Below, in pieces: positions 1 to 64,000 of a stretch of DNA of 64,000 bases. Under the pieces are notes generated by a model. The model saw only the letters and a program-made list of their open reading frames with translations. It had not been told where the DNA came from and made no database searches. Numbering within the stretch: the stretch's first letter is position 1; each line of letters starts with the position of its first letter. This DNA is from Haloterrigena salifodinae (GTDB taxonomy: Archaea > Halobacteriota > Halobacteria > Halobacteriales > Natrialbaceae). A program made the translations under genes and the position numbers. Location: contig NZ_RQWN01000003.1 in assembly GCF_003977755.1 (NCBI RefSeq), forward strand, positions 1 through 64,000, in the 5' to 3' direction.

Positions 1-79
1 ACCGATCGGGCGTCACCGAACTACCAAGGCTAACATCAGACCCCTTCTGTACGGCGGACCGCAGGGGAAGGGTCCTCAT
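1..79 (-). CDS. Possible N-terminus of a gene running off the window edge
   Basis: Read on the minus strand, an ATG at 79 opens a frame of 26 codons that stays open to the window edge; it begins MRTLPLRSAVQKGSD. An archaeal TATA-like TTAAATAG lies about 36 bases upstream of the ATG, at roughly 110-120. The peptide is too short to recognise and not very acidic, so the call rests only on the open frame and the promoter-like sequence. Confidence 0.3.
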   Translation of the reverse strand, partial: MRTLPLRSAVQKGSDVSLGSSVTPDR

Positions 80-934
80 CTTCTGCGTATTATACCACAA
101 TCGCTGGTTACTATTTAAGGCCTCTGAATCGAAACTCCAAAGGTAGGCACTACCATGCAAGATTCAATGTATAATGATTGTGTTTCTGTCCGAACTATTC
201 TAATAACTCGAGACCACAGTCGTAGGTAAATCTCGTTCAGAGCACCGCTGAGCAGAGATGCTCGTTCACGAAGCTAGTTCGGCCCTTGAGTGCGCCAACG
301 GACGGCTTTCGAGACGATCGTGATGATTGCGGCTGGCGGCGACTCGTCTACCGGGAAACGGTGTCCCCGCTGGCTAATTTTCGTTCATGGGTCACACGTA
401 CGCGTGCGCTATTTCTGTTGAGACGTTTCGGATCGGTCGCTTCATCCGTTACCGAGAATCGACGACCCACTGCCTCGAGTCAGCCCGATCTCGAAACTTG
501 CAAACTTGGCTATCGGGAAAGGCGATCCCAGACGCATTCGGGCCACCTCGAGCAGTTTCGAATCACTCTCAAGACGACGCGAAGACGATCCTTCGCGCCC
601 CGCTATGCGATGCTACGCGGGGATCAATCTCTCCCAGACCGCAGCTGACGTCGCTTCGGCTCACGACGCGAGCGACGAAGACTCGTATTTGCCACGCCTC
701 GAGACCGCCTAATTCGTTCGCGTTCCGCACTCGTGGCGCGATTCGTTCGGTACTATCGAGTCGGTTATATTGCTGCTCGCGGGCTCTCCGTCGCGTGATT
801 CACAGCAAAAGAAGGGAAGTTCGATTAGAACTGTCTCGAGGGGATCTCCTTCGCTGTGCTCGCGAGTGCACCGTTCGGAGCGCAAATCCTCACTGTAAGT
901 CCTGTAGCTCAGAGCGAGGTTCACTGCAAAAGTA
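80..934. other. Gene-free stretch
   Basis: Open frames of 60-190 codons exist here on both strands. Their translations are rich in Arg, Ser and Thr and poor in Asp and Glu, unlike every convincing protein in the window, and they overlap each other. I see no gene. The first 150 bases are AT-rich and look like promoter DNA for a leftward gene. Confidence 0.5.
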
Positions 935-1184
935 TGGGGCGACTCGGATTTGAACCACCGGAAGACGGTCTCACTCGTGGCTCGAGAGAGCTTCGCTCTC
1001 TCGTCATCAAGCGAAGCCTTCAGCTTCGCAGACCTCGCGGAGCGAAGCTCCGCTCAGTCACGAACCGGTGGAGCCGTTTCGAGTGACTTCGCTCGTGAGC
1101 GTGCGACTTCCGTAATTCAACTCCTCACGCGCGTATTCTCGGCTCACGAAGTAGTTCGCCGAGAATAGTGAGCCAACTCGGATT
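935..1184. repeat. tRNA-Ile tail cassette: decayed direct and inverted tail copies plus hairpins
   Basis: Positions 935-956 repeat the 3' tail of tRNA-Ile (shared ACTCGGATTTGAACC), 1170-1184 holds a second shorter copy, and 1108-1124 holds an inverted decayed copy. Between them are perfect hairpins: 982-1002 (9-bp stem, TTC loop), about 1010-1028 (7-bp stem), about 1036-1052 (7-bp stem, GAA loop) and 1134-1167 (10-bp stem, 14-base loop). Same architecture as beside the other tRNAs of this window. Confidence 0.75.
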
Positions 1185-1223
1185 CTATAGTTTCGACTCA
1201 CGGGTTTGTTCATCGCAAGAATA

Positions 1224-1297
1224 TGGGCCAACTCGGATTTGAACCGAGAGCCTCCACCTTATCAGAGTGGCGCTCAACCTAATTGAGCTATTGGCCC
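1224..1297 (-). tRNA. tRNA-Ile(GAT)
   Basis: The minus strand folds into a full cloverleaf. The 7-bp acceptor GGGCCAA/TTGGCCC closes it, the anticodon loop CTGATAA sits between CCACT and GGTGG and gives anticodon GAT, and the T loop is GTTCAAATC. The CCA end is not encoded. Decayed copies of its own 3' tail lie at 935-1184 on the downstream side. Confidence 0.95.
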
Positions 1298-1366
1298 GCG
1301 CTTCGCACTCAATAGTTGCGGGGTGGAACGTTTAAGCGTTTCTTTCTTCGGGCCCCATGCGAACCG

Positions 1367-1978
1367 CTACCGGGCGGAGGGGTCGTCGTCTAGATCCTCT
1401 CCGGAATCGGAGGGCCGCTCGTCGACGAAATCGATCGTGTATGAGTCCTCATCGCCGTGGTCGTCGACCGTGTAGTCGTCGGCGCCAAGGTCGTACGTCC
1501 CGCTGTCGGTCGAGTTGCCGTCACTGGAACTCCCGCCTCGAGTCGTTCCCTCGTCAGGGAAGCCGAAGGTCCAGACCTTGCCGCTGGCGAAGCCGCCGGT
1601 CTTCTTGTCCGCGTAGGGGACGATCACGAACCGTTTGAGGGCGGCCCGGATCGGGACCCGCGTGATCGGGACGGCCAGCAGGAAGCCGATGGCGTCCGTG
1701 ACGAGGCCGGGAGTCAACAGGAAGGCCCCGGCGGCGATCAGGAGTCCACCGTCGAGCAGTTCGTTGGTCGGGGGTCGCCCCTCGGCCAGCGACCGCTGCA
1801 TCTTCCCGATAGTTCGGCGACCCTCGGCACGGACGAGCAGCATGCCGACGAGTCCGGTCAGGACGACGAGCAGCACCATCCCGACCCAGGTAAACGCGCC
1901 GAACTGAGTGACGAGGAACCCGAGTAACACCGCATCGAGAAACGGGATGAGCAACAACGCGGCAATCCACCGGAGCAT
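1367..1978 (-). CDS. FxsA-family membrane protein
   Basis: 203 aa. The first 140 residues match the FxsA family, a small integral membrane protein known in E. coli as a suppressor of phage F exclusion. Hydrophobic helices lie near residues 5-25 and 27-50, followed by a conserved stretch with EGRRTIGKMQRSLAEG and a hydrophobic LLIAAGAFLLTPGLVTDAIG segment. The last 60 residues are an acidic, probably disordered tail rich in Asp, Ser and Gly, common in haloarchaeal versions. It faces the thioredoxin-like gene at 2156 across a shared promoter region. Its physiological role in archaea is unknown. Confidence 0.85.
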   Translation of the reverse strand: MLRWIAALLLIPFLDAVLLGFLVTQFGAFTWVGMVLLVVLTGLVGMLLVRAEGRRTIGKMQRSLAEGRPPTNELLDGGLLIAAGAFLLTPGLVTDAIGFLLAVPITRVPIRAALKRFVIVPYADKKTGGFASGKVWTFGFPDEGTTRGGSSSDGNSTDSGTYDLGADDYTVDDHGDEDSYTIDFVDERPSDSGEDLDDDPSAR

Positions 1979-2155
1979 ACGTCGACATAGCCGGCGGAGA
2001 GTGAAAACGCTTTACTCTCACTACACGTCCGCGAAACGACCGTTTTGGAACAGTTTTGCTCGCTGGAGGCCCGATCTCGTCGGTCTCGCAATTGCGCCGA
2101 TCAGCGGCGGTTCCGCAGTCGAAGGGCTTACGCCCGCAACAGCCGAGGCTCCGGT

Positions 2156-3805
2156 ATGGACGACCAGACGCGCGTCGAGTGGCGCGACTGGGGACAGGAC
2201 GCCTTCGACGAGGCGGCGGAGGCGGACGCCCCGGTTTTGCTCTCGCTCACCGCGACGTGGTGTGATCACTGCCACGAGATGGACGCGGAAACCTACGCGG
2301 AGCCTCGCATCGCGGCGAATATCAACGACAGTTTCGTCCCCGTTCGGGTCGACGTCGATCGCCATTCGCGCGTGCGCGATCGGTACAACATGGGCGGGTT
2401 CCCGTCGACGGTCTTTTTAGCCCCGGACGGAACGGTGCTGACCGGCGCAGGCTATCTCGGGCCCGACGGCATGCGACAGGTGCTGGACAGCGTCCGGACC
2501 ATGTGGCAGACGAAAGGCAGCGGCGCCGGTCGCGTCCCGCGCCCGCTTCGCGAGGACAACCCGCCCGCGGGTCGGCTCACGAGCGGCGTCGAGTCGGCGA
2601 TGCTCGGCCAACTGACCGAGGCCTACGACGAAGTCGCCGGCGGCTGGGGCGGGAGTCCGAAGTTCCCGTTACCCGATGCCCTCGAGTTCGCCCTCAAGCG
2701 CGATCGAGAGATGGCCCTGCGCTCCTTCGACGCGGTCAGCGCGAACCTGTTGGACGAGTACGACGGGGGCTTCTACCGGTTCGCGGCCGAACGCGACTGG
2801 GCCGGACTCCAACACGAGAAACTCTTGGATTCCAACGGCGCGCTCGTGCGCGCGTTCGCCAACGCCTACCTGCTGACGGGCAAAGACGAGTACCGCGAGC
2901 CCGCCGAGCGGACCGTTGACTACCTCACGACGACGCTGTGGAACGACGAGGCCGATGCCTTCGCGAACAGTCAGGCGCCCGGCGAGGACGACGCCCACAC
3001 GATCGACGCGACCGACCGCGCCGCGGCCGACGAGCCGCCGGTCGACGAGGGGGTCTTCGCCGGCCCGAACGGGCTGGCGATCGAGGGACTGCTTACCTAC
3101 TACGCTTACACCGACGACGAGCGGGCGCGTCGGTACGCGGAACGCGCGCTCGAGACCCTTCGGAACGACCTGCTCGAGGACGGCGTCGCCGTCCACGCGC
3201 TCGAGGGGGACGTCGAACGCGACGCGGACGGCGAGGTGACGCCGCTGCTCGCGAATCAGGCCTACGTCCTGTCGGCGCTGACGACGACCGCGAGCATCCT
3301 CGAGACGGACGCGCTGGCGTCCGCGACCGCGGTTGCGGACGCGACGATCGATCGGCTCCGCGACGGGGAGTCGTTCCTCGACGGGCCGGCGTCGGGGGCC
3401 GGACTCCTCGAGCGCCCGCTTCGACCGCTGGATACGAACGTCGCGCTCGCGGACGCGCTGCTAGAGCTCGCGGTCCTGGCCGACGAGGAGCGCTACCGCG
3501 AGGTCGCTCGAGAGACGCTCGAGGCCTTCGCGGGCGCGAGCGATCGCTTCGGCGTCCAGATGGCTCGCTACGCGACCACTGTCTCGCGGCTGCTCGAGGG
3601 ACCGCTGGTGATCCGCGTCGCGGCCGACCCCGGAACCGACCTCCATCGGGCCGCCCTGCGAATGGCGGACCACGAGAAGGTCGTCGTTCCCGCCGCCGCC
3701 GACCTCGAGGCGGAGCTGGCGCGGGTCGAACGCGGCGACCAGCGCTCGGACACCGCCGAAACCCCCGCCGAGTTGAGCGAACGCGTCCAGTCGGTCCTCG
3801 AGTAA
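2156..3805 (+). CDS. Thioredoxin-like DUF255 / YyaL-family protein
   Basis: 549 aa. The N-terminal 110 residues are a thioredoxin fold of the DUF255 (spermatogenesis-associated 20-like) type, with the active-site motif TWCDHCHEM. The remainder looks like the six-hairpin-glycosidase-like C-terminal half of YyaL proteins. The frame is open from 2045, but the 37 extra residues are Arg/Ser-rich and unlike the rest, so I start at the ATG at 2156, where acidic halophilic sequence begins. Family members are shorter than the roughly 680-aa bacterial YyaL. Function is not established; a redox-linked role is inferred from the CxxC. Confidence 0.8.
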   Translation: MDDQTRVEWRDWGQDAFDEAAEADAPVLLSLTATWCDHCHEMDAETYAEPRIAANINDSFVPVRVDVDRHSRVRDRYNMGGFPSTVFLAPDGTVLTGAGYLGPDGMRQVLDSVRTMWQTKGSGAGRVPRPLREDNPPAGRLTSGVESAMLGQLTEAYDEVAGGWGGSPKFPLPDALEFALKRDREMALRSFDAVSANLLDEYDGGFYRFAAERDWAGLQHEKLLDSNGALVRAFANAYLLTGKDEYREPAERTVDYLTTTLWNDEADAFANSQAPGEDDAHTIDATDRAAADEPPVDEGVFAGPNGLAIEGLLTYYAYTDDERARRYAERALETLRNDLLEDGVAVHALEGDVERDADGEVTPLLANQAYVLSALTTTASILETDALASATAVADATIDRLRDGESFLDGPASGAGLLERPLRPLDTNVALADALLELAVLADEERYREVARETLEAFAGASDRFGVQMARYATTVSRLLEGPLVIRVAADPGTDLHRAALRMADHEKVVVPAAADLEAELARVERGDQRSDTAETPAELSERVQSVLE

Positions 3806-3861
3806 CGCGAGCGGAGGAGGCGGCTTCCGGCGGCTCAGTCATCCGTCTGTCAAACGACCAC

Positions 3862-3869
3862 AGCGTTTA
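3862..3869 (+). promoter_or_regulatory. TATA box of the TrmB-like regulator gene
   Basis: TTTATATT lies about 30 bases before the ATG at 3897. This is the normal spacing for a leaderless haloarchaeal transcript and supports that start codon. Confidence 0.6.
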
Positions 3870-3896
3870 TATTTCCCCGGTTAGTTTTTTCAGAAT

Positions 3897-4700
3897 ATGT
3901 CCAGTCTCAGGGATCTCGGGCTCTCGGAGTACGAGGCTCGAGCCTACCGGTCGCTGCTCAATACCGGTCCCACAACGGCCAAGGAGTTGTCCCGTGCCAG
4001 CGACGTGCCAATGGGACGGATCTACGACGTTCTCAACAGCATCGAGCAGTACAACCTCGTCCGGAGCCAGACCGCGAGTCGGCCGAAGAAGTACGTCGCC
4101 GTCGAACCCTCGACGGCGTTAGACCGGCTTCTCGAGGACAAGAAACGCGAACTCGAGGAGAAAGCCGACCAGTACGAATCGATCGTCGACGACCTGGCTA
4201 ACGAACTCGACGCGGCCGAACCGGTCGAAGACCAGTTCTGGACCGCCGCCGTCGGCCCCGAGGAGACCGTCGATCTCATGCTCGAACGGCTCGCGGCCGC
4301 CGACGATCACATCGTGATGGTGTCGGCTGATCCGGCCCCCCAGTGGGACCTCCAGACCGTCAGCGAGGCGGTCAACGCCCAACTCGAGGACGCACTCGAC
4401 CGGGGCGTCTCGATCGATCTCTTGATGACCCGCGAGATGGTCGGCTCGCTCTCGGAAGACGTGGGTCGACGGTACCGAACGACCCACCAGCAGCGCGACG
4501 ACTTCGACGTCCGGACGAACGACGATATCTCGGGCTCGTTCAACATCATCGACGGCGTCGAGATCTGTATTCAAGTGCCGAACCCGCTGTCGTCGGGCGA
4601 CGCCTTCGGCATGATCGATCTGAAGGACCCGGAGTTCGCCGCGAACGTCCACGAGGAGTTCGTCCCCCGGTGGGAGGAGGCGGAACCGCTCGAGTTCTGA
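3897..4700 (+). CDS. TrmB-family transcriptional regulator
   Basis: 267 aa. Residues 1-75 are a winged helix of the TrmB type (LGLSEYEARAYRSLL, then a recognition region with SDVPMGRIYDVLNSIE). A coiled-coil follows near residues 78-105 (KKRELEEKADQYESIVDDL). The C-terminal 150 residues form the PLD-like effector-sensing half seen in short TrmB-like proteins, not the longer sugar-binding domain of classical TrmB. The gene stands alone, so its target is not indicated by context. A TATA box 30 bases upstream supports a leaderless start. Confidence 0.85.
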   Translation: MSSLRDLGLSEYEARAYRSLLNTGPTTAKELSRASDVPMGRIYDVLNSIEQYNLVRSQTASRPKKYVAVEPSTALDRLLEDKKRELEEKADQYESIVDDLANELDAAEPVEDQFWTAAVGPEETVDLMLERLAAADDHIVMVSADPAPQWDLQTVSEAVNAQLEDALDRGVSIDLLMTREMVGSLSEDVGRRYRTTHQQRDDFDVRTNDDISGSFNIIDGVEICIQVPNPLSSGDAFGMIDLKDPEFAANVHEEFVPRWEEAEPLEF

Positions 4701-4851
4701 GCGACCGAAAGGAGTGAAACCGGCCGTGATCGGTGGCATCGATCACGAGCGACTACGAAGATCTGCGAAGGGAGAAAGCTGTTTCAGCAGAGGGTGTCGC
4801 CGCCAAAATCGTTCGCGGCCGGCGCGAATCGCGGTGGTTACGGGTCCGGAA
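4701..4851. other. Convergent intergenic region with inverted repeat
   Basis: Between the ends of the TrmB-like gene and mptA. Near 4727-4747 the arms GTGATCG and CGATCAC face each other around a 7-base loop, a possible shared terminator hairpin. No gene seen. Confidence 0.35.
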
Positions 4852-5784
4852 TCAGTCGTCGCCGTTGACTTCTTCGCGCAGGGTATCCATCTCGACTTTC
4901 CGTTCGGCGTGGGCGTTGTGCTGGTGGATCGACTCGTCGTTGGACTGTTTCATCGTGATCACCGCGTCGTCGGGCAGGTGATCGAACTCGTCGACGACGC
5001 CCTCAGCGAGCGCGCGCACGCAGTCCTCGACGAACTTCGCGTCCGCGTGAGCCTCGTAGGTCATGTGGTCCTCGTCGGGCCGCTTCGCGAGATTGTAGAT
5101 CCGCGCGCTCATCGCGTCCCGGGCGATGTCGATGACGTCGTTCAGGTCGACATCGGGATCTCCGTTCGATTCGACCGTTAGCGTCGCGTGGCCCCGCTGG
5201 GAGTGGCCCGGCTGTGGCACTTCCTCGAGGAACTCGGTGATCGTCCCCTCCTCGACGCCTAAGTCCTCGAGCGTCTGTTTCGCGCGCGCAGCGGACATCC
5301 CCTGCGAACAGGGGCAGACGGTCATCCCGGTGACTTCCGCGCCGATCTCCTCACGGGTACCCTCCTCGGTAGCCGTCGCGGAGGCGATGATGTCGACGGT
5401 GTGCTGGGTCTCGCGGTCGCTGGCGGGCGTCTGCTCGCGGCGCATGAACTCCGCTTCCATCGAGACCTTGGCTGTGGACGTGTAGTCGTGTTTCTCGAGG
5501 AGCCGTTCGGCGGCGTCGCCGCAGACGTCCTCGACGCGGTAGGCCTCCTCGCGGGTGGCCTCCTCGAGAATCTCGTCGATGACCTCCATGTTGCGGCTCA
5601 TATCTGCGCCCTTGCGCCAGGCAGGGAGATCGACGAAGACCTCGAACTCGGCGGTGAGGACGATCGGTCGTTTCCCCTCGCGGGCGATCTTGACGAGTTT
5701 GTCGACGCCGGTGACGCCGACCTGACTCAGACCGACGGTGACGTCGGGTGACGTTGCCTGCACGTCCGGAAGCTGATGACTCAT
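4852..5784 (-). CDS. mptA: GTP cyclohydrolase MptA (type IB, FolE2 family)
   Basis: 310 aa, the usual length of archaeal MptA. The enzyme converts GTP to dihydroneopterin 2',3'-cyclic phosphate, the first step of the archaeal pterin pathway (folate or methanopterin-like cofactors). Family marks include the Cys of [11 protein letters not shown], the HSQRGHATL segment and the C-terminal [10 protein letters not shown] histidines that bind the metal. The next pathway-type enzyme in the window, MptD, lies 46 kb away at 50793, so the pathway is not an operon here. Single gene, convergent with the TrmB-like regulator. Confidence 0.92.
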
Positions 5785-5898
5785 TGTCCGTATTCAGGGC
5801 AGGAAGCGATTCAAGCTTTCGGAACGGGAAGTCCTCGGTGTACAGTTGGCCAATCCCGACCGAAACGGAGTCTCGAATCGCCGTCAGCCTCGAGCGTC

Positions 5899-5954
5899 CT
5901 TTAAGTGCTTCTGGTCACAAGGTGAAGATACGACGGGAGAACGGTTCTTCTCGA
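5899..5954 (+). repeat. Dispersed promoter-like repeat, copy a
   Basis: Begins CTTTAAGTGCTTCTGGTCAC, then AAGGTGAAGATACGACGGG, then a short hairpin GAGAA-CGGTTC-TTCTC and CTCGAG. Identical over most of its length to copies b and d. TTTAAG resembles an archaeal TATA element; 22 bases later a GTG starts the codons for Lys-Ile-Arg-Arg. Confidence 0.85.
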
Positions 5955-6072
5955 GTCCTCAACGATGTCGTAGCGACGGGTTCGCAGTCGGATTCGTATT
6001 ACGCGACTCCACAGGACAGTCTTCAAGACGATCAGCTCACGCTCTTCCCAAGACCCGTCGCTACGCGTTTTT

Positions 6073-6129
6073 CTTTAAGTGCTTCTGGTCACAAGATGAA
6101 GATACGACGGGAGATCGGTTCTTCTCGAG
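6073..6129 (+). repeat. Dispersed promoter-like repeat, copy b
   Basis: As copy a, but the GTG is ATG here, a change that keeps a start codon. The reading frame opened at copy a runs through this copy without a stop, up to 6200. Confidence 0.85.
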
Positions 6130-6184
6130 TCGTCTACTTCGTTAGCGATAGCTCCCGGTCGAGCGGCGGTGATCGCCGCTCGCT

Positions 6185-6229
6185 CTTTAAGTGTCTCTAG
6201 TCACAAAGTGAAGCTACGAAGGGCTTTTC
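6185..6229 (+). repeat. Dispersed promoter-like repeat, copy c (second subtype)
   Basis: Diverged form sharing CTTTAAGTG, GTCACAA, GTGAAG and TACGA, then continuing GGCTTTTCGCGG as in copy f. Its GTG at 6208 is in frame with the nucleotidyltransferase gene that follows. Confidence 0.8.
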
Positions 6230-6264
6230 GCGGACCGCTACCACTCGAGGGACGAGCCACAGCC

Positions 6265-7224
6265 ATGTCTACCGTCCCCGAGTCCGTTTTCGAGACCGTC
6301 GACGACCTGCTGACCGACCTCGAGCGCGACCGCGGGGTGCGCGTCGCGCTGGCGGTCGCCCGCGGCAGTCACGCCTGGGGCGCGGCGAGCCCCGAAAGCG
6401 ACTACGACATCGGCTTCGTCTTCGTCCCGGACGATCTCCGTAGCTACGCCCACCTCGCGGGCCTACCGGAGACGATCCACGAGGCCGTCGACACGGACGA
6501 CGGCGACGTCGAACTGCAGGGCTGGGACGTCCGAACGTTCGCGCGACTGCTCGCGGATTCCAACGACGGCGCGATCGATCTGCTCCGGAGTCCAATCCGC
6601 TACCGCATCGCGTACGAACCCGCGACACTCGCCGATTACGTCGAACGGACGTACAATCCGATGGATCTCTACCACGCGTGGCGGGGCATCGCGACGAGTA
6701 ACTACCGCAAGTACATCTCGCACCATCTGGTCCGTAACGACGACGCGATCTTCCCGATCCTCGAGGCGCGCGAGGACGAGTACGTCGTCGCGACGTGGGA
6801 CGGTGCGGACGACGCGGGCAGCGACGACGGAACGCGAACGATCCCGGTCGACGACGAGCGGTTCGCCGAGACGCAGACGAAACCCACGGTGAAGCGAAAT
6901 CTGACGATCCACCGCGCGGCGATGTCGGCTCGCTACCTGAAGGCGACCGGAGAGCAGGATGGCCACGAGCTACCGGTAATCGAATTCGACCGCTTCCTAG
7001 ACGAGCAGGCACCGTCCGTTTTCGATGCCGATCGGATCGAACGCGCCCGCACGTTGCTCGAGCGAAAGCGGGCCGGCGACGGTTCGGTGCCGATCGGCGA
7101 CGCCGTCGGCCGCGAGTTCGCTCATCCGCCCCGCGAAATCGATCCCGGCCGTCACGCGCGCAGCGGTCCTGATCCGGAGCGGCTAGACGAGTTCGTCGAC
7201 GAGCTGATCGCGGCAGTGCAGTAA
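6265..7224 (+). CDS. Nucleotidyltransferase, RlaP-like (COG3541)
   Basis: 319 aa from the ATG at 6265. The motif GSHAWGAASPESDYDIGF carries the GS and DxD signature of the polymerase-beta-like nucleotidyltransferase fold. The rest fits predicted nucleotidyltransferases of COG3541, some of which (RlaP) accompany RNA repair ligases in bacteria. No ligase is nearby here. The GTG of repeat copy c at 6208 is in frame and would add 19 residues (MKLRRAFRGPLPLEGRATA); that extension is basic and I prefer 6265. The repeat may supply the promoter. The substrate is unknown. Confidence 0.8.
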   Translation: MSTVPESVFETVDDLLTDLERDRGVRVALAVARGSHAWGAASPESDYDIGFVFVPDDLRSYAHLAGLPETIHEAVDTDDGDVELQGWDVRTFARLLADSNDGAIDLLRSPIRYRIAYEPATLADYVERTYNPMDLYHAWRGIATSNYRKYISHHLVRNDDAIFPILEAREDEYVVATWDGADDAGSDDGTRTIPVDDERFAETQTKPTVKRNLTIHRAAMSARYLKATGEQDGHELPVIEFDRFLDEQAPSVFDADRIERARTLLERKRAGDGSVPIGDAVGREFAHPPREIDPGRHARSGPDPERLDEFVDELIAAVQ

Positions 7225-7252
7225 GACGGGGTCGAAGACCGGCGCGCTCGTT

Positions 7253-7308
7253 CTTTAAGTGCTTCTGGTCACAAGGTGAAGATACGACGGGAGAACGGTC
7301 TTCTCGAG
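7253..7308 (+). repeat. Dispersed promoter-like repeat, copy d
   Basis: Differs from copy a by about one base over 56 (GGTCTTC for GGTTCTTC). It lies immediately downstream of the nucleotidyltransferase gene. Confidence 0.85.
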
Positions 7309-7513
7309 TGGGTATCTACTGACCAGTTGCTGCTACCGAGAGCAGCGACTCTATCGGTTCGATCCCCGAGCGCCATTCCGTAGGTATCGGTCGGCCAGGA
7401 TCTTAGCGGCAACTTCGTCCCGTAATTGGATACTGTTGCATCGGGTAGACCACGGCTGTTGCTGTTCTCGTAGTCACAACAGGGTTTACTCGGGTGAGCG
7501 TCTGCACTCGCTA

Positions 7514-7630
7514 ATGACCTGTGACGTGTGTGGCCGGGAGATAGAGGGGGTTAGATTGTACAAAGCGAGCCAGAGAGACACGGGAAGTACGGGGAACCTC
7601 GGCGTCTTTCACCCGGAGTGTCGTCCGTAG
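7514..7630 (+). CDS. Small zinc-finger protein, 38 aa
   Basis: Starts at the ATG at 7514 (MTCDVCGREIEGVRLYKASQ) and ends with HPECRP. The pairs CDVC and HPEC make a Cys2-HisCys zinc site, typical of the one-domain zinc-finger proteins abundant in haloarchaea. The frame is open further upstream, but that sequence is not protein-like. It sits alone between repeat copies d and e. Function unknown; such proteins are usually suspected to be regulators. Confidence 0.7.
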   Translation: MTCDVCGREIEGVRLYKASQRDTGSTGNLGVFHPECRP

Positions 7631-7720
7631 CCAGCCGTCGTACTGATCGATTCGTTCGGTTCTACCGCTGTCGATCCATCCGTTCGTCTCGAACGACCGG
7701 GGCGGACGATCTCCGATCTG

Positions 7721-7777
7721 CTTTAAGTGCTTTTGGTCATAAGGTGAAGATACGACGGAGAGGCGGTCCTTCTGGAG
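7721..7777 (+). repeat. Dispersed promoter-like repeat, copy e
   Basis: More diverged (CTTTTGGTCAT instead of CTTCTGGTCAC), but the CTTTAAGTG, AAGGTGAAGATACGACGG and terminal hairpin region are kept. Confidence 0.8.
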
Positions 7778-7840
7778 TCCCAATTCGCGAGTAGCGAGGC
7801 TACTCTTCGAGCGGTGACTGGGATCAACGTTCCAGTGTCT

Positions 7841-7892
7841 CTTTAAGTACCTCTGGTTACAAGGTGAAGCTACGAGGAGCTTTTCGCGGCGT
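7841..7892 (+). repeat. Dispersed promoter-like repeat, copy f (second subtype)
   Basis: Pairs with copy c: GTGAAGCTACGA followed by AGCTTTTCGCGG. It lies 143 bases before the RNA polymerase epsilon gene. Confidence 0.8.
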
Positions 7893-8034
7893 CGAAAACC
7901 GTCCCCAGCCTCGAGAGTGGTCGCGCCGTCGGGTGATCGACCGTCGAGTTCGTATCACCGAGGCTTTCAGTTCCATCGAGCGACGGTTTCACTAGGAGGT
8001 GCCTTTTTCCGTCTGCCGGTCCGAGCAAGCGGTA

Positions 8035-8814
8035 ATGAGAGACGACGGTGCTGAACCCGGTCCAGGCCCCGACGAACCCGCGGCCGTCGGCGACAGCCCG
8101 CAACTCGAGTACGAGGACGAACGCCGACTCGAAAACCGGCCCGGTTCCGGGTCGCTCTCGCGGGCGGACGTCCAGCGCGATTCGACGGTCCGCCAGTGGG
8201 GCGTCGTCACGCCGAGCGCGACCGTGATCGGCCGCGCGGAGTCGTCGGATGGGGACCTCTCGGAGAGCGTCCGCCGACTGCACGACGAACAGCACGCGGC
8301 CACGCCGGGCTACAGCGAGCGCGCTCATCGGCTCGACCGGCTGCGGACGACCCAGGCGCTGTGTAACGCCCTCGAGGTGACGCCGTGGCAGCGGGACCTC
8401 GCGCTGGGGGTCATGGACGAGATCGATCTCACCGAGTTCGGCAGCCAGCGCGCGATCGAGAAGGTCGCGCTGGTAGTCATCCGCCACGTGGTCGACGTCG
8501 ACCGCCAGCAGTATTTTGGGCTCAACGACATCGACGCACAGGCGCTGTCGGCCGACCGGATGGACGACCTGTTCGCCCAGTACCGGGCCCACGATATCAC
8601 CGAGGAGGAGACGTTCAAGCGTCTCGCGGCCGACTATGGGCTGGACACGACCAGCCTGAACCGGCTCCGACGGGTCCTCAAGGAGCAACTCGAGGACGAG
8701 CTACCGGCCTACGGCCGGAACCCCTACCGCGACCCCAACCTCCCGGACGTCACCGAGGCCAACGCGGGGAGCGAGGAAGGCGTCGCCGCCGGCGACGGCG
8801 CGAACGGCGCCTGA
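8035..8814 (+). CDS. DNA-directed RNA polymerase subunit epsilon (haloarchaeal)
   Basis: 259 aa. The central part (STVRQWGVVTPSATVIGRAE, LDRLRTTQALCNALEVTPWQ, a segment on QRAIEKVALVVIRHVVD) matches the haloarchaeal protein annotated as RNA polymerase subunit epsilon. It has a cyclin-like, TFB-resembling helical region and a final helix-turn-helix-like segment near LNRLRRVLKEQL. Both ends are acidic and disordered. The ATG at 8035 is preferred over the open frame from 7999. Repeat copy f lies just upstream. Its role in the polymerase is poorly known. Confidence 0.75.
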   Translation: MRDDGAEPGPGPDEPAAVGDSPQLEYEDERRLENRPGSGSLSRADVQRDSTVRQWGVVTPSATVIGRAESSDGDLSESVRRLHDEQHAATPGYSERAHRLDRLRTTQALCNALEVTPWQRDLALGVMDEIDLTEFGSQRAIEKVALVVIRHVVDVDRQQYFGLNDIDAQALSADRMDDLFAQYRAHDITEEETFKRLAADYGLDTTSLNRLRRVLKEQLEDELPAYGRNPYRDPNLPDVTEANAGSEEGVAAGDGANGA

Positions 8815-8908
8815 ATCGCCGGCGACGGGCGGAGTCGACGACTGGGCCCCTCAGCGGACGATCTTCCGGTTGCCGGCGACTTTTCCGTGGTCGTTCCCTA
8901 GCGCGGGT

Positions 8909-9559
8909 ATGTCCGAGACAGCCGATTCGCCCGATCGACTCGAACTTTACGCCGATTACGTCTGTCCCTTCTGTTACCTGGGGACGCGATCACTCGAGCA
9001 GTACCGCGAAGAGCGCGAGGCCCCCCTCGAGATCGACTGGCAGCCGTTCGACCTCCGCAGCGGCAAGCGGAACCCGGACGGTTCCATCGATCACGAGGCC
9101 GACGACGGCAAGGACGACCAGTACTACGAGCAGGCCAAGCAGAACGTCCGCCGACTGCAGGAGGAGTACGGCGTCGAGATGAACCAGATCATGGCCACCG
9201 AGGTCGACTCGCTGCCGGCCCAGCAGGCCTCCTGGTACGTCAAGCAGGAGTACCCCGAGCAGTGGGCGGCCTTCGACGAGGCGATCTATCAGGCGCTCTG
9301 GCAGGACGGCCGCGACATCGGCGACGCCGACGTCCTGGCGGACCTCGCCGAGGCCGTCGGGCTCCCGGTCGACGAGATCCGCTCGGCGGTCGACGACGAC
9401 GGGCTCCGAACGGAGCTCGAGGACCAGTTCCAGGCGGCCCAGCGGCGGGGCATAACCGGCGTTCCGACGTTCGTCTACGAGGATCACGCCGCCCGCGGCG
9501 CCGTCCCGCCGGCCCAACTCGAGCGACTCGTCGAGGGTGCAGAGCAGGCCCACCGATAG
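8909..9559 (+). CDS. DsbA-family oxidoreductase (FrnE-like)
   Basis: 216 aa. A thioredoxin fold with the active-site motif CPFC at residues 17-20 (YADYVCPFCYLGTRSLEQ), an all-helical insertion in the middle, and a cis-proline segment GITGVPTFVYED near residue 190. This is the layout of FrnE-type cytosolic thiol oxidoreductases; no signal peptide is present. A TATA-like region just upstream supports the ATG at 8909. It converges with NAD kinase, with 24 bases between the two stops. Confidence 0.85.
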   Translation: MSETADSPDRLELYADYVCPFCYLGTRSLEQYREEREAPLEIDWQPFDLRSGKRNPDGSIDHEADDGKDDQYYEQAKQNVRRLQEEYGVEMNQIMATEVDSLPAQQASWYVKQEYPEQWAAFDEAIYQALWQDGRDIGDADVLADLAEAVGLPVDEIRSAVDDDGLRTELEDQFQAAQRRGITGVPTFVYEDHAARGAVPPAQLERLVEGAEQAHR

Positions 9560-9583
9560 CGTTCGCGGAACGCCGTCCCGACG

Positions 9584-10435
9584 TCAGTCGAGTTTTTCGA
9601 GGCTGGAGACGAAGTCCCCGCGAGGCCCGACGAGTCTGATCGGCTCGTCCGCGACCGAGACGGTGATGGTCGCGGGGGGGGCGAGTCGCCGTCGGTTCCG
9701 CCCGTCGCTGATCGCGTAGGCGGTGTCGGAGTCGGAAATCGTAATCGAGAGATCCGTGTCCGGGTCGACGACCAGCGGCGGCATCGAATCGGCGGCGGCC
9801 ATCTGCGTGACGACCAGCGCGTCGGCCGTCGGGTGAACCAGCGGCCCGCCCTCGCTCAAGTTGTACGCGGTCGAGCCCGCGGGCGTCGCCACGAGGACGC
9901 CGTCGGCGTGGCTGGCGGCGTATCGCCCGCCGTCGACGCGGACCTCGACGGTCGCCCCGCCGCCCGGGCCCCGGCGCGGGCCGTGGACGACGATTTCGTT
10001 GAGCGCCGGCTCGAGGGTCCAGTCGGCGCCTTCGCTCGTCGCCTCGAGGCGGGCGAGTTCGCGCCCCTCGAACGCGCCGGTCTCGCGGTAGTCCGCGACG
10101 AGATCGGTGACGACGTCGACGGCGTCCTCGGGTGTGACGGCGTTGAGAAAGCCGACCTCGCCGAGGTTGACCCCGAGGATCGGCGTGGGGCCGACCTCGC
10201 GGGCGACGAACAGCAGCGTGCCGTCGCCGCCGATGCTCACGACGAGATCCCGGTCGTCCATCTCGTCGACCGGGCACGCGGGCGCGTCGACCGCCTCGCC
10301 GGTCGCCTCGTCGACGACGACCGCGGTCTCCCCCCCATCGCGTCCGCTTCGCTCGAGCGTCTCCGCGAGCGACGCGGCGAGTCCCTGTGCGCGCTCGTTG
10401 CCTCGCTGGCCGACGATGCCGACGGCGACGTCCAT
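9584..10435 (-). CDS. nadK: NAD(+) kinase
   Basis: 283 aa. Phosphorylates NAD to NADP. The GGDG motif is present (LVVSIGGDGTLLFVAREV, near residue 70), followed by the conserved NLGEVGFLN and the TPAGSTAYNLSEGGPLV segment that binds NAD. The length matches archaeal ATP-NAD kinases. It overlaps nothing and ends 24 bases from the DsbA-like gene. NAD synthetase is 7 kb away at 17290, so two steps of NAD(P) supply are encoded in this window in separate units. Confidence 0.93.
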   Translation of the reverse strand: MDVAVGIVGQRGNERAQGLAASLAETLERSGRDGGETAVVVDEATGEAVDAPACPVDEMDDRDLVVSIGGDGTLLFVAREVGPTPILGVNLGEVGFLNAVTPEDAVDVVTDLVADYRETGAFEGRELARLEATSEGADWTLEPALNEIVVHGPRRGPGGGATVEVRVDGGRYAASHADGVLVATPAGSTAYNLSEGGPLVHPTADALVVTQMAAADSMPPLVVDPDTDLSITISDSDTAYAISDGRNRRRLAPPATITVSVADEPIRLVGPRGDFVSSLEKLD

Positions 10436-10679
10436 CGTCGGCGGCTACCCGCTGCGTCGTCAAAAAGCCACCCGTCACGCCGTCGGGACGGCAACAACAT
10501 TCATCGTGGTGGGGGACACTCGAGTACGTGAACGGCCCGCGACGGCCGCCGTCCCAGATCCTGCATGATAGAGGCGCTCCCGCCGAGGTATTTCGATCGA
10601 TCGCCGCAACCGCCGCGAGCGAGCAGCCTCGAGCACGGTAGTGCTTCCGGCGACGGCCGCCACGGGGCAGCGGGCGTCA

Positions 10680-11753
10680 GTGACGGTGATCCCCGTGCGT
10701 GACGAGTCCGATGACTGGTTCGAGCGCGCGCTCGAGGACGCCGAGGAGTCCGCGAACGACGATGATGACGCTGCGGACGAACCGTCCGGCGACGGGACCG
10801 CCGAGCAGTTCGGCGCGCTCGGTGGCATCGAATCTGCTGAAGCCGCGAGTCAGCGTGAGACGGCGGCCGAGACGGCCGACGAGGGAGATGGGGGAAGCGA
10901 AGGCGAACTGTTCGACGAAGACTTCGGCGCGGCGCTCGCGGACGTCGACGTTCCGAACGCCGGCGCGGACGAAACCGGCCCCGAGGGGTTCTCGGAGCTC
11001 GACTTCGGCCTCGCGGCGGGCACCGAGACCGACTTCGACGAGGCGGTCGACTCCGACCTCCCCCGACTCGAGCTCGGCATCGAGGGGCTCGATCGGATGA
11101 TCCAGGGCGGCGTCCCCGAACGCTCCTTGCTCGTCGCGATGGGCAGCGCCGGGACCGGGAAGACGACATTCGGCCTGCAGTTTCTCGAGCACGGGCTGGC
11201 GCGGGGGGAGAACGCGGTGTACATCACCCTAGAGGAGAGCCGCCGGCGGGTGATCGACAGCGCGACCGAGAAGGGCTACCCCTTCGACGAGTACCTCGCC
11301 GAGGACCGACTCGCCGTCGTCGACGTCGATCCCGTCGAGATGGCCAACAGCCTGCAATCGATCACGAACGAGCTTCCGACGCTCATCGAGGAGTTCGACG
11401 CCGCGCGGCTCGTCCTCGACTCGGTATCGCTGCTCGAGATGATGTACGAGGACCGCGCGACCCGCCGCAACGAGATCTACGACTTCACCCGGAGCCTGAA
11501 GGAGGCCGGCGTCACCGCCCTGCTGACGAGCGAGGCGTCCGAAGAGTCGCCGTACGCCTCCCGGTACGGCATTGTGGAGTACCTCACGGACGCGGTCTTC
11601 GTCCTGCAGTACATCCGGCCGGACGACTTCCGGGAGACGCGCCTGGCCGTCGAGATCCAGAAGATCCGGGACGCGAACCACTCCCGGGAGAAGAAGCCCT
11701 ACGAGATCACGGACGAGGGGATTTCGGTCTACCAGCAGGCGAACCTGTTCTAG
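10680..11753 (+). CDS. KaiC-like RecA-superfamily ATPase
   Basis: About 357 aa from the GTG at 10680; the frame is open from 10641 and the start is uncertain. The first 110 residues are very acidic and low in complexity. The C-terminal half is a single KaiC/RAD55-type domain with Walker A GSAGTGKTTF, a conserved LEESRRRVIDSATEKGYPF stretch and a Walker B region ending in VLDSVS. It ends with the usual EKKPYEITDEGISVY. Stand-alone KaiC domains in haloarchaea are linked to signalling; the partner cannot be told from the neighbours. Confidence 0.8.
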   Translation: MTVIPVRDESDDWFERALEDAEESANDDDDAADEPSGDGTAEQFGALGGIESAEAASQRETAAETADEGDGGSEGELFDEDFGAALADVDVPNAGADETGPEGFSELDFGLAAGTETDFDEAVDSDLPRLELGIEGLDRMIQGGVPERSLLVAMGSAGTGKTTFGLQFLEHGLARGENAVYITLEESRRRVIDSATEKGYPFDEYLAEDRLAVVDVDPVEMANSLQSITNELPTLIEEFDAARLVLDSVSLLEMMYEDRATRRNEIYDFTRSLKEAGVTALLTSEASEESPYASRYGIVEYLTDAVFVLQYIRPDDFRETRLAVEIQKIRDANHSREKKPYEITDEGISVYQQANLF

Positions 11754-11864
11754 CTCGTCTCGGTTCGGATTCGATGGCGATTCGACCGCGTCTGCGGCGG
11801 TAAACCTCCGTTAGGAACCCGTTCGCTGCCCATACTTTTGCGGATATCGGCACCACTAGCGCGT

Positions 11865-12104
11865 ATGGTTCAACGGACGACGGCCGACGAGAAACTTCCG
11901 CGATCGGAACTCGCAGCGTTCCTGGCGACGCTGTCCGAGGAGTTCGACGGAGAGAACGAGCAGATCAACGTCGACGTCGGCAACAAGACGGTTTCGCTGA
12001 ACCCGTCCGAGGAGGTCGACTTCTCGATCGACGTCGTCGAGCGCTCCTCGATGCTCCGCGGCAGTCGCGAAACGATCGAGATCGAACTGAGCTGGAAGTC
12101 CTAA
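11865..12104 (+). CDS. amphi-Trp domain protein
   Basis: 79 aa, consisting of a single amphi-Trp domain: LPRSELAAFLATLSEEFDGE followed by alternating strands and a terminal ELSWKS carrying the conserved Trp. The ATG at 11865 follows GCGT, typical for leaderless haloarchaeal genes; the 9 upstream codons are not needed. It is followed after 6 bases by a membrane protein gene, so the two are probably co-transcribed. The molecular role of amphi-Trp proteins is not known. Confidence 0.8.
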   Translation: MVQRTTADEKLPRSELAAFLATLSEEFDGENEQINVDVGNKTVSLNPSEEVDFSIDVVERSSMLRGSRETIEIELSWKS

Positions 12105-12110
12105 CTCACT

Positions 12111-12473
12111 ATGGCCGTAATCGATTCCGCAATCATCTTCGTGCTCAGTCTGCTCGTCGGGACGGTCGCGATCCTGGCCGGTGCCCGGGTCATCCTCGAC
12201 CGGGACGCGAGCGCCTTCAACGCCGCGCTGACCGCGCTGATCGGCGCGGCCGTCTGGGCGCTGACGAGCTACTTCGTCGGCTGGATCCCGCTGCTCGGCG
12301 TGCTGGTGATGCTCGTCGCCTGGATCGGCGTGATCAACTGGCGCTACCCCGGCGGCTGGGGGACCGCAGCCGCGATCGGCATCGTCGCCTGGGTCGTCGC
12401 CGTCGCGATCGTGTACGCCGCCTCGATATTCGGGATCGTCACCCCCGAGGCGCTGGGCATCCCGGGCGCCTAG
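12111..12473 (+). CDS. Small four-helix membrane protein
   Basis: 120 aa and almost wholly hydrophobic. Helices lie at about residues 4-26, 35-57, 60-75 and 83-108, with short Arg/Asp loops (RVILDRDAS, NWRYPGG). The start lies 6 bases after the amphi-Trp stop, suggesting one operon. I do not recognise the family beyond its being common in haloarchaea, and no catalytic motif is visible. Confidence 0.7.
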   Translation: MAVIDSAIIFVLSLLVGTVAILAGARVILDRDASAFNAALTALIGAAVWALTSYFVGWIPLLGVLVMLVAWIGVINWRYPGGWGTAAAIGIVAWVVAVAIVYAASIFGIVTPEALGIPGA

Positions 12474-12578
12474 CCCCGACCGAAACCGATCGCTACCGGA
12501 AACGGATGCGATATTCCCAGCCGGAGAGAACGACGGCAATCGCTTTTTCACCGCGGACGAGTGTCTCGCATACGCCCG

Positions 12579-13013
12579 ATGTACGAGACACTCCTCGTTC
12601 CAACCGACGGCAGCGACCAGGCAGCGGTCGCCGCGAGCCACGCGATCGACATCGCAGCGACGCGGTCGGCGACGGTCCACGTCCTCTCGGTCGTCGACGA
12701 CCGCGCGTTCCTCGTCCTCGACGAAGACCGCGTCGAGACGGTCCGCGAAGACCTGCGAGCGAACGCCCGCAACGCGATCGACGACGTCGCGACGAGCGCG
12801 GCGGCCCGCGACCTCGCGGTCGAGACGGCCACCGACACGGGCCACCCCGCCGAATGCATCGTCGATTACGCGGCCGACCACGACGTCGATATGATCGTAA
12901 TGGGGACCAGCGGCGACGAGTACGAGACCAACGTCGTCGGAAGCGTCTCCCAGCGGGTCGTTCGCGAGGCTCCCACGCCCGTCCTGACCGTCGGGCCGGA
13001 CGTCGAGGGCTAA
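12579..13013 (+). CDS. Universal stress protein, UspA family
   Basis: 144 aa. A complete Usp domain: MYETLLVPTDGSDQAAVAAS at the N-terminus, and the ATP-binding loop near the end with MGTSGDEYETNVVGSVSQRV, which fits G-2x-G-9x-G(S/T). It is probably an ATP-binding dimer in the cytoplasm. The ATG at 12579 is chosen because the conserved family start is MYxxILVP. It is a single gene followed by an unrelated membrane protein. Confidence 0.88.
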   Translation: MYETLLVPTDGSDQAAVAASHAIDIAATRSATVHVLSVVDDRAFLVLDEDRVETVREDLRANARNAIDDVATSAAARDLAVETATDTGHPAECIVDYAADHDVDMIVMGTSGDEYETNVVGSVSQRVVREAPTPVLTVGPDVEG

Positions 13014-13067
13014 CCGGGGTCTGCAACCACATAGATTGATGTGTAAGCCGTCGCTAGTAGGGAGAAC

Positions 13068-14561
13068 ATGCGTCGATCGCTCGTGATTGCGCTCGCGTTA
13101 CTCGTTCTCGCCCTGCTCTTCGTCGGCGGCCCCTCGCTGCTGTTCTCTCCCTCGACCGAGTCCGTCTCCCCGAACGAGACGGAGGTATCGCCCAAGATGA
13201 CCGAACTCGAGGACTCCGACAGTCGGTTCTGGCGATACTTGAGCCCCGAGGAGCGGTTCAAGCAGCGGAGCCCGATCAACGTGATCGTTCGCGGCGACGT
13301 CGACGACGTCGAGCGGGTGCTGACCGAAGCCAGCGACGGCGACTGGGCCGAAATCAACGAGAGCGAGGTCGAAGCGGGACCGGAGACCTACACGCTCACC
13401 GGCGGCGGCAACCGCTCCGACGATCCCGAACCCGATCCTGAGGCCGAGGACAACGAGACGGCGGGCAACGAGCCGACCGTCGACGAGCCGCCCGCGAACG
13501 ACACCGTCAACGACTCCGAGGCGGCCAACGACTCTGAGGCAGCCAACGACTCGTCGGGTCCCATCCCGAACCTCGAGTGGGGCGAAGCCGACGGCGGCAC
13601 TCGCTACGCCTACCTCGATCCCGGACCCAACGAGTCCGGCTACTGGACGACCGAGACGCGGCAACTCGAGGACGGCGACTACTACGGCCAGCGCTACCAC
13701 ATCAGGCTCTACGAGAGCCCCAACGAGGACGACCAGTGGGTGATCATGCAGACCCACTCGGAACACTTCGATTGGTTCACGCTCCGCCACCGCGTCCACG
13801 GCTCCCAGGACGCGCAGACGAAAATCGAGAACGACTTCATGAAGCATCCGCGGGTCGACGTTGAGGAGGACGTCCGCAGAGTGTACCTGAACAACAGGAA
13901 CTCCAGCGACGCCGACGGCTGGGCGACCGTCGTCGATCTCACCGGGATGATCCTTCTGCCCGGGACCGTCGGACTCGTCGCGCGCAGACGCGATCGGCTG
14001 CTGCGGGCCGACACCGGCAGCCAGACCGACCCCGAACGCATCGCCGACCGAGCGCCGTCGGCCATCGACGACCACCTGACGGACGTCGACCGCCGGCGGA
14101 TCGCAGCCGCCTACGACCGGATCGAGGTCGGCCATCTGCTCCTCGTCGGCACCATCGTCGGGCTCTACTTCGCCGTGCGCTTCGGCGGCCTCGGCCTCGA
14201 GCGCCGCGCCGACTTCCTCACCCCACACCAGATCGCCGGCCTGCTGTACCCGGTGCTCGCCGTCGGGATTCCGACCGCGACCTACCTGGTCGCCGGGACG
14301 CTCACGCGCCGGCTCGACGCCGCGCTCGTCGCCGCGGGCTCACTGGCCGCCGCGATCTGGCTCGACTACGGCTATCTCGGCGTCGATTCGCTGCCCGTCG
14401 ATGTCGTCCTCCAGCGCATGCTCGTCGTCGTCGCGCTGGGACTGATCGCCGGCGGCGCGGCCAAACGCGCGACCCGCGAGTCGCGGTTCAACGATATGCT
14501 GGTCGCGGGCGTCGCACTCTGGGTGCTCGTCCTCTCCGGAACGCTGTTAGGCTACTTCTGA
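13068..14561 (+). CDS. Membrane protein with LssY-C-like extracytoplasmic domain
   Basis: 497 aa. One N-terminal helix (residues 5-25) is followed by about 260 residues outside the membrane. These include SPINVIVRGDVDDVERVL and a later region with HIRLYESPN, HFDWFTLRHRVHG and ENDFMK, an order that resembles the LssY C-terminal domain. An Asn/Glu/Asp-rich linker (residues 115-165) carries repeated NDSEAA units. Five more helices fill the last 200 residues. The LssY resemblance is by eye. Function is unknown; a surface or envelope role is likely. Confidence 0.65.
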   Translation: MRRSLVIALALLVLALLFVGGPSLLFSPSTESVSPNETEVSPKMTELEDSDSRFWRYLSPEERFKQRSPINVIVRGDVDDVERVLTEASDGDWAEINESEVEAGPETYTLTGGGNRSDDPEPDPEAEDNETAGNEPTVDEPPANDTVNDSEAANDSEAANDSSGPIPNLEWGEADGGTRYAYLDPGPNESGYWTTETRQLEDGDYYGQRYHIRLYESPNEDDQWVIMQTHSEHFDWFTLRHRVHGSQDAQTKIENDFMKHPRVDVEEDVRRVYLNNRNSSDADGWATVVDLTGMILLPGTVGLVARRRDRLLRADTGSQTDPERIADRAPSAIDDHLTDVDRRRIAAAYDRIEVGHLLLVGTIVGLYFAVRFGGLGLERRADFLTPHQIAGLLYPVLAVGIPTATYLVAGTLTRRLDAALVAAGSLAAAIWLDYGYLGVDSLPVDVVLQRMLVVVALGLIAGGAAKRATRESRFNDMLVAGVALWVLVLSGTLLGYF

Positions 14562-14659
14562 GGGGGATTCGCGGCGTTTTTCCGGTCAGAGTCGTCTGAA
14601 AAACGGCCGATCCGTGGAGGGCGACATCTAAAAGCCTCGGCCGTCATTGTCTATACGAA

Positions 14660-15619
14660 ATGGCTCGCCCATCCCGCCAGCGCGAACGCGAATCAGAATC
14701 GACCGAAACCACAGATCAACGCGAGCGCGAGCGGGCGTGTGACGAGTGTTCCGACGGAACGCTCGTCACGAGCGAGGATCAGGGCGAACTCGTCTGCGAT
14801 CAGTGCGGACTCGTCGTCGAGGGCTCGAACATCGACCACGGGCCGGAGTGGCGCGCGTTCAACCACTCGGAGCGACAGAGCAAGTCCCGCGTCGGCGCGC
14901 CGACGACCCAGACGATGCACGACAAGGGGCTGACGACCTCCATCGACTGGAAGAACCAGGACGCCTACGGCCGCTCGATCTCCGCGGACAAGCGCAGCCA
15001 GATGCGCCGCCTGCGCAAGTGGCAGGAACGCATCCGCACCAAGGACGCCGGCGAACGCAACCTGCAGTTCGCTCTCAGCGAGATCGATCGGATGGCCTCC
15101 TCGCTTGGCATTCCGCGGTCGGTCCGCGAGGTCGCCTGCGTCATCTACCGGCGTGCGCTCGACGAGGACCTCATCCGCGGGCGCTCCATCGAGGGCGTCG
15201 CCACCAGCACCCTCTACGCCGCCTGCCGCATGGAGGGCATCCCCCGCAGCTTGGAGGAGGTCGCCGCCGTCTCCCGCGTCGAGCGCAAGGAGATCGGCCG
15301 CACCTACCGCTATGTCGCCCAGGAGCTCAGCCTCGAGATGGAGCCCGTCGATCCGAAACAGTACACGCCGCGCTTTTGCTCGGAGCTCGACCTCTCGGAG
15401 GAGGTCCAGGCCAAGGCCACCGAGATCATCGACACGACGACCGAGAAGGGACTGCTGTCGGGCAAGTCGCCCACGGGCTACGCCGCCGCCGCGATCTACG
15501 CCGCCTCGCTGCTCTGTAACGAGAAGAAGACCCAGCGCGAGATCGCCGAGGTCGCACAGGTGACCGAGGTGACTATTCGAAATCGGTATCAGGAGCAGAT
15601 CGAAGCGATGGGCATCTAG
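14660..15619 (+). CDS. tfb: Transcription initiation factor TFB
   Basis: 319 aa. The zinc ribbon is at residues 26-50 (CDECSDG to CDQCG), followed by the B-reader/linker with [13 protein letters not shown] and [19 protein letters not shown]. Two cyclin repeats follow at about 120-205 and 215-305, the second ending in a DNA-contacting helix with [15 protein letters not shown] recognises the BRE and recruits RNA polymerase to TBP-bound promoters. Haloarchaea encode several TFBs; which paralogue this is cannot be told here. About 160 bases later lies the tRNA-Gly tail cassette. Confidence 0.95.
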
Positions 15620-15778
15620 CTGCCGGCGCGAACGCGAACGGGATCACCACAGCCGTCGCGGCCGAGTAGATGACTGGTTTTTGGCTGGAGTTTCTAATTC
15701 CCGACGGATAGCGAGTAATAACACGTCGTATCGCGGCGATTCGCGTCACTACTCGGCTGCGAGTGAGCGGGAGAAGTA

Positions 15779-15857
15779 TGCGCCGGCCGGGAATTGAACC
15801 CGATGGCAAGACCTCACTTCGTTCGGTCTTGCGTGATTCAATTCTCCTTATGGCGCA
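15779..15857. repeat. tRNA-Gly tail cassette
   Basis: 15780-15801 repeats the last 22 bases of tRNA-Gly exactly (GCGCCGGCCGGGAATTGAAC and two more). 15833-15857 is a decayed inverted copy of the same tail. Between them, 15806-15832 is a perfect 8-bp hairpin (GCAAGACC) whose loop TCACTTCGTTC is, on the tRNA strand, GAACGAAGTGA. The whole forms one long imperfect palindrome. Confidence 0.85.
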
Positions 15858-15887
15858 TTCGCTCCTCACGTTCGTTCGTCGCAAAAA

Positions 15888-15958
15888 TGCGCCGGCCGGG
15901 AATTGAACCCGGGCCGCGAGCTTGGGAAGCTCGAGTCCTACCACTGGACCACCGGCGC
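15888..15958 (-). tRNA. tRNA-Gly(CCC)
   Basis: The minus strand gives a cloverleaf with acceptor GCGCCGG/CCGGCGC, anticodon loop TTCCCAA between CGAGC and GCTCG (anticodon CCC), and T arm GCCCGGGTTCAATTCCCGGC with one G-C-rich stem. A run of T follows the 3' end. Its tail is copied at 15779-15857, and its 5' acceptor strand takes part in a hairpin at 15954-15974. Confidence 0.95.
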
Positions 15959-15974
15959 TCACTTCGTTCGCGCC
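15954..15974. repeat. Hairpin joined to the 5' end of tRNA-Gly
   Basis: GGCGC, the acceptor strand of the tRNA, pairs with GCGCC at 15970-15974. The 11-base loop TCACTTCGTTC at 15959-15969 is identical to the loop in the downstream tail cassette. Confidence 0.75.
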
Positions 15975-16101
15975 GTCATTCGACGGACGTCGTCCGTCTC
16001 ATCACCGGCGCTTGTATCGAGGTGAGGCGCCGGTTCGTATTAAAAGAAACGGACGGCGGCTCCGACGGCTGACGGCTCACCAGTTACGGGTAACGGTGCG
16101 A

Positions 16102-16854
16102 TCACGACGCGAGCGGGGACTGGCCGGTCATGACCGCCATCATCTGTTCGGCGACGTACTCGTCGTCGATCTTGTAGTGGGCCTTGCGGATCGCCTCGGT
16201 CTCCCAGCGGTGTTCCTCGAGGAACCGGATGGCGTCCTGGTTCGTCGCCGGCAGACTCTGGTACACCTTATCGTACTCGTTCTCGGTGGCCCACTGGAGC
16301 CCCCGCTCGAGGAGATTGCTTCCGATCCCGTGACCGCGGTACTCCTCGAGTACGCCCATGGTCAGCTCCGCGGTGTGCGAGAGCTTCGCGTAATTGGGCG
16401 CCTGCAGGTGGACCCAGCCGACGACGTCGTCGTCGACCGTCGCGACGAAGAAGATCCGAGACGTGATGTCGTTGTGTCGGAAGACGACCTCCTCGTGGTC
16501 GAGCAGGTCGACGACGGTCTCGGCGACGAGGTAGTCGTTCTCTTCGGCGACCTGTCGCATCACGCCCACGATCCCCTGCAGATCGCTCTGTTCGGCCGGC
16601 CGGATCGTATACTCCAGTTCGTCGGTCGCGTGCGTCTTCTCTTCGCCGATGTCGATCGCCAACCGCACGAGTCCCTCCTCGGTCTCGACGTACCCGTCGT
16701 CCTCGAGGGTCGAGAGCGTCTCCTCGAGTTCGTCGTCGTCGAACCCGAACTCCGCTTTCAACTGTTGTCGTTCGACGGCCCCGTTTCGCTCGACGAAGTC
16801 GTACACTTCCCGCTGGACGTCGGTTTCGAAGTCGCGTTGTTTGATCGCCTGCAT
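16102..16854 (-). CDS. GNAT acetyltransferase with N-terminal winged helix
   Basis: 250 aa. Residues 1-70 look like a small winged-helix domain (QREVYDFVERNGAVERQQLK, then STLEDDGYVETEEG). Residues 83-245 are a GNAT domain beginning YTIRPAEQSDL, with the acetyl-CoA loop EEYRGHGIGSNLLERGLQWA. This fusion of a DNA-binding-like module to an acetyltransferase is known in haloarchaea. The acceptor substrate is not evident. It is a single gene whose start lies beside the gap that holds the decayed tRNA-Gly copy. Confidence 0.85.
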   Translation of the reverse strand: MQAIKQRDFETDVQREVYDFVERNGAVERQQLKAEFGFDDDELEETLSTLEDDGYVETEEGLVRLAIDIGEEKTHATDELEYTIRPAEQSDLQGIVGVMRQVAEENDYLVAETVVDLLDHEEVVFRHNDITSRIFFVATVDDDVVGWVHLQAPNYAKLSHTAELTMGVLEEYRGHGIGSNLLERGLQWATENEYDKVYQSLPATNQDAIRFLEEHRWETEAIRKAHYKIDDEYVAEQMMAVMTGQSPLAS

Positions 16855-17013
16855 AGAAGAGCGTTCTCCGTCAGCGTATTTAGTGATTGGTGGGGGTTAA
16901 CGTGGAACACAGTTTGGCTGGGGAGAATAGTTCCCGGCTGCGGTTCTCGGAGACGGAATTCGCTCGAGTCGCTACTGTGGCGTCACAGCGGGACCGAACA
17001 CGGAAACGGGAGC

Positions 17014-17152
17014 TGCGCCGGCCGGAATTGAACCCGCTGCCGACCTAGGCAGTTCACGCCTCCCATGAGGCCACCCGCACTCATTTCGTTCGCTCGTTTC
17101 CCGTGGCTCGCAACTTCTCGAATTCGCTCACCACCGGCGCTCACCGACGCCT
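17014..17152 (-). pseudogene. Decayed tRNA-Gly copy
   Basis: On the minus strand, 17014-17080 resembles a whole tRNA-Gly. Its 3' tail GGGTTCAATTCCGGCCGGCG lacks one C of the intact gene, a D-arm-like GCCTCATGGGAGGC follows a poor 5' acceptor, and an anticodon-arm-like CTGCC/GGCAG stem has a six-base loop. A second 5' fragment, GCGCCGGTGGT, lies at about 17142-17152, separated by roughly 60 bases containing GAACGAAATGA. It cannot form a normal cloverleaf. Called a dead tRNA or an enlarged tail cassette. Confidence 0.6.
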
Positions 17153-17289
17153 CGCGGCCGATTTCGCTTCACCGTCCCGCCCCTCCCCGAGGCCGTTCCC
17201 CGCGACGGGTCATCGATCGGACGGTCGTCCACTTTTTGCCGGCGAGGGGAGGCTATTAGGACGGGCCAGCCGTACGAACGCCCAGACAG

Positions 17290-18084
17290 ATGCTCGACCT
17301 TCGCTTCTCGGAGGCGGAACTGGAACGGCGACGCGACCACCTCACCGACTTCGTTCAGTCTCAAATCGACGCCGCGGGGGCCGACGGCGCCGTCCTCGGA
17401 CTTTCCGGGGGGATCGACAGCACGCTCACCGCCCACCTCGCCGTCGAGGCGCTGGGCGCCGAGAACGTCCACGGACTCGTCCTTCCGGCCCGGGTCAGCA
17501 GCGAGGGGAACATGAGCGACGCCGAACGCGTCGCCCAGAACCTCGAGATCAGCTACGACGTCATCGAGGTCGAGCCGATCGTCGACACCCTGCTGAAGGC
17601 CTACCCCGAAGCGGAGGGCGACCGCGAGGCCGTCGGGAACGCCCGCGCACGCGTTCGGGCCGTCCTGAACTACCTCGTGGCGAACCACGAGGACCGGCTA
17701 GTTCTGGGCACGGGCAACCGCAGCGAGGCCGCGGTCGGCTACTTCACCAAGTACGGCGACGGCGCGGTCGACTGCCACCCGATCGGCAACCTCTACAAGG
17801 CACAGGTCCGCCAGCTGGCCCGCCACGTCGGCGTCCCCGAGGAACTGGCCGCGAAGACGGCCACCGCGGAGCTGTGGGCCGACCAGACCGACGAGGACGA
17901 GATGGGCGTCAGCTACGAGACGCTCGACTCGATTCTGGCGACCCATATCGACGGCCCGCTGTCGGTCGACGCGACGGCCCGCCTGCTCGAGGTCGAGGCG
18001 AAGACCGTCGAGAAGGTCCGCGGAATGTACGAACGCAGCGAACACAAACGGCGGGTGCCGCCGGCGCCGGAGCAACTGGACTGA
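17290..18084 (+). CDS. nadE: NAD(+) synthase
   Basis: 264 aa. The PP-loop signature GLSGGIDSTLTAHLA is at about residue 37. Further conserved regions are RVSSEGNMSDAERVAQNL, RARVRAVLNYLVAN, LGTGNRSEAAVGYFTKYGDG and ELWADQTDEDEMGVSYETLD. There is no glutaminase domain, so it should use free ammonia to amidate deamido-NAD, as in most archaeal NadE. It is convergent with the GNAT gene 18091-18630, with 6 bases between the stops. Confidence 0.94.
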   Translation: MLDLRFSEAELERRRDHLTDFVQSQIDAAGADGAVLGLSGGIDSTLTAHLAVEALGAENVHGLVLPARVSSEGNMSDAERVAQNLEISYDVIEVEPIVDTLLKAYPEAEGDREAVGNARARVRAVLNYLVANHEDRLVLGTGNRSEAAVGYFTKYGDGAVDCHPIGNLYKAQVRQLARHVGVPEELAAKTATAELWADQTDEDEMGVSYETLDSILATHIDGPLSVDATARLLEVEAKTVEKVRGMYERSEHKRRVPPAPEQLD

Positions 18085-18090
18085 GCGCGG

Positions 18091-18630
18091 TCAGTCGACT
18101 CGCGAGCGCCAGTTCGGCTCGAGGAGCCCGTACCAGTACGTGTCCTGGTAGTCGCCGTCGACGAACACCTCGTCGCGATGAATTCCCTCTTTGGTGAATC
18201 CGATCGACTCGAGCAGCCGCTGCGAGCCCTCGTTGAACTCGAACACGCGGGCCGTGATCTTGTGCAGGCCAAGCTGGTCGAAGCCGTAGGTGACGAACCG
18301 CTCGACCGCGTCGGTGGCGTATCCCTGCCGGTGGTGGTCGGGCGCGATCCAGTAGCCGATTTCCGCCCGATCTGCTTCCCAGTCGATCCCGTTGAAGGCG
18401 ACCGTCCCGACCGGTGTCGAATCGGTGACGATCAGGAGGTTCACCGTGTCGTCGTCGCAGACGACATCCTCGAAGAACTCCCGTTCCTGCTCGCGGTTGA
18501 CGGGACGGGACCGTCCGATCGGTCGCCAGACGAGCCGGTCGTTGACCGCCGGCCGCAGGAACTCGAGGTCGTCCTCCTCGATCGGTCGGAGATCGACGCT
18601 GTCGCCGGAGAGGAACACCGAGTCGGGCAT
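18091..18630 (-). CDS. GNAT acetyltransferase, RimJ/RimL type
   Basis: 179 aa from the ATG at 18630. The layout is that of ribosomal-protein-type or general GNATs (RimJ/RimL): VDLRPIEEDDLEFLRPAVND at the start, AEIGYWIAPDHHRQGYATDA for acetyl-CoA binding, then GLHKITARVFEFNEGSQRLL and SIGFTKEGIHRD. The substrate is not predictable. The frame is open further upstream, but that part is an Arg-rich shadow of the enoyl-CoA hydratase gene. An 80-base gap separates it from that gene. Confidence 0.88.
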   Translation of the reverse strand: MPDSVFLSGDSVDLRPIEEDDLEFLRPAVNDRLVWRPIGRSRPVNREQEREFFEDVVCDDDTVNLLIVTDSTPVGTVAFNGIDWEADRAEIGYWIAPDHHRQGYATDAVERFVTYGFDQLGLHKITARVFEFNEGSQRLLESIGFTKEGIHRDEVFVDGDYQDTYWYGLLEPNWRSRVD

Positions 18631-18710
18631 TGGTCCACCCTCATCGTGAAACGTGAAAAACATTTCTGGAGCTACGGTTCTCGTGGCACCGTCGGCTCGG
18701 TCGCCAGTCG

Positions 18711-19421
18711 CTACTCGAGGACGGCGTCGATATCGTCCGCGTAGGTCGCGACGAGGTCGCCGAACGCCCGCGCCTCGCGACGTTCCTGCGTCGCGCGCTC
18801 GCTGTCGTCCCTGATGCGTCGTTTCAGGACGGCGAGCGCGTCGGGCGCGTTCTCGGCGATCTCCTCGGCGACCGTCCGCGGCTCGGCGTCGATTCTCGAG
18901 ATGAGGCCCATGCGCAGGGCGGCGTCGGCGTCGACGGCTCGCCCCGAGAGCGCGAACTCGAGGGCGTCCCCCTCGCCGAGCACGCGAGGCAGTCGGACGG
19001 TACCGCCCCACGCGCCGAACAGGCCAAACGTGACGCCGGGTTCGCCGTAGGTCGAGTCGGGCGTTCCGACGCGGACGTCACAGGCCAGCGCGAGCTCGAG
19101 GCCGCCGCCGCGGGCGGGGCCGTCGATGCCGGCGACGACGACGGCCGGCGAGTCCTCGATCGTCCGGGCGACGCGCTGGCCCAGCCGGGCGAACTCGACG
19201 GCCCGCTCGCTGTCGCCGTCGAGATCGGCGACCGCCTCGAGGTCCGCGCCCGCGGAGAACGCTCCGCCGCGTCCGCGAAGGTAGATCACTGGCTCCTCGG
19301 CGTCTTCGATCGCCGTCTCGAGGGCCTCGAGGCCCGCGACGGTCAGGGCGTTGCGCGCGTCGGGGCGGTCGATCGTCACGGTTCGAATCGATCGGTCGGC
19401 GTTACTGTCCACATCGATCAT
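18711..19421 (-). CDS. Enoyl-CoA hydratase/isomerase family protein
   Basis: 236 aa from the ATG at 19421. It has the crotonase fold: RPDARNALTVAGLEALETAI, the oxyanion-hole segment RGGAFSAGADLEAVADL and the second conserved region AGIDGPARGGGLELALACD. The catalytic-Glu region reads EPGVTFGLFGAWGGTVRLP, lacking the usual second Glu, so true hydratase activity is uncertain. The chain is a little shorter than bacterial hydratases (about 260). It is probably an acyl-CoA enzyme of fatty or aromatic acid metabolism. Divergent from the gene at 19483. Confidence 0.85.
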   Translation of the reverse strand: MIDVDSNADRSIRTVTIDRPDARNALTVAGLEALETAIEDAEEPVIYLRGRGGAFSAGADLEAVADLDGDSERAVEFARLGQRVARTIEDSPAVVVAGIDGPARGGGLELALACDVRVGTPDSTYGEPGVTFGLFGAWGGTVRLPRVLGEGDALEFALSGRAVDADAALRMGLISRIDAEPRTVAEEIAENAPDALAVLKRRIRDDSERATQERREARAFGDLVATYADDIDAVLE

Positions 19422-19482
19422 GTGGGCGAGTCTACCGGACGTTTCCAAAGGTCTTTGGCTCCCCCGTCGTAACCCGCTATCA

Positions 19483-20277
19483 ATGGATCGAGCCGACAGC
19501 TGTCGGCGTGCCGCCTCCGAAGCCGTCGCGGACGTGGAGCCGCCGGCGCTGCACGACCGCATCGAGACCACCCTCACTGAAGCATCGATGGTCCCCGGCG
19601 TACTGACACTCGAGAGCGCCGCGACGACGGCCGACGGGCGCGCCGTCGCCGACTCCGAGCGCAGCGCGGAGACCGACCGCGGTCACGCACAGCGCCGCGG
19701 CCGCGACGGCGACCGCGATACCGACGGGCTCGCCACCCAGGCGGCCGGCGTCCAGCTCATCTACGAGGGGCTGCGACTGACGCGGTCGCTCGCCCACGAC
19801 GAACCCTGGGCCCCCGACGGGAACGGCGACGACGAGAGCGACCTCGCGATCCTCGCCGCTGATATCCTCGTGGCCCGCGGCTTCTACCTGCTCGCTCGCA
19901 CCGACGCCGCCGGCAAGGCGGTCCGAACCGTCCAGAAATTCGGGCGCGACCAGACCCGCCGCGACGCGGTCGCTGATCGCTCGAGTGCGGGGGTCGCCGG
20001 TGCCGACGGCGAGCCCGCACCGGACGACGGCGAGGCGACGGCGATCGACGCCAACCTCGAGCGCGATATCCTCGAACTCGCGGTCCGCACAGGCGCCGCC
20101 GCGGTCGGTGACGCGCCGTCCCATCGGCTGCTCGCCACCGCCGAGACCCTCGCCGAGACCGTCGGCACCTCCTTCCCGCCGGCCGCGGACTGTCTTGCCG
20201 ATTTCGAGCCGATGCCCTCCGAACAGTCCCTCGAGGATCCAACGACCGATCGAGCCACATCGGCGACCGATCCCTGA
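19483..20277 (+). CDS. Conserved haloarchaeal protein (possibly DUF7114)
   Basis: 264 aa. The alpha-helical core is LALAAD-like (AILAADILVARGFYLLARTD, VRTVQKFGRDQTRRD), interrupted by long acidic disordered linkers near residues 55-85 and 165-195. The N-terminus RRAASEAVADVEPPALHDRI and the EASMVPGVLTLESA segment fit a protein I recall as DUF7114, from memory only. The helical core faintly recalls prenyl-synthase-like helices but has no DDxxD motif. Start at the ATG at 19483. Divergent from the crotonase gene across 61 bases. Confidence 0.6.
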   Translation: MDRADSCRRAASEAVADVEPPALHDRIETTLTEASMVPGVLTLESAATTADGRAVADSERSAETDRGHAQRRGRDGDRDTDGLATQAAGVQLIYEGLRLTRSLAHDEPWAPDGNGDDESDLAILAADILVARGFYLLARTDAAGKAVRTVQKFGRDQTRRDAVADRSSAGVAGADGEPAPDDGEATAIDANLERDILELAVRTGAAAVGDAPSHRLLATAETLAETVGTSFPPAADCLADFEPMPSEQSLEDPTTDRATSATDP

Positions 20278-20368
20278 GAGCGTGGGTTCGAGTGGCCCGC
20301 TACACAGCCCCACGCCCCACGGCAAATCGAAAGCCCTAAAGACGACTCGAGTCAACGAAGAAGTGCGC

Positions 20369-20440
20369 GCCTGGGTAGCTTAGCGGTAAAGCGCGTCCTT
20401 GGTAAGGACGAGAGCCCGGGTTCAAATCCCGGCCTAGGCT
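20369..20440 (+). tRNA. tRNA-Thr(GGT)
   Basis: Cloverleaf with acceptor GCCTGGG/CCTAGGC (one G-U pair), anticodon loop TTGGTAA between CGTCC and GGACG (anticodon GGT), and T loop GTTCAAATC. A TTTT run follows at once. It lies just downstream of the gene ending at 20277. Confidence 0.95.
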
Positions 20441-20550
20441 TTTCTCGAGAACTTCCACACAGAGCGTTGTTGCTGTCTCTTAACCGGTGATACTTCATTT
20501 GACGGTGAGTCCGTCGCCCAGTTTCCGAATCCGGACGGGTAGCAGTGGCG

Positions 20551-20566
20551 GGGCTGGGATTCAACC
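20551..20566 (-). repeat. Possible inverted remnant of the tRNA-Thr tail
   Basis: GGGCTGGGATTCAACC, about 110 bases after tRNA-Thr, resembles the reverse complement of its 3' tail (CCTAGGCCGGGATTTGAACC) with gaps. Weaker than at the other tRNAs, and no facing direct copy is clear. Confidence 0.35.
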
Positions 20567-20636
20567 GTCGCAAACTCGTACAACCGCTCGAGCCGACCGA
20601 ACGGCCAGTGCGGACCGACTCTCACAACGATTCACT

Positions 20637-21413
20637 ATGTCCTCTCACAGCACCGACACGGCCGACCTCGAGGCGACGTACGGAACCGACGAGACAGACT
20701 TGGAGGCCGACTCGAGCGGGATCCGCTCAACTGTTCTCGCCCAGATCCAGAACGGGGTTCTCCCGATACTGACCGGTACCGCCCTGCTCGTCGATGCGGT
20801 CCGGTCGGCGGGACGGAATCGACGCCGCGCCAGTCTCCGCGCGTTCGCCGGAGGCGCACTCCTCGGAATCGGCCTCCGAAAACGGCGCTCGAGCGACGAC
20901 GTGTCCGGATCGGTGGGCGACGAGTCAGGCGCGTACGACGACACCGAGTCGATCGGGATCGGCGACGAGGGCGGCGAGGGTTCGGACAACGCTCGAGCCA
21001 ACCGCGAGCGCTCCGACGTGCTCCACGAGTCCGAGACGAATCCTCGCGGTGTGTCGGGAGAGCTCGATGTCGAGACCGAGACCGCTCCCGACGAAGGGGA
21101 CGTGCGGTTCACGACGGACCGAGAGGAGAGCGCGTCGCCAAAGCCCCACCTCGAGGAGACCGACGAGGATCCGCGCCGCGCCGAGTCGGATCCGGGGACG
21201 GACAACGACCACGTCGAAGTCGACCTTTCGGCGGCCGCGATGGCCGACGAGGCCAGCGAGGCGACGGGCCCCGATCCGGAGCAGGCCTATCCCTCGCTTG
21301 AGGGGACCGACCCCGAACCGATGGCGGAGGAGGCGCCGCCGCGGGGCGACCGCGAAGCTGATTCGGCCGCCGATTCCGAGGGTGACGACGGCGAGCGGGA
21401 CGACGAGCAATAG
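20637..21413 (+). CDS. Hypothetical acidic protein with short membrane segment
   Basis: 258 aa. After 30 acidic residues comes a moderately hydrophobic stretch, residues 31-75 (NGVLPILTGTALLVDAVRSA and FAGGALLGIGLRKRR), which could be one or two membrane passes. The remaining 180 residues are low-complexity, dominated by Glu, Asp, Ser and Gly, and probably disordered. I recognise no domain. The start at 20637 follows a plausible spacing from upstream AT-rich DNA. It lies between tRNA-Thr and an epimerase gene and looks monocistronic. Confidence 0.65.
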   Translation: MSSHSTDTADLEATYGTDETDLEADSSGIRSTVLAQIQNGVLPILTGTALLVDAVRSAGRNRRRASLRAFAGGALLGIGLRKRRSSDDVSGSVGDESGAYDDTESIGIGDEGGEGSDNARANRERSDVLHESETNPRGVSGELDVETETAPDEGDVRFTTDREESASPKPHLEETDEDPRRAESDPGTDNDHVEVDLSAAAMADEASEATGPDPEQAYPSLEGTDPEPMAEEAPPRGDREADSAADSEGDDGERDDEQ

Positions 21414-21536
21414 ACGAACGACGCGGCATCGGACGCTGACGACCGCGTCGCAATCACAGCGGACGGGTCCCGCCGTCTCCCTTCTCGAGGTGCAGTTTGG
21501 AACCACGGTTTAGTGGGTGACCGTTGGACGACCGGT

Positions 21537-22466
21537 ATGGCCGAGACCGAGCTATCGACGCCGGAGTTCGAGTACGATATCGAGACCGCGATCGTCACGG
21601 GGGCGACCGGCGACGTCGGGTCGTGGGTCGTCGATCGACTGGCGGATCGCGGCGTCGACGTCGTCGGCGTCGATTTCGATCGACCCGACGGCGTGCGCGC
21701 TAACGTCGACTTTCGGGCCGTCGACCTGACCGAGGGCGTCGACACCTGGGAGACGATCGCCGAGGTCGATCCCGACGCTGTCGTCCACCTGGCGGCGCTC
21801 TCGGATCCCCTCGAGAACCCGTCGACGCGGCTCTTCGAGAACAACGTCACGAGCGCGTACAACGTCCTACAGGCGGCCGGCCGGGAGGGGATCGACGTCG
21901 TCTGGTCGTCCTCGCAGGCGACCTACGGCGCGCTGTTCGCGGAGTCGACGTGGACGCCGGACTACCTGCCGATCGACGAGGCCCACGACCGCCGGCCCGA
22001 GGACGCCTACGGGCTCTCGAAGGTCTGCGGCGAGGAGATCGCGAAATCGATGGCCCGCCGGTACGGGATCTCGGTCGCAACGATCCGGCCGGCGACGATC
22101 TTTTCGCCGACGAAGGAACGAGCGCGCCCGACCGAGGACGGCTCGGATCTCTCGAGCGAGGAGCCGACCGGCAACTTCGCGTCCTACGTCGACGTGCGCG
22201 ACGTCGCGCGGATGATCGAAGCGGCGCTGGCGACCGACCTCGAGGGTCACGAGGAGTTCCTCTGCGTCGCCGACGAGAACTACCTCGGGCGGCCGACCGC
22301 GGAACTCGTCGAGACGGTCTGCGGGCCGATCCCCGGCGCGGTCGATCTCGAGGGCAAGGAGTCGGCGCTGTCGAACGCGAAGGCCGCCGACGTGCTCGGT
22401 TGGACGCCCGCCCACACCTGGCACGAAGGGGCCGACGAGGACGTGTCGGGGCCGACGTGGCTGTGA
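21537..22466 (+). CDS. NAD-dependent epimerase/dehydratase (SDR)
   Basis: 309 aa from the ATG at 21537. Extended SDR fold: the nucleotide-binding loop GATGDVGSWVVDRL, the VVHLAALSDPLENP strand, the catalytic region WSSSQATYG and the Tyr-Lys pair in YGLSKVCGEE. The C-terminal half carries YVDVRDVARMIEAAL. The sugar or other substrate cannot be told from the sequence, and no glycosylation genes lie nearby. The last 2 bases are followed at once by the convergent methyltransferase gene. Confidence 0.85.
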   Translation: MAETELSTPEFEYDIETAIVTGATGDVGSWVVDRLADRGVDVVGVDFDRPDGVRANVDFRAVDLTEGVDTWETIAEVDPDAVVHLAALSDPLENPSTRLFENNVTSAYNVLQAAGREGIDVVWSSSQATYGALFAESTWTPDYLPIDEAHDRRPEDAYGLSKVCGEEIAKSMARRYGISVATIRPATIFSPTKERARPTEDGSDLSSEEPTGNFASYVDVRDVARMIEAALATDLEGHEEFLCVADENYLGRPTAELVETVCGPIPGAVDLEGKESALSNAKAADVLGWTPAHTWHEGADEDVSGPTWL

Positions 22467-22467
22467 C

Positions 22468-23079
22468 TTAGGCGTCGTCGAGCGACGGCGAAAGCTGCGG
22501 GCGCCACCGCGGAACGCCCGTTTCGTTCCGGGCGACCAGCGTGACGCGCGGCTCGTCGCCGACCCGGCGTTCGGCGTAGTAGAGGATCGCGAGCTCCGAA
22601 CACGCCGCCAGCAGTTCGTTCGAATCGAACCGGAACCGATCGCCCGGGCCGGCGTCGCGCTCCGCCGACGCGAGGTAGTGTTCGTAGCAGAGGACGCCCC
22701 CTGGCGCGAGGGCGTCGATCAGGGCCGGCAGCCGATCGCGCGCGTCGAAGAAACTCACCGTTACGAGGTCGTAGCTCCCCTCGGGGACGCAGTAGCGATC
22801 GGCGTCGGCCAGAATCCAGTTGACGGTCGTTCCACGTTCGCTCGCCCGCTCGCGGGCCCGCGAGAGCTTCGCGCTCGAGAGATCGACGGCGTCGACGGTC
22901 CAGCCGCGCTCCGCCAGAGCAAGGGCGTTCCGACCGGTGCCGGTGGCGACGTCGAAGGCCCGTCCGGGGGACAGTTCCTCGACGACCGACCGAACGACCG
23001 GCGCGAGTCCGTCCGATCTAACGTCGTCGTCTTGAGACGGGCCCGAACCCGACCGAGCGGCGTCGTGGTCTTCGGTCAC
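22468..23079 (-). CDS. SAM-dependent methyltransferase
   Basis: About 203 aa from the GTG at 23079. A class I fold with motif I FDVATGTGRNALALAERGW near residue 40, the acidic VDAVDLS after strand 2, motif II/III SYDLVTVSFFDARDRLPA and APGGVLCYEHYL. This resembles tellurite-resistance TehB-like methyltransferases. The frame is open to 23151, but those 24 residues are basic, so I prefer the GTG followed by TEDHD. Convergent with the epimerase gene, one base apart. Confidence 0.8.
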   Translation of the reverse strand: MTEDHDAARSGSGPSQDDDVRSDGLAPVVRSVVEELSPGRAFDVATGTGRNALALAERGWTVDAVDLSSAKLSRARERASERGTTVNWILADADRYCVPEGSYDLVTVSFFDARDRLPALIDALAPGGVLCYEHYLASAERDAGPGDRFRFDSNELLAACSELAILYYAERRVGDEPRVTLVARNETGVPRWRPQLSPSLDDA

Positions 23080-23168
23080 GGCTCGCACTCGCGGGACGCA
23101 GCGCCTTAGTTTCTCGCGGCGTTCGGCGGCCGCCCGTCTCGTCGTCAGCACGGTGTGTCGTCGCCGCG

Positions 23169-23462
23169 CTACGTCACGTACAGCGAGTAGGCGATGATGA
23201 CGAAGCCCACGAGCATCAGGAGGCTCTCGAGCAGGATACCCATCATCAGCGAGACCCCGAGAATTTCGTACAGCAGCCCGGCGAGCACGAGGCCGAGCGT
23301 GACGAGGCCGAAGCCGGCGGCCAGGAGTCCGAGCGCGCGCTGGCGCGTCCGGCGGTAGGCTTTGAACGCGAGAAAGGTGATGAAGCTGCCCACGAGCAGG
23401 ATGAGGGTCTTAACGACGGCAAGCGAGATGGCGATCGACGTTCCTGCGTCGTGGAAACTCAT
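23169..23462 (-). CDS. Three-helix membrane protein (DUF7521-like)
   Basis: 97 aa from the ATG at 23462. Helices at about residues 8-30, 40-62 and 67-92, with a short AYRRTRQR loop. This pattern of LILLVGSFITFLAFKAYRRT followed by LGLLAAGFGLVTLGLVLAG is seen in a widespread haloarchaeal family I recall as DUF7521. In other haloarchaea members often lie beside ArsR-like regulators; none is present here. Function unknown. Confidence 0.7.
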   Translation of the reverse strand: MSFHDAGTSIAISLAVVKTLILLVGSFITFLAFKAYRRTRQRALGLLAAGFGLVTLGLVLAGLLYEILGVSLMMGILLESLLMLVGFVIIAYSLYVT

Positions 23463-23607
23463 GGTGTCCGTACGTCGAAAATTACGAACGGGAACCAAGT
23501 AGCTTGCGTTCACGACGAACCGGCCGGCTGCGACCGCGATCTCGAGGCGAATCGAACCGACGCGTGGACACCCGAGTCTTTTGCCCGCCGGTCCCGAATC
23601 GACGGCC

Positions 23608-23904
23608 ATGACGCGATTGGTCGAACTCGAGGAGACGGGACCGAGAAAGCTCGAGCCATCTGATATCGACGACGAGAAGGGAGACATCGCGGTCTGTCGG
23701 TGCGGCCTGTCTGAGTCGTTTCCGTTCTGCGACGGGAGCCATCGGCAGACCCGCGACGAGGAGCCGGAGACGACCTACGTCTACGAGGACGGCGAGCGTC
23801 GGGTCGTCGAGCGAGTCGTGACCAAAGACGGGGCGGTCGGCAGCGACGGCACTGGGGATGGGGATGCCGACACCGACGGCGATGACGACGCCAGCGCCGA
23901 GTAG
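23608..23904 (+). CDS. CDGSH iron-sulfur domain protein
   Basis: 98 aa. A single CDGSH [2Fe-2S] site: CRCGLSESFPFCDGSHRQ at residues 29-46, with the 3-Cys-1-His ligands (C-x-C, C and H of CDGSH). The tail is acidic and Gly-rich. MitoNEET-type proteins carry electrons or clusters. Start at the ATG at 23608, where the MTRLVELEETGPRKLE family start occurs. Convergent with the copper ATPase gene, 20 bases apart. Confidence 0.85.
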   Translation: MTRLVELEETGPRKLEPSDIDDEKGDIAVCRCGLSESFPFCDGSHRQTRDEEPETTYVYEDGERRVVERVVTKDGAVGSDGTGDGDADTDGDDDASAE

Positions 23905-23924
23905 GGGTCGCCACCGGAGTTACG

Positions 23925-26417
23925 TTACCGCATCGAGCGCGAGGAGTTGAGCACGACCAGCAGGCTGCTCGCGGCCATCGCGACGGCAGCGAAGAGGGGG
24001 TTCAGCAGGCCGGCGACCGCCAGCGGGATCGCCACTGCGTTGTAGCAAAATGCCCAGCCGAGGTTCTGGCGAATGCGCCGGTGCGTGCTCGCGGCGATCG
24101 CGAGCGTCTCGCCGACCGCCTCGAGGTCGTCGCCGACGATCACCGCGTCGGCCGCGTCGGTCGCGAGTTGGGTCCCGCCGCCCATCGCGATGCCGACGTC
24201 GGCGGCGGCCAGCGCGGGCGCGTCGTTGCTCCCGTCGCCGACCATCGCGACCGTCCCGCGCGTGCGGAGGCGATCGACGGTCTCGGCTTTCGCCTCCGGC
24301 GGGACGCCCGCGAAGACCTCGTCGACGCCGTCGACCGCGCGGAACCGCTCGGCGGCCGGCCCCTCGTCGCCGGTGAGGACGACGATATCGCGACCCGACG
24401 AGAGCGTCTCGAGGGCCGCGTCGACCTCTTCGCGTTCCGAATCGCCGACCGCGATGACGCCGCGGGTCCGGCCGTCCCAGCCGACGGCGACCGGGACGCG
24501 ACCGGCCGCGCGAGTGTCGTCGATCGGTGACTCGAGGGCGCCGGGAACCGCCAACCCGCGCTCGCGGCAGAAGTCGGGATGGCCGACGACGATGCGATCG
24601 CCGTCGACGACGCCGCTGACGCCGCGGTCGGCTCGCTCGAACGAGTCGACGGTTGTGGACCCCTCGGCGCCGGCCACGGTCCCACCGTCATTTTCGGCCT
24701 CGAGACCACCGCCGTCGGCCGCGGCGACGGGCGCCGCCTCGACGACGGCGGCGGCGACCGGGTGCTCCGACAGCGATTCGACCGCGCCGGCTCGCCGAAG
24801 CAACTCGTCTGAGTCGGTTCCGTCGACGACGTGAACGCCCTCGACGGCCATTTCCCCGGTCGTCAGTGTCCCCGTCTTGTCCAGCACGACGACGTCGACG
24901 TCCTGTGCGTCCTCGAAGATCGTCTCCGCGGCGACGACGATCCCGCGCTTCGCGGCGGCCTGCACCCCCGCGGCGATCGCCAACGGCGTCGCCAGCCCGA
25001 GCGCGCAGGGACAGGAGACGATGACGACCGTCAGCCCGATCAGGAGGGCGGTCGACGGGCTCGAGCCGGTCGCGAGCAGGACGGCGGCCGTAGAGACGGC
25101 GAGGGCGACGACTAGCGGGACGAACACCGTCGCGAGCTTGTCCGCGAGCCGCTGGACGCCGGGTCGGGCGCTCTGGATCGACCAGAGCAGCGAGACGAGC
25201 CGATCGAGCGTGCTCTCGGCCTCGTCGCCGACCGCGAGGACGATCGGCGCGTCGGTGACGACAGTGCCGCCGCGGAGTTCGTCGCCGGGTGACTTCCGGA
25301 CGGGGAGGGACTCGCCGGTGACCAGCGACTCGTCGACCGCGGCCGACCCCTCGAGAACTTCGCTGTCAAGGGGGACCCGCTCGCCGGGGCGGACGAGCAG
25401 CCGATCGCCGGGCTCGACGGCCTCGAGCGGGACCGTCTCGCCGCTCTCGAGGCGGGCCTCGTCGACCTGCCGTTCGGTCAGCTCCGAGAGCAGCCCTGTG
25501 GCGCGGCGCTTGACCGCCCGCTCGTAGTGGGTGCCCGCGGTGACGACGAGGACGATGGCGACGGTGACGTCGAAGTAGAGGTGGCTCTCGCCGAGGAGGA
25601 TCGCCGCGGCGCTGTAGCCGTACGAGCCGAGTGCGGCCGTTGCGACGAGCAGGTCCATGTTCGGCCGACCCGCCCGGAGGCTGACGTACGCGCCCCGGAG
25701 GATCGGATATCCGGTGTAGAAGAGGATGAACGACGTGAACGCCCAGATATTCGCAGACAAAAACGCGAGCTCGTAGCCGCTGAAGGCGACGACCGGCTCG
25801 AGGTCGAAGTAGGTCGGGTAGAGAAAGAGGGCGTACCAGACCATGACCATCATGCCGAAGAAGCCGCCGAGCAGCAGCCGGGCGAGCCCGTCGTCGTCGC
25901 CCGCGTCGCCGTCGGCGGCCGATCGATCGGCCGCGGTGTAGCCGTAGCCCGAGACGATTTCGGGGAGGTTGTCGGCCGCGAGCCGGTCGGGATCGTAGAC
26001 GATCCGGATCGTATCCGTCGCGTAACTCGCCGTCGCGCCCCGCACGCCCGCCTGGCGCTCGGCGACCGACTCGAGGAACGCCTCGCAGGTCGAGCAGTGC
26101 ATGCCGTCGACCGCGAGGAAGGCGTCCTCGCCGTCGAGGTCGTCGAGGTCGCGGCCGTCCGTCGCCTCGGCCCCGTCTAGTCGCGATCGAACCGCCGCCT
26201 CGTCGGGGCCGTCGTCGCGCCGCTCGAGGGTTCGCGCGACCTCGAGACAGCCCCGGCAGCAGTAGGTGCCGTCGACGTCGGGGTCGGGGTCGGTGATCGG
26301 CGCCGACGGAAGCGGCAGGTCACAGAGGTCACAGCCGTCGCTCCCCTCGGCCGGCGACGACGGTGCGGGCGTGTGCGGGCGTTCCGACGAGTCTGGGTTC
26401 CGTGAGTCTGGACACAT
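23925..26417 (-). CDS. Copper-type P-type ATPase, FixI/CcoI-like
   Basis: 830 aa from the ATG at 26417. Domains in order: an N-terminal zinc-binding segment (CDLCDLPL, then YCCRGCLEV), as in FixI/CcoI ATPases; an HMA domain with GMHCSTCEAF; membrane helices including the CPC ion site VIVSCPCALGLATPLA; the TGES actuator loop (LVTGESLPVRK); the phosphorylation motif DKTGTLTTGE; and MVGDGSNDAPALAAAD. Start beyond 26417 is rejected because the sequence there is antisense to the SafE-like gene. The position beside a ba3 oxidase operon suggests copper delivery to the oxidase (inference). Confidence 0.9.
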   Translation of the reverse strand: MCPDSRNPDSSERPHTPAPSSPAEGSDGCDLCDLPLPSAPITDPDPDVDGTYCCRGCLEVARTLERRDDGPDEAAVRSRLDGAEATDGRDLDDLDGEDAFLAVDGMHCSTCEAFLESVAERQAGVRGATASYATDTIRIVYDPDRLAADNLPEIVSGYGYTAADRSAADGDAGDDDGLARLLLGGFFGMMVMVWYALFLYPTYFDLEPVVAFSGYELAFLSANIWAFTSFILFYTGYPILRGAYVSLRAGRPNMDLLVATAALGSYGYSAAAILLGESHLYFDVTVAIVLVVTAGTHYERAVKRRATGLLSELTERQVDEARLESGETVPLEAVEPGDRLLVRPGERVPLDSEVLEGSAAVDESLVTGESLPVRKSPGDELRGGTVVTDAPIVLAVGDEAESTLDRLVSLLWSIQSARPGVQRLADKLATVFVPLVVALAVSTAAVLLATGSSPSTALLIGLTVVIVSCPCALGLATPLAIAAGVQAAAKRGIVVAAETIFEDAQDVDVVVLDKTGTLTTGEMAVEGVHVVDGTDSDELLRRAGAVESLSEHPVAAAVVEAAPVAAADGGGLEAENDGGTVAGAEGSTTVDSFERADRGVSGVVDGDRIVVGHPDFCRERGLAVPGALESPIDDTRAAGRVPVAVGWDGRTRGVIAVGDSEREEVDAALETLSSGRDIVVLTGDEGPAAERFRAVDGVDEVFAGVPPEAKAETVDRLRTRGTVAMVGDGSNDAPALAAADVGIAMGGGTQLATDAADAVIVGDDLEAVGETLAIAASTHRRIRQNLGWAFCYNAVAIPLAVAGLLNPLFAAVAMAASSLLVVLNSSRSMR

Positions 26418-26419
26418 CG

Positions 26420-27226
26420 TTAGAACGGTGGTGCGAACGGCAGCGGCGGGTGGGGCAGGTGAATTCCGTACAGCATCAGCCCGTGCGAGAGCGGGACGTA
26501 GCCGAGGACGACGAAGGCGACGCCGAGCCCGCGGTGGAGGCGGACGCGCGTCGCCGACTCGACGGCGGTCAGGACGGTGCCGTAGGCGAACAGCGTCGGG
26601 ATCGTCCCGAGTCCGAGGACGGCAAGCGAGAGCGCCCCGCGAGTCGGCGAGCCAACGGCGAACGCATAGAGGTACGCCGGGTAGATGATCGGACACGGCA
26701 TGAGGCCGTGGACCGCGCCGAGCGCAGCGATCCCCGGCGACGTCGCGAGCCGATCGATCCGACTCGAGAGCAGCGCCGAGAGGCGACGGAACAACGTCCC
26801 GACGAGGGGGAGATCGTGACCCGGGACGGCCGTCCGACCGCGGACGTAGTAGAGTCCGCTCGCGATGATGGCGATCCCGACGAGGATTCCCGTCGCGCCC
26901 CTGACGGAGTCGCCGACCGCGGCGACGGCCTCGCTCGAGGCGACCGTCGCCGCGCCGAGGAGGCCGAAGAGGGCCCCGATCGTCGCGTAGCTCGCCGTCC
27001 GTCCGAGGTTGAACAGCGCGTGCTGGCGCACCTCGTAGCCGGTGAGCGTATCGTCGCGGCGCTTGTCGCCGGCGGCGCCAATCCGGTCGGCGTAGGCCGT
27101 TACCAGCGGCCCGCACATCCCCAGACAGTGGGCGCCGGCGAGCAGGCCGACGACGAAGAGGACGATCAGGTCCGCGTGCTCGAGGCCGAGCCCCGGCCCG
27201 GCGCTCGCAAGTGCTGCGAGGGTCAT
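26420..27226 (-). CDS. SafE/TauE-like membrane protein (DsbD_2 type)
   Basis: 268 aa with six predicted helices. Conserved cysteine motifs are GAHCLGMCGPLVTAYADRIG near residue 37 and HGLMPCPIIYPAYLYA near residue 180. This is the CcoH/SafE-type protein found next to FixI-type ATPases in oxidase maturation gene sets. It ends 2 bases before the ATPase start, so the two are surely one operon. A role in copper or thiol handling for the neighbouring oxidase is inferred from context. Confidence 0.82.
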   Translation of the reverse strand: MTLAALASAGPGLGLEHADLIVLFVVGLLAGAHCLGMCGPLVTAYADRIGAAGDKRRDDTLTGYEVRQHALFNLGRTASYATIGALFGLLGAATVASSEAVAAVGDSVRGATGILVGIAIIASGLYYVRGRTAVPGHDLPLVGTLFRRLSALLSSRIDRLATSPGIAALGAVHGLMPCPIIYPAYLYAFAVGSPTRGALSLAVLGLGTIPTLFAYGTVLTAVESATRVRLHRGLGVAFVVLGYVPLSHGLMLYGIHLPHPPLPFAPPF

Positions 27227-27254
27227 CTCCGGCCGTCGTTCGGTCGCCGAGGCG

Positions 27255-27470
27255 TCACCTGGCGGCCCCGTTTTCGCTCGCGGCGTGATCGCCGTGTGAT
27301 CCCTCGACCGGCGACATCGCGAGGTACAACGAACCGATGATCACCGCGACGTTGACCGCGCTGACGAGACCGGCGACGCCCGAGTTCGTGACTCCGTAGA
27401 CGAGAACCGGCACGACCGCGAGTAGTCCGATGGCCGCCACGTACCGCGGCGTAACTGTCTCGAGGGTCAT
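27255..27470 (-). CDS. Small two-helix membrane protein of the oxidase locus
   Basis: 71 aa from the ATG at 27470 (MTLETVTPRYVAAIGLLAV); an alternative ATG at 27491 adds 7 residues. Two helices, about residues 10-27 and 32-52, then MSPVEGSHGDHAASENG. Homologues in haloarchaea lie next to ba3 oxidase genes. It is the first gene of the leftward operon with the SafE-like and copper ATPase genes and is divergent from cbaD across 100 bases. Function unknown. Confidence 0.7.
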   Translation of the reverse strand: MTLETVTPRYVAAIGLLAVVPVLVYGVTNSGVAGLVSAVNVAVIIGSLYLAMSPVEGSHGDHAASENGAAR

Positions 27471-27570
27471 AGCCGTCTCTCGGGCTGTCATCGGCTTAAT
27501 ACCTCGAGTTGTTTTCACCGGACGGGAATTACGATCGGTCGTAAGGTGCCGCTGTTCCCTACCAACGCGT

Positions 27571-27807
27571 ATGAGTTCGGCAACGGAACAACCGACGACC
27601 GATCAGGCCACCGAGACCGATTCTGGGGAGACCGGTCCGGTTCGCACGATCGGTCACGACGAGTACGATCCGATCGGGACGCTGATCCTGATCGCGATCT
27701 ACTTCGCGATACTGGTACTGCTGTGGCTGTTCATGTACTTCGTCGAGTTCCTCGGCAACGGACCGACCGTCGTCGGGACGCTCGTGACGGTGGTGGGGCT
27801 GGCATGA
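27571..27807 (+). CDS. cbaD: ba3-type oxidase small subunit, CbaD-like
   Basis: 78 aa. An acidic N-terminus is followed by one strong helix (IGTLILIAIYFAILVLLWLF). In Natronomonas pharaonis the ba3 oxidase genes are ordered cbaDBAC, and this gene has the position and shape of CbaD. The ATG at 27571 fits a leaderless start. Its stop overlaps the start of the subunit II gene by 4 bases, so the products are translationally coupled. Confidence 0.72.
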   Translation: MSSATEQPTTDQATETDSGETGPVRTIGHDEYDPIGTLILIAIYFAILVLLWLFMYFVEFLGNGPTVVGTLVTVVGLA

Positions 27808-28604
27808 ACATTCACACCTACGAGAAGCTCTGGCTGGCCGCGGCGATGGTGTTGATCGTCGGCTTCATCGCGACGATCACGTACGGCGCGGTCGGTCCGG
27901 GCGTCTCGATGATTGACGACGACGGCGGCTCGATCGACCCCGACGCGATCAGCGATCACGAGCGGTTCGGCGACACCGGCGTCACACACGTCGGTGGCGA
28001 CGAGTACGAGGTCGACGTTGTCGCACAGGCGTGGTCGTACTCGCCGGGCGAGATCGAGGTGCCGGCGGGCAGCGAAGTGACGTTCTACGTCACGAGCCGA
28101 GACGTGACCCACAGCTTCTCCGTGGTCGGAACGAACATTAACACGATGGTCATCCCCGGCGAGGTCTCGCAGATGACCGTCGAGTTTGACGAACCGGGCG
28201 AGTACGGCATTCTCTGTAACGAGTACTGCGGTCAGGGCCACCACAACATGGAAGGGAAACTGAACGTCGTTCCCGAAGACGAGTTCAACATGACCGAACT
28301 GGACGTCGAGGCCCCCAGCGAGGTCGAGGCAGGTAACGAGACAACGATCAACGCGACCGTCAGCGACGGGATGCAGACCGACCTCGAGACGACCGCGACT
28401 CTCGAGATCGGCGATCAGCGGTACGAAGAAGACGTCACAATCTCCGGCGCCGGCAGCGAGTCCGTCGAGTTCGCGGTCGACACCGACGAACTCGGCGCGG
28501 GCGACCACGACTGGACGGTGACCGCCGCCGGCTACGAGGAGCGCGGCACGCTCACCGTCGCGGACGGTGACGGCGGCTCCGACGGAGGTGACGGCGATGC
28601 GTAA
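27804..28604 (+). CDS. cbaB: ba3-type cytochrome c oxidase subunit II (CuA)
   Basis: 266 aa. One N-terminal helix (residues 8-28), then the cupredoxin domain with the CuA ligands: His in SRDVTHSFSV and the loop CNEYCGQGHHNM. The usual subunit II ends near residue 165. Here about 90 extra residues form a beta-sandwich-like region (EAPSEVEAGNETTINATVSD and following), resembling a CARDB-type domain on the outer face. It overlaps cbaD by 4 bases and cbaA by 8 bases. Confidence 0.92.
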   Translation: MNIHTYEKLWLAAAMVLIVGFIATITYGAVGPGVSMIDDDGGSIDPDAISDHERFGDTGVTHVGGDEYEVDVVAQAWSYSPGEIEVPAGSEVTFYVTSRDVTHSFSVVGTNINTMVIPGEVSQMTVEFDEPGEYGILCNEYCGQGHHNMEGKLNVVPEDEFNMTELDVEAPSEVEAGNETTINATVSDGMQTDLETTATLEIGDQRYEEDVTISGAGSESVEFAVDTDELGAGDHDWTVTAAGYEERGTLTVADGDGGSDGGDGDA

Positions 28605-30348
28605 CGCCTACATCGATCAGTTCCCCGCGGAGGCGAAGGTGATCAAGGCCGCCTTCTGGAGTTCCTTCCTCGCGCTGGCCATCGGCGGCCTGCTCGGACT
28701 CGTGCAGGCGCTCCACCGGACGGACGTCGTCCGCTTTATCGATTCGGCGGACTACTACACCGTGTTGACCGCCCACGGCGTCCTGCTGGCGATCACGTTC
28801 ACGATCTTCTTCCTCGTGGGCATCTTCACCTGGGCGGTGACGACCAGCCTCGAGCGGGGCGTCGTCGACACCCGCTTCACCTGGTCGTGGTACGTCATGA
28901 TGGTCGTCGGATCGGTCCTCACCGCCGTCACGATCTTCGCCGGCTTCCTCGAGGACGCGCCTGAGATCCTCGGCGCGCCGCTGAACGCGGACGTGCTCTT
29001 CACGTTCTACGCGCCGCTGCAGGCCCACCCCTTCTTCTACGTCGGGCTGGTGCTGTTCGTCGTCGGCTCCTGGCTGGCCGGCGTCGACTGGTTCCGGACG
29101 TGGTGGGCCTGGCGCAGCGAGAACCCCGACGAGCGGATCCCGCTGCCGACGTTCATGGTGTTGACGACGACGCTGTTCTGGTACGTCTGTACGTTCGGCG
29201 TCGCCCTGTCGATCCTCGTCTTCCTGCTGCCGTGGTCGTTGGGCATCGTCGACTCCGTGAACCCGCTGTTGACCCGGACGCTGTTCTGGTACTTCGGCCA
29301 CGCCGTCGTCTACTTCTGGCTGATGCCGGCGTACATGATGTGGTACATCATGCTGCCGAAGCTCTCCGGCGGGAAGCTGTTCAGCGACCCGCTTGCCCGC
29401 GTCGTCTTCGTGCTGTTCCTGCTGCTTTCGACGCCGCTGGGCATCCACCACCAGTATCTGGATCCCGGCATCGCTGAGGGGTACAAATTCATCGCGATGA
29501 CGAACACGATGTTCCTGTTGCTGCCGAGCCTGCTGACCGCGTTCACCGTCGTCGCGAGCATGGAACACGGCGCGCGCCAGCGCGGCGGCGAGGGCTACCT
29601 CGGCTGGCTCAGAGCGCTGCCATGGCGCGACCCGGTCTTTACCGGCATGGCGCTGGCGGGCTTGATGTTCGCCGCGGCCGGCTTCTCCGGCATGATCAAC
29701 GCGGGGATGAACATCAACTACCTCGTCCACAACACCTGGTGGGTCGTCGGTCACTTCCACCTCACCGTCGGCACCGCCGTCGCGCTGACGTTCATGGCCG
29801 CGGCCTACTGGTTCATCCCGCAGGTGACCGGCAAGGCGCTGTGGAACCGCTCCGTCGCGCTGGGGCAGGTCCTGCTGTGGTTCATCGGCATGACGTTCAT
29901 GTCGAACGCGATGCACCGCTCGGGGCTGTTCGGGATGCCCCGCCGGACCGCCGAACCGCAGTACTCCGGCTTCGAGTTCGAACCCGCCGCCGGGACCGTC
30001 GGCGAGATCAACGCGCAGGTCGCCCTCGGCGCCGTGATCCTGACCGTCTCGCTGGCCCTGTTCCTCCTGAACATGGTCCTGACGTCGTTCAACGGGTCCA
30101 GCGACGCCATCCCGGACAACACCTACGCCGGAACGCTCTCGGGCCCCGAGGACGCGCCCGAGATCCTCGACAACCTCAAACTCTGGACTGCCATCGCTAT
30201 CGTCCTCGTAATCTTCGCGTATACGCTTCCGCTCGCGAGCATCATCGAGAACGGCGGCCTCTTCGGTCCCGGCATCGAGGGGCGACAGCTCACGCTCGTT
30301 CCCGATACCACGGCCGTCCTCGAGACCGTCCGGGAGGTGATTTCCTAG
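28597..30348 (+). CDS. cbaA: ba3-type cytochrome c oxidase subunit I
   Basis: 583 aa with 12-13 membrane helices. The cross-linked active-site pair His-Tyr reads GHAVVYFWLMPAY, as in B-type (ba3) oxidases, with the CuB histidines in STPLGIHHQYLDP. The low-spin and high-spin haem histidines lie in AHGVLLAITF and NTWWVVGHFHLTVG. It reduces oxygen to water and pumps protons. A long reverse-strand open frame opposite this gene is a composition shadow. Followed immediately (no gap) by cbaC. Confidence 0.94.
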   Translation: MRNAYIDQFPAEAKVIKAAFWSSFLALAIGGLLGLVQALHRTDVVRFIDSADYYTVLTAHGVLLAITFTIFFLVGIFTWAVTTSLERGVVDTRFTWSWYVMMVVGSVLTAVTIFAGFLEDAPEILGAPLNADVLFTFYAPLQAHPFFYVGLVLFVVGSWLAGVDWFRTWWAWRSENPDERIPLPTFMVLTTTLFWYVCTFGVALSILVFLLPWSLGIVDSVNPLLTRTLFWYFGHAVVYFWLMPAYMMWYIMLPKLSGGKLFSDPLARVVFVLFLLLSTPLGIHHQYLDPGIAEGYKFIAMTNTMFLLLPSLLTAFTVVASMEHGARQRGGEGYLGWLRALPWRDPVFTGMALAGLMFAAAGFSGMINAGMNINYLVHNTWWVVGHFHLTVGTAVALTFMAAAYWFIPQVTGKALWNRSVALGQVLLWFIGMTFMSNAMHRSGLFGMPRRTAEPQYSGFEFEPAAGTVGEINAQVALGAVILTVSLALFLLNMVLTSFNGSSDAIPDNTYAGTLSGPEDAPEILDNLKLWTAIAIVLVIFAYTLPLASIIENGGLFGPGIEGRQLTLVPDTTAVLETVREVIS

Positions 30349-30564
30349 ATGCGCATCTCGAAGGCCGGCCTGCTCGTCGTCGCGGCGATCGTCATCCCGA
30401 TCGTCGTCGAACTCCGCACCGCGCTCTCGTGGTTCGGAATCGAGCTCTCGGTCCTCGAAGGGGTCGCCCTCGCCATCGCGATTGTCCTCGCGATCGTCGT
30501 CTGGGCGGTGTGGCCGTCCGACGGGAACGGCAACGCCGAGACCGAACCCACGGGTCCCGAGTGA
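30349..30564 (+). CDS. cbaC: ba3-type oxidase small subunit, CbaC-like
   Basis: 71 aa. Two hydrophobic helices, residues 6-22 and 34-55 (EGVALAIAIVLAIVVWAVWP), and a short acidic tail. The ATG directly follows the cbaA stop TAG. Its place as the fourth gene of the operon matches CbaC of Natronomonas. No cofactor-binding residue is visible, so it is probably a structural subunit. Confidence 0.72.
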   Translation: MRISKAGLLVVAAIVIPIVVELRTALSWFGIELSVLEGVALAIAIVLAIVVWAVWPSDGNGNAETEPTGPE

Positions 30565-30689
30565 TCGGTCGCAGCGGTCCGACGCCCTGACCGGGAGTCG
30601 AGGGCGATTTCTTTTCCGGAGGCGTGTGAAAATCGCGGTGCGTACAGGAAACGCCGGTATCGAACGCTTCGACGCGACGAGACCGAAGC

Positions 30690-31511
30690 TTACGTTTCGA
30701 ACGGAAGACTTCCGAGAAACTCGTCGCTCTGATAATCGAGATGGTCCAGTCGAGGGCCGAGCAGTTCCCGCGTGAGGACCACCAGTGGATTGGTCTGGCC
30801 CTCTCCGATCATCGCGACCTCCGTTCTCGATCCGGTGGCGTCCTCGTCCCAGAGGCCGACGACGACGGTCTCCCGATCGGCGACGATGAGCCGACTCACC
30901 TTGGGATAGTTCGCTCGTTCGTACATCCAATCCATCTGTGGCTCCCAGATCGTTGCTTCCGGGAGGCGCTCCCGAAAGAACTCTCGAGCAGCGTCGTTTT
31001 TCGTTCCGGCGTGAAGTTCGACGTCTCGGTCGATGGCGTTCTCCGCGTGCGGGACACACGCTTCGTCGAGTAACTCGTCGGACGCGTAGATCAGAAAGAG
31101 TTCGTCGTCGGCTCTGTCGGCCAGCTCTCGGCAATAGTCGTACACCGCTTCGCGACCCTCGAGCCGCCCGACGGTACGCTCGTCCGGTCTCCGTCCCGTC
31201 TCGAACTGCGAGAGCAGTTCGTCGAGCGCTTCGACGTCCATCCAGTCGGCGTCATCCGCCGATCGACGGCCGGTGGTGACGGTATTTTCATCGTGGTCGT
31301 ACGCGACGAGCCCGACTTCGTCGAGTCGGGGAAGGTACTCGTGATGGAGCGAAACGATCGTTCGCTCGAGTTCCTGCTCGTCCGCCGAAGCGAGGTGTTC
31401 AGCGAGCTCCGTTACAGAGAGGCCGCGATGAGATTCATTGAGAACAGTTAAAATTTCACGGTTGGTTGCATCTATGAGTATCCGAATGATTTCTTCGTCT
31501 TCTGACCCCAT
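30690..31511 (-). CDS. Winged-helix transcriptional regulator (DUF7344-like N-terminus)
   Basis: 273 aa. Residues 1-95 form a haloarchaeal winged helix (ILIDATNREILTVLNESHRG, LSVTELAEHLA, IVSLHHEYLPRLDEVGLVAY). The C-terminal 160 residues resemble the effector half of HTH proteins with a PLD-like sensor (LADRADDELFLIYASDELLD, ERANYPKVSRLIVADRETVV). It faces the oxidase operon end to end. The AT-rich region 31512-31720 upstream supplies its promoter. Its targets are not indicated. Confidence 0.75.
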   Translation of the reverse strand: MGSEDEEIIRILIDATNREILTVLNESHRGLSVTELAEHLASADEQELERTIVSLHHEYLPRLDEVGLVAYDHDENTVTTGRRSADDADWMDVEALDELLSQFETGRRPDERTVGRLEGREAVYDYCRELADRADDELFLIYASDELLDEACVPHAENAIDRDVELHAGTKNDAAREFFRERLPEATIWEPQMDWMYERANYPKVSRLIVADRETVVVGLWDEDATGSRTEVAMIGEGQTNPLVVLTRELLGPRLDHLDYQSDEFLGSLPFET

Positions 31512-31719
31512 TACTGGTGGATATTCCCGTGCGGGTGTTAAAAACCAGGTTTCTATTCAAGAGTGTTATTATAGGATTATAACCTATCGATTTTTGCTGA
31601 GAGTCAACAGCGTTCCCACTCAGAAGTCACAGATATAGCTACCAAATTGGACGATTCGGCTCCGAGAACAACTTCGAAGAACGAAACCGCGCTACTAACT
31701 ACCGGCAACGCGGCGGTCG

Positions 31720-32031
31720 CTACCAGGTCTCGATCCGTCCCTCGCGGACGTCCTCCGCACAGCCCTCGCAGTCGGGATGGCCCGCTTCGAAACACGCCGG
31801 CCGGTACTGGTCGTCGAGCATCGCCGCCCGCTGTTCGGCATAACGCCGGCAGACGATCTTCGCCCGTCCCGCCTCGTCCGACGGCAGGCCGCGGGCGTTT
31901 TTCGCCACTTCGTAGGCCTCGCGGGCCTCCTCGAGTTGCTCGCCCGTCGAGCCCCGAACCTGTTCGTACTGCTCGCCAGCCTCCTGGAGCTTCGAGCGCA
32001 GGAACCGCTCGAGCCGACGACGATCCGCCAT
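31720..32031 (-). CDS. Small conserved haloarchaeal protein (DUF7091-like)
   Basis: 103 aa from the ATG at 32031. Mostly helical and charged: RRRLERFLRSKLQEAGEQYE, a repeated EAREAYEVAKNA segment, then AKIVCRRYAEQRAA. It ends with CFEAGHPDCEGCAEDVREG, whose Cys and His residues (C-x5-H-x2-C-x2-C) could bind zinc. I recall this as DUF7091, from memory. The open frame continues upstream as antisense shadow. Divergent from the sulfite-oxidase-family gene. Confidence 0.7.
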   Translation of the reverse strand: MADRRRLERFLRSKLQEAGEQYEQVRGSTGEQLEEAREAYEVAKNARGLPSDEAGRAKIVCRRYAEQRAAMLDDQYRPACFEAGHPDCEGCAEDVREGRIETW

Positions 32032-32175
32032 TGGACGTGATTCGATCGCCGGCCACATAGTCCCGTCGCCGCCGTTCCGCGGTTCGTCGGCGCGGGAACG
32101 GTCTCGGCCGGCCGGCGACGAGCGACCGCTCGAGTCGGGGCGAAGGGTTTTGCCAGCTCGTGTTGTGTGGTGACT

Positions 32176-33423
32176 ATGAGCACGGAAACACCTCGAGAGA
32201 GTCGCCGCGGCGAGATCGACGCGATCCTCGAGCGAAAGGACGGCGGCGTCCGCGAGACCCGCGACGAGGCCGACAAGTACACCGTCGTCGGCGCGGCCGA
32301 CAGGCGAACGTACGCGAACTGGCTGACGCCCGTTGAGGAACACTTCGTCTGCCACCGCAACGACATTCCCGACGCCGACGCGGACTCGTGGACGGTCTCC
32401 CTGACGGGACGGCTCGACGACGAGTACTCGCTGTCGGACCTGAACGACGAGTTCCCGACGGTCGCGGTGGCCCACACGATGGAGTGCGCCGGAAACGGCC
32501 GCGGACAGCACCGCCCCGAGACCGGAAGCGTCCAATGGGGGTTCGAGGCCGCGGGGACGGCGATCTGGACCGGCACGCCGCTCAGTTCGATACTACGCGG
32601 TCGGCTTGACGACGCGGACGGCGACGCGTGGCTCACGGCCGTCGGTGGCGACCCCTCGGACGGCGACGACGTCTTCGCGCGGTCAATTCCCCTCTCGAAG
32701 GCGCTCGAGGACTGCATCCTCGCCACGGAGATGAACGGCCGGCCGCTCCCCCGCGAACACGGCTTCCCGGTTCGGCTGATCGTTCCCGGCTGGTACGGCG
32801 TCAACTGCGTCAAGTGGGTCGAGGAGCTCCGGCTGATGGACACGATGGTCGTCGACGGCTCACTGGATCGACCCGGTGACCACGCCTACTGGCAGCAGGA
32901 GGCCTACCGAATGCACCCCGCCGACGTCGACCCCGAACCGAACGAGACCGTCGAAACGGTCGATACGTGGTCCCAACTCGAGGCGGGCGAGCCCGATCAT
33001 CCCTACACGTTCGACCAGACCGTGATGTCGATCATCGGCGCTCCGGACGGCGAGTCCGCAGTGAGCGCTCTCGAGGACGGAACGATCGAACTCACCGGCG
33101 TCGCCTGGGCCGGCGACGACGGCGTCGAGCGGGTCGAGGTCTCGACCGACGGCGGCGACACGTGGGCCGACGCGGAACTGTTCGGCCCCGACTACGCGGG
33201 TGCGTGGCGACTGTTCCGTTACGACTGGGACGCGCAGCCAGGGACGCACGTTCTCTGTTCGCGAGCGACCGACGATCAGGGCCGCCGACAGCCGATGCGG
33301 ATCTCCAATCCCGACGCCTGGCGCGACGCGCTCGAGGCCGACGAGTTCCCCTGGAACGAGGGCGGGTACGCCGCGAACGCGGTCCTGCCGAACGCCGTCG
33401 AAATCGACGTCGAGTCGACCTAA
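32176..33423 (+). CDS. Molybdopterin-dependent oxidoreductase, sulfite oxidase family
   Basis: 415 aa from the ATG at 32176. The molybdenum cofactor domain fills residues 30-260, with the Mo-ligand Cys in HTMECAGNGRGQ, the substrate-loop HGFPVRLIVPGWYG and KWVEELRLMD. A dimerisation domain of the Ig-like type follows at 300-400 (LTGVAWAGDDGVERVEVSTD). There is no Tat signal or haem domain, so it is probably cytoplasmic. MoaB of the cofactor pathway is encoded at 59586. The substrate could be sulfite or another oxyanion. Confidence 0.87.
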   Translation: MSTETPRESRRGEIDAILERKDGGVRETRDEADKYTVVGAADRRTYANWLTPVEEHFVCHRNDIPDADADSWTVSLTGRLDDEYSLSDLNDEFPTVAVAHTMECAGNGRGQHRPETGSVQWGFEAAGTAIWTGTPLSSILRGRLDDADGDAWLTAVGGDPSDGDDVFARSIPLSKALEDCILATEMNGRPLPREHGFPVRLIVPGWYGVNCVKWVEELRLMDTMVVDGSLDRPGDHAYWQQEAYRMHPADVDPEPNETVETVDTWSQLEAGEPDHPYTFDQTVMSIIGAPDGESAVSALEDGTIELTGVAWAGDDGVERVEVSTDGGDTWADAELFGPDYAGAWRLFRYDWDAQPGTHVLCSRATDDQGRRQPMRISNPDAWRDALEADEFPWNEGGYAANAVLPNAVEIDVEST

Positions 33424-33540
33424 CGGCCCCCTCGATCGGGCTCGCGACGTTCACTTTCACCCCGGTGCCGGTACTTTAAATACTATCGGGCGCGAAACGA
33501 GATATGCCTCCCAGTGAAACGAAAGAGGAGGCGTGACACA

Positions 33541-34470
33541 ATGAGCGACGTACGACAGCACGCGGACGACATACACGACCAGTTTTCGGATCACATCGAC
33601 GTGAGCGTCGACGACGTCGAGGAGCGACTGACGACGCTCGTCGACGAGTACAAGGTTCCCATCGACGAGGCGCGCCGGAGCGTCACCAACCACTACCTCG
33701 AAGAGGCCGGCCTCGAGCGAGAGGACATCTCGCGGGGCGGCAGCGAGGAAGTGAACGTCGAGGACGTCGACGAGCCCGAACAGTGGATCGACCTCACCGC
33801 GAAGGTCATCGAACTCTGGGATCCCCGGAGCGACTCCGTCGCACAGGTCGGCCTGCTGGGCGACCCGACGGGCACGATCAAGTTCACCAAGTGGGCCAAA
33901 TCAGACCTGCCATCCCTCGAGGAGGGCGCGGTCTACGACCTTCGCAACGTCGTCACCGACGAGTACCAGGGCCGGTACTCGGTCAAACTTAACTCGACGA
34001 CGGTGATCGAGGAGCTCGACGAGGACCTCGAGGTCGGCGACGACACCAGCGAGATCGAGGGCGCCCTCGTGGACATGCAAAGCGGCAGCGGCCTCATCAA
34101 GCGCTGCCCGAAAGAGGACTGCACGCGCGTCCTGCAGAACGGCCGCTGTAACGAACACGGCGAGGTCGAAGGCGAGTTCGACCTCCGCATCAAGGCGGTC
34201 GTCGACGACGGGATCGACGCCCACGAGGTCATCTTCGACAAGGAGGCCACCGAGGACCTGACGGGCCTGAGCTTAGAGGAGGCCAAGGATATGGCGATGG
34301 ACGCTCTGGACACGACCATCGTCGCCGACGAGATCGCCGCGGACATCGTCGGCACCTACTACCGTATCGAGGGACCGACCTTCGGCCGCTACGTGCTGGC
34401 CGACGACGTCGAGGAACTCGACGGGCCCGCCGACGCCGAACAGCTGCTGATCAGAGCGAGGTCGATGTGA
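33541..34470 (+). CDS. Replication protein A, Rpa3-type single-strand DNA-binding protein
   Basis: 309 aa. After an N-terminal helical segment (VDDVEERLTTLVDEYKVPID), an OB fold lies at about 75-170 (DLTAKVIELWDPRSDSVAQV, LLGDPTGTIKFTKWAK). A zinc finger follows with CPKEDCTRVLQNGRCNEH. The length (about 310, one OB fold plus zinc finger) matches Haloferax Rpa3 rather than the longer Rpa1. It coats single-stranded DNA in replication and repair. The next gene starts one base after its stop, giving the rpa-rpap pair of Haloferax. TTTAAATA near 33475 is a likely TATA box. Confidence 0.87.
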   Translation: MSDVRQHADDIHDQFSDHIDVSVDDVEERLTTLVDEYKVPIDEARRSVTNHYLEEAGLEREDISRGGSEEVNVEDVDEPEQWIDLTAKVIELWDPRSDSVAQVGLLGDPTGTIKFTKWAKSDLPSLEEGAVYDLRNVVTDEYQGRYSVKLNSTTVIEELDEDLEVGDDTSEIEGALVDMQSGSGLIKRCPKEDCTRVLQNGRCNEHGEVEGEFDLRIKAVVDDGIDAHEVIFDKEATEDLTGLSLEEAKDMAMDALDTTIVADEIAADIVGTYYRIEGPTFGRYVLADDVEELDGPADAEQLLIRARSM

Positions 34471-34471
34471 T

Positions 34472-35113
34472 ATGAGCCAGTCAGAACTCACCCGCGAAGT
34501 CGCCCGCCGCGTCTTCGCATCGGAATTCAACGATTCGACGTACACCTTCAAAGAGAGCGACGACGAGCGCGCGCCCAACTACGCGCTGCTCCCGACCGGC
34601 GACCGCGCGAACCGCGTGTTCATCGTCGGAACCCTCACGGAAACGGAGGACGTCGGCGAGGACAGCGAGTACTGGCGCGGCCGGGTCGTCGACCCGACCG
34701 GGACGTTCTTCGTCTACGCCGGTCAGTACCAGCCCGAGGCCGCATCGGTGCTCCGGGACACGGAGCCGCCGGAATACGTCTCCATCGTCGGCAAACCCCG
34801 CACCTACGAGACTGACGACGGCAGCGTCAACGTCTCCGTTCGCCCCGAATCCATCGCGGTCGTCGACGACGACACCCGCGACCGTTGGGTCGTCGAAACC
34901 GCCGAACGCACCCTCGATCGCATCGAGGCCTTCGAGGAGTGGGAAGAAGAACAGGAGGCTCCCGAGAACGGCTCGACGGCGCCCACCAACGAGTACGCCC
35001 AGATGGCCCGCGAGCGCTACGACTCGCCGGTCGTCAACTACCGCAACGACGTGATTCAGGCGCTCGAGCAACTCGAGGACGTCGAGGCCGACGACGCCGA
35101 AGCGACGGCCTGA
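34472..35113 (+). CDS. RPA-associated protein (Rpap3-type)
   Basis: 213 aa. The OB-fold-like N-terminal 140 residues begin VARRVFASEFNDSTYTFKES and include RVFIVGTLTETEDVG, DPTGTFFVYAGQYQPEA and VSIVGKPRTYE. The C-terminal part is helical and acidic (ERTLDRIEAFEEWEEEQEAP). In Haloferax the Rpap proteins are made from the same operons as their RPA and are needed with it. The ATG lies one base after the rpa stop, so coupling is clear. Confidence 0.85.
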   Translation: MSQSELTREVARRVFASEFNDSTYTFKESDDERAPNYALLPTGDRANRVFIVGTLTETEDVGEDSEYWRGRVVDPTGTFFVYAGQYQPEAASVLRDTEPPEYVSIVGKPRTYETDDGSVNVSVRPESIAVVDDDTRDRWVVETAERTLDRIEAFEEWEEEQEAPENGSTAPTNEYAQMARERYDSPVVNYRNDVIQALEQLEDVEADDAEATA

Positions 35114-35186
35114 GTTCGGCAACTCCGTTTCGTTCTTTTTCGCGCCGCTTAACCCAGAGAGCGATGCATCCGCGTCCGATCTCCGA

Positions 35187-35870
35187 TTACGCCTCGAGCG
35201 CGGTCTCGAGTAGCGCGCCGATCGCCGCGAACTCGTCGTCGGTGACCTCGTGACCGGTCTCGGGATAGCGCCGCTCGTCGACCGCGGCGTCGGCTCGTTC
35301 GAAGATTTGCGCCGTCGCGGCGACGCGCGACGGATCGACGTGTGGATCTTCGGCGCCGTAGCCGAGCAGGACCGGCGTCTCCGCCAGCAAGCCGTCGATA
35401 TCGGTCGCCTCGAGCTCGGCGTCCGATCCCGGCAGCGTCGCAGAGAGGACAGCGAGCCCGCCGTAGCGGTTCGGGTTCCGGCGGACGTACTCCGCGGCGA
35501 CGCAAGCGCCTTGCGAGAAGCCCGCAAGAACGGTTCGTTCCGGTGGGATCCCGATCCCCGCCGCGGCTCCGAGAGCGGCAGCCACGCAGTCGACGCTCGA
35601 GGAGAGCCACGGCTCGTTTTCGGTTCGCAGCGCGGCGGCCGAACGGGGGTACCAGCGGCTCCGCTCGGCCTGCGGGGCGAGGACGGCGAGACCGTGGCGG
35701 GAGACCGGTTCGAAGAGGTTGACGACGCCCTGGGCCGTCGCGCCGCGGCCGTGACAGACGACGAGTGCGGCTTCGGCGGCCAGCGCAGGCGCGCCGGCCG
35801 TGAGCAAGGGTTGGCCGGCGTGGGGTCCCGAAACCGAGTCCATCGACCGGCCCGAGTCACGTCCCGTCAT
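35187..35870 (-). CDS. Alpha/beta hydrolase, phospholipase/carboxylesterase type (MhqD-like)
   Basis: 227 aa. Serine hydrolase of the esterase YpfH/MhqD group: LVVCHGRGATAQ gives the oxyanion loop, GFSQGACVAA carries the nucleophile Ser, GAEDPHVD the acid and PETGHEVTD the His. The start at 35870 overlaps the stop of the upstream dioxygenase-like gene by 4 bases. The same gene pair occurs in bacterial quinone and azo-compound resistance operons (mhqO with mhqD), which suggests a shared detoxification role here (inference). Confidence 0.85.
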   Translation of the reverse strand: MTGRDSGRSMDSVSGPHAGQPLLTAGAPALAAEAALVVCHGRGATAQGVVNLFEPVSRHGLAVLAPQAERSRWYPRSAAALRTENEPWLSSSVDCVAAALGAAAGIGIPPERTVLAGFSQGACVAAEYVRRNPNRYGGLAVLSATLPGSDAELEATDIDGLLAETPVLLGYGAEDPHVDPSRVAATAQIFERADAAVDERRYPETGHEVTDDEFAAIGALLETALEA

Positions 35871-36874
35871 CGATCGCTACCGGCGTCGGCGCTGTCGGCG
35901 GCGCCAGTGTCCCCGTCGCGCGCAGTTGCCTCCGGAACCGTCAGTTCCGGCAACTGGCTCTCGATCAGATCCCGATCCCGTTCGAACCAGTCGGGCAGGT
36001 GCAGCGACTCGCCAGGGCCGCCCTCGGGACCGCTGGCAGCGACGCCGTCGCTCTCGGTCGCCAGTTCGAAGAGGACGCCGCCCGGTTCGCGGACGTACAG
36101 CGAATGGAAGAAGTGACGATCCTTGACCCGCGAGACGTCATGGCCGCGGTCGTCGAAGATTTTCCGCCACTCGTGGAGGTCGTCCTCGCTCCCGACGCGA
36201 ACCGCGACGTGGTGCAGGGTTCCGGGACCCTCGCGGCCGAACTCGGCGTCCCGATCAAGCACGTCGACGATCGTCGCTCGATCGCCGGCGGCGCGGTACC
36301 GGGCTCGGTCGTCCAGTTCGGACTCGTACTCGAAGCCCAGCGTCTCGAGCGTACTCGCGGTCGCGTAGGGATTGACCGACAGCGTCGAGACGCCGTGGAG
36401 CGCGCGGATCGCAGATTCGTCGGGAACCGGGCCATCGGTCCACGGTTCGACGCCGCTCGGGTCCGGCGCGTCGGGCGGACCGGCAACGAGTTCCAGTTGC
36501 GTCCCGGCGGGGTCCTCGAACTGCAGGACGCGCTCCTCGAAGCGCTCGAGCGGGCCTTCGACCGCGACGTCGTAATCGACGAGTCGGTCCCGCCAGTACT
36601 CGAGGGAGCCCGCGGGAACGGCGAACGCGACCGACGCGACCTGCGGTTTACCGACCCGGCCCGGATCGGCGTGGGGGTCCGGGAAGTGGGTCAGGACCGT
36701 CCCCGGCGTGCCGACCGCGTCGCCGAAGTAGAGGTGGTGCTGGAGGATGTCCTCGAAGTTCACCGTCTGGGTCGCGAGGCGGAGGCCGAGGACGCCCGCG
36801 TAGAAGTCGACGGCCGTCTGGGCGTCGCCGACCAGCCCCGTGACGTGGTGGAGTCCCGGCGTGTCGGGAGGCAT
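35867..36874 (-). CDS. VOC-family ring-cleaving dioxygenase-like protein (MhqO/MhqE-like)
   Basis: 335 aa. Two vicinal-oxygen-chelate domains, residues 5-130 and 150-290. Likely metal ligands are the His in GLHHVTGLVGDAQTAVDFYA, Glu in GTQLELVAGP, His in GTLHHVAVRV and Glu in GGVLFELATE. It resembles the hydroquinone-cleaving MhqO/MhqE group. It is the first gene of a two-gene operon with the hydrolase (4-base overlap). Only the family is firm; the aromatic substrate is unknown. Confidence 0.86.
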   Translation of the reverse strand: MPPDTPGLHHVTGLVGDAQTAVDFYAGVLGLRLATQTVNFEDILQHHLYFGDAVGTPGTVLTHFPDPHADPGRVGKPQVASVAFAVPAGSLEYWRDRLVDYDVAVEGPLERFEERVLQFEDPAGTQLELVAGPPDAPDPSGVEPWTDGPVPDESAIRALHGVSTLSVNPYATASTLETLGFEYESELDDRARYRAAGDRATIVDVLDRDAEFGREGPGTLHHVAVRVGSEDDLHEWRKIFDDRGHDVSRVKDRHFFHSLYVREPGGVLFELATESDGVAASGPEGGPGESLHLPDWFERDRDLIESQLPELTVPEATARDGDTGAADSADAGSDR

Positions 36875-36984
36875 GGTCGACGTTGGGCCTCGAGCGGAAT
36901 AGCAGGTCGGGTCCCGGAACCGCGAGCGAGGGTCTCGTCTGACGAATCGTTAAGTGTCATGCCCGACGAATAGACGACAAACAG

Positions 36985-37389
36985 ATGGGCAACAAGAACA
37001 AGACGATCTCGTTTCGGGTAAACGAGGACGCGTTCGAGGCGCTCCAGGATATCGCCGAAGAGCGCGACATCTCGTTGTCCGCCGTCTTCCGAGACTACGT
37101 CGACCGACTGGTCGAACACGACGGGCAGGTCGAGGTCGTCCCCGAGGACGAACTCGAGGCGATGGGGAGCGACGACGGGGAGCAGACGTTTCCGCCGACC
37201 GTCGAGGTCCGCAAGAGCTTCGTCCGCGAACACGAGCGCCTCGAACTCGAGGCCGAACACCTCCGAGAGCAACTCGACGAGTACAAGGGCTACGTCAACG
37301 AGCTGCAGGACCGACTCGAGGACGAGGAAGACGAGATCCTGTTGCTGGACGATCTAGACGAGGAAGACGAATCGTACCAGTTGCGATAG
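36985..37389 (+). CDS. Ribbon-helix-helix (CopG-type) protein with coiled coil
   Basis: 134 aa. Residues 1-45 are a ribbon-helix-helix DNA-binding motif (KTISFRVNEDAFEALQDIAE followed by RDISLSAVFRDYVDRLVEH). Residues 70-115 form a coiled coil (HERLELEAEHLREQLDEYKG, VNELQDRLEDEEDE). This is longer than simple CopG proteins and resembles the longer members of the haloarchaeal CdrS/CdrL type, but no ftsZ or cdrS neighbour is present. Regulatory role likely; targets unknown. Confidence 0.8.
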   Translation: MGNKNKTISFRVNEDAFEALQDIAEERDISLSAVFRDYVDRLVEHDGQVEVVPEDELEAMGSDDGEQTFPPTVEVRKSFVREHERLELEAEHLREQLDEYKGYVNELQDRLEDEEDEILLLDDLDEEDESYQLR

Positions 37390-37554
37390 TCGGCGCTCGG
37401 AGCAGACTGAACTGAACTGATTTCTGCGGTGGTGCGCGCCGGAGTTGGGAAACCGAAGCGTGAGTGCTCGCTGTGTGACTGCTGAATCTCTCGGATGAAT
37501 CGCCTCGAAATCAGGTTCCGCGGAACTCGGCCTGCTGCTTATAGCGATGGTACA

Positions 37555-37668
37555 TCAACCGAGATTCTTGAGCAAATCCGGCATCTCGCCGGTTACCAGC
37601 CATCGAAGGAGACTCCATCCGAGAGCGATCCAAAACACGATGACTGCCCCGAATAATACTTGCTCCAT
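37555..37668 (-). CDS. Small single-helix membrane protein, 37 aa
   Basis: ATG at 37668, stop at 37555. The product begins MEQVLFGAVIVFWIALGWSL, continues LLRWLVTGEMPDLLKNLG, and has one clear membrane helix with an acidic first turn and basic cap. A TATA-like TTCATAAAA lies at 37687-37695, the right distance for a leaderless transcript. It lies in an otherwise empty 425-base gap and is too short for ordinary gene finding. Function unknown. Confidence 0.6.
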   Translation of the reverse strand: MEQVLFGAVIVFWIALGWSLLRWLVTGEMPDLLKNLG

Positions 37669-37815
37669 ACGCCTACGTACACACAGTTTTATGAATACAA
37701 TTTGGTTATTTTCCAAATATAGGTGCTGGATCGTCAGATCTGTTCTAGGCGCGTGTAAGAAACAGTGAAATCGTGCGACGTTCCGTTTCTCCAGTCAGCA
37801 GCGGCAACGAGAGTG

Positions 37816-38271
37816 CTATCGGGCGAGATTCTGCTTCGCCTGCCGAATCTCGTCGCGTTTCTCGCTCTCGCCGTCGACCCGCGCCAGCCCCTCGGCCGCC
37901 TCGAGCGTGCGGACGCCGTTGTCCAGAAACGAGAGGACGTCGCCGGGATAGGCGTAGATCATGTAGTCGTCGGTCATCACGTCGACGATCGCGTCCGGGC
38001 CCAGCCCCTGTGCGCGCAACTCGAGGAGGTACTGGATGAACTTCCGTTCCGGGCAGCCACAGTAGGGGTTGTTGTCGCAGCTACAGTCCAGGAAGTCCTC
38101 CGTGAAGTCGAGGACGCGATCCCGGGTCGCGTCGTCTAACTTCTCGAGGCCCTGGCCCTGGAAGAGCATGTCCAGCGTCGCCCCCTTGAACGCGCCCTTC
38201 GGGATGTTCGTCTCGAGCTGGGAGCTGAGCTGCCGGTGGTTTTTGACGTAGATTTTATCGGTGATGGCCAC
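37816..38271 (-). CDS. DUF5814-type protein
   Basis: 151 aa. The N-terminus AITDKIYVKNHRQLSSQLET and the middle Cys cluster FLDCSCDNNPYCGCPERKFI (C-x-C-x5-C-x-C) match a family I recall as DUF5814, which also occurs fused to helicase-like proteins. The cysteines probably bind zinc. The rest is helical (YLLELRAQGLGPDAIVDVMT). It is a single gene upstream of tRNA-His on the opposite strand. No function is known. Confidence 0.75.
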   Translation of the reverse strand: MAITDKIYVKNHRQLSSQLETNIPKGAFKGATLDMLFQGQGLEKLDDATRDRVLDFTEDFLDCSCDNNPYCGCPERKFIQYLLELRAQGLGPDAIVDVMTDDYMIYAYPGDVLSFLDNGVRTLEAAEGLARVDGESEKRDEIRQAKQNLAR

Positions 38272-38427
38272 GCGTTGGCGGTCCTAGCGGCGCTGGGCCG
38301 AAAAACGTCCCGGTCCGCGTCGCCGGCCGGCGAGTGTCTCGGAATCACGCGGTACTGTCTCGCACGGACGCGTACTCGAGTCGTAACGTATTTCAGTTGG
38401 ACCGGCCGTAACTGATTATGTAAGCGT

Positions 38428-38500
38428 GTCCGGGTTGGGGTAGTGGTTATCCTTCAGCCTTGTGGAGGCTGAGACGCGGGTTCGATTCTCGCACCCGGAC
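38428..38500 (+). tRNA. tRNA-His(GTG)
   Basis: Cloverleaf with the His-specific extra G-1 encoded (38428) opposite C73, acceptor TCCGGGT/ACCCGGA, anticodon loop TTGTGGA between CAGCC and GGCTG (anticodon GTG), and T loop GTTCGATTC. A hairpin starts two bases after its 3' end. Confidence 0.95.
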
Positions 38501-38502
38501 TT

Positions 38503-38606
38503 CCTGCGGCGAACAAACTCGTGAGCCGCAGGAGTCGTCAGAGAATCGAACTACGCGAGGCGAACGAAGTGAGTCTCGCAGTCGGGTTCGATTCTCGCAC
38601 CCGAAC
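38503..38606. repeat. tRNA-His tail cassette
   Basis: 38503-38532 is a perfect hairpin (CCTGCGGC, 14-base loop GAACAAACTCGTGA). 38541-38551 is an inverted copy of the tRNA tail core (GAGAATCGAAC). A GCGAG/CTCGC hairpin follows with GAACGAAGTGA at 38562-38572. 38582-38606 is a direct copy of the last 25 bases of tRNA-His with two mismatches. Confidence 0.85.
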
Positions 38607-38749
38607 CTTTTCGCGACGAACAAATCTTCCAGCGGCGCAAATCCGACCGAGAAGTAATCGCACGATATGACACATCTCCACTGCAGATGCGAAGGGTAGG
38701 AGTGAACGGCGCCACAGGTTGAATACCGATGCCGCCGTCGATTCGAACG

Positions 38750-38917
38750 ATGACGGCCACCGACGGACCGTTCGAGTGTGACACCTGTGACGCCGACGTT
38801 CGATTCGAGGAGGCCCGCCGAACGAAAACAATGGGCGGGCTCGATTCGACGACGTGGCAGACCCTCTGTTGTCCCCACTGCGGCTCGCGACTGAAGACTG
38901 TCTACGTCGGCGACTGA
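38750..38917 (+). CDS. Small zinc-finger protein, 55 aa
   Basis: Starts at the ATG at 38750 (MTATDGPFECDTCDADVRFE); a frame from 38729 would add 7 residues. The two knuckles CDTC and CPHCG make one zinc finger of the CPxCG-related type common among haloarchaeal small proteins. The end reads RLKTVYVGD. It lies between the tRNA-His cassette and a membrane protein gene. Function unknown. Confidence 0.7.
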   Translation: MTATDGPFECDTCDADVRFEEARRTKTMGGLDSTTWQTLCCPHCGSRLKTVYVGD

Positions 38918-39051
38918 TCGGCCGCTCGAGTCAGTGATTCCCGACCTGAGCGCTCGAGGCCGATACGAGATGCCGAACACCGCCTCGAGTGGTCCGTTCG
39001 GCGGCGTGTTCATGCGTCCGCGTTTAGGACGGCGGTCGCGTACGGTCCCGC

Positions 39052-40362
39052 ATGGCCGATGCCGGACTCGGACGGACCGTCGACGAGCCCGCGCGGAACG
39101 CGGCGCTGGCCTGGATTGTCACGCTCGCGCTCGTCGCCTTCGCGATCAACCACGGCCTCGCCGAGTCGTACCGCTGGTTCGCCTTCACCGGCTTCGCGGT
39201 CGCGATCGTGGTGCTGCCCGTGGTCGCGTTCCGCGATCCGCTCGCGATGCCGCCGTGGGAACTGCTGGCGCTGGTCGCCGTTCCCGTCGTCGACGCGACG
39301 CTGTTCGGCCAATCCCCGCTGACGACGGTCGCGACCTACGTCGCCGTCGCGGCGGTCGCGCTCGTCGCGACCGTGGAGATCGATCGGTTCACGGCCGTGC
39401 GAATGAACCACACGTTCGCGATCATCCTGGTTGTCCTCACGACGCTGGCGGTTGCCGGAACGTGGAACGTCGCCCAGTGGCTGGCCGACGTGACCGTCGG
39501 CACCAACTACGTCCTCGACGGTCGCTCGCAGGACGCCGCCAACCGCGCGCTGATGATCGACTTCGCGTACGCGGCCCTGGCCGGACTCCTCGCGAGTGTC
39601 GTCTTCGGGCGCTATTTTTCGTACGCGCCGAACGACACCGATCGGACGCGAGCGTACTCTCCCGTCGACAACGCTCCGGGTGAGGCGGAGCCGGACGACG
39701 ACGCGCCGGACGAAGAACCCGATCCGGTTCCGAGTCTGATTCGCGACCGGTTGGACGCCCCCGACCGAACCGTCGAGATCCTCTCGCGAACGATGCAGGT
39801 CGCCCTCGCCGTCCTCCTCCTGTACGGGTTCGTCACGCGGGACCTGACGACGGTCTCCAACAGCGCCATCGCACTCGGGATCACGTTCCTCCCCGCGGTG
39901 TTCGAACGGGACCGGCGACTGCCCCTCGAGCCGGGACTGGTGTTCTGGCTCACGGCGGCGGTGTTTCTGCACGCGCTGGGGTCCGCCGGCCTCTACAGCT
40001 TCATCGGCCCGTGGGACAGCCTAACCCACACCGTCTCGGCGTCGATCGTCGCCGCGGCCGGCTACGCCGTCGTCCGGGCGATCGACCTCCACACCGACGA
40101 GATCTACTTTCCACCGCGGATGCTGATCGCCTTCATCCTCGTGTTTGTGCTGGCATTCGGCGTCCTCTGGGAGCTCCTGGAGTTCGCACTCGACTGGAGC
40201 GCCCAGCAACTGGGACTCAGCGCGGTCGTCGCCCAGCACGGGCTCAGCGACACGATCGTCGACCTCTTCTACGACGTCGTCGGCGCCGGCGTCGCCGCGA
40301 TCTGGGGCTCGTTCTACCTCACCGAACTTTCGAATCGCATCGCCAGCCAACTCGAGAACTGA
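39052..40362 (+). CDS. Polytopic membrane protein (DUF2238-like C-terminus)
   Basis: 436 aa with about ten helices in two groups, split by an acidic cytoplasmic linker at residues 200-240 (PGEAEPDDDAPDEEPD). The second group has FIGPWDSLTHTVSASIVAAA, FPPRMLIAFILVFVLAFGVL and WELLEFALDW and ends with DTIVDLFYDVVGAGVAAIWG. This resembles the YjdF/DUF2238 family pattern, where WD..TH and the WE..E Glu are conserved. No function is established. Single gene. Confidence 0.72.
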   Translation: MADAGLGRTVDEPARNAALAWIVTLALVAFAINHGLAESYRWFAFTGFAVAIVVLPVVAFRDPLAMPPWELLALVAVPVVDATLFGQSPLTTVATYVAVAAVALVATVEIDRFTAVRMNHTFAIILVVLTTLAVAGTWNVAQWLADVTVGTNYVLDGRSQDAANRALMIDFAYAALAGLLASVVFGRYFSYAPNDTDRTRAYSPVDNAPGEAEPDDDAPDEEPDPVPSLIRDRLDAPDRTVEILSRTMQVALAVLLLYGFVTRDLTTVSNSAIALGITFLPAVFERDRRLPLEPGLVFWLTAAVFLHALGSAGLYSFIGPWDSLTHTVSASIVAAAGYAVVRAIDLHTDEIYFPPRMLIAFILVFVLAFGVLWELLEFALDWSAQQLGLSAVVAQHGLSDTIVDLFYDVVGAGVAAIWGSFYLTELSNRIASQLEN

Positions 40363-40423
40363 GCCAGTCGGCCGCTCGAGCCGACGCTCGAGAGAGGCTT
40401 CGACGCTCAACGGTGTTCCGACG

Positions 40424-40558
40424 CTACGCCGACTCCTCGAACTCAGCGACGAGATGGTAGGTCAGTTTGCCGTCGTCGGTGACGCCCGCCGGGAGGATCT
40501 CCTCGAGGGCCGCTCGCTCGTCCTCGGTCGCGTCGTCAAGCGCAGTTCGGTCGCCCAT
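40424..40558 (-). CDS. Small acidic protein, 44 aa
   Basis: ATG at 40558, stop at 40424. The product starts MGDRTALDDATEDERAALEE and ends KLTYHLVAEFEESA; it is strongly acidic and helical, as expected of a real halophilic protein rather than a shadow. It lies convergent to the membrane protein gene and 65 bases beyond the stop of the aldo/keto reductase gene on the same strand. Function unknown. Confidence 0.55.
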   Translation of the reverse strand: MGDRTALDDATEDERAALEEILPAGVTDDGKLTYHLVAEFEESA

Positions 40559-40624
40559 ATCGTCCCTCGAACGCCCGCTCTGGTAGGCGTGGGGCCTGAA
40601 CTGGACGGGCGAAAAAACCCGGTC

Positions 40625-41482
40625 TCAGTCGGCCGCGTCGGTCAATCGCTGCACCTCGTCCTCGGACAGCGACAGCTGCGAGGCCGCGACGTTTGACTCG
40701 AGGTGGTCGGGGTCGGACGTGCCCGGAATCGGCAGGATGACCGCCGAGCGCTCGAGGAGCCACGCCAGGGCGACCTGTCGGCGCGTCGCGTCGTGTTCGT
40801 CGGCGATCTCGTTCAGGAGGTCACCGTGTTCGTCGACGTCGTCGCCATTGATCGGCGCCCACGGAATGAAGCCGATCCCCTCCTCGGTACAGAGTTCGAG
40901 GGCATCGGCGGCTCCCCGGTCGCCGACGTTGTAGCGGTTCTGGACCGTCGCGATCTCGACCTGCTCGCGGGCCTGATCGATGTGTTCCGGCGAGACGTTG
41001 CTGAGCCCCACCTCGTCGACGAGCCCCTCGTCTTTGAGTTCAGCGAAGGCCGTAACCGAGTCCTCAAAGGGCGTGTCGTCATCGGGCCGGTGGAACTGGT
41101 AGAGGTCGATGGTGTCGGTCTGCAGGCGATCCAGCGAGGTGAGCACCTGATTGCGGATGTAGTCGGGATCGCCGTGGGCGAGCCACTCGCCCTCGCGGTT
41201 GCGCAGCAGGCCGGCCTTGGTCGCGACCAGCACGTCGTCGCGGTCGCCGATCGCCTCGCCGATGAGCCGTTCGCTGACCGCCGGCCCGTAGGAGTCGGCC
41301 GTGTCGACGAGGTCGACGCCGATATCGACCGCCCGCTGGAGGACCTCGCGGGCCTGGTCCTCGTCCTCGGGCGGCCCGATGATTTCGTCGCCGGTGAGAC
41401 GCATCGCCCCGAAGCCGAGCCGATGGACGGTTCTGTCTCCGATCTCGAACGTGTCGCTCTCGTTTTGCGGTGTCTCGCTCAC
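40625..41482 (-). CDS. Aldo/keto reductase
   Basis: About 285 aa from the GTG at 41482 (VSETPQNESDTFEIG); an in-frame GTG at 41521 would add 13 Gly/Ser-rich residues that I think are untranslated. TIM-barrel AKR with the catalytic tetrad Asp and Tyr in DLVDTADSYGP, Lys in VLVATKAGL and His in IDLYQFHRPDD. NADPH-binding GTSDPDHLESNVAA near the end. The substrate is unknown. A second, unrelated AKR is encoded at 52507. Confidence 0.88.
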   Translation of the reverse strand: MSETPQNESDTFEIGDRTVHRLGFGAMRLTGDEIIGPPEDEDQAREVLQRAVDIGVDLVDTADSYGPAVSERLIGEAIGDRDDVLVATKAGLLRNREGEWLAHGDPDYIRNQVLTSLDRLQTDTIDLYQFHRPDDDTPFEDSVTAFAELKDEGLVDEVGLSNVSPEHIDQAREQVEIATVQNRYNVGDRGAADALELCTEEGIGFIPWAPINGDDVDEHGDLLNEIADEHDATRRQVALAWLLERSAVILPIPGTSDPDHLESNVAASQLSLSEDEVQRLTDAAD

Positions 41483-41615
41483 GGGCGTGCTACTGCCGGC
41501 GGACGCATAACCGTTGGCCACGGCTACGTCGGGTTCCGGTTTCTACCCGCTCGCGGTCTCGATTGCCGCCCTTGAACTGAGTGCAGCGATTCGCTCGAGA
41601 CGGCCCAAAAGCCGG

Positions 41616-41735
41616 CTAGAAGCCTTCTCCAGTCGCTTCTTCGGCCGTTTCTTCGATGCCTTCGGAAACCGCTTCTTCCGTCCCGCCCGAGAGGTAGCCC
41701 CCGATCGTCTCCGTCAGTATCTCGAGTACGCTCAT
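41616..41735 (-). CDS. Small acidic amphipathic protein, 39 aa
   Basis: ATG at 41735, stop at 41616. The product begins MSVLEILTETIGGYLSGGTE and ends EATGEGF: a hydrophobic first 15 residues, then a Glu-rich tail. An AT-only element AATATAATAAT at 41753-41763 is the right distance upstream for a leaderless start. The combination of acidic composition and strong TATA box makes it likely to be real. No relative is recognised. Confidence 0.55.
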   Translation of the reverse strand: MSVLEILTETIGGYLSGGTEEAVSEGIEETAEEATGEGF

Positions 41736-41993
41736 AATTTACGGATGATTGACAATATAATAATCTGTCGTCGTATCTATATTCCGATGAACCAGCCGAT
41801 ACGTAGCGGTGCGAACGGATATCCTGCGTGAAGCAAGTAACCACGAGCAGTGTGAGTGGTTTATCCCTGGTGCAGAGGGAACCCCGCAACAGTGGTCGTT
41901 TTCGTCGAAGTTTTGCCGATAAGTCGTCAGAAAAATGAGTTCGAGGGCTCTATTCGACCCGAATCTTTCCCGGTATTCGAAATCCGAAACTGG

Positions 41994-42434
41994 TCAGCAC
42001 CCCTCGTCGTCGGTCACCGTCAGCGTTCCAGTTTCGGTTTTGTCGTTCGCGGTGACGGTCCATTCGTGGTCACCGGGACCGAGATCCCGGCTCATGACGC
42101 CGAAGTAGACGGTATTCGTCTCGCCAGGCTTCAGCTCAACTGGGGAAGCGGACAATAGCGGTTCGTCGAGAGGACCAATCTTGAATCTTCCCTCGACCGA
42201 GACGGGTTCGTCGCCGCGGTTTGTCACCTCGATATGGAAGTCGGCGGCGTCCTCGCTCGGATCGGCGACCTCTTCGTACGGGATCGACTCGGGTGCCGAC
42301 ACCGAGAGTTCGAGATCGCGCTCCCCTTCGGTGTCATCATCGTTCGATTCGCCCGCCACACTCGAGGTGAGTCCAAGTCCGGTCGAAAGCGCTGCGCCTG
42401 TCGCGAGTACCGTTCGGCGATGCCAGTTTGGCAT
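41994..42434 (-). CDS. Exported protein with CARDB-like domain
   Basis: 146 aa from the ATG at 42434; a GTG at 42458 is an alternative start. The N-terminus MPNWHRRTVLATGAALSTGL is a Tat-type signal (twin Arg, then a hydrophobic core). The mature part has the strand pattern of a CARDB-type Ig-like domain (FHIEVTNRGDEPVSVEGRFK, SPVELKPGETNTVYFGVM). It ends in a Cys. It probably lies on the cell surface. It stands alone at the edge of the AT-rich region, and its function is unknown. Confidence 0.68.
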   Translation of the reverse strand: MPNWHRRTVLATGAALSTGLGLTSSVAGESNDDDTEGERDLELSVSAPESIPYEEVADPSEDAADFHIEVTNRGDEPVSVEGRFKIGPLDEPLLSASPVELKPGETNTVYFGVMSRDLGPGDHEWTVTANDKTETGTLTVTDDEGC

Positions 42435-43259
42435 ACCATCGTCAACTCCGATAGACACCTTCCCTATCTGGTTATTATGAATTGGTTGTACTTACTATAA
42501 TTGTTCCACAGCGAAGTTATAACCACATTTGATTTTAAGAACATCTTTCCAGACTCGTTTGCCACGTCATATAGCGTACTCAGGAGAAACAGCGGAAGTG
42601 ACCACGTTAGTAAATACGCGACGGAGAAGGGATAATCGAAACGGGGCGAAAGAAACAGCGATGTCGTACTGACCTTGCCCGCTGTGTCCACCATCGACAG
42701 CCATCAGTAGGAACGGCTGCCGTCCCGTTAGCTACCTGACCTGTACTTACCACCCATCGGATCGCCGTAGAGCGGGTCTCCAATCCGTTCTATGACACCA
42801 CCTGATCCTCGAGTCGATTCTCTTTGCTATTTCTTGCGGCGAGAAGACGAATTCTTCGGACCTGTTGGGATATAATGGAACTAAGGAGCTATTCGCCCCT
42901 CACTACTCTCCGCCGCGCTTAGTAGATTCTCGAAACGATAGGGATAGAGAGAAAGTCGATCGAGAGAGGCGTCATTGTAGCTCACAGAGTCTGTTTCTCC
43001 AGGTCCACCGAATTAATCAATGAGATGAAGACCGATCCTGATTCGATAGGGTAACGCGAGGGAGATCTTCAATGGACGAGTCCCTGTGAGTCCAATTTCG
43101 TACGCTGAAATATAAGTCCCTCTTGAATCGAATCTAGCCTGAAGTGCCCGAAGGCGACGGAACGCGAGTGGAATGATAATCTGGTCTCAGCCGAGGAATC
43201 ACAGAGAAACCGCCATACAGCGCTACTGGACTGCGAATGTAGACCGAGTAGAATCGGAA
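42435..43259. other. AT-rich gene-free region
   Basis: About 825 bases with lower GC than the surroundings. A 76-codon minus-strand frame (42464-42694) is hydrophobic but has no acidic halophilic signature, and I do not accept it. No transposase remnant, tRNA or long repeat is visible. It may be eroded inserted DNA, since it abuts the tRNA-Phe tail cassette. Confidence 0.5.
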
Positions 43260-43386
43260 TGCCGCCTCCTGGATTGTGAACTACGCCGGAGAACCTGCGC
43301 GAAGCGCAGAACCTCCGTCTAGTTCAAATCCGGTCGGATCGCATTCTGGATTCTAACATGGCTCGCTACGCTCGCCGGTTAGAATC
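43260..43386. repeat. tRNA-Phe tail cassette
   Basis: 43260-43281 is a decayed direct copy of the tRNA-Phe tail and 43319-43333 an inverted one. Between them is a 6-bp hairpin CTGCGC-GAA-GCGCAG at 43295-43309. A second perfect hairpin (GATTCTAAC, 9 bp) at 43349-43386 reaches to within 7 bases of the tRNA; its loop contains GCTCGCTACGCTCGC. Confidence 0.8.
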
Positions 43387-43393
43387 ACAGAAG

Positions 43394-43467
43394 TGCCGCC
43401 TCCCGGATTTGAACCGGGGACAGCTCGATCTTCAGTCGAGTGCTCTCCCAGTCTGAGCTAAGGCGGC
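43394..43467 (-). tRNA. tRNA-Phe(GAA)
   Basis: Minus-strand cloverleaf with acceptor GCCGCCT/AGGCGGC, anticodon loop CTGAAGA between CTCGA and TCGAG (anticodon GAA), and T loop GTTCAAATC. Discriminator base A. Confidence 0.95.
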
Positions 43468-43689
43468 GCACCTCTATCTCTGTCGATCGTATAAAAAAGG
43501 ATTTCGAATCGGAGCCGGTATGACAGCCGTCTGCACGAGTATCATTTCGTTTGTGATAGGTGGGGTTAGGAAAACACATCGGAAAGTAACGCGGAGAATA
43601 CGCTCGAGTTTATCAGTCATTGATCCGTGTGTGTTGGATTTTTAGATATTCAAGACACCCTTTTCCGGGCTGGCGAGTAATATCGTGTT

Positions 43690-44136
43690 ATGGAGGCACT
43701 TACCTCGAGTCAGGAGGGACGACAACTCTCGGCAGATACCATCCTCGAACTGCTCGCGAACCGGCGACGGCGGTACCTCCTCTACGCGCTCCGCGGGCAG
43801 GAAGATCCGATCGAACTCTCGACGCTGGCCGAACAGGTCGCCGGCTGGGAACACGACGTGCCCCCGGACGAAGTCGCCAAGAACGAGTACAAGAGCGTCT
43901 ACGTCTCCTCCGTCCAGTGTCACGTCCCGAAACTGGCCGACGCGGGCGTCGTCGACCACGACGAGGACAACCACACGGTCGTCCTCGGGGACAACTTCGA
44001 CCAGCTCGAGCCGTACCTCCGCGTCGTCGTCAAGGACGAACCGGAGAATTCGACACTCCACGCCGCGCTCGAACACGAGTCCGGCGACGGCCTTCTGGGA
44101 CGCGTCCGGGAGAACGTCGCCCGACTCAAGCAGTAG
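43690..44136 (+). CDS. Winged-helix regulator, DUF7344 type
   Basis: 148 aa. A haloarchaeal winged-helix protein: LSADTILELLANRRRRYLLY, a middle LSTLAEQVAGWEHDVPPDEV, then the recognition part KSVYVSSVQCHVPKLADAGV and VDHDEDNHTVVLGDN. Family members are usually orphan transcription regulators. The start at 43690 is the first ATG after an AT-rich promoter region. Gene-poor DNA lies on both sides. Confidence 0.82.
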   Translation: MEALTSSQEGRQLSADTILELLANRRRRYLLYALRGQEDPIELSTLAEQVAGWEHDVPPDEVAKNEYKSVYVSSVQCHVPKLADAGVVDHDEDNHTVVLGDNFDQLEPYLRVVVKDEPENSTLHAALEHESGDGLLGRVRENVARLKQ

Positions 44137-44544
44137 CTCGACTCGAATCGCCGACCGAACCGACGACGGCGAACCGCGTCACTCGAGGCACAGTGGCTGT
44201 TTTCTCGCGGGACGATTCGGTTTGAACGACTCGCGACAATCGGTGAGCAGGGACGAGACGACGCTACCAGTGCGTCGGAGCGATTCCAGCTCCGCAAAAT
44301 CGGTTTCGAGAGAGATATTCTTACATTACCGACGGGGGACTATCTTAACAAACGAGTGTCCATAATACGTCATTGGAAACCAGTTCCAGGCGTCTCGTGG
44401 TAGAGAATGGAGCGGTTCGAGCGACGCGTCGAATCCGAACGGCAGCCACAGCGAGCGGCCTGAATCGGGTTGGAGAAATAGACAGGAACCTGACCGTTTC
44501 ACTGACTGCAACGAGCCCTCTACCCGCCGAGACGAGTAGTGTAT
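44137..44544. other. Gene-free region
   Basis: About 400 bases between the winged-helix gene and the decayed ParB-like gene. Short frames only, with Arg/Ser-rich translations. An AT-rich segment near 44315-44345 may be a remnant promoter. Confidence 0.45.
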
Positions 44545-44547
44545 CGA

Positions 44548-45010
44548 ATGCAAGAGCGTCATCGCTACTGGAATGGACACCGTTTCGAGTGGAAGGAACT
44601 GGACGCTCTCAAGCCTCACAGATGAGCCGACAGTCCAGCGTGCGGCATCCGGAGCGCATCAAGTCCGTGGCGGCGAGTCGCCGCCGGCGACCGGGATCGA
44701 ACGCTCGACCCCCAACTCGAGGAGATCACGATCAGGATCGGACGGGACGGCGCGCTGTTGCACGCCGTCCGGGCGATCACCGGCTGGCCATTGCCAAGCT
44801 GCTCACCCTCAAGCGATTCCGGTCCTCGTCCGCCGGCGACACGCGCGGTGGTAATCGACTCGCGAGGATCTCTCGACCGGGACGCGGCGCCCGGAACAGA
44901 CCGACCGGGCGCGAACGCACCTCGAGCACCCCGATATCTGCGACCTGCGTTCGTTCGAACCGCCGGTCGACGGGCACGATGCCGGCATCGAACGAGTGAG
45001 GCGGATCGGG
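44548..45010 (+). pseudogene. Broken ParB-like (DGRHRLAIAK) gene
   Basis: From an ATG at 44548 one frame reads QERHRYWNGHRFEWKELDAL, meets a TGA after KPHR, and continues to LEEITIRIGRDGALLHAV. Other frames then give HRLAIAKLL and AIPVLVRRRHARW, and further on HLEHPDICDLRSFEPPVDGH. Joined, these pieces follow the order of a ParB-nuclease-like protein with an RDG..LL...GRHRLAIAKLL.L..IPVLV..RH core. At least one stop and two frameshifts are needed, so the gene is dead. The family call is by eye. Confidence 0.6.
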
Positions 45011-45214
45011 GTGCAACAGTGGCCCGGCGAATCCGCCTTTGGGAGCACGCAATGAGGCCGTGGGAACTTCCCAACGGCCGGTGGTGGACCGTAATGCGGT
45101 CGCTACCGACTCGCCACGCAGTCGATACCACGAGCAACGATCCGGTAGCGCTCGAGTACCGCGCGGAGGGGAACGCGTAACTATCCGCCCCGAACGTATC
45201 ACCTCGGACAGAGT

Positions 45215-45391
45215 ATGCTCGAGTCTCGAGACGAAGACGTGTTCCGACCGGTGCCCGCCGAAGCGGAATGGGAACCTGAGTCAATGTCCGGCGTCGTCGG
45301 CGTCCGAATCGCGACCAGCGGGGGGGACGGACCGTCGTCCTCGGAGTGGCTCTGGTCCTCGCAGTGGCTGGACCTCGTGGCCAAACGCTGA
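45215..45391 (+). CDS. Possible small protein, 58 aa
   Basis: ATG at 45215, stop at 45391. The product reads MLESRDEDVFRPVPAEAEWE, then a Gly/Ser-rich middle and SEWLWSSQWLDLVAKR. The acidic first half is typical of halophilic proteins, but the gene lies in decayed DNA, so it may be the tail of something broken. I recognise no family. Confidence 0.3.
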   Translation: MLESRDEDVFRPVPAEAEWEPESMSGVVGVRIATSGGDGPSSSEWLWSSQWLDLVAKR

Positions 45392-45638
45392 CCCGTTCGT
45401 CGTCGAGCAGTCTTCGTCCGGTTCGGCGTCGGCTCAGCCGGATTGGGAAGGCTGGATGATCGCCGACGCTCTCGTTCCGAGCGCAGCGTTTCCGGACGGT
45501 TGTCCGCGGTCGGTGGCGTACGAGAATCGATGGCCCGGAGTACACTCTCGTCGCGAGGCTTGGCGGTTGTGCTGGCTTGTACGTTTGAAGGGAGATCGAC
45601 TCGAGTGCGTTCGAGAGAGACTGGCTCGAGTTGAAGAG
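45392..45638. other. Gene-free decayed region
   Basis: Between the possible 58-aa gene and the tRNA-Val cassette. Frames are open, but the translations are Arg/Ser-rich and match nothing I know. Confidence 0.4.
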
Positions 45639-45803
45639 TGGCTCGGGTGGGTTCGAACCAGAATCAGACATGCTCGCTACGCTGCGCGCGACTGATAGGG
45701 TTCGAACCATGCCGAGACGTGCTCACTACGTTGCGCGCGTCTCATCTAATTCGAACCGCCCTCGATCCACGTACCTGCTGCTCGTGAGAGTGCTCGCAGC
45801 AGG
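45639..45803. repeat. tRNA-Val tail cassette with tandem units
   Basis: Direct tail copies at 45639-45659 and 45698-45709 and an inverted-type copy at 45749-45766 are separated by two hairpins (ATCAG/CTGAT and GAGACG/CGTCTC). The hairpin loops are related, GCTCGCTACGCTGCGC and GCTCACTACGTTGCGC. A perfect 8-bp hairpin (CCTGCTGC, 14-base loop) at 45774-45803 ends 3 bases from the tRNA. Confidence 0.8.
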
Positions 45804-45806
45804 AAG

Positions 45807-45880
45807 TGGGCTCGGGCGGGTTCGAACCACCGACCTCGGCCTTGTAAAGGCCGCGTCATGACCAGCTAGACCACGAGCCC
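45807..45880 (-). tRNA. tRNA-Val(TAC)
   Basis: Minus-strand cloverleaf with acceptor GGGCTCG/CGAGCCC, anticodon loop TTTACAA between GGCC pairs (anticodon TAC), and T loop GTTCGAACC. Discriminator base A. Confidence 0.95.
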
Positions 45881-45941
45881 GCATCCGAACCAAATCACCC
45901 CGTCCGAATAACCTTTACTTTCTCGCGCTCGAGGATCGATC

Positions 45942-46436
45942 ATGGCCCTCGAACGCGTCCAGAAGGTCCTCCTGGCGGTTGCAGCCGTCGGCGTGGTCGC
46001 CATGCTCGTTCTTCAGATGGGGCTGGTCACGCCGCCGTGGACCGAAGACGAGGGCACCGTCCGCGTCGTCGACGGCGACACCGGCGCGGAGCTCGCGACC
46101 GTCGACGTCGAGGTCGCGGACACCCTGAACGAACGCCACACCGGGTTGAGCGACCACGAGTCGCTCGCGGACAGCAAGGGGATGCTGTTCGTCCACGGCG
46201 ACGAGGACGAGCGAACCTACGTGATGCGGGACATGGACTTCAACATCGACATCGTCTTCGTCGGCGCCGACGGCGAGATCACGGCGATCGAGCACGCCCG
46301 CGCGCCCGAAGCCGGCGAGGACGGCGAGAATCTCGAGTACTCCGGCGAGGCGAAGTGGGTTCTCGAGGTGCCCCGCGGCTACGCCAACGAGACCGGAATG
46401 GAGACCGGCGACGAGATCGAAATCGAGTACGAGTGA
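45942..46436 (+). CDS. DUF192 protein with N-terminal membrane anchor
   Basis: 164 aa. A helix at residues 8-26 (VLLAVAAVGVVAMLVLQMGL) anchors an extracytoplasmic DUF192 domain: VEVADTLNERHTGLSDHESL, the GMLFVHGDEDERTYVMRDMD core and FNIDIVFVGADGEI, ending VPRGYANETGMETGDEIEIE. All conserved parts of the family are present. Its biochemical role is not known. It reads towards the ABC transporter gene 79 bases away and could share its transcript. Confidence 0.85.
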   Translation: MALERVQKVLLAVAAVGVVAMLVLQMGLVTPPWTEDEGTVRVVDGDTGAELATVDVEVADTLNERHTGLSDHESLADSKGMLFVHGDEDERTYVMRDMDFNIDIVFVGADGEITAIEHARAPEAGEDGENLEYSGEAKWVLEVPRGYANETGMETGDEIEIEYE

Positions 46437-46514
46437 GACGACGACCGATCCCCGAAGACCACCGTTTCGATTCGTAGCAAACCCTTATTGGCGGCCGACC
46501 CGGACTCGAGGACA

Positions 46515-48467
46515 ATGAGCGGGAGTGGCGTCGACTGGGAGGAGGACGACCCGTTCGAGGAACAACGCGAGGAGATCGAGAACCCGATGAAGCGGCTGCT
46601 CCTCGAGTACGGGCGCAACTACACGTTTCAGGCGACCGTCGGCGTCTTCGCGAGTATCTTCGCCCGAATCCTGGATCTGCTGCCGCCGATCATGCTGGCG
46701 GTCGCGCTCGACGCCGTCTTCCGCGGCGAGGCCGGCTACGCGGAGTCCCTGCCCTTTGGCGGCGACCTGATCGCGCCGTACATTCCCGCGACTCAGGAGG
46801 GACAGTTCTACCTGACCGTCAGCGTCATCGCCGCCGCCTTCTTCTTCGGCGCGGCGTTTCACTGGCTGCGCAACTGGGGGTTCAACGCCTTCGCCCAGAA
46901 CATCCAGCACGACATCCGGACCGACACCTACGACAAGATGCAGCGGCTGAACATGGACTTCTTCGCGGACAAGCAGACCGGGGAGATGATGTCCATCCTC
47001 TCGAACGACGTCAACCGTCTCGAGCGATTCCTCAACGACGGGATGAACTCCCTGTTCCGGCTGGCGGTGATGGTCGTCGGCATCGGCGCCATCCTCTTCG
47101 CCTACAACTGGCAACTCGCGCTGGTGGCGCTGCTTCCGGTACCGCTGATCGCCGGCTTCACCTACCTGTTCGTCAGGATCATCCAGCCCAAGTACGCCGC
47201 CGTCCGCTCGACCGTCGGCAAGGTCAACTCCCGCCTCGAGAACAACCTCGGCGGGATCCAGGTGATCAAGTCGAGCACCACCGAGGACTACGAGTCCGAG
47301 CGCGTCGAGGACGTCTCGCAGGATTACTTCGACGCCAACTGGGACGCCATCGAGACCCGAATCAAGTTCTTCCCGGGGCTGCGCGTCCTCGCCGGCATCG
47401 GCTTCGTCGTCACGTTCCTCGTCGGCGGTCTGTGGGTCTTCCGGGGGGCACCCGGACCGTTCACCGGCACCCTGAGCGAAGGCGAGTTCGTCGTGTTCAT
47501 CCTCTACACGCAGCGCTTCATCTGGCCGATGGCCCAGTTCGGGCAGATCATCAACATGTACCAGCGCGCCCGCGCCTCCTCGGCGCGGATGTTCGGGCTG
47601 ATGGACGAACCGAGCCGCGTCGCGGAGAACCCGAACGCGACGGAACTCGAGGTGACGGAGGGCCGCGTCTCGTACGACGACGTCACGTTCGGCTACGACG
47701 AGGACGAGACCATCGTCGAGGATGTCGACTTCACCGTTGCCGGCGGCGAGACCCTGGCGCTGGTCGGCCCCACGGGGGCGGGCAAGTCGACCATCCTCAA
47801 ACTCCTCTTGCGAATGTACGACGTCGACGAGGGGGCGATCACCGTCGACGGCCAAGACGTCCGAAACGTCACCCTCGAGAGCCTGCGCGAGTCGATCGGC
47901 TACGTCAGCCAGGACACGTTCCTCTTCTACGGCACCGTCGAGGAAAACATCACGTACGGCACGTTCGGCGCCGACCGCGAGGACGTGATCGAGGCCGCGA
48001 AGATGGCCGAGGCCCACGAGTTCATCGAGAACCTCCCAGACGGCTACGACACCGAAGTCGGCGAGCGCGGCGTGAAACTCTCGGGCGGCCAGCGCCAGCG
48101 CATCTCCATCGCGCGGGCGATCCTCAAGGACCCTGAAATTCTCGTCTTGGACGAGGCGACCAGCGACGTCGACACCGAGACGGAGATGCTGATCCAGCGT
48201 TCGATCGACGACCTCGCAGCGGACCGAACCACGTTCGCCATCGCCCACCGCCTCTCGACGATCAAGGACGCCGACCAGATCCTCGTCCTCGAGGGCGGCG
48301 AGATCGTCGAACGCGGTGGACACGAAGAACTGCTCGAGAACGGCGGGCTCTACTCGCACCTCTGGGGCGTCCAGGCCGGCGAGATCGACGAACTGCCACA
48401 GGAGTTCATCGAGCGCGCCCAGCGCCGGCAGGCCCGAACGGACGTGAGTACCGACGACGACGATTGA
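46515..48467 (+). CDS. ABC exporter, fused membrane and ATP-binding domains
   Basis: 650 aa from the ATG at 46515. A type IV exporter half-transporter: six helices at about 40-350, with the coupling region NIQHDIRTDTYDKMQRLNMD, then the nucleotide-binding domain at 385-620. This has Walker A LVGPTGAGKSTILKLLLRMY, Q loop GYVSQDTFLFYGTVEENI, signature LSGGQRQRISIARAI and Walker B ILVLDEATSD. It probably works as a homodimer exporting lipids or drugs; the substrate is unknown. A 703-codon frame on the opposite strand is a shadow. Confidence 0.92.
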   Translation: MSGSGVDWEEDDPFEEQREEIENPMKRLLLEYGRNYTFQATVGVFASIFARILDLLPPIMLAVALDAVFRGEAGYAESLPFGGDLIAPYIPATQEGQFYLTVSVIAAAFFFGAAFHWLRNWGFNAFAQNIQHDIRTDTYDKMQRLNMDFFADKQTGEMMSILSNDVNRLERFLNDGMNSLFRLAVMVVGIGAILFAYNWQLALVALLPVPLIAGFTYLFVRIIQPKYAAVRSTVGKVNSRLENNLGGIQVIKSSTTEDYESERVEDVSQDYFDANWDAIETRIKFFPGLRVLAGIGFVVTFLVGGLWVFRGAPGPFTGTLSEGEFVVFILYTQRFIWPMAQFGQIINMYQRARASSARMFGLMDEPSRVAENPNATELEVTEGRVSYDDVTFGYDEDETIVEDVDFTVAGGETLALVGPTGAGKSTILKLLLRMYDVDEGAITVDGQDVRNVTLESLRESIGYVSQDTFLFYGTVEENITYGTFGADREDVIEAAKMAEAHEFIENLPDGYDTEVGERGVKLSGGQRQRISIARAILKDPEILVLDEATSDVDTETEMLIQRSIDDLAADRTTFAIAHRLSTIKDADQILVLEGGEIVERGGHEELLENGGLYSHLWGVQAGEIDELPQEFIERAQRRQARTDVSTDDDD

Positions 48468-48709
48468 TCGGCGCGAGGGCGATTTCGCTCTCCGGCCAGC
48501 GGCGCACCGTCGCAAGGGTAGGCGTCTCCGTCCTCGCCTCCGATACCGCCGAGACGCCCGACGCGCCGCTCGAGGCGACCGTCGAGACAGTCGCAACTGG
48601 CAAAAGTGGCTCGTTCGCTCGCACGCTGGTCACTCTCCGCTGAAAAGTACTAGCGATACCTCCTCCTTCTTGTCTCGGTCTCGAGCGACCGGTTCCGCTT
48701 CGAACGCGC

Positions 48710-49054
48710 TCAGAACGACTCCTGTTCCTCTTGGTCGTCCTGGTCCGGCGCACCCTCGTCCTGTCGCTGTTCGCCCGACGCGGGCGGGGTGCGGTCGCTG
48801 TAGTTCTTCCGTCCGATCGCCTCGTCGCCGACCATGTTCATGATCGCCGTCTCGACGTCACCGTAGTCCTGATACTCTTCCTGATTGAGCGGCCCGATGA
48901 GCTCCTCGAGGGTCGTCGTGTTCCCCTCCATTTCGATCTCCTCGTCGCCGTAGCGCTCCATCAGTTCGTCCTCGCTCAGCGGGTAGTCCGCAGACTCGAG
49001 GTCGTCGCCCAACTCGCCGAGGTCGACGCCGAGCTGTCGGTCGTCGTTGGTCAT
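48710..49054 (-). CDS. DUF5789-family acidic protein
   Basis: 114 aa from the ATG at 49054. It reads RQLGVDLGELGDDLESADYP, then YGDEEIEMEGNTTTLEELIG and NQEEYQDYGDVETAIMNMVG, a pattern I recall for DUF5789, a small haloarchaeal family. The C-terminal 35 residues are polar and disordered, rich in Gln, Glu and Asp. No function is known. It diverges from the creatininase-family gene. Confidence 0.75.
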   Translation of the reverse strand: MTNDDRQLGVDLGELGDDLESADYPLSEDELMERYGDEEIEMEGNTTTLEELIGPLNQEEYQDYGDVETAIMNMVGDEAIGRKNYSDRTPPASGEQRQDEGAPDQDDQEEQESF

Positions 49055-49210
49055 GGACGGCAATTACCCGCACCGCCAGAAACCGGTTGGCCCTGCGTTC
49101 GCCACCGGAACCGCACGGCAGAGCGGCGCATCGGTCTCGAGCGCGCCGAGAGTGCACCGGGAACCGACGGTTCCGAGAGTTTCATGTCCGCCCCACGGGA
49201 GTACTCGCGC

Positions 49211-49951
49211 ATGGACCTACGCGACGCGACGTGGACGGACGTCCGCGACTGCGAGACGGAGCTGGCGGTCGTCCCCGTCGGCAGCACGGAACAGCACGGC
49301 CCCCACGCCCCCCTCGGGACGGACGTCGTCGCCGCGGAGGCGGTCGCCGACGCCGGCGTCGAGCGCGTCAACCGCGAGGTCGTCCGCGCGCCCGCCATCC
49401 CGGTCGGTATCGCCGAAGAACACCGGCAGTTCCCGGGGACGATGTGGGTTTCCGAGGACACCTTTCGGGACTACGTCCGCGAGGCCGTCGAGAGCCTCGC
49501 CCACCACGGCTTCGATCGGGTCGTCATCGTCAACGGCCACGGCGGCAACGTCAACGCCCTGTGGGAGGTCGGCGGCCGAATCACCCGCGACGGCGACGCC
49601 TACGCCGTTCCATTCACCTGGTTCGAGGCCGTCGGCGAGCACTCCGCCGAGATGGGCCACGGCGGCCCGCTCGAGACCGCCCTGTTGCGCCACTGCGAGC
49701 CTGACCTCGTCCGGGAGGAACGGATCGAGGAGGCCCGTGACGGACGCGCCAAGAGCTGGGGCGACTGGCTGAGCTATACGAATCTGGCCTACGACGCGGC
49801 GGAGTTTACAGAAAATGGCGTCGTCGGCGATCCCGCGGACGGGGATCGGCAACGTGGCGAAGAACTGCTCGAACTGTCGGGGGACGCGTTAGCGCGACTG
49901 CTCGAGGCCGTCGCCGAGCGAGACGTCTCGCGACCCGAGCGCCGGGAGTAA
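49211..49951 (+). CDS. Creatininase-family metal hydrolase
   Basis: 246 aa from the ATG at 49211; an ATG at 49184 adds 9 residues. The metal-binding motifs are intact: VVPVGSTEQHGPHAPLGTD, IVNGHGGNVNALWEV and MGHGGPLETALL. In archaea this family includes ArfB, the formamide hydrolase of riboflavin and F420 synthesis, and also true amidohydrolases. The sequence alone does not decide. MptA and MptD of the related pterin pathway are in the same window but not adjacent. Confidence 0.85.
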   Translation: MDLRDATWTDVRDCETELAVVPVGSTEQHGPHAPLGTDVVAAEAVADAGVERVNREVVRAPAIPVGIAEEHRQFPGTMWVSEDTFRDYVREAVESLAHHGFDRVVIVNGHGGNVNALWEVGGRITRDGDAYAVPFTWFEAVGEHSAEMGHGGPLETALLRHCEPDLVREERIEEARDGRAKSWGDWLSYTNLAYDAAEFTENGVVGDPADGDRQRGEELLELSGDALARLLEAVAERDVSRPERRE

Positions 49952-49996
49952 CGGCGATCGCGGGGCGACGCGAGTCACTCTCGAGCGGCAGCGTCG

Positions 49997-50515
49997 TTAC
50001 TCTTCGTCTTCGTCGGACTCGTCTTCGTCAGCGTCGACTTCCGCCTCCTCTTCCTCGTCTTCCTCGTCTTCTTCCGTGGCGTCCTCGGCTTCGTCCTCGG
50101 TGTCCGCGTCGGCGTCGGTGTCGGGGCCGGCGTCCTCGAGGGTCCCTCGGAGCGCGGGAATCGTCGACGTAAGTTCGCCGACCTGCTCGCCGGCCTCAGC
50201 GATATCCGCGATGGCGTCCTCGAGATTGCCGATCTCTTCCTCGAGATCGTCGGCGTCCTCGAAGGCGTCGGCGCGCTGGCCCATCGTGAACCACTTCTTC
50301 GCGTCTCGGAGGTGCTCCTCGGCGTCGCCGGCGTTCAGCGCGGAGTTGAGCCCGTTGAGCACGCCGAGGACGTTGTCGGCGTCGGTCTCCCAGACGTCGT
50401 CGGCATCGGGCAGCGCGGCCCAGCCGTCCTCGAGCGAGGATTCGACGTCTGCGCGCATCTCGTTGGCGGCCTCGCCGAACAGTTCCTCGTCGTCGCCGAA
50501 TGTCGCTTGGCTCAT
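49997..50515 (-). CDS. DUF5790-like acidic helical protein
   Basis: 172 aa. The first 115 residues are helical (DDEELFGEAANEMRADVESS, VLGVLNGLNSALNAGDAEEH, HLRDAKKWFTMGQRADAFED) and match a haloarchaeal family I recall as DUF5790. The last 55 are almost pure Glu and Asp. The composition is extreme even for a haloarchaeon. It has its own promoter in the 277-base region before mptD. Function unknown. Confidence 0.72.
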   Translation of the reverse strand: MSQATFGDDEELFGEAANEMRADVESSLEDGWAALPDADDVWETDADNVLGVLNGLNSALNAGDAEEHLRDAKKWFTMGQRADAFEDADDLEEEIGNLEDAIADIAEAGEQVGELTSTIPALRGTLEDAGPDTDADADTEDEAEDATEEDEEDEEEEAEVDADEDESDEDEE

Positions 50516-50792
50516 AGCTCACCCTTCACGGGGGCTGGGGTTAAAAGGTCGCCCGAAAGTGAAAGTGAAAACCGACTCGAGCAAGTCGATATCGCCCGAA
50601 CGGCGACGAGATTTCGAAAGGGAGGTGATTCGAACCCTCGGCGGAACAAGAATGAGAATACGCGGTCGAACGAATCGGCACTATCGGCCAGTAGAGACGG
50701 AAACGGTCCCGTTCCCTATTCGGCCAACCGACGTCGCGATCGCGTCCGCTCGCATCGCAATCCCCTTCCCGACCGCACTCGAGCATCCGCGT

Positions 50793-51155
50793 ATGACCGA
50801 CAGCGACCCCACTGACGCCGAGGCCGCCTGCTTCGAGGCCGGCATCAAGTTCGGCACGCTCTACCACCAGTTCGCCGGGACGCCCGTCGCGCCGGCCAGC
50901 GCACCCAGCCTCGCGACCGCGATGGAGGAGGCCATCGAGAACCAGCCCCACTGTACGGACGTCACCGTGGACGTTCGCACCGAGGCGCTCGAGGCCGAAC
51001 TCGCCGACTCGGCGGCCGATTACACCGAACTGACTGGACGCTTCCTCGAGGTCGAGATCGTCGTCGACTACGAGGGCTGTGAGGTGGTGACCCGGATGGA
51101 GATGGACGAGGGCTATCCGCTGATGCGAGTCGAATCGGTTCGCGGTCGCGACTGA
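50793..51155 (+). CDS. mptD: Dihydroneopterin aldolase MptD
   Basis: 120 aa. The archaeal MptD family (formerly DUF372) cleaves 7,8-dihydroneopterin to 6-hydroxymethyl-dihydropterin. The family start is clear: AEAACFEAGIKFGTLYHQFA, then GTPVAPASAPSLATAMEEAI, ENQPHCTDVTVDV and the C-terminal EIVVDYEGCEVVTRMEMDEG. It serves the same pathway as MptA (4852-5784). The ATG at 50793 follows CGCGT, typical of leaderless starts. Single gene. Confidence 0.88.
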   Translation: MTDSDPTDAEAACFEAGIKFGTLYHQFAGTPVAPASAPSLATAMEEAIENQPHCTDVTVDVRTEALEAELADSAADYTELTGRFLEVEIVVDYEGCEVVTRMEMDEGYPLMRVESVRGRD

Positions 51156-51631
51156 TTCCGGGAGCGAGCGGACAGATACGATCGACGTTCAGTCTTACCG
51201 CTCGTCGAACAGTGGGATCGAGAACTATCGTACCGAAACGAAGCGTTCTGCTATCGTGGCAACGGGGAATTGCCGCCCCCTCCCCAGCCGATTTCTGCTC
51301 ACGGGTGCGAAGCACCCTCTGCTCACGGCCACCGGCCGTTCGCACGGTATGCGAGACCGGAGGTCTCGCACTATTCGCATGGTTCGCGGAACCGTCGATT
51401 CCGCGCTAACGCTCGTTCCCACAGGTCACTCGCTCATCCCTCGCGCGTAGTCGTCGCCGCGCCTTCGCATTACTCAGGCGCGCCGTCAGCACGCGCCCCC
51501 GAAACGCCGGTTCTCGATCGAGTGGGAGCCGAGCGGACAGTAGCCGTCGCCGTTCGGACCGTATGCTACTACCGACCGAACTGCCGAGGAACCGCATGGT
51601 ACTTATCGACGCTTTCCCTTCCACCGAACGA
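51156..51631. other. Gene-free region containing hairpin array
   Basis: Between mptD and the Azf-like gene. No gene is visible. The middle holds four consecutive perfect hairpins (51303-51393), described separately, and the end supplies the promoter for the following gene. Confidence 0.5.
51303..51393. repeat. Array of four short perfect hairpins with three-base loops
   Basis: GGGTGC-GAA-GCACCC (51303-51317), ACGGCC-ACC-GGCCGT (51325-51339), TGCGAGACC-GGA-GGTCTCGCA (51350-51370) and GGTTC-GCG-GAACC (51381-51393). All stems are perfect, and the loops are three bases each. Similar GAA/TTC triloop hairpins occur in the tRNA-Ile and tRNA-Phe cassettes. Confidence 0.75.
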
Positions 51632-52381
51632 ATGGCACAGTCAGTCCTGCTTACGGGGGCTGCGGGGCGGGTCGGAGAGGCCATCCTCGGCGGCCTCGCG
51701 GACGACTACGAGTGGCGGTTGCTGGATCGGGATCCGCCGACGGAGGACTATCCCGGCGAGTTCGTCGTCGCGGATATCACCGAGGACGAGACCATCCGCG
51801 AGGCAATGGAGGGGATCGACGTCGTGCTCCACCTCGCGGGCGACCCCCGAAAGACGGCGCCGTGGGACAGCGTCCTGACGAACAACATCGACGGAACCCA
51901 GACGGTCTTCGAGGCCGCCGTCGACGCCAGCGTCGAGAAGGTCGCCTTCGCCTCCTCGAACCACGCCGTCGGCCACTACGAAACCGACGAGCGCACGCCC
52001 GAGATGTACCGGGCCGAGGACGACTACCTGCTCGACGGAACCGAACAGCCCCGGCCGGGCAACCTCTACGGCGTCTCGAAGGTCGCCGGCGAGTCACTCG
52101 GTCGCTACTACCACGACGAGTACGGCATTTCGGTGGTCAACGTCCGCATCGGGAACCTCACGGAGAACCACCCGCCGATCGACTACGAGCGCGGCCAGGC
52201 GATGTGGCTCTCCTACCGGGACTGTGCACACCTCTTCGATCGCTGCATTCAGGCCGACTACGACTACGAGATCGTCTACGGTATCTCCGACAACGATCGC
52301 AAGTACTACTCAATCGAACGCGCGAAGGAAGTGCTCGGCTACGAGCCACAGGACAACTCCGCCGCTCACAACGACGACTGA
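51632..52381 (+). CDS. azf: NAD-dependent glucose-6-phosphate dehydrogenase-like SDR (Azf type)
   Basis: 249 aa from the ATG at 51632. Extended SDR: SVLLTGAAGRVGEAILGGLA, VLHLAGDPRKTAPWDS, FASSNHAVGHYETDERTPEM and the catalytic Tyr/Lys of YGVSKVAGESLGRYYHDEYG. It ends IVYGISDNDRKYYSIERAKE. These segments resemble, from memory, the Haloferax glucose-6-phosphate dehydrogenase Azf, an SDR unrelated to bacterial Zwf, used for the oxidative pentose pathway. A uronate dehydrogenase of the same family is the main alternative. Confidence 0.75.
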   Translation: MAQSVLLTGAAGRVGEAILGGLADDYEWRLLDRDPPTEDYPGEFVVADITEDETIREAMEGIDVVLHLAGDPRKTAPWDSVLTNNIDGTQTVFEAAVDASVEKVAFASSNHAVGHYETDERTPEMYRAEDDYLLDGTEQPRPGNLYGVSKVAGESLGRYYHDEYGISVVNVRIGNLTENHPPIDYERGQAMWLSYRDCAHLFDRCIQADYDYEIVYGISDNDRKYYSIERAKEVLGYEPQDNSAAHNDD

Positions 52382-52506
52382 CGGTCGCTGCGAGTCCCTC
52401 GAGCGGCACCCCTCTCGAGTAGCCTCCGCCGGCACGCTCGCGGGGAAAACCGGCAACCGAAACCGGCGGGCCCCGACGTTTTGGTGTCGGCCGCGTCAGT
52501 ACGGCC

Positions 52507-53478
52507 ATGGAGTACACGACGCTCGGTTCGACCGGCATGAAAGTCAGTCGCATCGGTCTCGGCTGCATGAGTTTCGGCAGCGGTCGGAAGTGGATGTTAG
52601 ACCGCGAGGAGGGCCTCGAGCTCATCGAGCGCGCGATCGACCTCGGGATCAACTTCTTCGACACCGCCAACGTCTACTCCACGGGCGAGTCCGAGGAAAT
52701 CCTGGGCGACGCCCTCGAGGGGTACGACCGCGACGCACAGGTCGTCGCGACGAAAGTCTTCGCCGAGATGGATCCCGACAACCCCAACGCCAGCGGACTC
52801 TCCCGAAAGGCGATCGAACAGGAACTCGAGGCCAGCCTCGATCGACTCGGCCTCGAGACGATCGACCTCTACCAGACCCACCGCTGGGACGACGACACGC
52901 CGATCGACGAGACGCTGCGGGCGCTCGACGACGCCGTCCGCCGCGGGAAGGTGCGCTACGTCGGTACCTCCTCGATGTGGGCCCACCAGTTCGCCGAGGC
53001 GCTGCAGACGAGCGAGCGACTGGGTCTCGAGCGCTTCGCGACGATGCAGAACCACTACAACCTGTTCTATCGAGAGGAAGAGCGAGAGATGCTCCCCCTC
53101 TGTCAGAAGGAAGGGGTCGGCGTGATCCCGTGGTCGCCGCTGGCCCGCGGCGTCGGTACCCGTCCGCACGATCAGATCGAGTCGACGACCCGCGGCCAGA
53201 CGGACCAGTACCTCGAACAGATCCCCTACCTCGAGGGCGGCGGCGAGGAGATCAACGAACGGGTGCAGGAACTGGCCGCCGAGAAGGGCGTCACGATGGC
53301 CCAGATCAGCCTCGCATGGCTGCTCCACAAGGACTGGGTCGACGCACCCATCGTCGGGACGACCAGCGTCGAACACCTAGAAGAGGCCGTCGAAGCGCTC
53401 GAGGTCGATCTCACGGCGTCGGACATCGCCTACCTCGAGGAGCCCTACGAGCCGCTTCCGATCGCGGGCCACGAGTGA
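52507..53478 (+). CDS. Aldo/keto reductase
   Basis: 323 aa. YghZ/Kv-beta-like AKR: YTTLGSTGMKVSRIGLGCMS, Asp/Tyr of NFFDTANVYSTGESEE, Lys of AQVVATKVF and His of IDLYQTHRWDDDTPID, then the NADP-binding VGTTSVEHLEEAVEALEVDL. All catalytic residues are present. The gene is preceded by 125 bases without features and its own start at 52507. The substrate is unknown; it differs clearly from the AKR at 40625. Confidence 0.9.
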   Translation: MEYTTLGSTGMKVSRIGLGCMSFGSGRKWMLDREEGLELIERAIDLGINFFDTANVYSTGESEEILGDALEGYDRDAQVVATKVFAEMDPDNPNASGLSRKAIEQELEASLDRLGLETIDLYQTHRWDDDTPIDETLRALDDAVRRGKVRYVGTSSMWAHQFAEALQTSERLGLERFATMQNHYNLFYREEEREMLPLCQKEGVGVIPWSPLARGVGTRPHDQIESTTRGQTDQYLEQIPYLEGGGEEINERVQELAAEKGVTMAQISLAWLLHKDWVDAPIVGTTSVEHLEEAVEALEVDLTASDIAYLEEPYEPLPIAGHE

Positions 53479-53568
53479 CCGTCGCGACCGCGACGAGGCG
53501 ACGGCACTGAGAACAGGGCGACGGTGCCGGAAGTACACTGCCGTGGCTCCGAACGCGGATCGACCCGA

Positions 53569-54183
53569 TCAGAACAGCCCTTCGACGTCGGATTCGCGGG
53601 CCTCGCGCCGGCCGACGTGATCCGCGAGTCGCTGATGAATGAGTCCGCGGTGCTCGTCCTCGCGGACGAAATCGAACACCAGCGTGATGAAGCGGCTGTC
53701 GTCGTCGCCGGCCGCCAGATCCTGTTCGGCGTACTGTCGGGCCGCGTCGACGGGAGCGACGTCGTACCCCAGTTCGTCGGCGAGGACAGGCGCAGCGATC
53801 GCCGTCGGTTCGAACGCGAGCTCGGCCGGCGCGGGCGCCGTTCCCTCGTGGACGAGTCGGACCGGCGGCTGGCGCTCGACGAGTTCGGGATCGGCCGCCA
53901 GCGCCTCGAGGAACGAACGCACCGGCGGGAGCCGAACGTTGCGGTAGTCGGCCGGCAACTCGGCGAGGTATTCTCCGGCGCTCTCGGCCAGCCCGACGGC
54001 CCCCTCCCAGTTGCGTTCACGGGCGTGGACGACCGCCGCCGTAAACTGGATCAATCCGTGGAGCAGTCGCTCGTCGTTAGTGCCGGCCTCGAGATCCAGC
54101 CAGTGGTCCTCCCAGGCGTCGTGGGCGGCGTGGTAGTACCCCGCGTTGTAGATCGCGGCACCCGCCCGGAGCTGGTCGCGCAT
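53569..54183 (-). CDS. DUF309-family protein
   Basis: 204 aa from the ATG at 54183. The N-terminal 100 residues are the DUF309 helical domain: GAAIYNAGYYHAAHDAWEDH, GTNDERLLHGLIQFTAAVVH and HARERNWEGAVGLAESAGEY, with the conserved A(H)xxWE motif. The last 100 residues are a haloarchaeal extension (APVLADELGYDVAPVDAARQ, FVREDEHRGLIHQRLADHVG). No biochemical function is known for the family. The open frame beyond the ATG is not protein-like. Confidence 0.8.
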   Translation of the reverse strand: MRDQLRAGAAIYNAGYYHAAHDAWEDHWLDLEAGTNDERLLHGLIQFTAAVVHARERNWEGAVGLAESAGEYLAELPADYRNVRLPPVRSFLEALAADPELVERQPPVRLVHEGTAPAPAELAFEPTAIAAPVLADELGYDVAPVDAARQYAEQDLAAGDDDSRFITLVFDFVREDEHRGLIHQRLADHVGRREARESDVEGLF

Positions 54184-54545
54184 ACCCGTCGTAGGAACTC
54201 GAGACCCGAGATACTGTCGCCGGCAAAAACCCGACCGCGGTGGGTGCCGGATACGACCGCCTCCGGCAGGGCGGGCAGACAACTGTGAACAGGGGACACT
54301 GATCGACTCGGTACGGTGATCAGGTGACGGGACGAGCAGTGAGTCCCCGACCGATTATGTGCCGCCACCGGTCATGGCGGTACTTGCAACGAGACCGCAG
54401 CGGTACATTATTATGGAGCGGCTTCACCGTCCGTTGTCGTGATACAACGACCATAAGGGACCGTTAACTGACTTCTACGGCCCCGTTTCGGGATCTCGAA
54501 ACCCTCGCTACGCATCCGTTCGTTCGAGGAATATCCGATTCCTCG
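54184..54545. other. Gene-free region
   Basis: About 360 bases between the DUF309 gene start and the M29 peptidase gene end. A few very short frames only. The stretch at 54400-54420 is AT-rich and promoter-like. Nothing else seen. Confidence 0.45.
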
Positions 54546-55628
54546 CTACTCCCACTGAAACCGCCCGTTCCGCTGGACGACCTCGCCGTCGATCTCGAGG
54601 CGCGAGTCCTCGCTCATATCGGTGATCAGATCGACGTGGACCGCGGAGTCGTTGCCCGACTCGCCCTCGGGGAGGTTCGCGTCGTAGGCCCGACCGAGCG
54701 CGAGGTGGATCGTATCGCCCATCTTCTCGTCGAGGAGGATGTTGTCCGTGTAGCGGTCGATACCGCGGTTCATCCCGATTCCGAGTTCGCCCAGTCGGCG
54801 CGCGCTGTCGTCGGTCTCAAGGATCTCGCCGATCACGTTCGCGCCCTGTTCGGCGTCGTAGTCGACGACCGCGCCGTCCTCGAACGCGAGGCGGACGCCC
54901 CGAACCGACTCGCCGCGCAGCGTCATCGGGACGTCGAAAGTCACCTCGCCCTCGGTGGCGTAGGGTGCGGTGAACACCTCGCCGCTAGGAAGGTTATGCG
55001 AATCATATGCGACCGAGGCGGCGCTGTTGACCGCCGTTCGGTCGTCGATTTGCATGGTGAGATCGGTTCCACTCGAGACGAGTCGAACCTCGTCACCCGC
55101 GTCGAGCAGGTCCTTCATCCGGGCCATCTCCTCGGCCAGCGATTCCCAGTCCCGGAGGATCGCGTCGTAGGCGAACTCCTGGTACTCCTCGTAGGCCATG
55201 TTGGCCTGCTGGGCCAGCGACCGCGTCGGATGCACCGTCGACACCCAGCGGGTTCCGAGTCGCGTCTCCCGAATGTCGGTTCTGGCGTTGTTGTACGCCC
55301 GGCGGCGCTCGCCCGGCACGTCGGCGGTCGCGCTCGTGTTCCGGCCGCCGCCGAGCGAGAGGTAGACGTCGGCATGTTCGACGAGCGCGAGTTCGTGGGC
55401 GGGGTTCTCGTCGAACTCGCCCTCGTGGGCGCGGAGGTACGCGCGAGTGATCTCGCCGGAGCTGTAGGTCGAAAGCAGGTTCGCGCCTCGCTCGCCCAGT
55501 TTCTCGGCGACCGCGACCGCGAGCTCGTGGGCGTCGGGACCGACCGAGAGCACGACGTCGTCGCCGGCCTCGACGCGGGCGCTCCAGTCGACCAGTACGT
55601 CGGCGTGTTCGCGTACGCGTTCGTCCAT
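54546..55628 (-). CDS. M29-family aminopeptidase
   Basis: 360 aa from the ATG at 55628. The M29 (thermophilic aminopeptidase T/S) family is indicated by the N-terminal DVLVDWSARVEAGDDVVLSV and the C-terminal catalytic part with Glu and His ligands in VVDYDAEQGANVIGEILETD, RLGELGIGMNRGIDRYTDNI, LDEKMGDTIHLALGRAYDAN and DSAVHVDLITDMSEDSRLEI. It is a two-metal, cytoplasmic exopeptidase. The residues before the chosen start are Arg-rich and excluded. Confidence 0.9.
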   Translation of the reverse strand: MDERVREHADVLVDWSARVEAGDDVVLSVGPDAHELAVAVAEKLGERGANLLSTYSSGEITRAYLRAHEGEFDENPAHELALVEHADVYLSLGGGRNTSATADVPGERRRAYNNARTDIRETRLGTRWVSTVHPTRSLAQQANMAYEEYQEFAYDAILRDWESLAEEMARMKDLLDAGDEVRLVSSGTDLTMQIDDRTAVNSAASVAYDSHNLPSGEVFTAPYATEGEVTFDVPMTLRGESVRGVRLAFEDGAVVDYDAEQGANVIGEILETDDSARRLGELGIGMNRGIDRYTDNILLDEKMGDTIHLALGRAYDANLPEGESGNDSAVHVDLITDMSEDSRLEIDGEVVQRNGRFQWE

Positions 55629-55677
55629 ATCGATCACTCGAGAGCGGCCCACTAAACGCTCCTCGTTCGCAGTGCGA

Positions 55678-56414
55678 CTACGCGACGGTTGTCTCGTCGG
55701 CCGCGTCCTCCTCTCGGGAGCGCACAAAGGAGACGACCGCGTAGACGATCGGCGTGTCGAGGACGGCGATGGCGAGTTTCAGCAGGTACTGCCCGACCAT
55801 CAGCGCGAGCAGCGCCTCGACCGGCAAGACGGCGCCGACGCCGAGCACAGCGGGCGCGACCGCGAAGCGACGGTGACAAAGATGACGGTGTCGATGGCCT
55901 GGCTGCTCGCCGTCGAAGCGATGTTTCGCAGCCAGAGCTTCTCCCGGCCGGTGTAGTCCCGAATTCGGTGGAAGACAATCACGTCCCAGTTCTGGCTAAC
56001 GACGTACGCCAGCAGGCTCCCGAGGACGATGTTCGTCGAAGCGCCCAGCACGTCCGCGAACGTCCCGGGATCGATACTCGAGCCGGCCGCGGGGGCCGCG
56101 ATCGTTGACCAGACGAGCGCGAGGACGACGAAGTTCATCGCGAAGCCGACGTTGACGACCACCTGCGTCGCCCGGCGACCGTACAGTTCGGCATAACAAT
56201 CGCTCGCCAAGAATGTCAGCGCGTAGGCGACGGCCGCCCCGGGTAAGGCGAGTTCGGCGCCGGCGATCGGCAGCGACACCGGCAGCGAGAACGCGAGCAC
56301 CTTCGACGCCGTCAGCTGTGCCGTCACCAGTGCCGTCACGAACAGGCCGATCAGCGTCACCTGCGCGACTGTCGGACCCGACGGCCCTCGAGATTGCGAT
56401 TGAGAGTGAGACAT
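55678..56414 (-). pseudogene. YhhQ/VUT-type queuosine precursor transporter, frameshifted
   Basis: From the ATG at 56414 the protein has four helices of the VUT family: GLFVTALVTAQLTASKVLAF, YALTFLASDCYAELYGRRAT, SLLAYVVSQNWDVIVFHRIR and ASTASSQAIDTVIFVTVA. At about 55865 the frame must slip by one base (a missing T in the coding strand) to continue as FAVAPAVLGVGAVLPVEALL and VGQYLLKLAIAVLDTPIVYA, ending at 55678. Such carriers import 7-deazaguanine precursors, used in archaea for archaeosine. It is either a dead gene or a sequencing error. Confidence 0.8.
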
Positions 56415-56744
56415 GCACTGCGCGTATCCAGCGAATCCACCTAAACGATTCGAGACCGCCTCGGAGCGACCGTTGAGACGGCTGATCGGCGCTGCAGCAA
56501 TATCGATGGACGCGCTCGAGACACTCTCATTAGGCGGATGATATCATGATCTGCCGGTAGCGTCCCGGTATCCTCCTTCCCGGGGCGATAAGCGGATAGT
56601 GGTCAGATTGCGGAGTTATTTTAAACGCCAGAATAATGGCTGAGGTTGCCGTTTTCGGCCGATTCAATTCTCTGATTGTCCTGTTTTCGAGAGGACGAGT
56701 ATAACACAACTGTTATACGTGTCGCTCTACTCTCTTTGGTTGCA
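56415..56744. other. Intergenic region with cspA promoter
   Basis: Shared upstream region of the frameshifted transporter and cspA. It holds the palindrome at 56699-56718. No gene seen. Confidence 0.5.
56699..56718. promoter_or_regulatory. Perfect 8-bp palindrome over the cspA promoter
   Basis: GTATAACA-CAAC-TGTTATAC. The right arm contains TTATAC about 30 bases before the cspA ATG, where the TATA box should be. It is a likely operator or overlapping TATA/BRE element. Confidence 0.6.
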
Positions 56745-56939
56745 ATGGCGAAAGGAAACGTTGATTTCTTCAACGACACAGGCGGCTACGGTTTCATCGA
56801 TACTGAGGACGCGGACGAGGACGTTTTCTTCCACATGGAAGACGTTGGCGGCCCGGACCTCGAGGAAGGCACAGAGATCGAATTCGACATCGAACAGGCC
56901 CCCAAGGGCCCCCGCGCCACCAACGTCACCCGCCTGTAA
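56745..56939 (+). CDS. cspA: Cold shock protein
   Basis: 64 aa, one cold-shock domain. RNP1 is present as GGYGFIDTED (K/N-G-x-G-F-I pattern) and RNP2 as DVFFHMEDV. Both bind single-stranded RNA or DNA; in bacteria such proteins act as RNA chaperones. The ATG at 56745 is preceded by a TATA-like element inside a perfect palindrome, giving a short or absent leader, unlike the long regulatory leader of bacterial cspA. Single gene. Confidence 0.92.
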   Translation: MAKGNVDFFNDTGGYGFIDTEDADEDVFFHMEDVGGPDLEEGTEIEFDIEQAPKGPRATNVTRL

Positions 56940-57301
56940 TACGGCTTCTTGCGTTCGGTAACGGGTTTCACATTCGACTATACATTCTTCGGCAGGCTTC
57001 ATCGGATAGCGGTAGCGACGGTCGTTCGTCGACCGGAGTTAGCGCTCGTGTCTGGATCTAAATAGAGTTTCGCTAACTGGTAGTTCACTATCGGTCATAT
57101 TCGGAGCCCTAATTGGCCGGTCGGCTCGATTCGAGAGCGGGCGGCGGGTTTCAGGTGTGTCATTTGTAGCCACCCCTTACTGCCAGCGACCGATCCAATT
57201 CGTCCGCTTATCTGAGTTAGTCCCCCGAAACGACCGAGAAACAGTTGATACGCGAACGATAACAAATAGTCGAACAGTCCGTGTGTCGGTGTGGTTGCAA
57301 A
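56940..57301. other. Intergenic region before padR
   Basis: No gene. The last 60 bases are AT-rich (GATAACAAATAG) and probably carry the PadR gene promoter. Confidence 0.45.
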
Positions 57302-57574
57302 ATGGACGATCTGACCGGATTTCAACGCGATCTTCTGTACGTGATCGCCGGGGCCGACCAGCCGTCTGGCCAAGAAGTCAAAGACGAAGTCGAGAAGTAT
57401 TACAACAGTGAAATCAATCACGGCCGGCTGTATCCCAATCTCGACACGCTCGTCAACAAAGAGCTCGTCGAGAAAGGGCAGCTCGATCGGCGAACGAACT
57501 ACTACGCCATCAGCGACGAAGGGCGGTCGGCGATCGAACAGCGCCGCGAGTGGGAACGGCAGTACATCGACTGA
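57302..57574 (+). CDS. PadR-family transcriptional regulator
   Basis: 90 aa, only the winged-helix part: MDDLTGFQRDLLYVIAGADQ, VKDEVEKYYNSEINHGRLYP and NLDTLVNKELVEKGQLDRRT, ending EGRSAIEQRREWERQYID. Short PadR proteins of this type are numerous in haloarchaea and their viruses and regulate stress responses. The C-terminal dimerisation helix is short. Start at 57302; 7 upstream codons are excluded. It may act on its own promoter. Confidence 0.85.
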   Translation: MDDLTGFQRDLLYVIAGADQPSGQEVKDEVEKYYNSEINHGRLYPNLDTLVNKELVEKGQLDRRTNYYAISDEGRSAIEQRREWERQYID

Positions 57575-57732
57575 CCGTCTCCTAACTCCCAGTTCTGAAC
57601 CGCACGCGCGCCGCGGGGGCTCGACGAGCGCCGCTTGTCGGTCCTCTCACGGCGCCGTGGCACGCAGGACGGCCGCCGAGCCTCGAGTCCCGGTCACTCC
57701 CGGCCCGCTCGGGCTCGGCGTTTCGGCCGCGC

Positions 57733-58020
57733 TCACACGTCAGTGACCCGTATCTCGATCTCGTCGCCGACGTCGTGAAGCGAGACGTGCGTGCCGTCGA
57801 TCACGAACGAAACCGTCGTCGCCGCGTTCTGGTTGAACCGAAACAGTCGCTCGAGAGCGTCCGGATTGATGACCTCGTACAGCGTGAAATCCGCCTCCAC
57901 GAGGTCGATGTCCTGATGGGCCTCGATCGCACCCAGGACGGCCTCGCTCAGCGTCCGGTCCTCGTCCGGACTGAACATCGTGTCGCCACTTCCCTGATAG
58001 GTTTGATTGTCGGTAGACAT
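57733..58020 (-). CDS. HalOD1 output-domain protein
   Basis: 95 aa from the ATG at 58020. The whole protein is a HalOD1 domain: LSEAVLGAIEAHQDIDLVEA, LYEVINPDALERLFRFNQNA and VSFVIDGTHVSLHDVGDEIE. HalOD1 is a haloarchaeal output module of two-component and stand-alone signalling proteins with unknown activity. No sensor kinase lies near. The frame continues upstream without acidic character and is excluded. Confidence 0.8.
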   Translation of the reverse strand: MSTDNQTYQGSGDTMFSPDEDRTLSEAVLGAIEAHQDIDLVEADFTLYEVINPDALERLFRFNQNAATTVSFVIDGTHVSLHDVGDEIEIRVTDV

Positions 58021-58399
58021 GGATAAGATGCAACGCCCGTCGTACGTAAACGTGCCCACGGCACCTGCCTGCCCTATTGCGATTGGTGATATGGGCTGGA
58101 GCCGACAGTTCGAACGGTCGGCGGAAACGGGCATCGGTACGATCTCGAATCGGTGACATAACCCGCCACTCAGAATCCGTATTCAACTGCCGCCCTCGAG
58201 TGAACCGGTATCGTGTCTACGACCCCGCTCAGTTCGGGCCGATGGTCGGTGCAGTCAGTCATCGCACGAAGCGTCCGGCTATGGGGCCGCTCGATCGAGA
58301 TTGTACGTTCGGTCTCTATCGGGCTCTATCGGTTGACAGCGCGTCATTATACACCGGATAAGAAAAGTGGGAGAGTGGTATCGCCAGTGTGGTACACCG
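58021..58399. other. Gene-free region
   Basis: Divergent spacer between the HalOD1 and halocyanin genes. No gene is accepted; frames here give basic translations. The AT-rich stretch near 58345-58370 is a probable halocyanin promoter. Confidence 0.45.
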
Positions 58400-59086
58400 A
58401 TGACTGACCGACTATCTCGGCGAACTATACTCGGTATCACTAGCGGTGCAATTGGGTCTGGGATCGCCGGTTGCTTGACAGGAAACAATCAGGAAGACGA
58501 CACAACCGGTCACGACCACACCGATAATCACAGTGACGAGGGGGATCACAACGAGTCTCAAGACGAGGAGACGCACAGCCACGGACACGGTGGGGAACTC
58601 GACAGCCCGTCGGCGGAAGCCGAGGTAACGATGGCAACTACCGAGTCGGGGGCTCACTTCGAACCGCACGTCGTCTGGATCGAGACGGGAGGAAGGGTTA
58701 CCTGGATCAACGAGAGCGGCAGTCACTCGACGACCGCCTATCACCCGGACAACGAGGAACCACAGCTCGTCCCCGACGAGGCAGCCGCCTGGGATAGCGG
58801 CGTTCTTTCAGCGCAGGAAGCAACCTTCGACCACACGTTCGAAACGGAGGGTGTGTATCACTATTACTGCACCCCCCACGAGACAGCTGGGATGATCGGG
58901 AGCGTCATCGTCGGCCAGCCCGATCTAGAAACCCAACCTGCGCTAGAGGAACCGCCTTCGGAGAAGGCCGAGTCCGTTCGTGAAAAACTTACGGGGTTGA
59001 ACGACACGATAAGGGGCGCACTCGACAACGATCGTAGTGAGAGTGACCAGAACGAGACCGAGAGTCATGACGAACACGATCACTAA
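58400..59086 (+). CDS. Halocyanin-like blue copper lipoprotein, His-rich
   Basis: 228 aa from the ATG at 58400. The Tat lipoprotein signal is SRRTILGITSGAIGSGIAGC, with the lipobox Cys at residue 25. A plastocyanin domain follows at about 70-175, with copper ligands His in SGSHSTTAYHPDN and Cys, His, Met in YYCTPHETAGMIG. Two His/Asp/Glu-rich tails flank it (GHDHTDNHSDEGDHNESQDE, then HSHGHGG; C-terminal ESHDEHDH). These may store extra metal. It is a membrane-anchored electron carrier on the outside, possibly for the oxidase encoded at 27-30 kb. Confidence 0.87.
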   Translation: MTDRLSRRTILGITSGAIGSGIAGCLTGNNQEDDTTGHDHTDNHSDEGDHNESQDEETHSHGHGGELDSPSAEAEVTMATTESGAHFEPHVVWIETGGRVTWINESGSHSTTAYHPDNEEPQLVPDEAAAWDSGVLSAQEATFDHTFETEGVYHYYCTPHETAGMIGSVIVGQPDLETQPALEEPPSEKAESVREKLTGLNDTIRGALDNDRSESDQNETESHDEHDH

Positions 59087-59108
59087 CGTCGGTCTGAAAC
59101 GGGCAGAA

Positions 59109-59210
59109 CGCTGACGGAGCTGCGCAACTGCACAGACGGCTTGCGTTGTTCGCCGTCGTCTAGTTCGAATCGTCAGCGGTCTACTGCGCGAGGCTCGCGT
59201 CTGCTCGCCT
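59109..59210. repeat. tRNA-Met tail cassette
   Basis: An inverted copy of the tRNA-Met tail (core TTCGAATCGTCAGCG) at 59163-59178 faces a short direct remnant CGCTGACGG at 59109-59117. Between them is a GACGGC/GCCGTC hairpin (59135-59157) with an 11-base loop that on the tRNA strand reads GAACAACGCAA. A small AGGC/GCCT hairpin with 12-base loop lies at 59191-59210, next to the tRNA. Confidence 0.7.
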
Positions 59211-59217
59211 TGCTCCA

Positions 59218-59325
59218 TGGGCCCTGACGGATTCGAACCATCGACCACTCGGTATCCCACACGACCTCACACTGGTGGGGTCGCGTTATGAGCCGAGCGC
59301 TCTAACCAGACTGAGCTAAGGGCCC
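59218..59325 (-). tRNA. tRNA-Met(CAT), elongator, with intron
   Basis: Minus-strand acceptor GGGCCCT pairs with GGGCCC at the 3' end, and the D arm reads GCTCAGTCTGGTTAGAGC. The anticodon stem GCTCGG/CCGAGT encloses CTCATA, anticodon CAT. A 33-base intron follows the base after the anticodon (position 37/38), the standard archaeal site, and can fold as GCGACC..GGTCGT, giving a bulge-helix-bulge. Elongator tRNA-Met introns are known in haloarchaea; this one is short. Confidence 0.93.
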
Positions 59326-59395
59326 TTTCACTCGAGCAAAAACGTGCGTGGTAATTAACGCTTGCTGTCCGTTTCGCCCGCGAGCGGGCCGGCGC

Positions 59396-59524
59396 CTACG
59401 CGGTCAGCGCCTCGAGTTCCTCGTCGCTCAGTTCCGCTTCCAGCTCCGCCTCGTCGTGGGACTCGAGGACGTCCGCCCGCTCCTCTGCGTCGAGTTCGGT
59501 GACAGATTCGAAGTGGTGACACAT
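59396..59524 (-). CDS. Small acidic protein, 42 aa
   Basis: ATG at 59524, stop at 59396. The product starts MCHHFESVTELDAEERADVL and ends ELSDEELEALTA. I recall very similar short proteins with the MCHxFES start in other haloarchaea, usually unannotated. Cys2, His3 and His4 close to the N-terminus could bind a metal. It lies between tRNA-Met and moaB on the same strand as moaB, probably with its own promoter. Confidence 0.62.
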   Translation of the reverse strand: MCHHFESVTELDAEERADVLESHDEAELEAELSDEELEALTA

Positions 59525-59585
59525 AGCACTCGAAGCTACGCGCGTGGCGCCAATAAGAATTGGTTCAGGGAATCCGACCGGTCGC

Positions 59586-60173
59586 TCACTCCCCGTAATC
59601 CGCGAGCGTCTGGTCGTTTGTCCCGGTTCGGTGGCGCGTCGCCAGGCCCGCGAGGTGGGGCGCTTCGGGGACGATCAATTCCTCGCAGGCGGTCTCACAG
59701 GCGCTCGTGCTCCCGGGGAGACAGAACACCGGCGTGTCGACGGCGATTCCCGCTCTCGCGCGCGAGGCCATCGCGCGGGTGCCGACCTCCTCCCACGAAA
59801 GCATCCGGAACAGTTCGCCGAAGCCGGGCAGATCGCGTTCGAACAGGGAGGCCGTCGCCTCGGGCGAGACGTCGTCGGCGGTGACGCCCGTCCCGCCGGT
59901 CGTGAGCACGACGTCGATATCCGGCCGGGCGACCAGTCCGCGGACGGCGGTTCGAATCGCGGAGTAGTCGTCCCGGACCAACAGCCGCTCCTGAACCTCG
60001 TGACCCGCGTCCTCGAAGCACTCCTGGATCGTGTCCCCGCCCGGGTCGTCGGGATCGGCCTCGTCAGCCTGCGCGCGCGAACTCGAGACCGTGACGATGC
60101 CGACGTAGAGGGGATCGATGACGTCGTGGCCGTGGTCGTCCGTGCTCCGACGGTCGTCTCTATCGGTTGTCAT
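59586..60173 (-). CDS. moaB: Molybdenum cofactor biosynthesis protein MoaB/MogA
   Basis: 195 aa from the ATG at 60173. MoaB/MogA adenylates molybdopterin. The family core is complete: YVGIVTVSSSRAQADEADPD, GDTIQECFEDAGHEV, VVLTTGGTGVTADDVSPEAT and ELFRMLSWEEVGTRAMASRA, ending FCLPGSTSACETACEELIVP. Its product may serve the sulfite-oxidase-family enzyme at 32176. The Arg-rich extension beyond the ATG is an overlap shadow. It lies 80 bases downstream of the CobW pair on the same strand. Confidence 0.9.
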   Translation of the reverse strand: MTTDRDDRRSTDDHGHDVIDPLYVGIVTVSSSRAQADEADPDDPGGDTIQECFEDAGHEVQERLLVRDDYSAIRTAVRGLVARPDIDVVLTTGGTGVTADDVSPEATASLFERDLPGFGELFRMLSWEEVGTRAMASRARAGIAVDTPVFCLPGSTSACETACEELIVPEAPHLAGLATRHRTGTNDQTLADYGE

Positions 60174-60253
60174 ACGCTGTCGTCCACGCCGGAGGGCGTT
60201 AATCCCTCGGCTCGCCGCGGGATGTTGCCTCGAGTGTGACGCGGTTGGGGTCG

Positions 60254-61510
60254 TTACTCGTCGCTCGAGACCGTCACCGACTCGCCCATCCCCGTCGGCG
60301 CGGAGTTCTCGAACGTCGACCAGTCGGCGTCCATCTCGGCGTTGGTCAGCAGACAGTCGTCGAGGCGGGCCTGCAGGTCGTCCATCGAGAGGTCGCGGCC
60401 GATCAGGGCGAGTCGCGTCTCGCGGTCGCCCCACTCCTCGTCCCACGAGAGGTCGTCCTGGGCCTCTCGGTACTGATCCTGGCGCTCTTCGGAGAGGCTG
60501 GCGATCCAGCGGCCCGTCACCTCGAGGGTCGTCGCCGTCCCGGCGTAACTCATCGTGATCGCCTGCCGTTCGCGGCCGGCGATCCAACACAGTCCCTTCG
60601 CGCGGACGAGACCGGCGGGCAGGTCGGCGAGCAGCGCCTCGAAGCGTTCGGGGTGGAACGGCCGCCGCCGGTGGTACGTGTCGACCTCGATCCCGTAGCG
60701 TTCCGGCGGGTGTGCGTGGTCGTGGTCGTGATTGTGGTCGTCGACGTCTGCGTCGGCCTCAATCGCTCGCTTCCAGCCCGCCGACTCGGCCGCGGCCTCG
60801 AGGTCGAAGCGCCCGCTCTCGAGCAGCGCGTCGGGATCGAGCGATCCGTATTCGGTTGTGACGATCTCGGCGCGAGGCTGGAGCATCTCGAGGATTCCGA
60901 TGACGCGCTCGCGTTCGACGTCCGAGACGAGGTCGCACTTGTTGACGACCAGCAGGTCGCAGAACTCGACCTGTTCGAGCAGCAGGTCCCCGAGCGGTCG
61001 GCTGCCGGTCTCGTCGGGACCCTGTCGTTCGGGCCGCTCGGGCGGGTCGTCTCCCGCGACGGCCGCGTCGTCGGTCGCCCCGTCGACCGCGCCGGCGGCC
61101 GCGAACCGATCGTGGAACCGCCGGGCGTCGACCACGGTGACGACCGCGTCGAGGTCGTAGGGGCCGCCCGCGGGGCCGCGGACGAACTGCCGGGCGATCG
61201 GCTCCGGTTCGCCGACGCCGGAGGCCTCGACGACGAGGTACTCGAAGTCGTGTTCCTTCCACAGTTGGATGACCGATCGGGAGAGTTCGCCGCCGAGGCT
61301 ACAGCAGATACAGCCGTTCTCGAGAGCGACGACCTCTTCGCCGGTCCGCAAGTCGGTGCGTGCTTCGACGAGATCGGCGTCGACGTTGACACTGCCGACG
61401 TCGTTGACCAGCACGGCGATCTCACGGTCGGTCGACTCGAGTAGGGCCGACAGGAGGGTCGTCTTGCCGGCGCCGAGTTCGCCACAGAGGACGGTGACGG
61501 GAACGCTCAT
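60254..61510 (-). CDS. CobW-family GTP-binding metallochaperone (second of a pair)
   Basis: 418 aa. G3E GTPase: Walker A CGELGAGKTTLLSALLESTD, the CxCC metal motif ENGCICCSLGG, Walker B region YLVVEASGVGEPEPIARQFV and the guanine-binding VVNKCDL. A His/Asp-rich loop (DDHNHDHDHAHPPERYG) precedes the C-terminal CobW_C domain (HPERFEALLADLPAGLVRAK). It overlaps the upstream CobW gene by 4 bases. Such proteins deliver zinc or cobalt using GTP; which metal is unknown. Confidence 0.88.
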   Translation of the reverse strand: MSVPVTVLCGELGAGKTTLLSALLESTDREIAVLVNDVGSVNVDADLVEARTDLRTGEEVVALENGCICCSLGGELSRSVIQLWKEHDFEYLVVEASGVGEPEPIARQFVRGPAGGPYDLDAVVTVVDARRFHDRFAAAGAVDGATDDAAVAGDDPPERPERQGPDETGSRPLGDLLLEQVEFCDLLVVNKCDLVSDVERERVIGILEMLQPRAEIVTTEYGSLDPDALLESGRFDLEAAAESAGWKRAIEADADVDDHNHDHDHAHPPERYGIEVDTYHRRRPFHPERFEALLADLPAGLVRAKGLCWIAGRERQAITMSYAGTATTLEVTGRWIASLSEERQDQYREAQDDLSWDEEWGDRETRLALIGRDLSMDDLQARLDDCLLTNAEMDADWSTFENSAPTGMGESVTVSSDE

Positions 61511-62715
61511 GTCTCGTCAACGAGCGCGAGTTCACGTCGGTCTTCCGATCCGAACGGATCGGGGTAGGCATCCCAGTCGTCGTCCATCTCGGCGTCGGTC
61601 AGCAGGCAGTCCTCGAGACGCTCGATCAGGGTCTCCTCGTCGAAGTCGCGACCGATGAAGACGAGGCTCGTCCCTCGGTCGCCCCATTCTTCGTCCCAGT
61701 CGTCTTTCAGACCTGGTCGCGCGGCGAAGAACTGCTCGCGCTCTTCCTCGGGAAGGGAAGCCAACCACTGTCCCGTTGGACCGGCCCGGACCGACGTGCC
61801 GGCCTTGTCGACCCCCATCGCGACGTCCTCGCGGCCGGCGCTCCAGAAGAAGCCCTTCGCGCGGACGAGTTCCGCGGGCAGGTTGGCGAGCAGCGCCGCG
61901 ATGCGTTCGGGGTGAAACGGCCGATCGCGCTTGTAAGCGAACGACGTGACCCCGTGTTCCGCCTGCGGGTCGTGGTGGTCATGCTCGTGCTGGAGCTCGC
62001 GCTTCCAGCCCGCCGACGCCTGCGCGCGCTCGAAGTCGAACCGGTCGGTGTCGAGGATGTCGGCCGGATCGACGTCGCCAAACTCGGTCCGAACGATCTC
62101 CGCTCGGGGCTGCAGGCGCTCGAGGACGGCCTCGATTTCCGTGAGCGCGTCGTCGGGGACGAGGTCGCACTTGTTCAGCAAGAGGACGTCGCAGAACTCG
62201 ATCTGTTCGAGGAGAACCGCTTCGGGCACGCGGCCGGCGTCGGCCGCAGGTTGCTGCGCCGCGAGTGCGCCGCCGGTGTCGAACGACTCCCAGATGCTGT
62301 AGGCGTCGACGACGGTGACCATCGTATCCAGTTCGTAGGTGTCGGTCGGATCGAAGTCGGCGTCCTCGAACCCCATCGCGAACGTCTGGGCGACCGGGAT
62401 CGGCTCTGAGATTCCCGAGGATTCGACCAGGAGGTAGTCGAACTCGAGGCGGTCGGCCAGTCGACCCACTTCCTCGAGCATGTCTCCGCGCAGCCGACAG
62501 CAGATACAGCCGTTCGAGAGTTCGACGATCTCCTCGTCGCCGCCCAGGTCGGTCTGTCGGGCGACGTGTTCGGCGTCGACGTTGACGTCGCCCATGTCGT
62601 TGACGACGACGGCCGCCTCGAAGTCGTGGTCGGCGGTCAGCACGTGGTTGAGAACGGTCGTCTTACCGGCGCCGAGTGGGCCGCTCAGGACGGTCACGGG
62701 AATGCGGTCAGTCAT
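61507..62715 (-). CDS. CobW-family GTP-binding metallochaperone (first of a pair)
   Basis: 402 aa. Same architecture as its neighbour: Walker A SGPLGAGKTTVLNHVLTADH, CxCC in LSNGCICCRLRG, YLLVESSGISEPIPVAQTFA, LLNKCDL, then a shorter His-rich loop (LQHEHDHHDPQAEHG) and CobW_C. The two proteins clearly come from one duplication but differ in loop and insert. It is the first gene of the operon, divergent from a NikR-like regulator across 109 AT-rich bases, suggesting metal-dependent control (inference). Confidence 0.88.
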   Translation of the reverse strand: MTDRIPVTVLSGPLGAGKTTVLNHVLTADHDFEAAVVVNDMGDVNVDAEHVARQTDLGGDEEIVELSNGCICCRLRGDMLEEVGRLADRLEFDYLLVESSGISEPIPVAQTFAMGFEDADFDPTDTYELDTMVTVVDAYSIWESFDTGGALAAQQPAADAGRVPEAVLLEQIEFCDVLLLNKCDLVPDDALTEIEAVLERLQPRAEIVRTEFGDVDPADILDTDRFDFERAQASAGWKRELQHEHDHHDPQAEHGVTSFAYKRDRPFHPERIAALLANLPAELVRAKGFFWSAGREDVAMGVDKAGTSVRAGPTGQWLASLPEEEREQFFAARPGLKDDWDEEWGDRGTSLVFIGRDFDEETLIERLEDCLLTDAEMDDDWDAYPDPFGSEDRRELALVDET

Positions 62716-62824
62716 GAGTCGATTGCGAATATGGTCTGTCGGGTTAATAACATTAGCTATTACGCAACTGGTGCGAAGATCATAACAAATATTATTATTC
62801 TTCTATTCGATTTTCATATCGGAA
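62716..62824. promoter_or_regulatory. Divergent AT-rich promoter region of cobW pair and nikR-like gene
   Basis: 109 bases, strongly AT-rich compared with the flanks. TAATA at 62745-62749 and TATTA at 62758-62762 are mirrored half-sites around an 8-base spacer, a candidate operator. CATAACAAATATTATTATTC at 62780-62799 probably carries the rightward TATA box. Confidence 0.45.
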
Positions 62825-63307
62825 ATGCCCATCGTCAGCGTCTCGATGCCTGCAGATTTGATCGACCGACTCGACGCCCACGCCGCCGATCACGACTACA
62901 CAGGCCGCAGCGAGGTCGTCCGCGAGAGCGCGCGGACGCTACTCGGGGAGTTCGAGGACGACCGCCTCGAGGGCCGACCCCTCGCTGGCGTCGTCAGCGT
63001 CTTCTACGAGTTCGGCAGTCAGCGCGTCGAATGCCGCGTGACCGAACTGCGCCACGAGTACGACGACGTCGTCGCTTCGAACGACCACGGCCACGTCGGT
63101 GATGGCTGTGGCTGTCCGTCGTGCGACACGAGCCGCGACTCGGAATCGCGGTCGGAACCCGGATACTGCGTCGACCTGTTCGTCCTCGAGGGCGACCTCG
63201 AGACGCTGTCGGCGTTCGTCGGCACCCTCCGCGCGATCGAGGCCGTCGATCGCGTCGACTACTCGCTGGCTCCACTGAATTCGATCGGCCAGCTCCGGGA
63301 CGGCTGA
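62825..63307 (+). CDS. NikR-like metal-responsive ribbon-helix-helix regulator
   Basis: 160 aa. Residues 1-48 are the ribbon-helix-helix domain (VSVSMPADLIDRLDAHAADH, YTGRSEVVRESARTLLGEFE). The C-terminal ACT-like domain is NikR-like (GVVSVFYEFGSQ, VDLFVLEGDLETLSAFVGTL, LRAIEAVDRVDYSLAPL). Inserted between is a Cys/His-rich loop (NDHGHVGDGCGCPSCDTSRD) that is probably a metal site and is not in classical NikR. Divergent from the CobW operon, which it probably regulates. Confidence 0.85.
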   Translation: MPIVSVSMPADLIDRLDAHAADHDYTGRSEVVRESARTLLGEFEDDRLEGRPLAGVVSVFYEFGSQRVECRVTELRHEYDDVVASNDHGHVGDGCGCPSCDTSRDSESRSEPGYCVDLFVLEGDLETLSAFVGTLRAIEAVDRVDYSLAPLNSIGQLRDG

Positions 63308-63322
63308 GACTGACCGCTATCG

Positions 63323-63784
63323 TTATCGGGGCCGCCGGAGGTCGGCGAGTCGCTCCTCGAGCAGGTAGTCCTCCGCCCAGTTGATTCCGGCGCGCCGCCC
63401 GCTCTTCGGCTCGCGGAATCGAATCTCCATCTTCCCGTCCGTTGCGTCCGAAACCGGAACCAGATACCGGGAGTCGGTGATCGGATCGTAGACCGCGAAG
63501 TACTCCGCGCGTCCGCGGTAGGCCTCGCGGCTGTAGTCGTTGCCACGCCGCGTGGCGACCGTTCCGAACGCGACCGTCCCCTCGCTCTTTCGATAGGCCG
63601 TCTTGCACTGAATACGGTGGAACTGCCCGCCGACCTCGACGACGAGGTCGTACGGCTCGTCTGCGGTCGGGACGAGGACGAGAATATCGCGCACCGCGAA
63701 CGCTGCCCGGATGATCGCTTCGGTCGCGCGACCGCGCTTCTGTGGCTGCTCGAGGTTCTCGTAACGCGTGGTTCGGTCCGACAC
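63323..63784 (-). CDS. PD-(D/E)XK nuclease-family protein (group I intron-associated type)
   Basis: 153 aa from a GTG at 63784. TTTATAT at about 63808-63814 lies 25-30 bases upstream, which supports this leaderless GTG start over the 175-codon frame. The nuclease core reads GRATEAIIRAAFAVRDILVL, then Asp in PYDLVVEVGGQFHRIQCKTA, giving the D...E-x-Q-x-K pattern. Homologues are the PDDEXK_5 proteins first noted with group I introns, though no intron is present. Basic for a haloarchaeal protein. Probably DNA repair or defence; not established. Confidence 0.75.
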   Translation of the reverse strand: MSDRTTRYENLEQPQKRGRATEAIIRAAFAVRDILVLVPTADEPYDLVVEVGGQFHRIQCKTAYRKSEGTVAFGTVATRRGNDYSREAYRGRAEYFAVYDPITDSRYLVPVSDATDGKMEIRFREPKSGRRAGINWAEDYLLEERLADLRRPR

Positions 63785-63957
63785 GGACGGTCTGGCCGCT
63801 CGATCGGATATAAACAACAGGCCGCGGAGACGAAATTGCGAGCTGTGCATTCGAATCCGGCGCGGTCGCGCTTACGAAACTCGGAGTCGTGCAGTGCTAT
63901 CGCTCCTCGAGAGTAATGTTCGAAAAACAGCACGCACGGAACGCTACTCGTTCCGGT

Positions 63958-64000
63958 CTACACGAGAATTCCGACGAAATTTACGAGCGCCGAAGCCAGG
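63958..64000 (-). CDS. C-terminus of a membrane protein entering the window
   Basis: On the minus strand the last codons read LASALVNFVGILV and a TAG at 63958-63960. The hydrophobic ending suggests a polytopic membrane protein, but 13 residues are too few to name it. Confidence 0.35.
   Translation of the reverse strand, partial: LASALVNFVGILV

Follow-up and report, generated by a model that had tools for sequence, protein, structure and literature searches.

The short repeat that occurs six times on one strand around an rlaP-like nucleotidyltransferase gene of Haloterrigena salifodinae is very probably a promoter-type element of rpoeps, the gene encoding RNA polymerase subunit epsilon. According to our best explanation, for which we estimate a probability of about 55%, the repeat would be the promoter element of the haloarchaeal rpoeps gene, which has been multiplied into tandem arrays and also serves a few other sites, and epsilon, with its TFIIB-like predicted core, would act as an initiation specificity factor that recognizes promoters of this class. 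We hold the assignment of the repeat to rpoeps as a promoter-type element with far more confidence than its recognition by epsilon.

The analyzed window, a stretch of 64,000 nucleotides (positions 1 to 64,000 of contig NZ_RQWN01000003.1), contains six copies of the element, all on the forward strand. Class 1 comprises copies a (5899-5937), b (6073-6111), d (7253-7291), and e (7721-7759), with transcription starts predicted from the geometry of the TATA and -10 elements at approximately 5930, 6104, 7284, and 7752, respectively. Class 2 comprises copy c (6185-6223), which adjoins rlaP, and copy f (7841-7879), the rpoeps-proximal promoter; their predicted starts, at approximately 6216 and 7872, precede the ATG codons of rlaP and rpoeps by 49 and 163 nt. 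The number of copies, their common strand, the irregular spacing (174, 112, 1068, 468, and 120 bp), the division into two subtypes (a, b, d, e versus c, f), and the absence of a seventh copy had been claimed in an earlier note on this DNA, and all were reproduced, a PWM scan over the whole 64 kb returning just these six. The rlaP-like gene (6265-7224, forward strand) matches PF10127 with an E-value of 6.5e-26, and in the Natrialbaceae it shares the class 2 promoter. Directly behind copy f, just past the interval covered by the earlier note (5899-7892), lies rpoeps (8035-8814, forward strand, 259 aa), assigned by identity to annotated epsilons, the alignments A3 and A4, co-occurrence with the element, and the TFIIB-like predicted core. 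Copies a and b are separated by a stretch that also contains a perfect 13-bp inverted repeat (5969-5981 and 6053-6065), followed just before copy b by CGTTTTT, which resembles a transcript end for copy a.

A degenerate pattern allowing up to 3 mismatches was found at 8 places in the 4.96-Mb genome, compared with none for a reversed-pattern control, and the E-values of single copies go down to ~1e-14 per genome; the six-copy finding is therefore real and chance is excluded. Beyond the window, the same genome contains two more good copies (C3:246884 and C3:247004), located 120 bp apart and preceding a GNAT acetyltransferase gene, as well as a weak copy at C3:179020.

The element is also conserved outside this strain, so that the lack of such conservation, which the earlier note had named as refuting its own reading, does not apply. 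All 12 relatives found via the RlaP protein have between 3 and 9 copies flanking rlaP in a single orientation. A 39-bp core (TTTAAGTgcTTCTGGTCACAAGGTgnAGaTACGAcGGG) was derived from 68 copies, and a sequence-only model of this core, R1, was used for family- and order-wide searches. Matches to R1 were obtained in 112 of the 125 genomes of Natrialbaceae, with a maximum of 14 copies per genome, and in 156 of the 392 genomes of Halobacteriales, representing 37 of 95 genera and several families; in a sample of the phylum, the element is confined to Halobacteriales. Among 72,556 plasmid records, 13 matched, every one of them haloarchaeal; none of these matches coincides with a listed gene, and the element was not found in the phage and viral collections searched.

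The anatomy of the element was deduced from base frequencies tabulated over 343 copies. The TATA sequence TTTAAGT (-30 to -24) and the AA at -11/-10 hardly vary, T-A occupies -1/+1 within a TACGA around +1, and the transcription start, deduced from the TATA/-10 geometry, is predicted near core position 32. The published haloarchaeal elements are a TATA of the form TTWT, a BRE of the form CGAAA, and WW at -10 (PMC4983044). A TATA near -30 and WW near -10 thus place the element with canonical haloarchaeal promoters, but the three bases before the TATA are mostly pyrimidines (A accounts for 1-4%) and no purine BRE is present. Since the TATA is canonical, TBP, and probably also a TFB, are suggested to still take part in initiation. 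Between -21 and +8, the near-invariant blocks TTCTGG, ACAAGG, and AGaTACGAcGGG are unusually conserved for an ordinary promoter. Further downstream, the boxes TTCTC (approximately +18, in class 1) and AGC (approximately +40, in both classes) are weakly conserved with slightly variable spacing. The Natrialba-type copies (L022-L025, L027, and L028), unlike the rest of the Natrialbaceae, have a strong hairpin after +9, in which a compensatory change from CCGACGC/GCGTCGG to CTGACGC/GCGTCAG was observed.

The two classes differ in their position relative to genes. Among 38 Natrialbaceae loci, the copy nearest rpoeps belongs to class 2 (ACGAAGGG..TTTTCGCGG) in 37, as does the copy nearest rlaP in 12 of 12, and class 1 copies are arranged upstream of class 2 in tandem. 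Adjacent same-strand pairs run from class 1 to class 2 in 42 cases and from class 2 to class 1 only once, with a median array spacing of 134 bp (middle half, 120-152 bp). This separation of gene-proximal from upstream copies, together with the haloarchaeal promoter geometry, supports the proposal of duplicated promoters made in the earlier note, the copies being predicted promoters. In many genomes, class 1 arrays are located between an AEC-type permease gene and a GNAT gene, and they also occur beside crcB-like genes, folE2, hisG, and a cold-shock gene (the names crcB, hisG, and AEC were assigned by inspection of sequence); many class 1 arrays have no close gene behind them. On plasmids, single copies precede sfsA, endonuclease V, and comEC genes (L246, L247, and L249), and others have no close gene on the element strand. 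The products of the genes directly behind these single plasmid copies are the SfsA nuclease, a pyrimidine-dimer endonuclease V, and a ComEC/Rec2 protein, which together with RlaP hint at a nucleic-acid-repair theme.

The earlier note had centered the repeat on the nucleotidyltransferase and a 38-aa zinc-finger gene. The first association holds inside the Natrialbaceae but not elsewhere, where only 12 of 71 element-positive genomes have rlaP and the gene near the element is usually a different one. Of the 156 element genomes, 83 have rlaP and 73 lack it, and it was rejected as the defining partner. The 38-aa ORF was seen in only some of the congeneric loci fetched. The ORF itself, a CxxC protein encoded at window positions 7514-7630, looks genuinely coding, with 66-87% identity in congeneric loci and a 3-codon indel.

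In every family examined, ORF mapping and alignment placed members of a single protein family next to the element, represented in the window by ORF 8035-8814; rpoeps is the sole gene found there across all of these families. In plasmid records, homologues of this ORF carry the name 'DNA-directed RNA polymerase subunit epsilon', and the ORF is 56-61% identical, over 80-89%, to proteins that RefSeq names epsilon. The constant partner of the element is an rpoeps homologue, present in 155 of the 156 element genomes, and the only exception (G262) is a genome of 87% completeness. Of the 392 genomes of the order, 155 have both element and rpoeps, 1 has the element alone, 25 have rpoeps alone, and 211 have neither; the corresponding Fisher p-value of 5e-81 overstates the evidence, since related genomes are not independent, but the co-occurrence repeats in several families. 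In Halobacteriales outside the Natrialbaceae, rpoeps was found in 70 of the 71 element-positive genomes. Homologues of rpoeps were detected in 204 of the 392 genomes (180 strong), a count based on alignment A3, which contained one unrelated ORF (L100) that was left out of the later HMM and alignment A4. In the phylum sample, rpoeps occurs in 18 of 247 genomes, all Halobacteriales, and every one of the 16 genomes with the element also has rpoeps.

The link extends to position and divergence. In 72 of 83 loci, the element nearest to rpoeps is on the same strand and has its predicted start less than 300 bp upstream of the gene, typically at 84-200 bp; in the subset L111-L170, for which most loci were fetched from epsilon hits, an element lies within this distance in 49 of the 59 rpoeps-holding loci. 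Several separate rpoeps paralogues within one genome have their own element copies. A second copy is often found 25-27 bp past the rpoeps stop codon in family f6, and in family f17 copies converge on rpoeps from behind; the plasmid-borne rpoeps genes of Halococcus dombrowskii and Halorussus halophilus show the f6-type and f17-type arrangements, with upstream and downstream copies. No element was found at the plasmid-borne rpoeps of Halocatena salina, which lies 50 bp behind another gene. In genomes scored as element-negative, rpoeps is often preceded by a diverged version in which the spacing is altered (L150, L194, and L196, with L192 being similar), and a distant epsilon paralogue at L132 is preceded by another diverged element. 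Two further distant paralogues have in common a different upstream box, present once per genome. No recognizable element was found before rpoeps at L195, L197, L198, and L244, nor a common box before most of the distant epsilon paralogues. The observed pattern supports the view that the element is a part of the rpoeps locus and changes along with the gene. At L199-L212, in genomes that do not contain the element, there are further epsilon paralogues of the distant kind (20-36% identity), most of which have no similar upstream box. At three other loci (L090, L091, and L092), pairs or single copies point outward from a 2-kb region that contains genes for an endonuclease dU, a uracil-DNA glycosylase, and a metallo-beta-lactamase-fold protein, toward rpoeps on one side and a seryl-tRNA synthetase gene on the other.

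A 1983 report described epsilon as enabling the Halobacterium RNA polymerase to transcribe native DNA; copurification with the polymerase and native-template transcription are known for H. salinarum epsilon from the literature, and the role of the subunit is still termed enigmatic (PMC8305020). The window protein is not recognized by Pfam or NCBIfam, and a sequence search of the PDB gave no credible epsilon homologue. An AF2 model based on alignment A4 (57 epsilon sequences) has 113 residues at pLDDT of at least 90 and one confident domain; a first model from a thin alignment had a pLDDT of 62, yet gave the same kind of fold matches. Foldseek ranked TFIIB in Pol II complexes highest (probability 0.99, E-value 0.14); the matches below it included cyclin T, archaeal TFB, and Brf2, and TFIIB-like factors and cyclins filled nearly all top rows. 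Structural alignment with VIA-align gave Z-scores of ~10 to TFIIB and 9.6 to Pyrococcus TFB, which for a helical domain indicates a shared fold only. The predicted core is thus cyclin-like at the level of fold, and sequence evidence for homology to TFIIB is weak (hhalign probability 7%; Pfam TFIIB E-value 0.004 in 2 of the 57 members). Since the 259-aa protein contains a single cysteine, it has no N-terminal zinc ribbon; in place of two cyclin repeats it has one confident domain, and the window protein shows no Pfam match for TFIIB. By membership, therefore, epsilon is no TFB, but it may function as part of a TFB does. A gene for a TFIIB-like TFB lies in the window at 15056-15604, approximately 6 kb behind rpoeps. 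In the literature searched, we found no paper on the motif and no link between epsilon and a promoter element.

Three readings treat the copies as something other than, or more than, promoters. The earlier note had combined duplicated promoters with leader peptides beginning at a conserved GTG or ATG. The frame is indeed open in the window genome, but neither the start triplet nor the frame is conserved, relatives often having GTGTAG, GTAGAG, or GTATAG at this site, with stop codons directly after the triplet; moreover, the GTG is located near -7, ahead of the predicted transcription start. For these reasons the leader-peptide reading fails, and we regard it as hardly credible. The alternative named in the same note, small RNA genes, may be broadened to a small non-coding RNA family that possibly acts on the polymerase or epsilon and has its promoter in common with rpoeps. 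A coding gene close by is lacking for most class 1 copies, weak boxes are kept after +1 (CG, TTCTC, and AGC near +40), clear hairpins occur in Natrialba and one other family, and the 13-bp inverted repeat with TTTTT closes the unit of copy a, all of which favor such RNAs. Against them, the RNA from +1 of the 343 copies is no stabler than dinucleotide shuffles (mean z of approximately 0, the same as in control windows), so that the small hairpin described in the note is not a general feature; no poly-T enrichment was found after class 1 copies, and terminators are not supported; and Rfam gave no match for the element. A 5' pseudoknot candidate (CGAC/GUCG and GAGAA/UUCUC) was seen in single sequences, in which the bases are nearly unvarying and covariation is uninformative. 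Discrete small RNAs may exist, though these results lend them no support, and we consider this reading rather unlikely; it could hold alongside the best explanation, the two being not fully exclusive. As to a mobile or selfish repeat of the MITE type, the copies are short, non-coding, multiple, and present also on plasmids, but they are devoid of flanking (terminal) inverted repeats, and their fixed orientation, polar order, conserved sites across genera, and tie to one gene make such an origin extremely improbable.

The strongest rival accepts the element as the rpoeps promoter and assigns its conserved block to the operator of a separate regulator or to the site of a particular TFB/TBP pair, with epsilon being one target; the co-occurrence of element and rpoeps could likewise reflect another regulator controlling rpoeps. 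The block between the TATA and the start is long enough for an operator, rlaP and other genes have the element in common with rpoeps, and haloarchaea have many TFBs, specialized TBP/TFB use having been proposed (PMC2121645). On the other hand, rpoeps is the sole gene beside the element in all families examined, only 1 of 156 element genomes is without rpoeps, and diverged epsilons go with diverged elements. We consider this rival unlikely, albeit better placed than the small-RNA reading, and give preference to recognition of the element by epsilon.

In the preferred explanation, the epsilon-containing polymerase would recognize the element, perhaps replacing the missing BRE contact. If epsilon recognizes this promoter class, then rpoeps would be autoregulated and rlaP would be co-regulated with it in the Natrialbaceae, a few other genes completing the putative epsilon regulon. 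The class 1 copies are candidates for additional promoters, sources of short untranslated transcripts, or titration sites. The biochemical observation that epsilon-containing polymerase transcribes native templates (PMC8305020) favors this explanation, whereas the weak sequence evidence for TFIIB homology, the rpoeps loci at which no element is recognizable, and the many class 1 arrays with no gene close behind them count against it. More tentatively, and at somewhat less than even odds, epsilon may be a TFB-like specificity factor for a dedicated BRE-free promoter class, controlling its own gene, rlaP, and a small regulon that possibly serves nucleic-acid repair; such a system would correspond in archaea to the regulon of an alternative sigma factor, tandem promoter copies without genes being a built-in part of it. 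Since the element precedes rpoeps and occurs almost only in rpoeps genomes, it offers a concrete route to the function of epsilon. Together with the TFIIB-like predicted fold, it leads to a testable proposal, namely that epsilon is a second kind of archaeal initiation-specificity factor, and it provides putative target sites, spread over more than 150 genomes, as well as a ready-made test promoter.

In comparison with the canonical haloarchaeal promoter (PMC4983044), the element has the same TATA at approximately -30, AA at -11/-10, and start at an A after T, and differs in the pyrimidines at the BRE place, the near-invariant sequence from -21 to +8, and the tandem polar arrays. The element-adjacent gene carries in relatives the same annotation as H. 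salinarum epsilon OE_1279R (PMC8305020) and is likewise restricted to a subset of haloarchaea; the identity of the window gene is drawn from these annotated relatives. With TFB/TFIIB initiation factors, epsilon has in common a predicted cyclin-like core that aligns with TFIIB and archaeal TFB, and it differs from them in its one confident domain, single cysteine, and lack of a significant sequence match.

In bacterial autoregulated alternative sigma-factor regulons, the gene of the factor lies behind a promoter that the factor itself recognizes, with few further targets. The proposed epsilon system is similar in that a specificity-factor gene is preceded by a promoter proposed as its target, with few others, and it differs in its TATA-type archaeal promoter, a predicted fold that is TFIIB-like and not that of a sigma factor, and tandem gene-less copies of the element.
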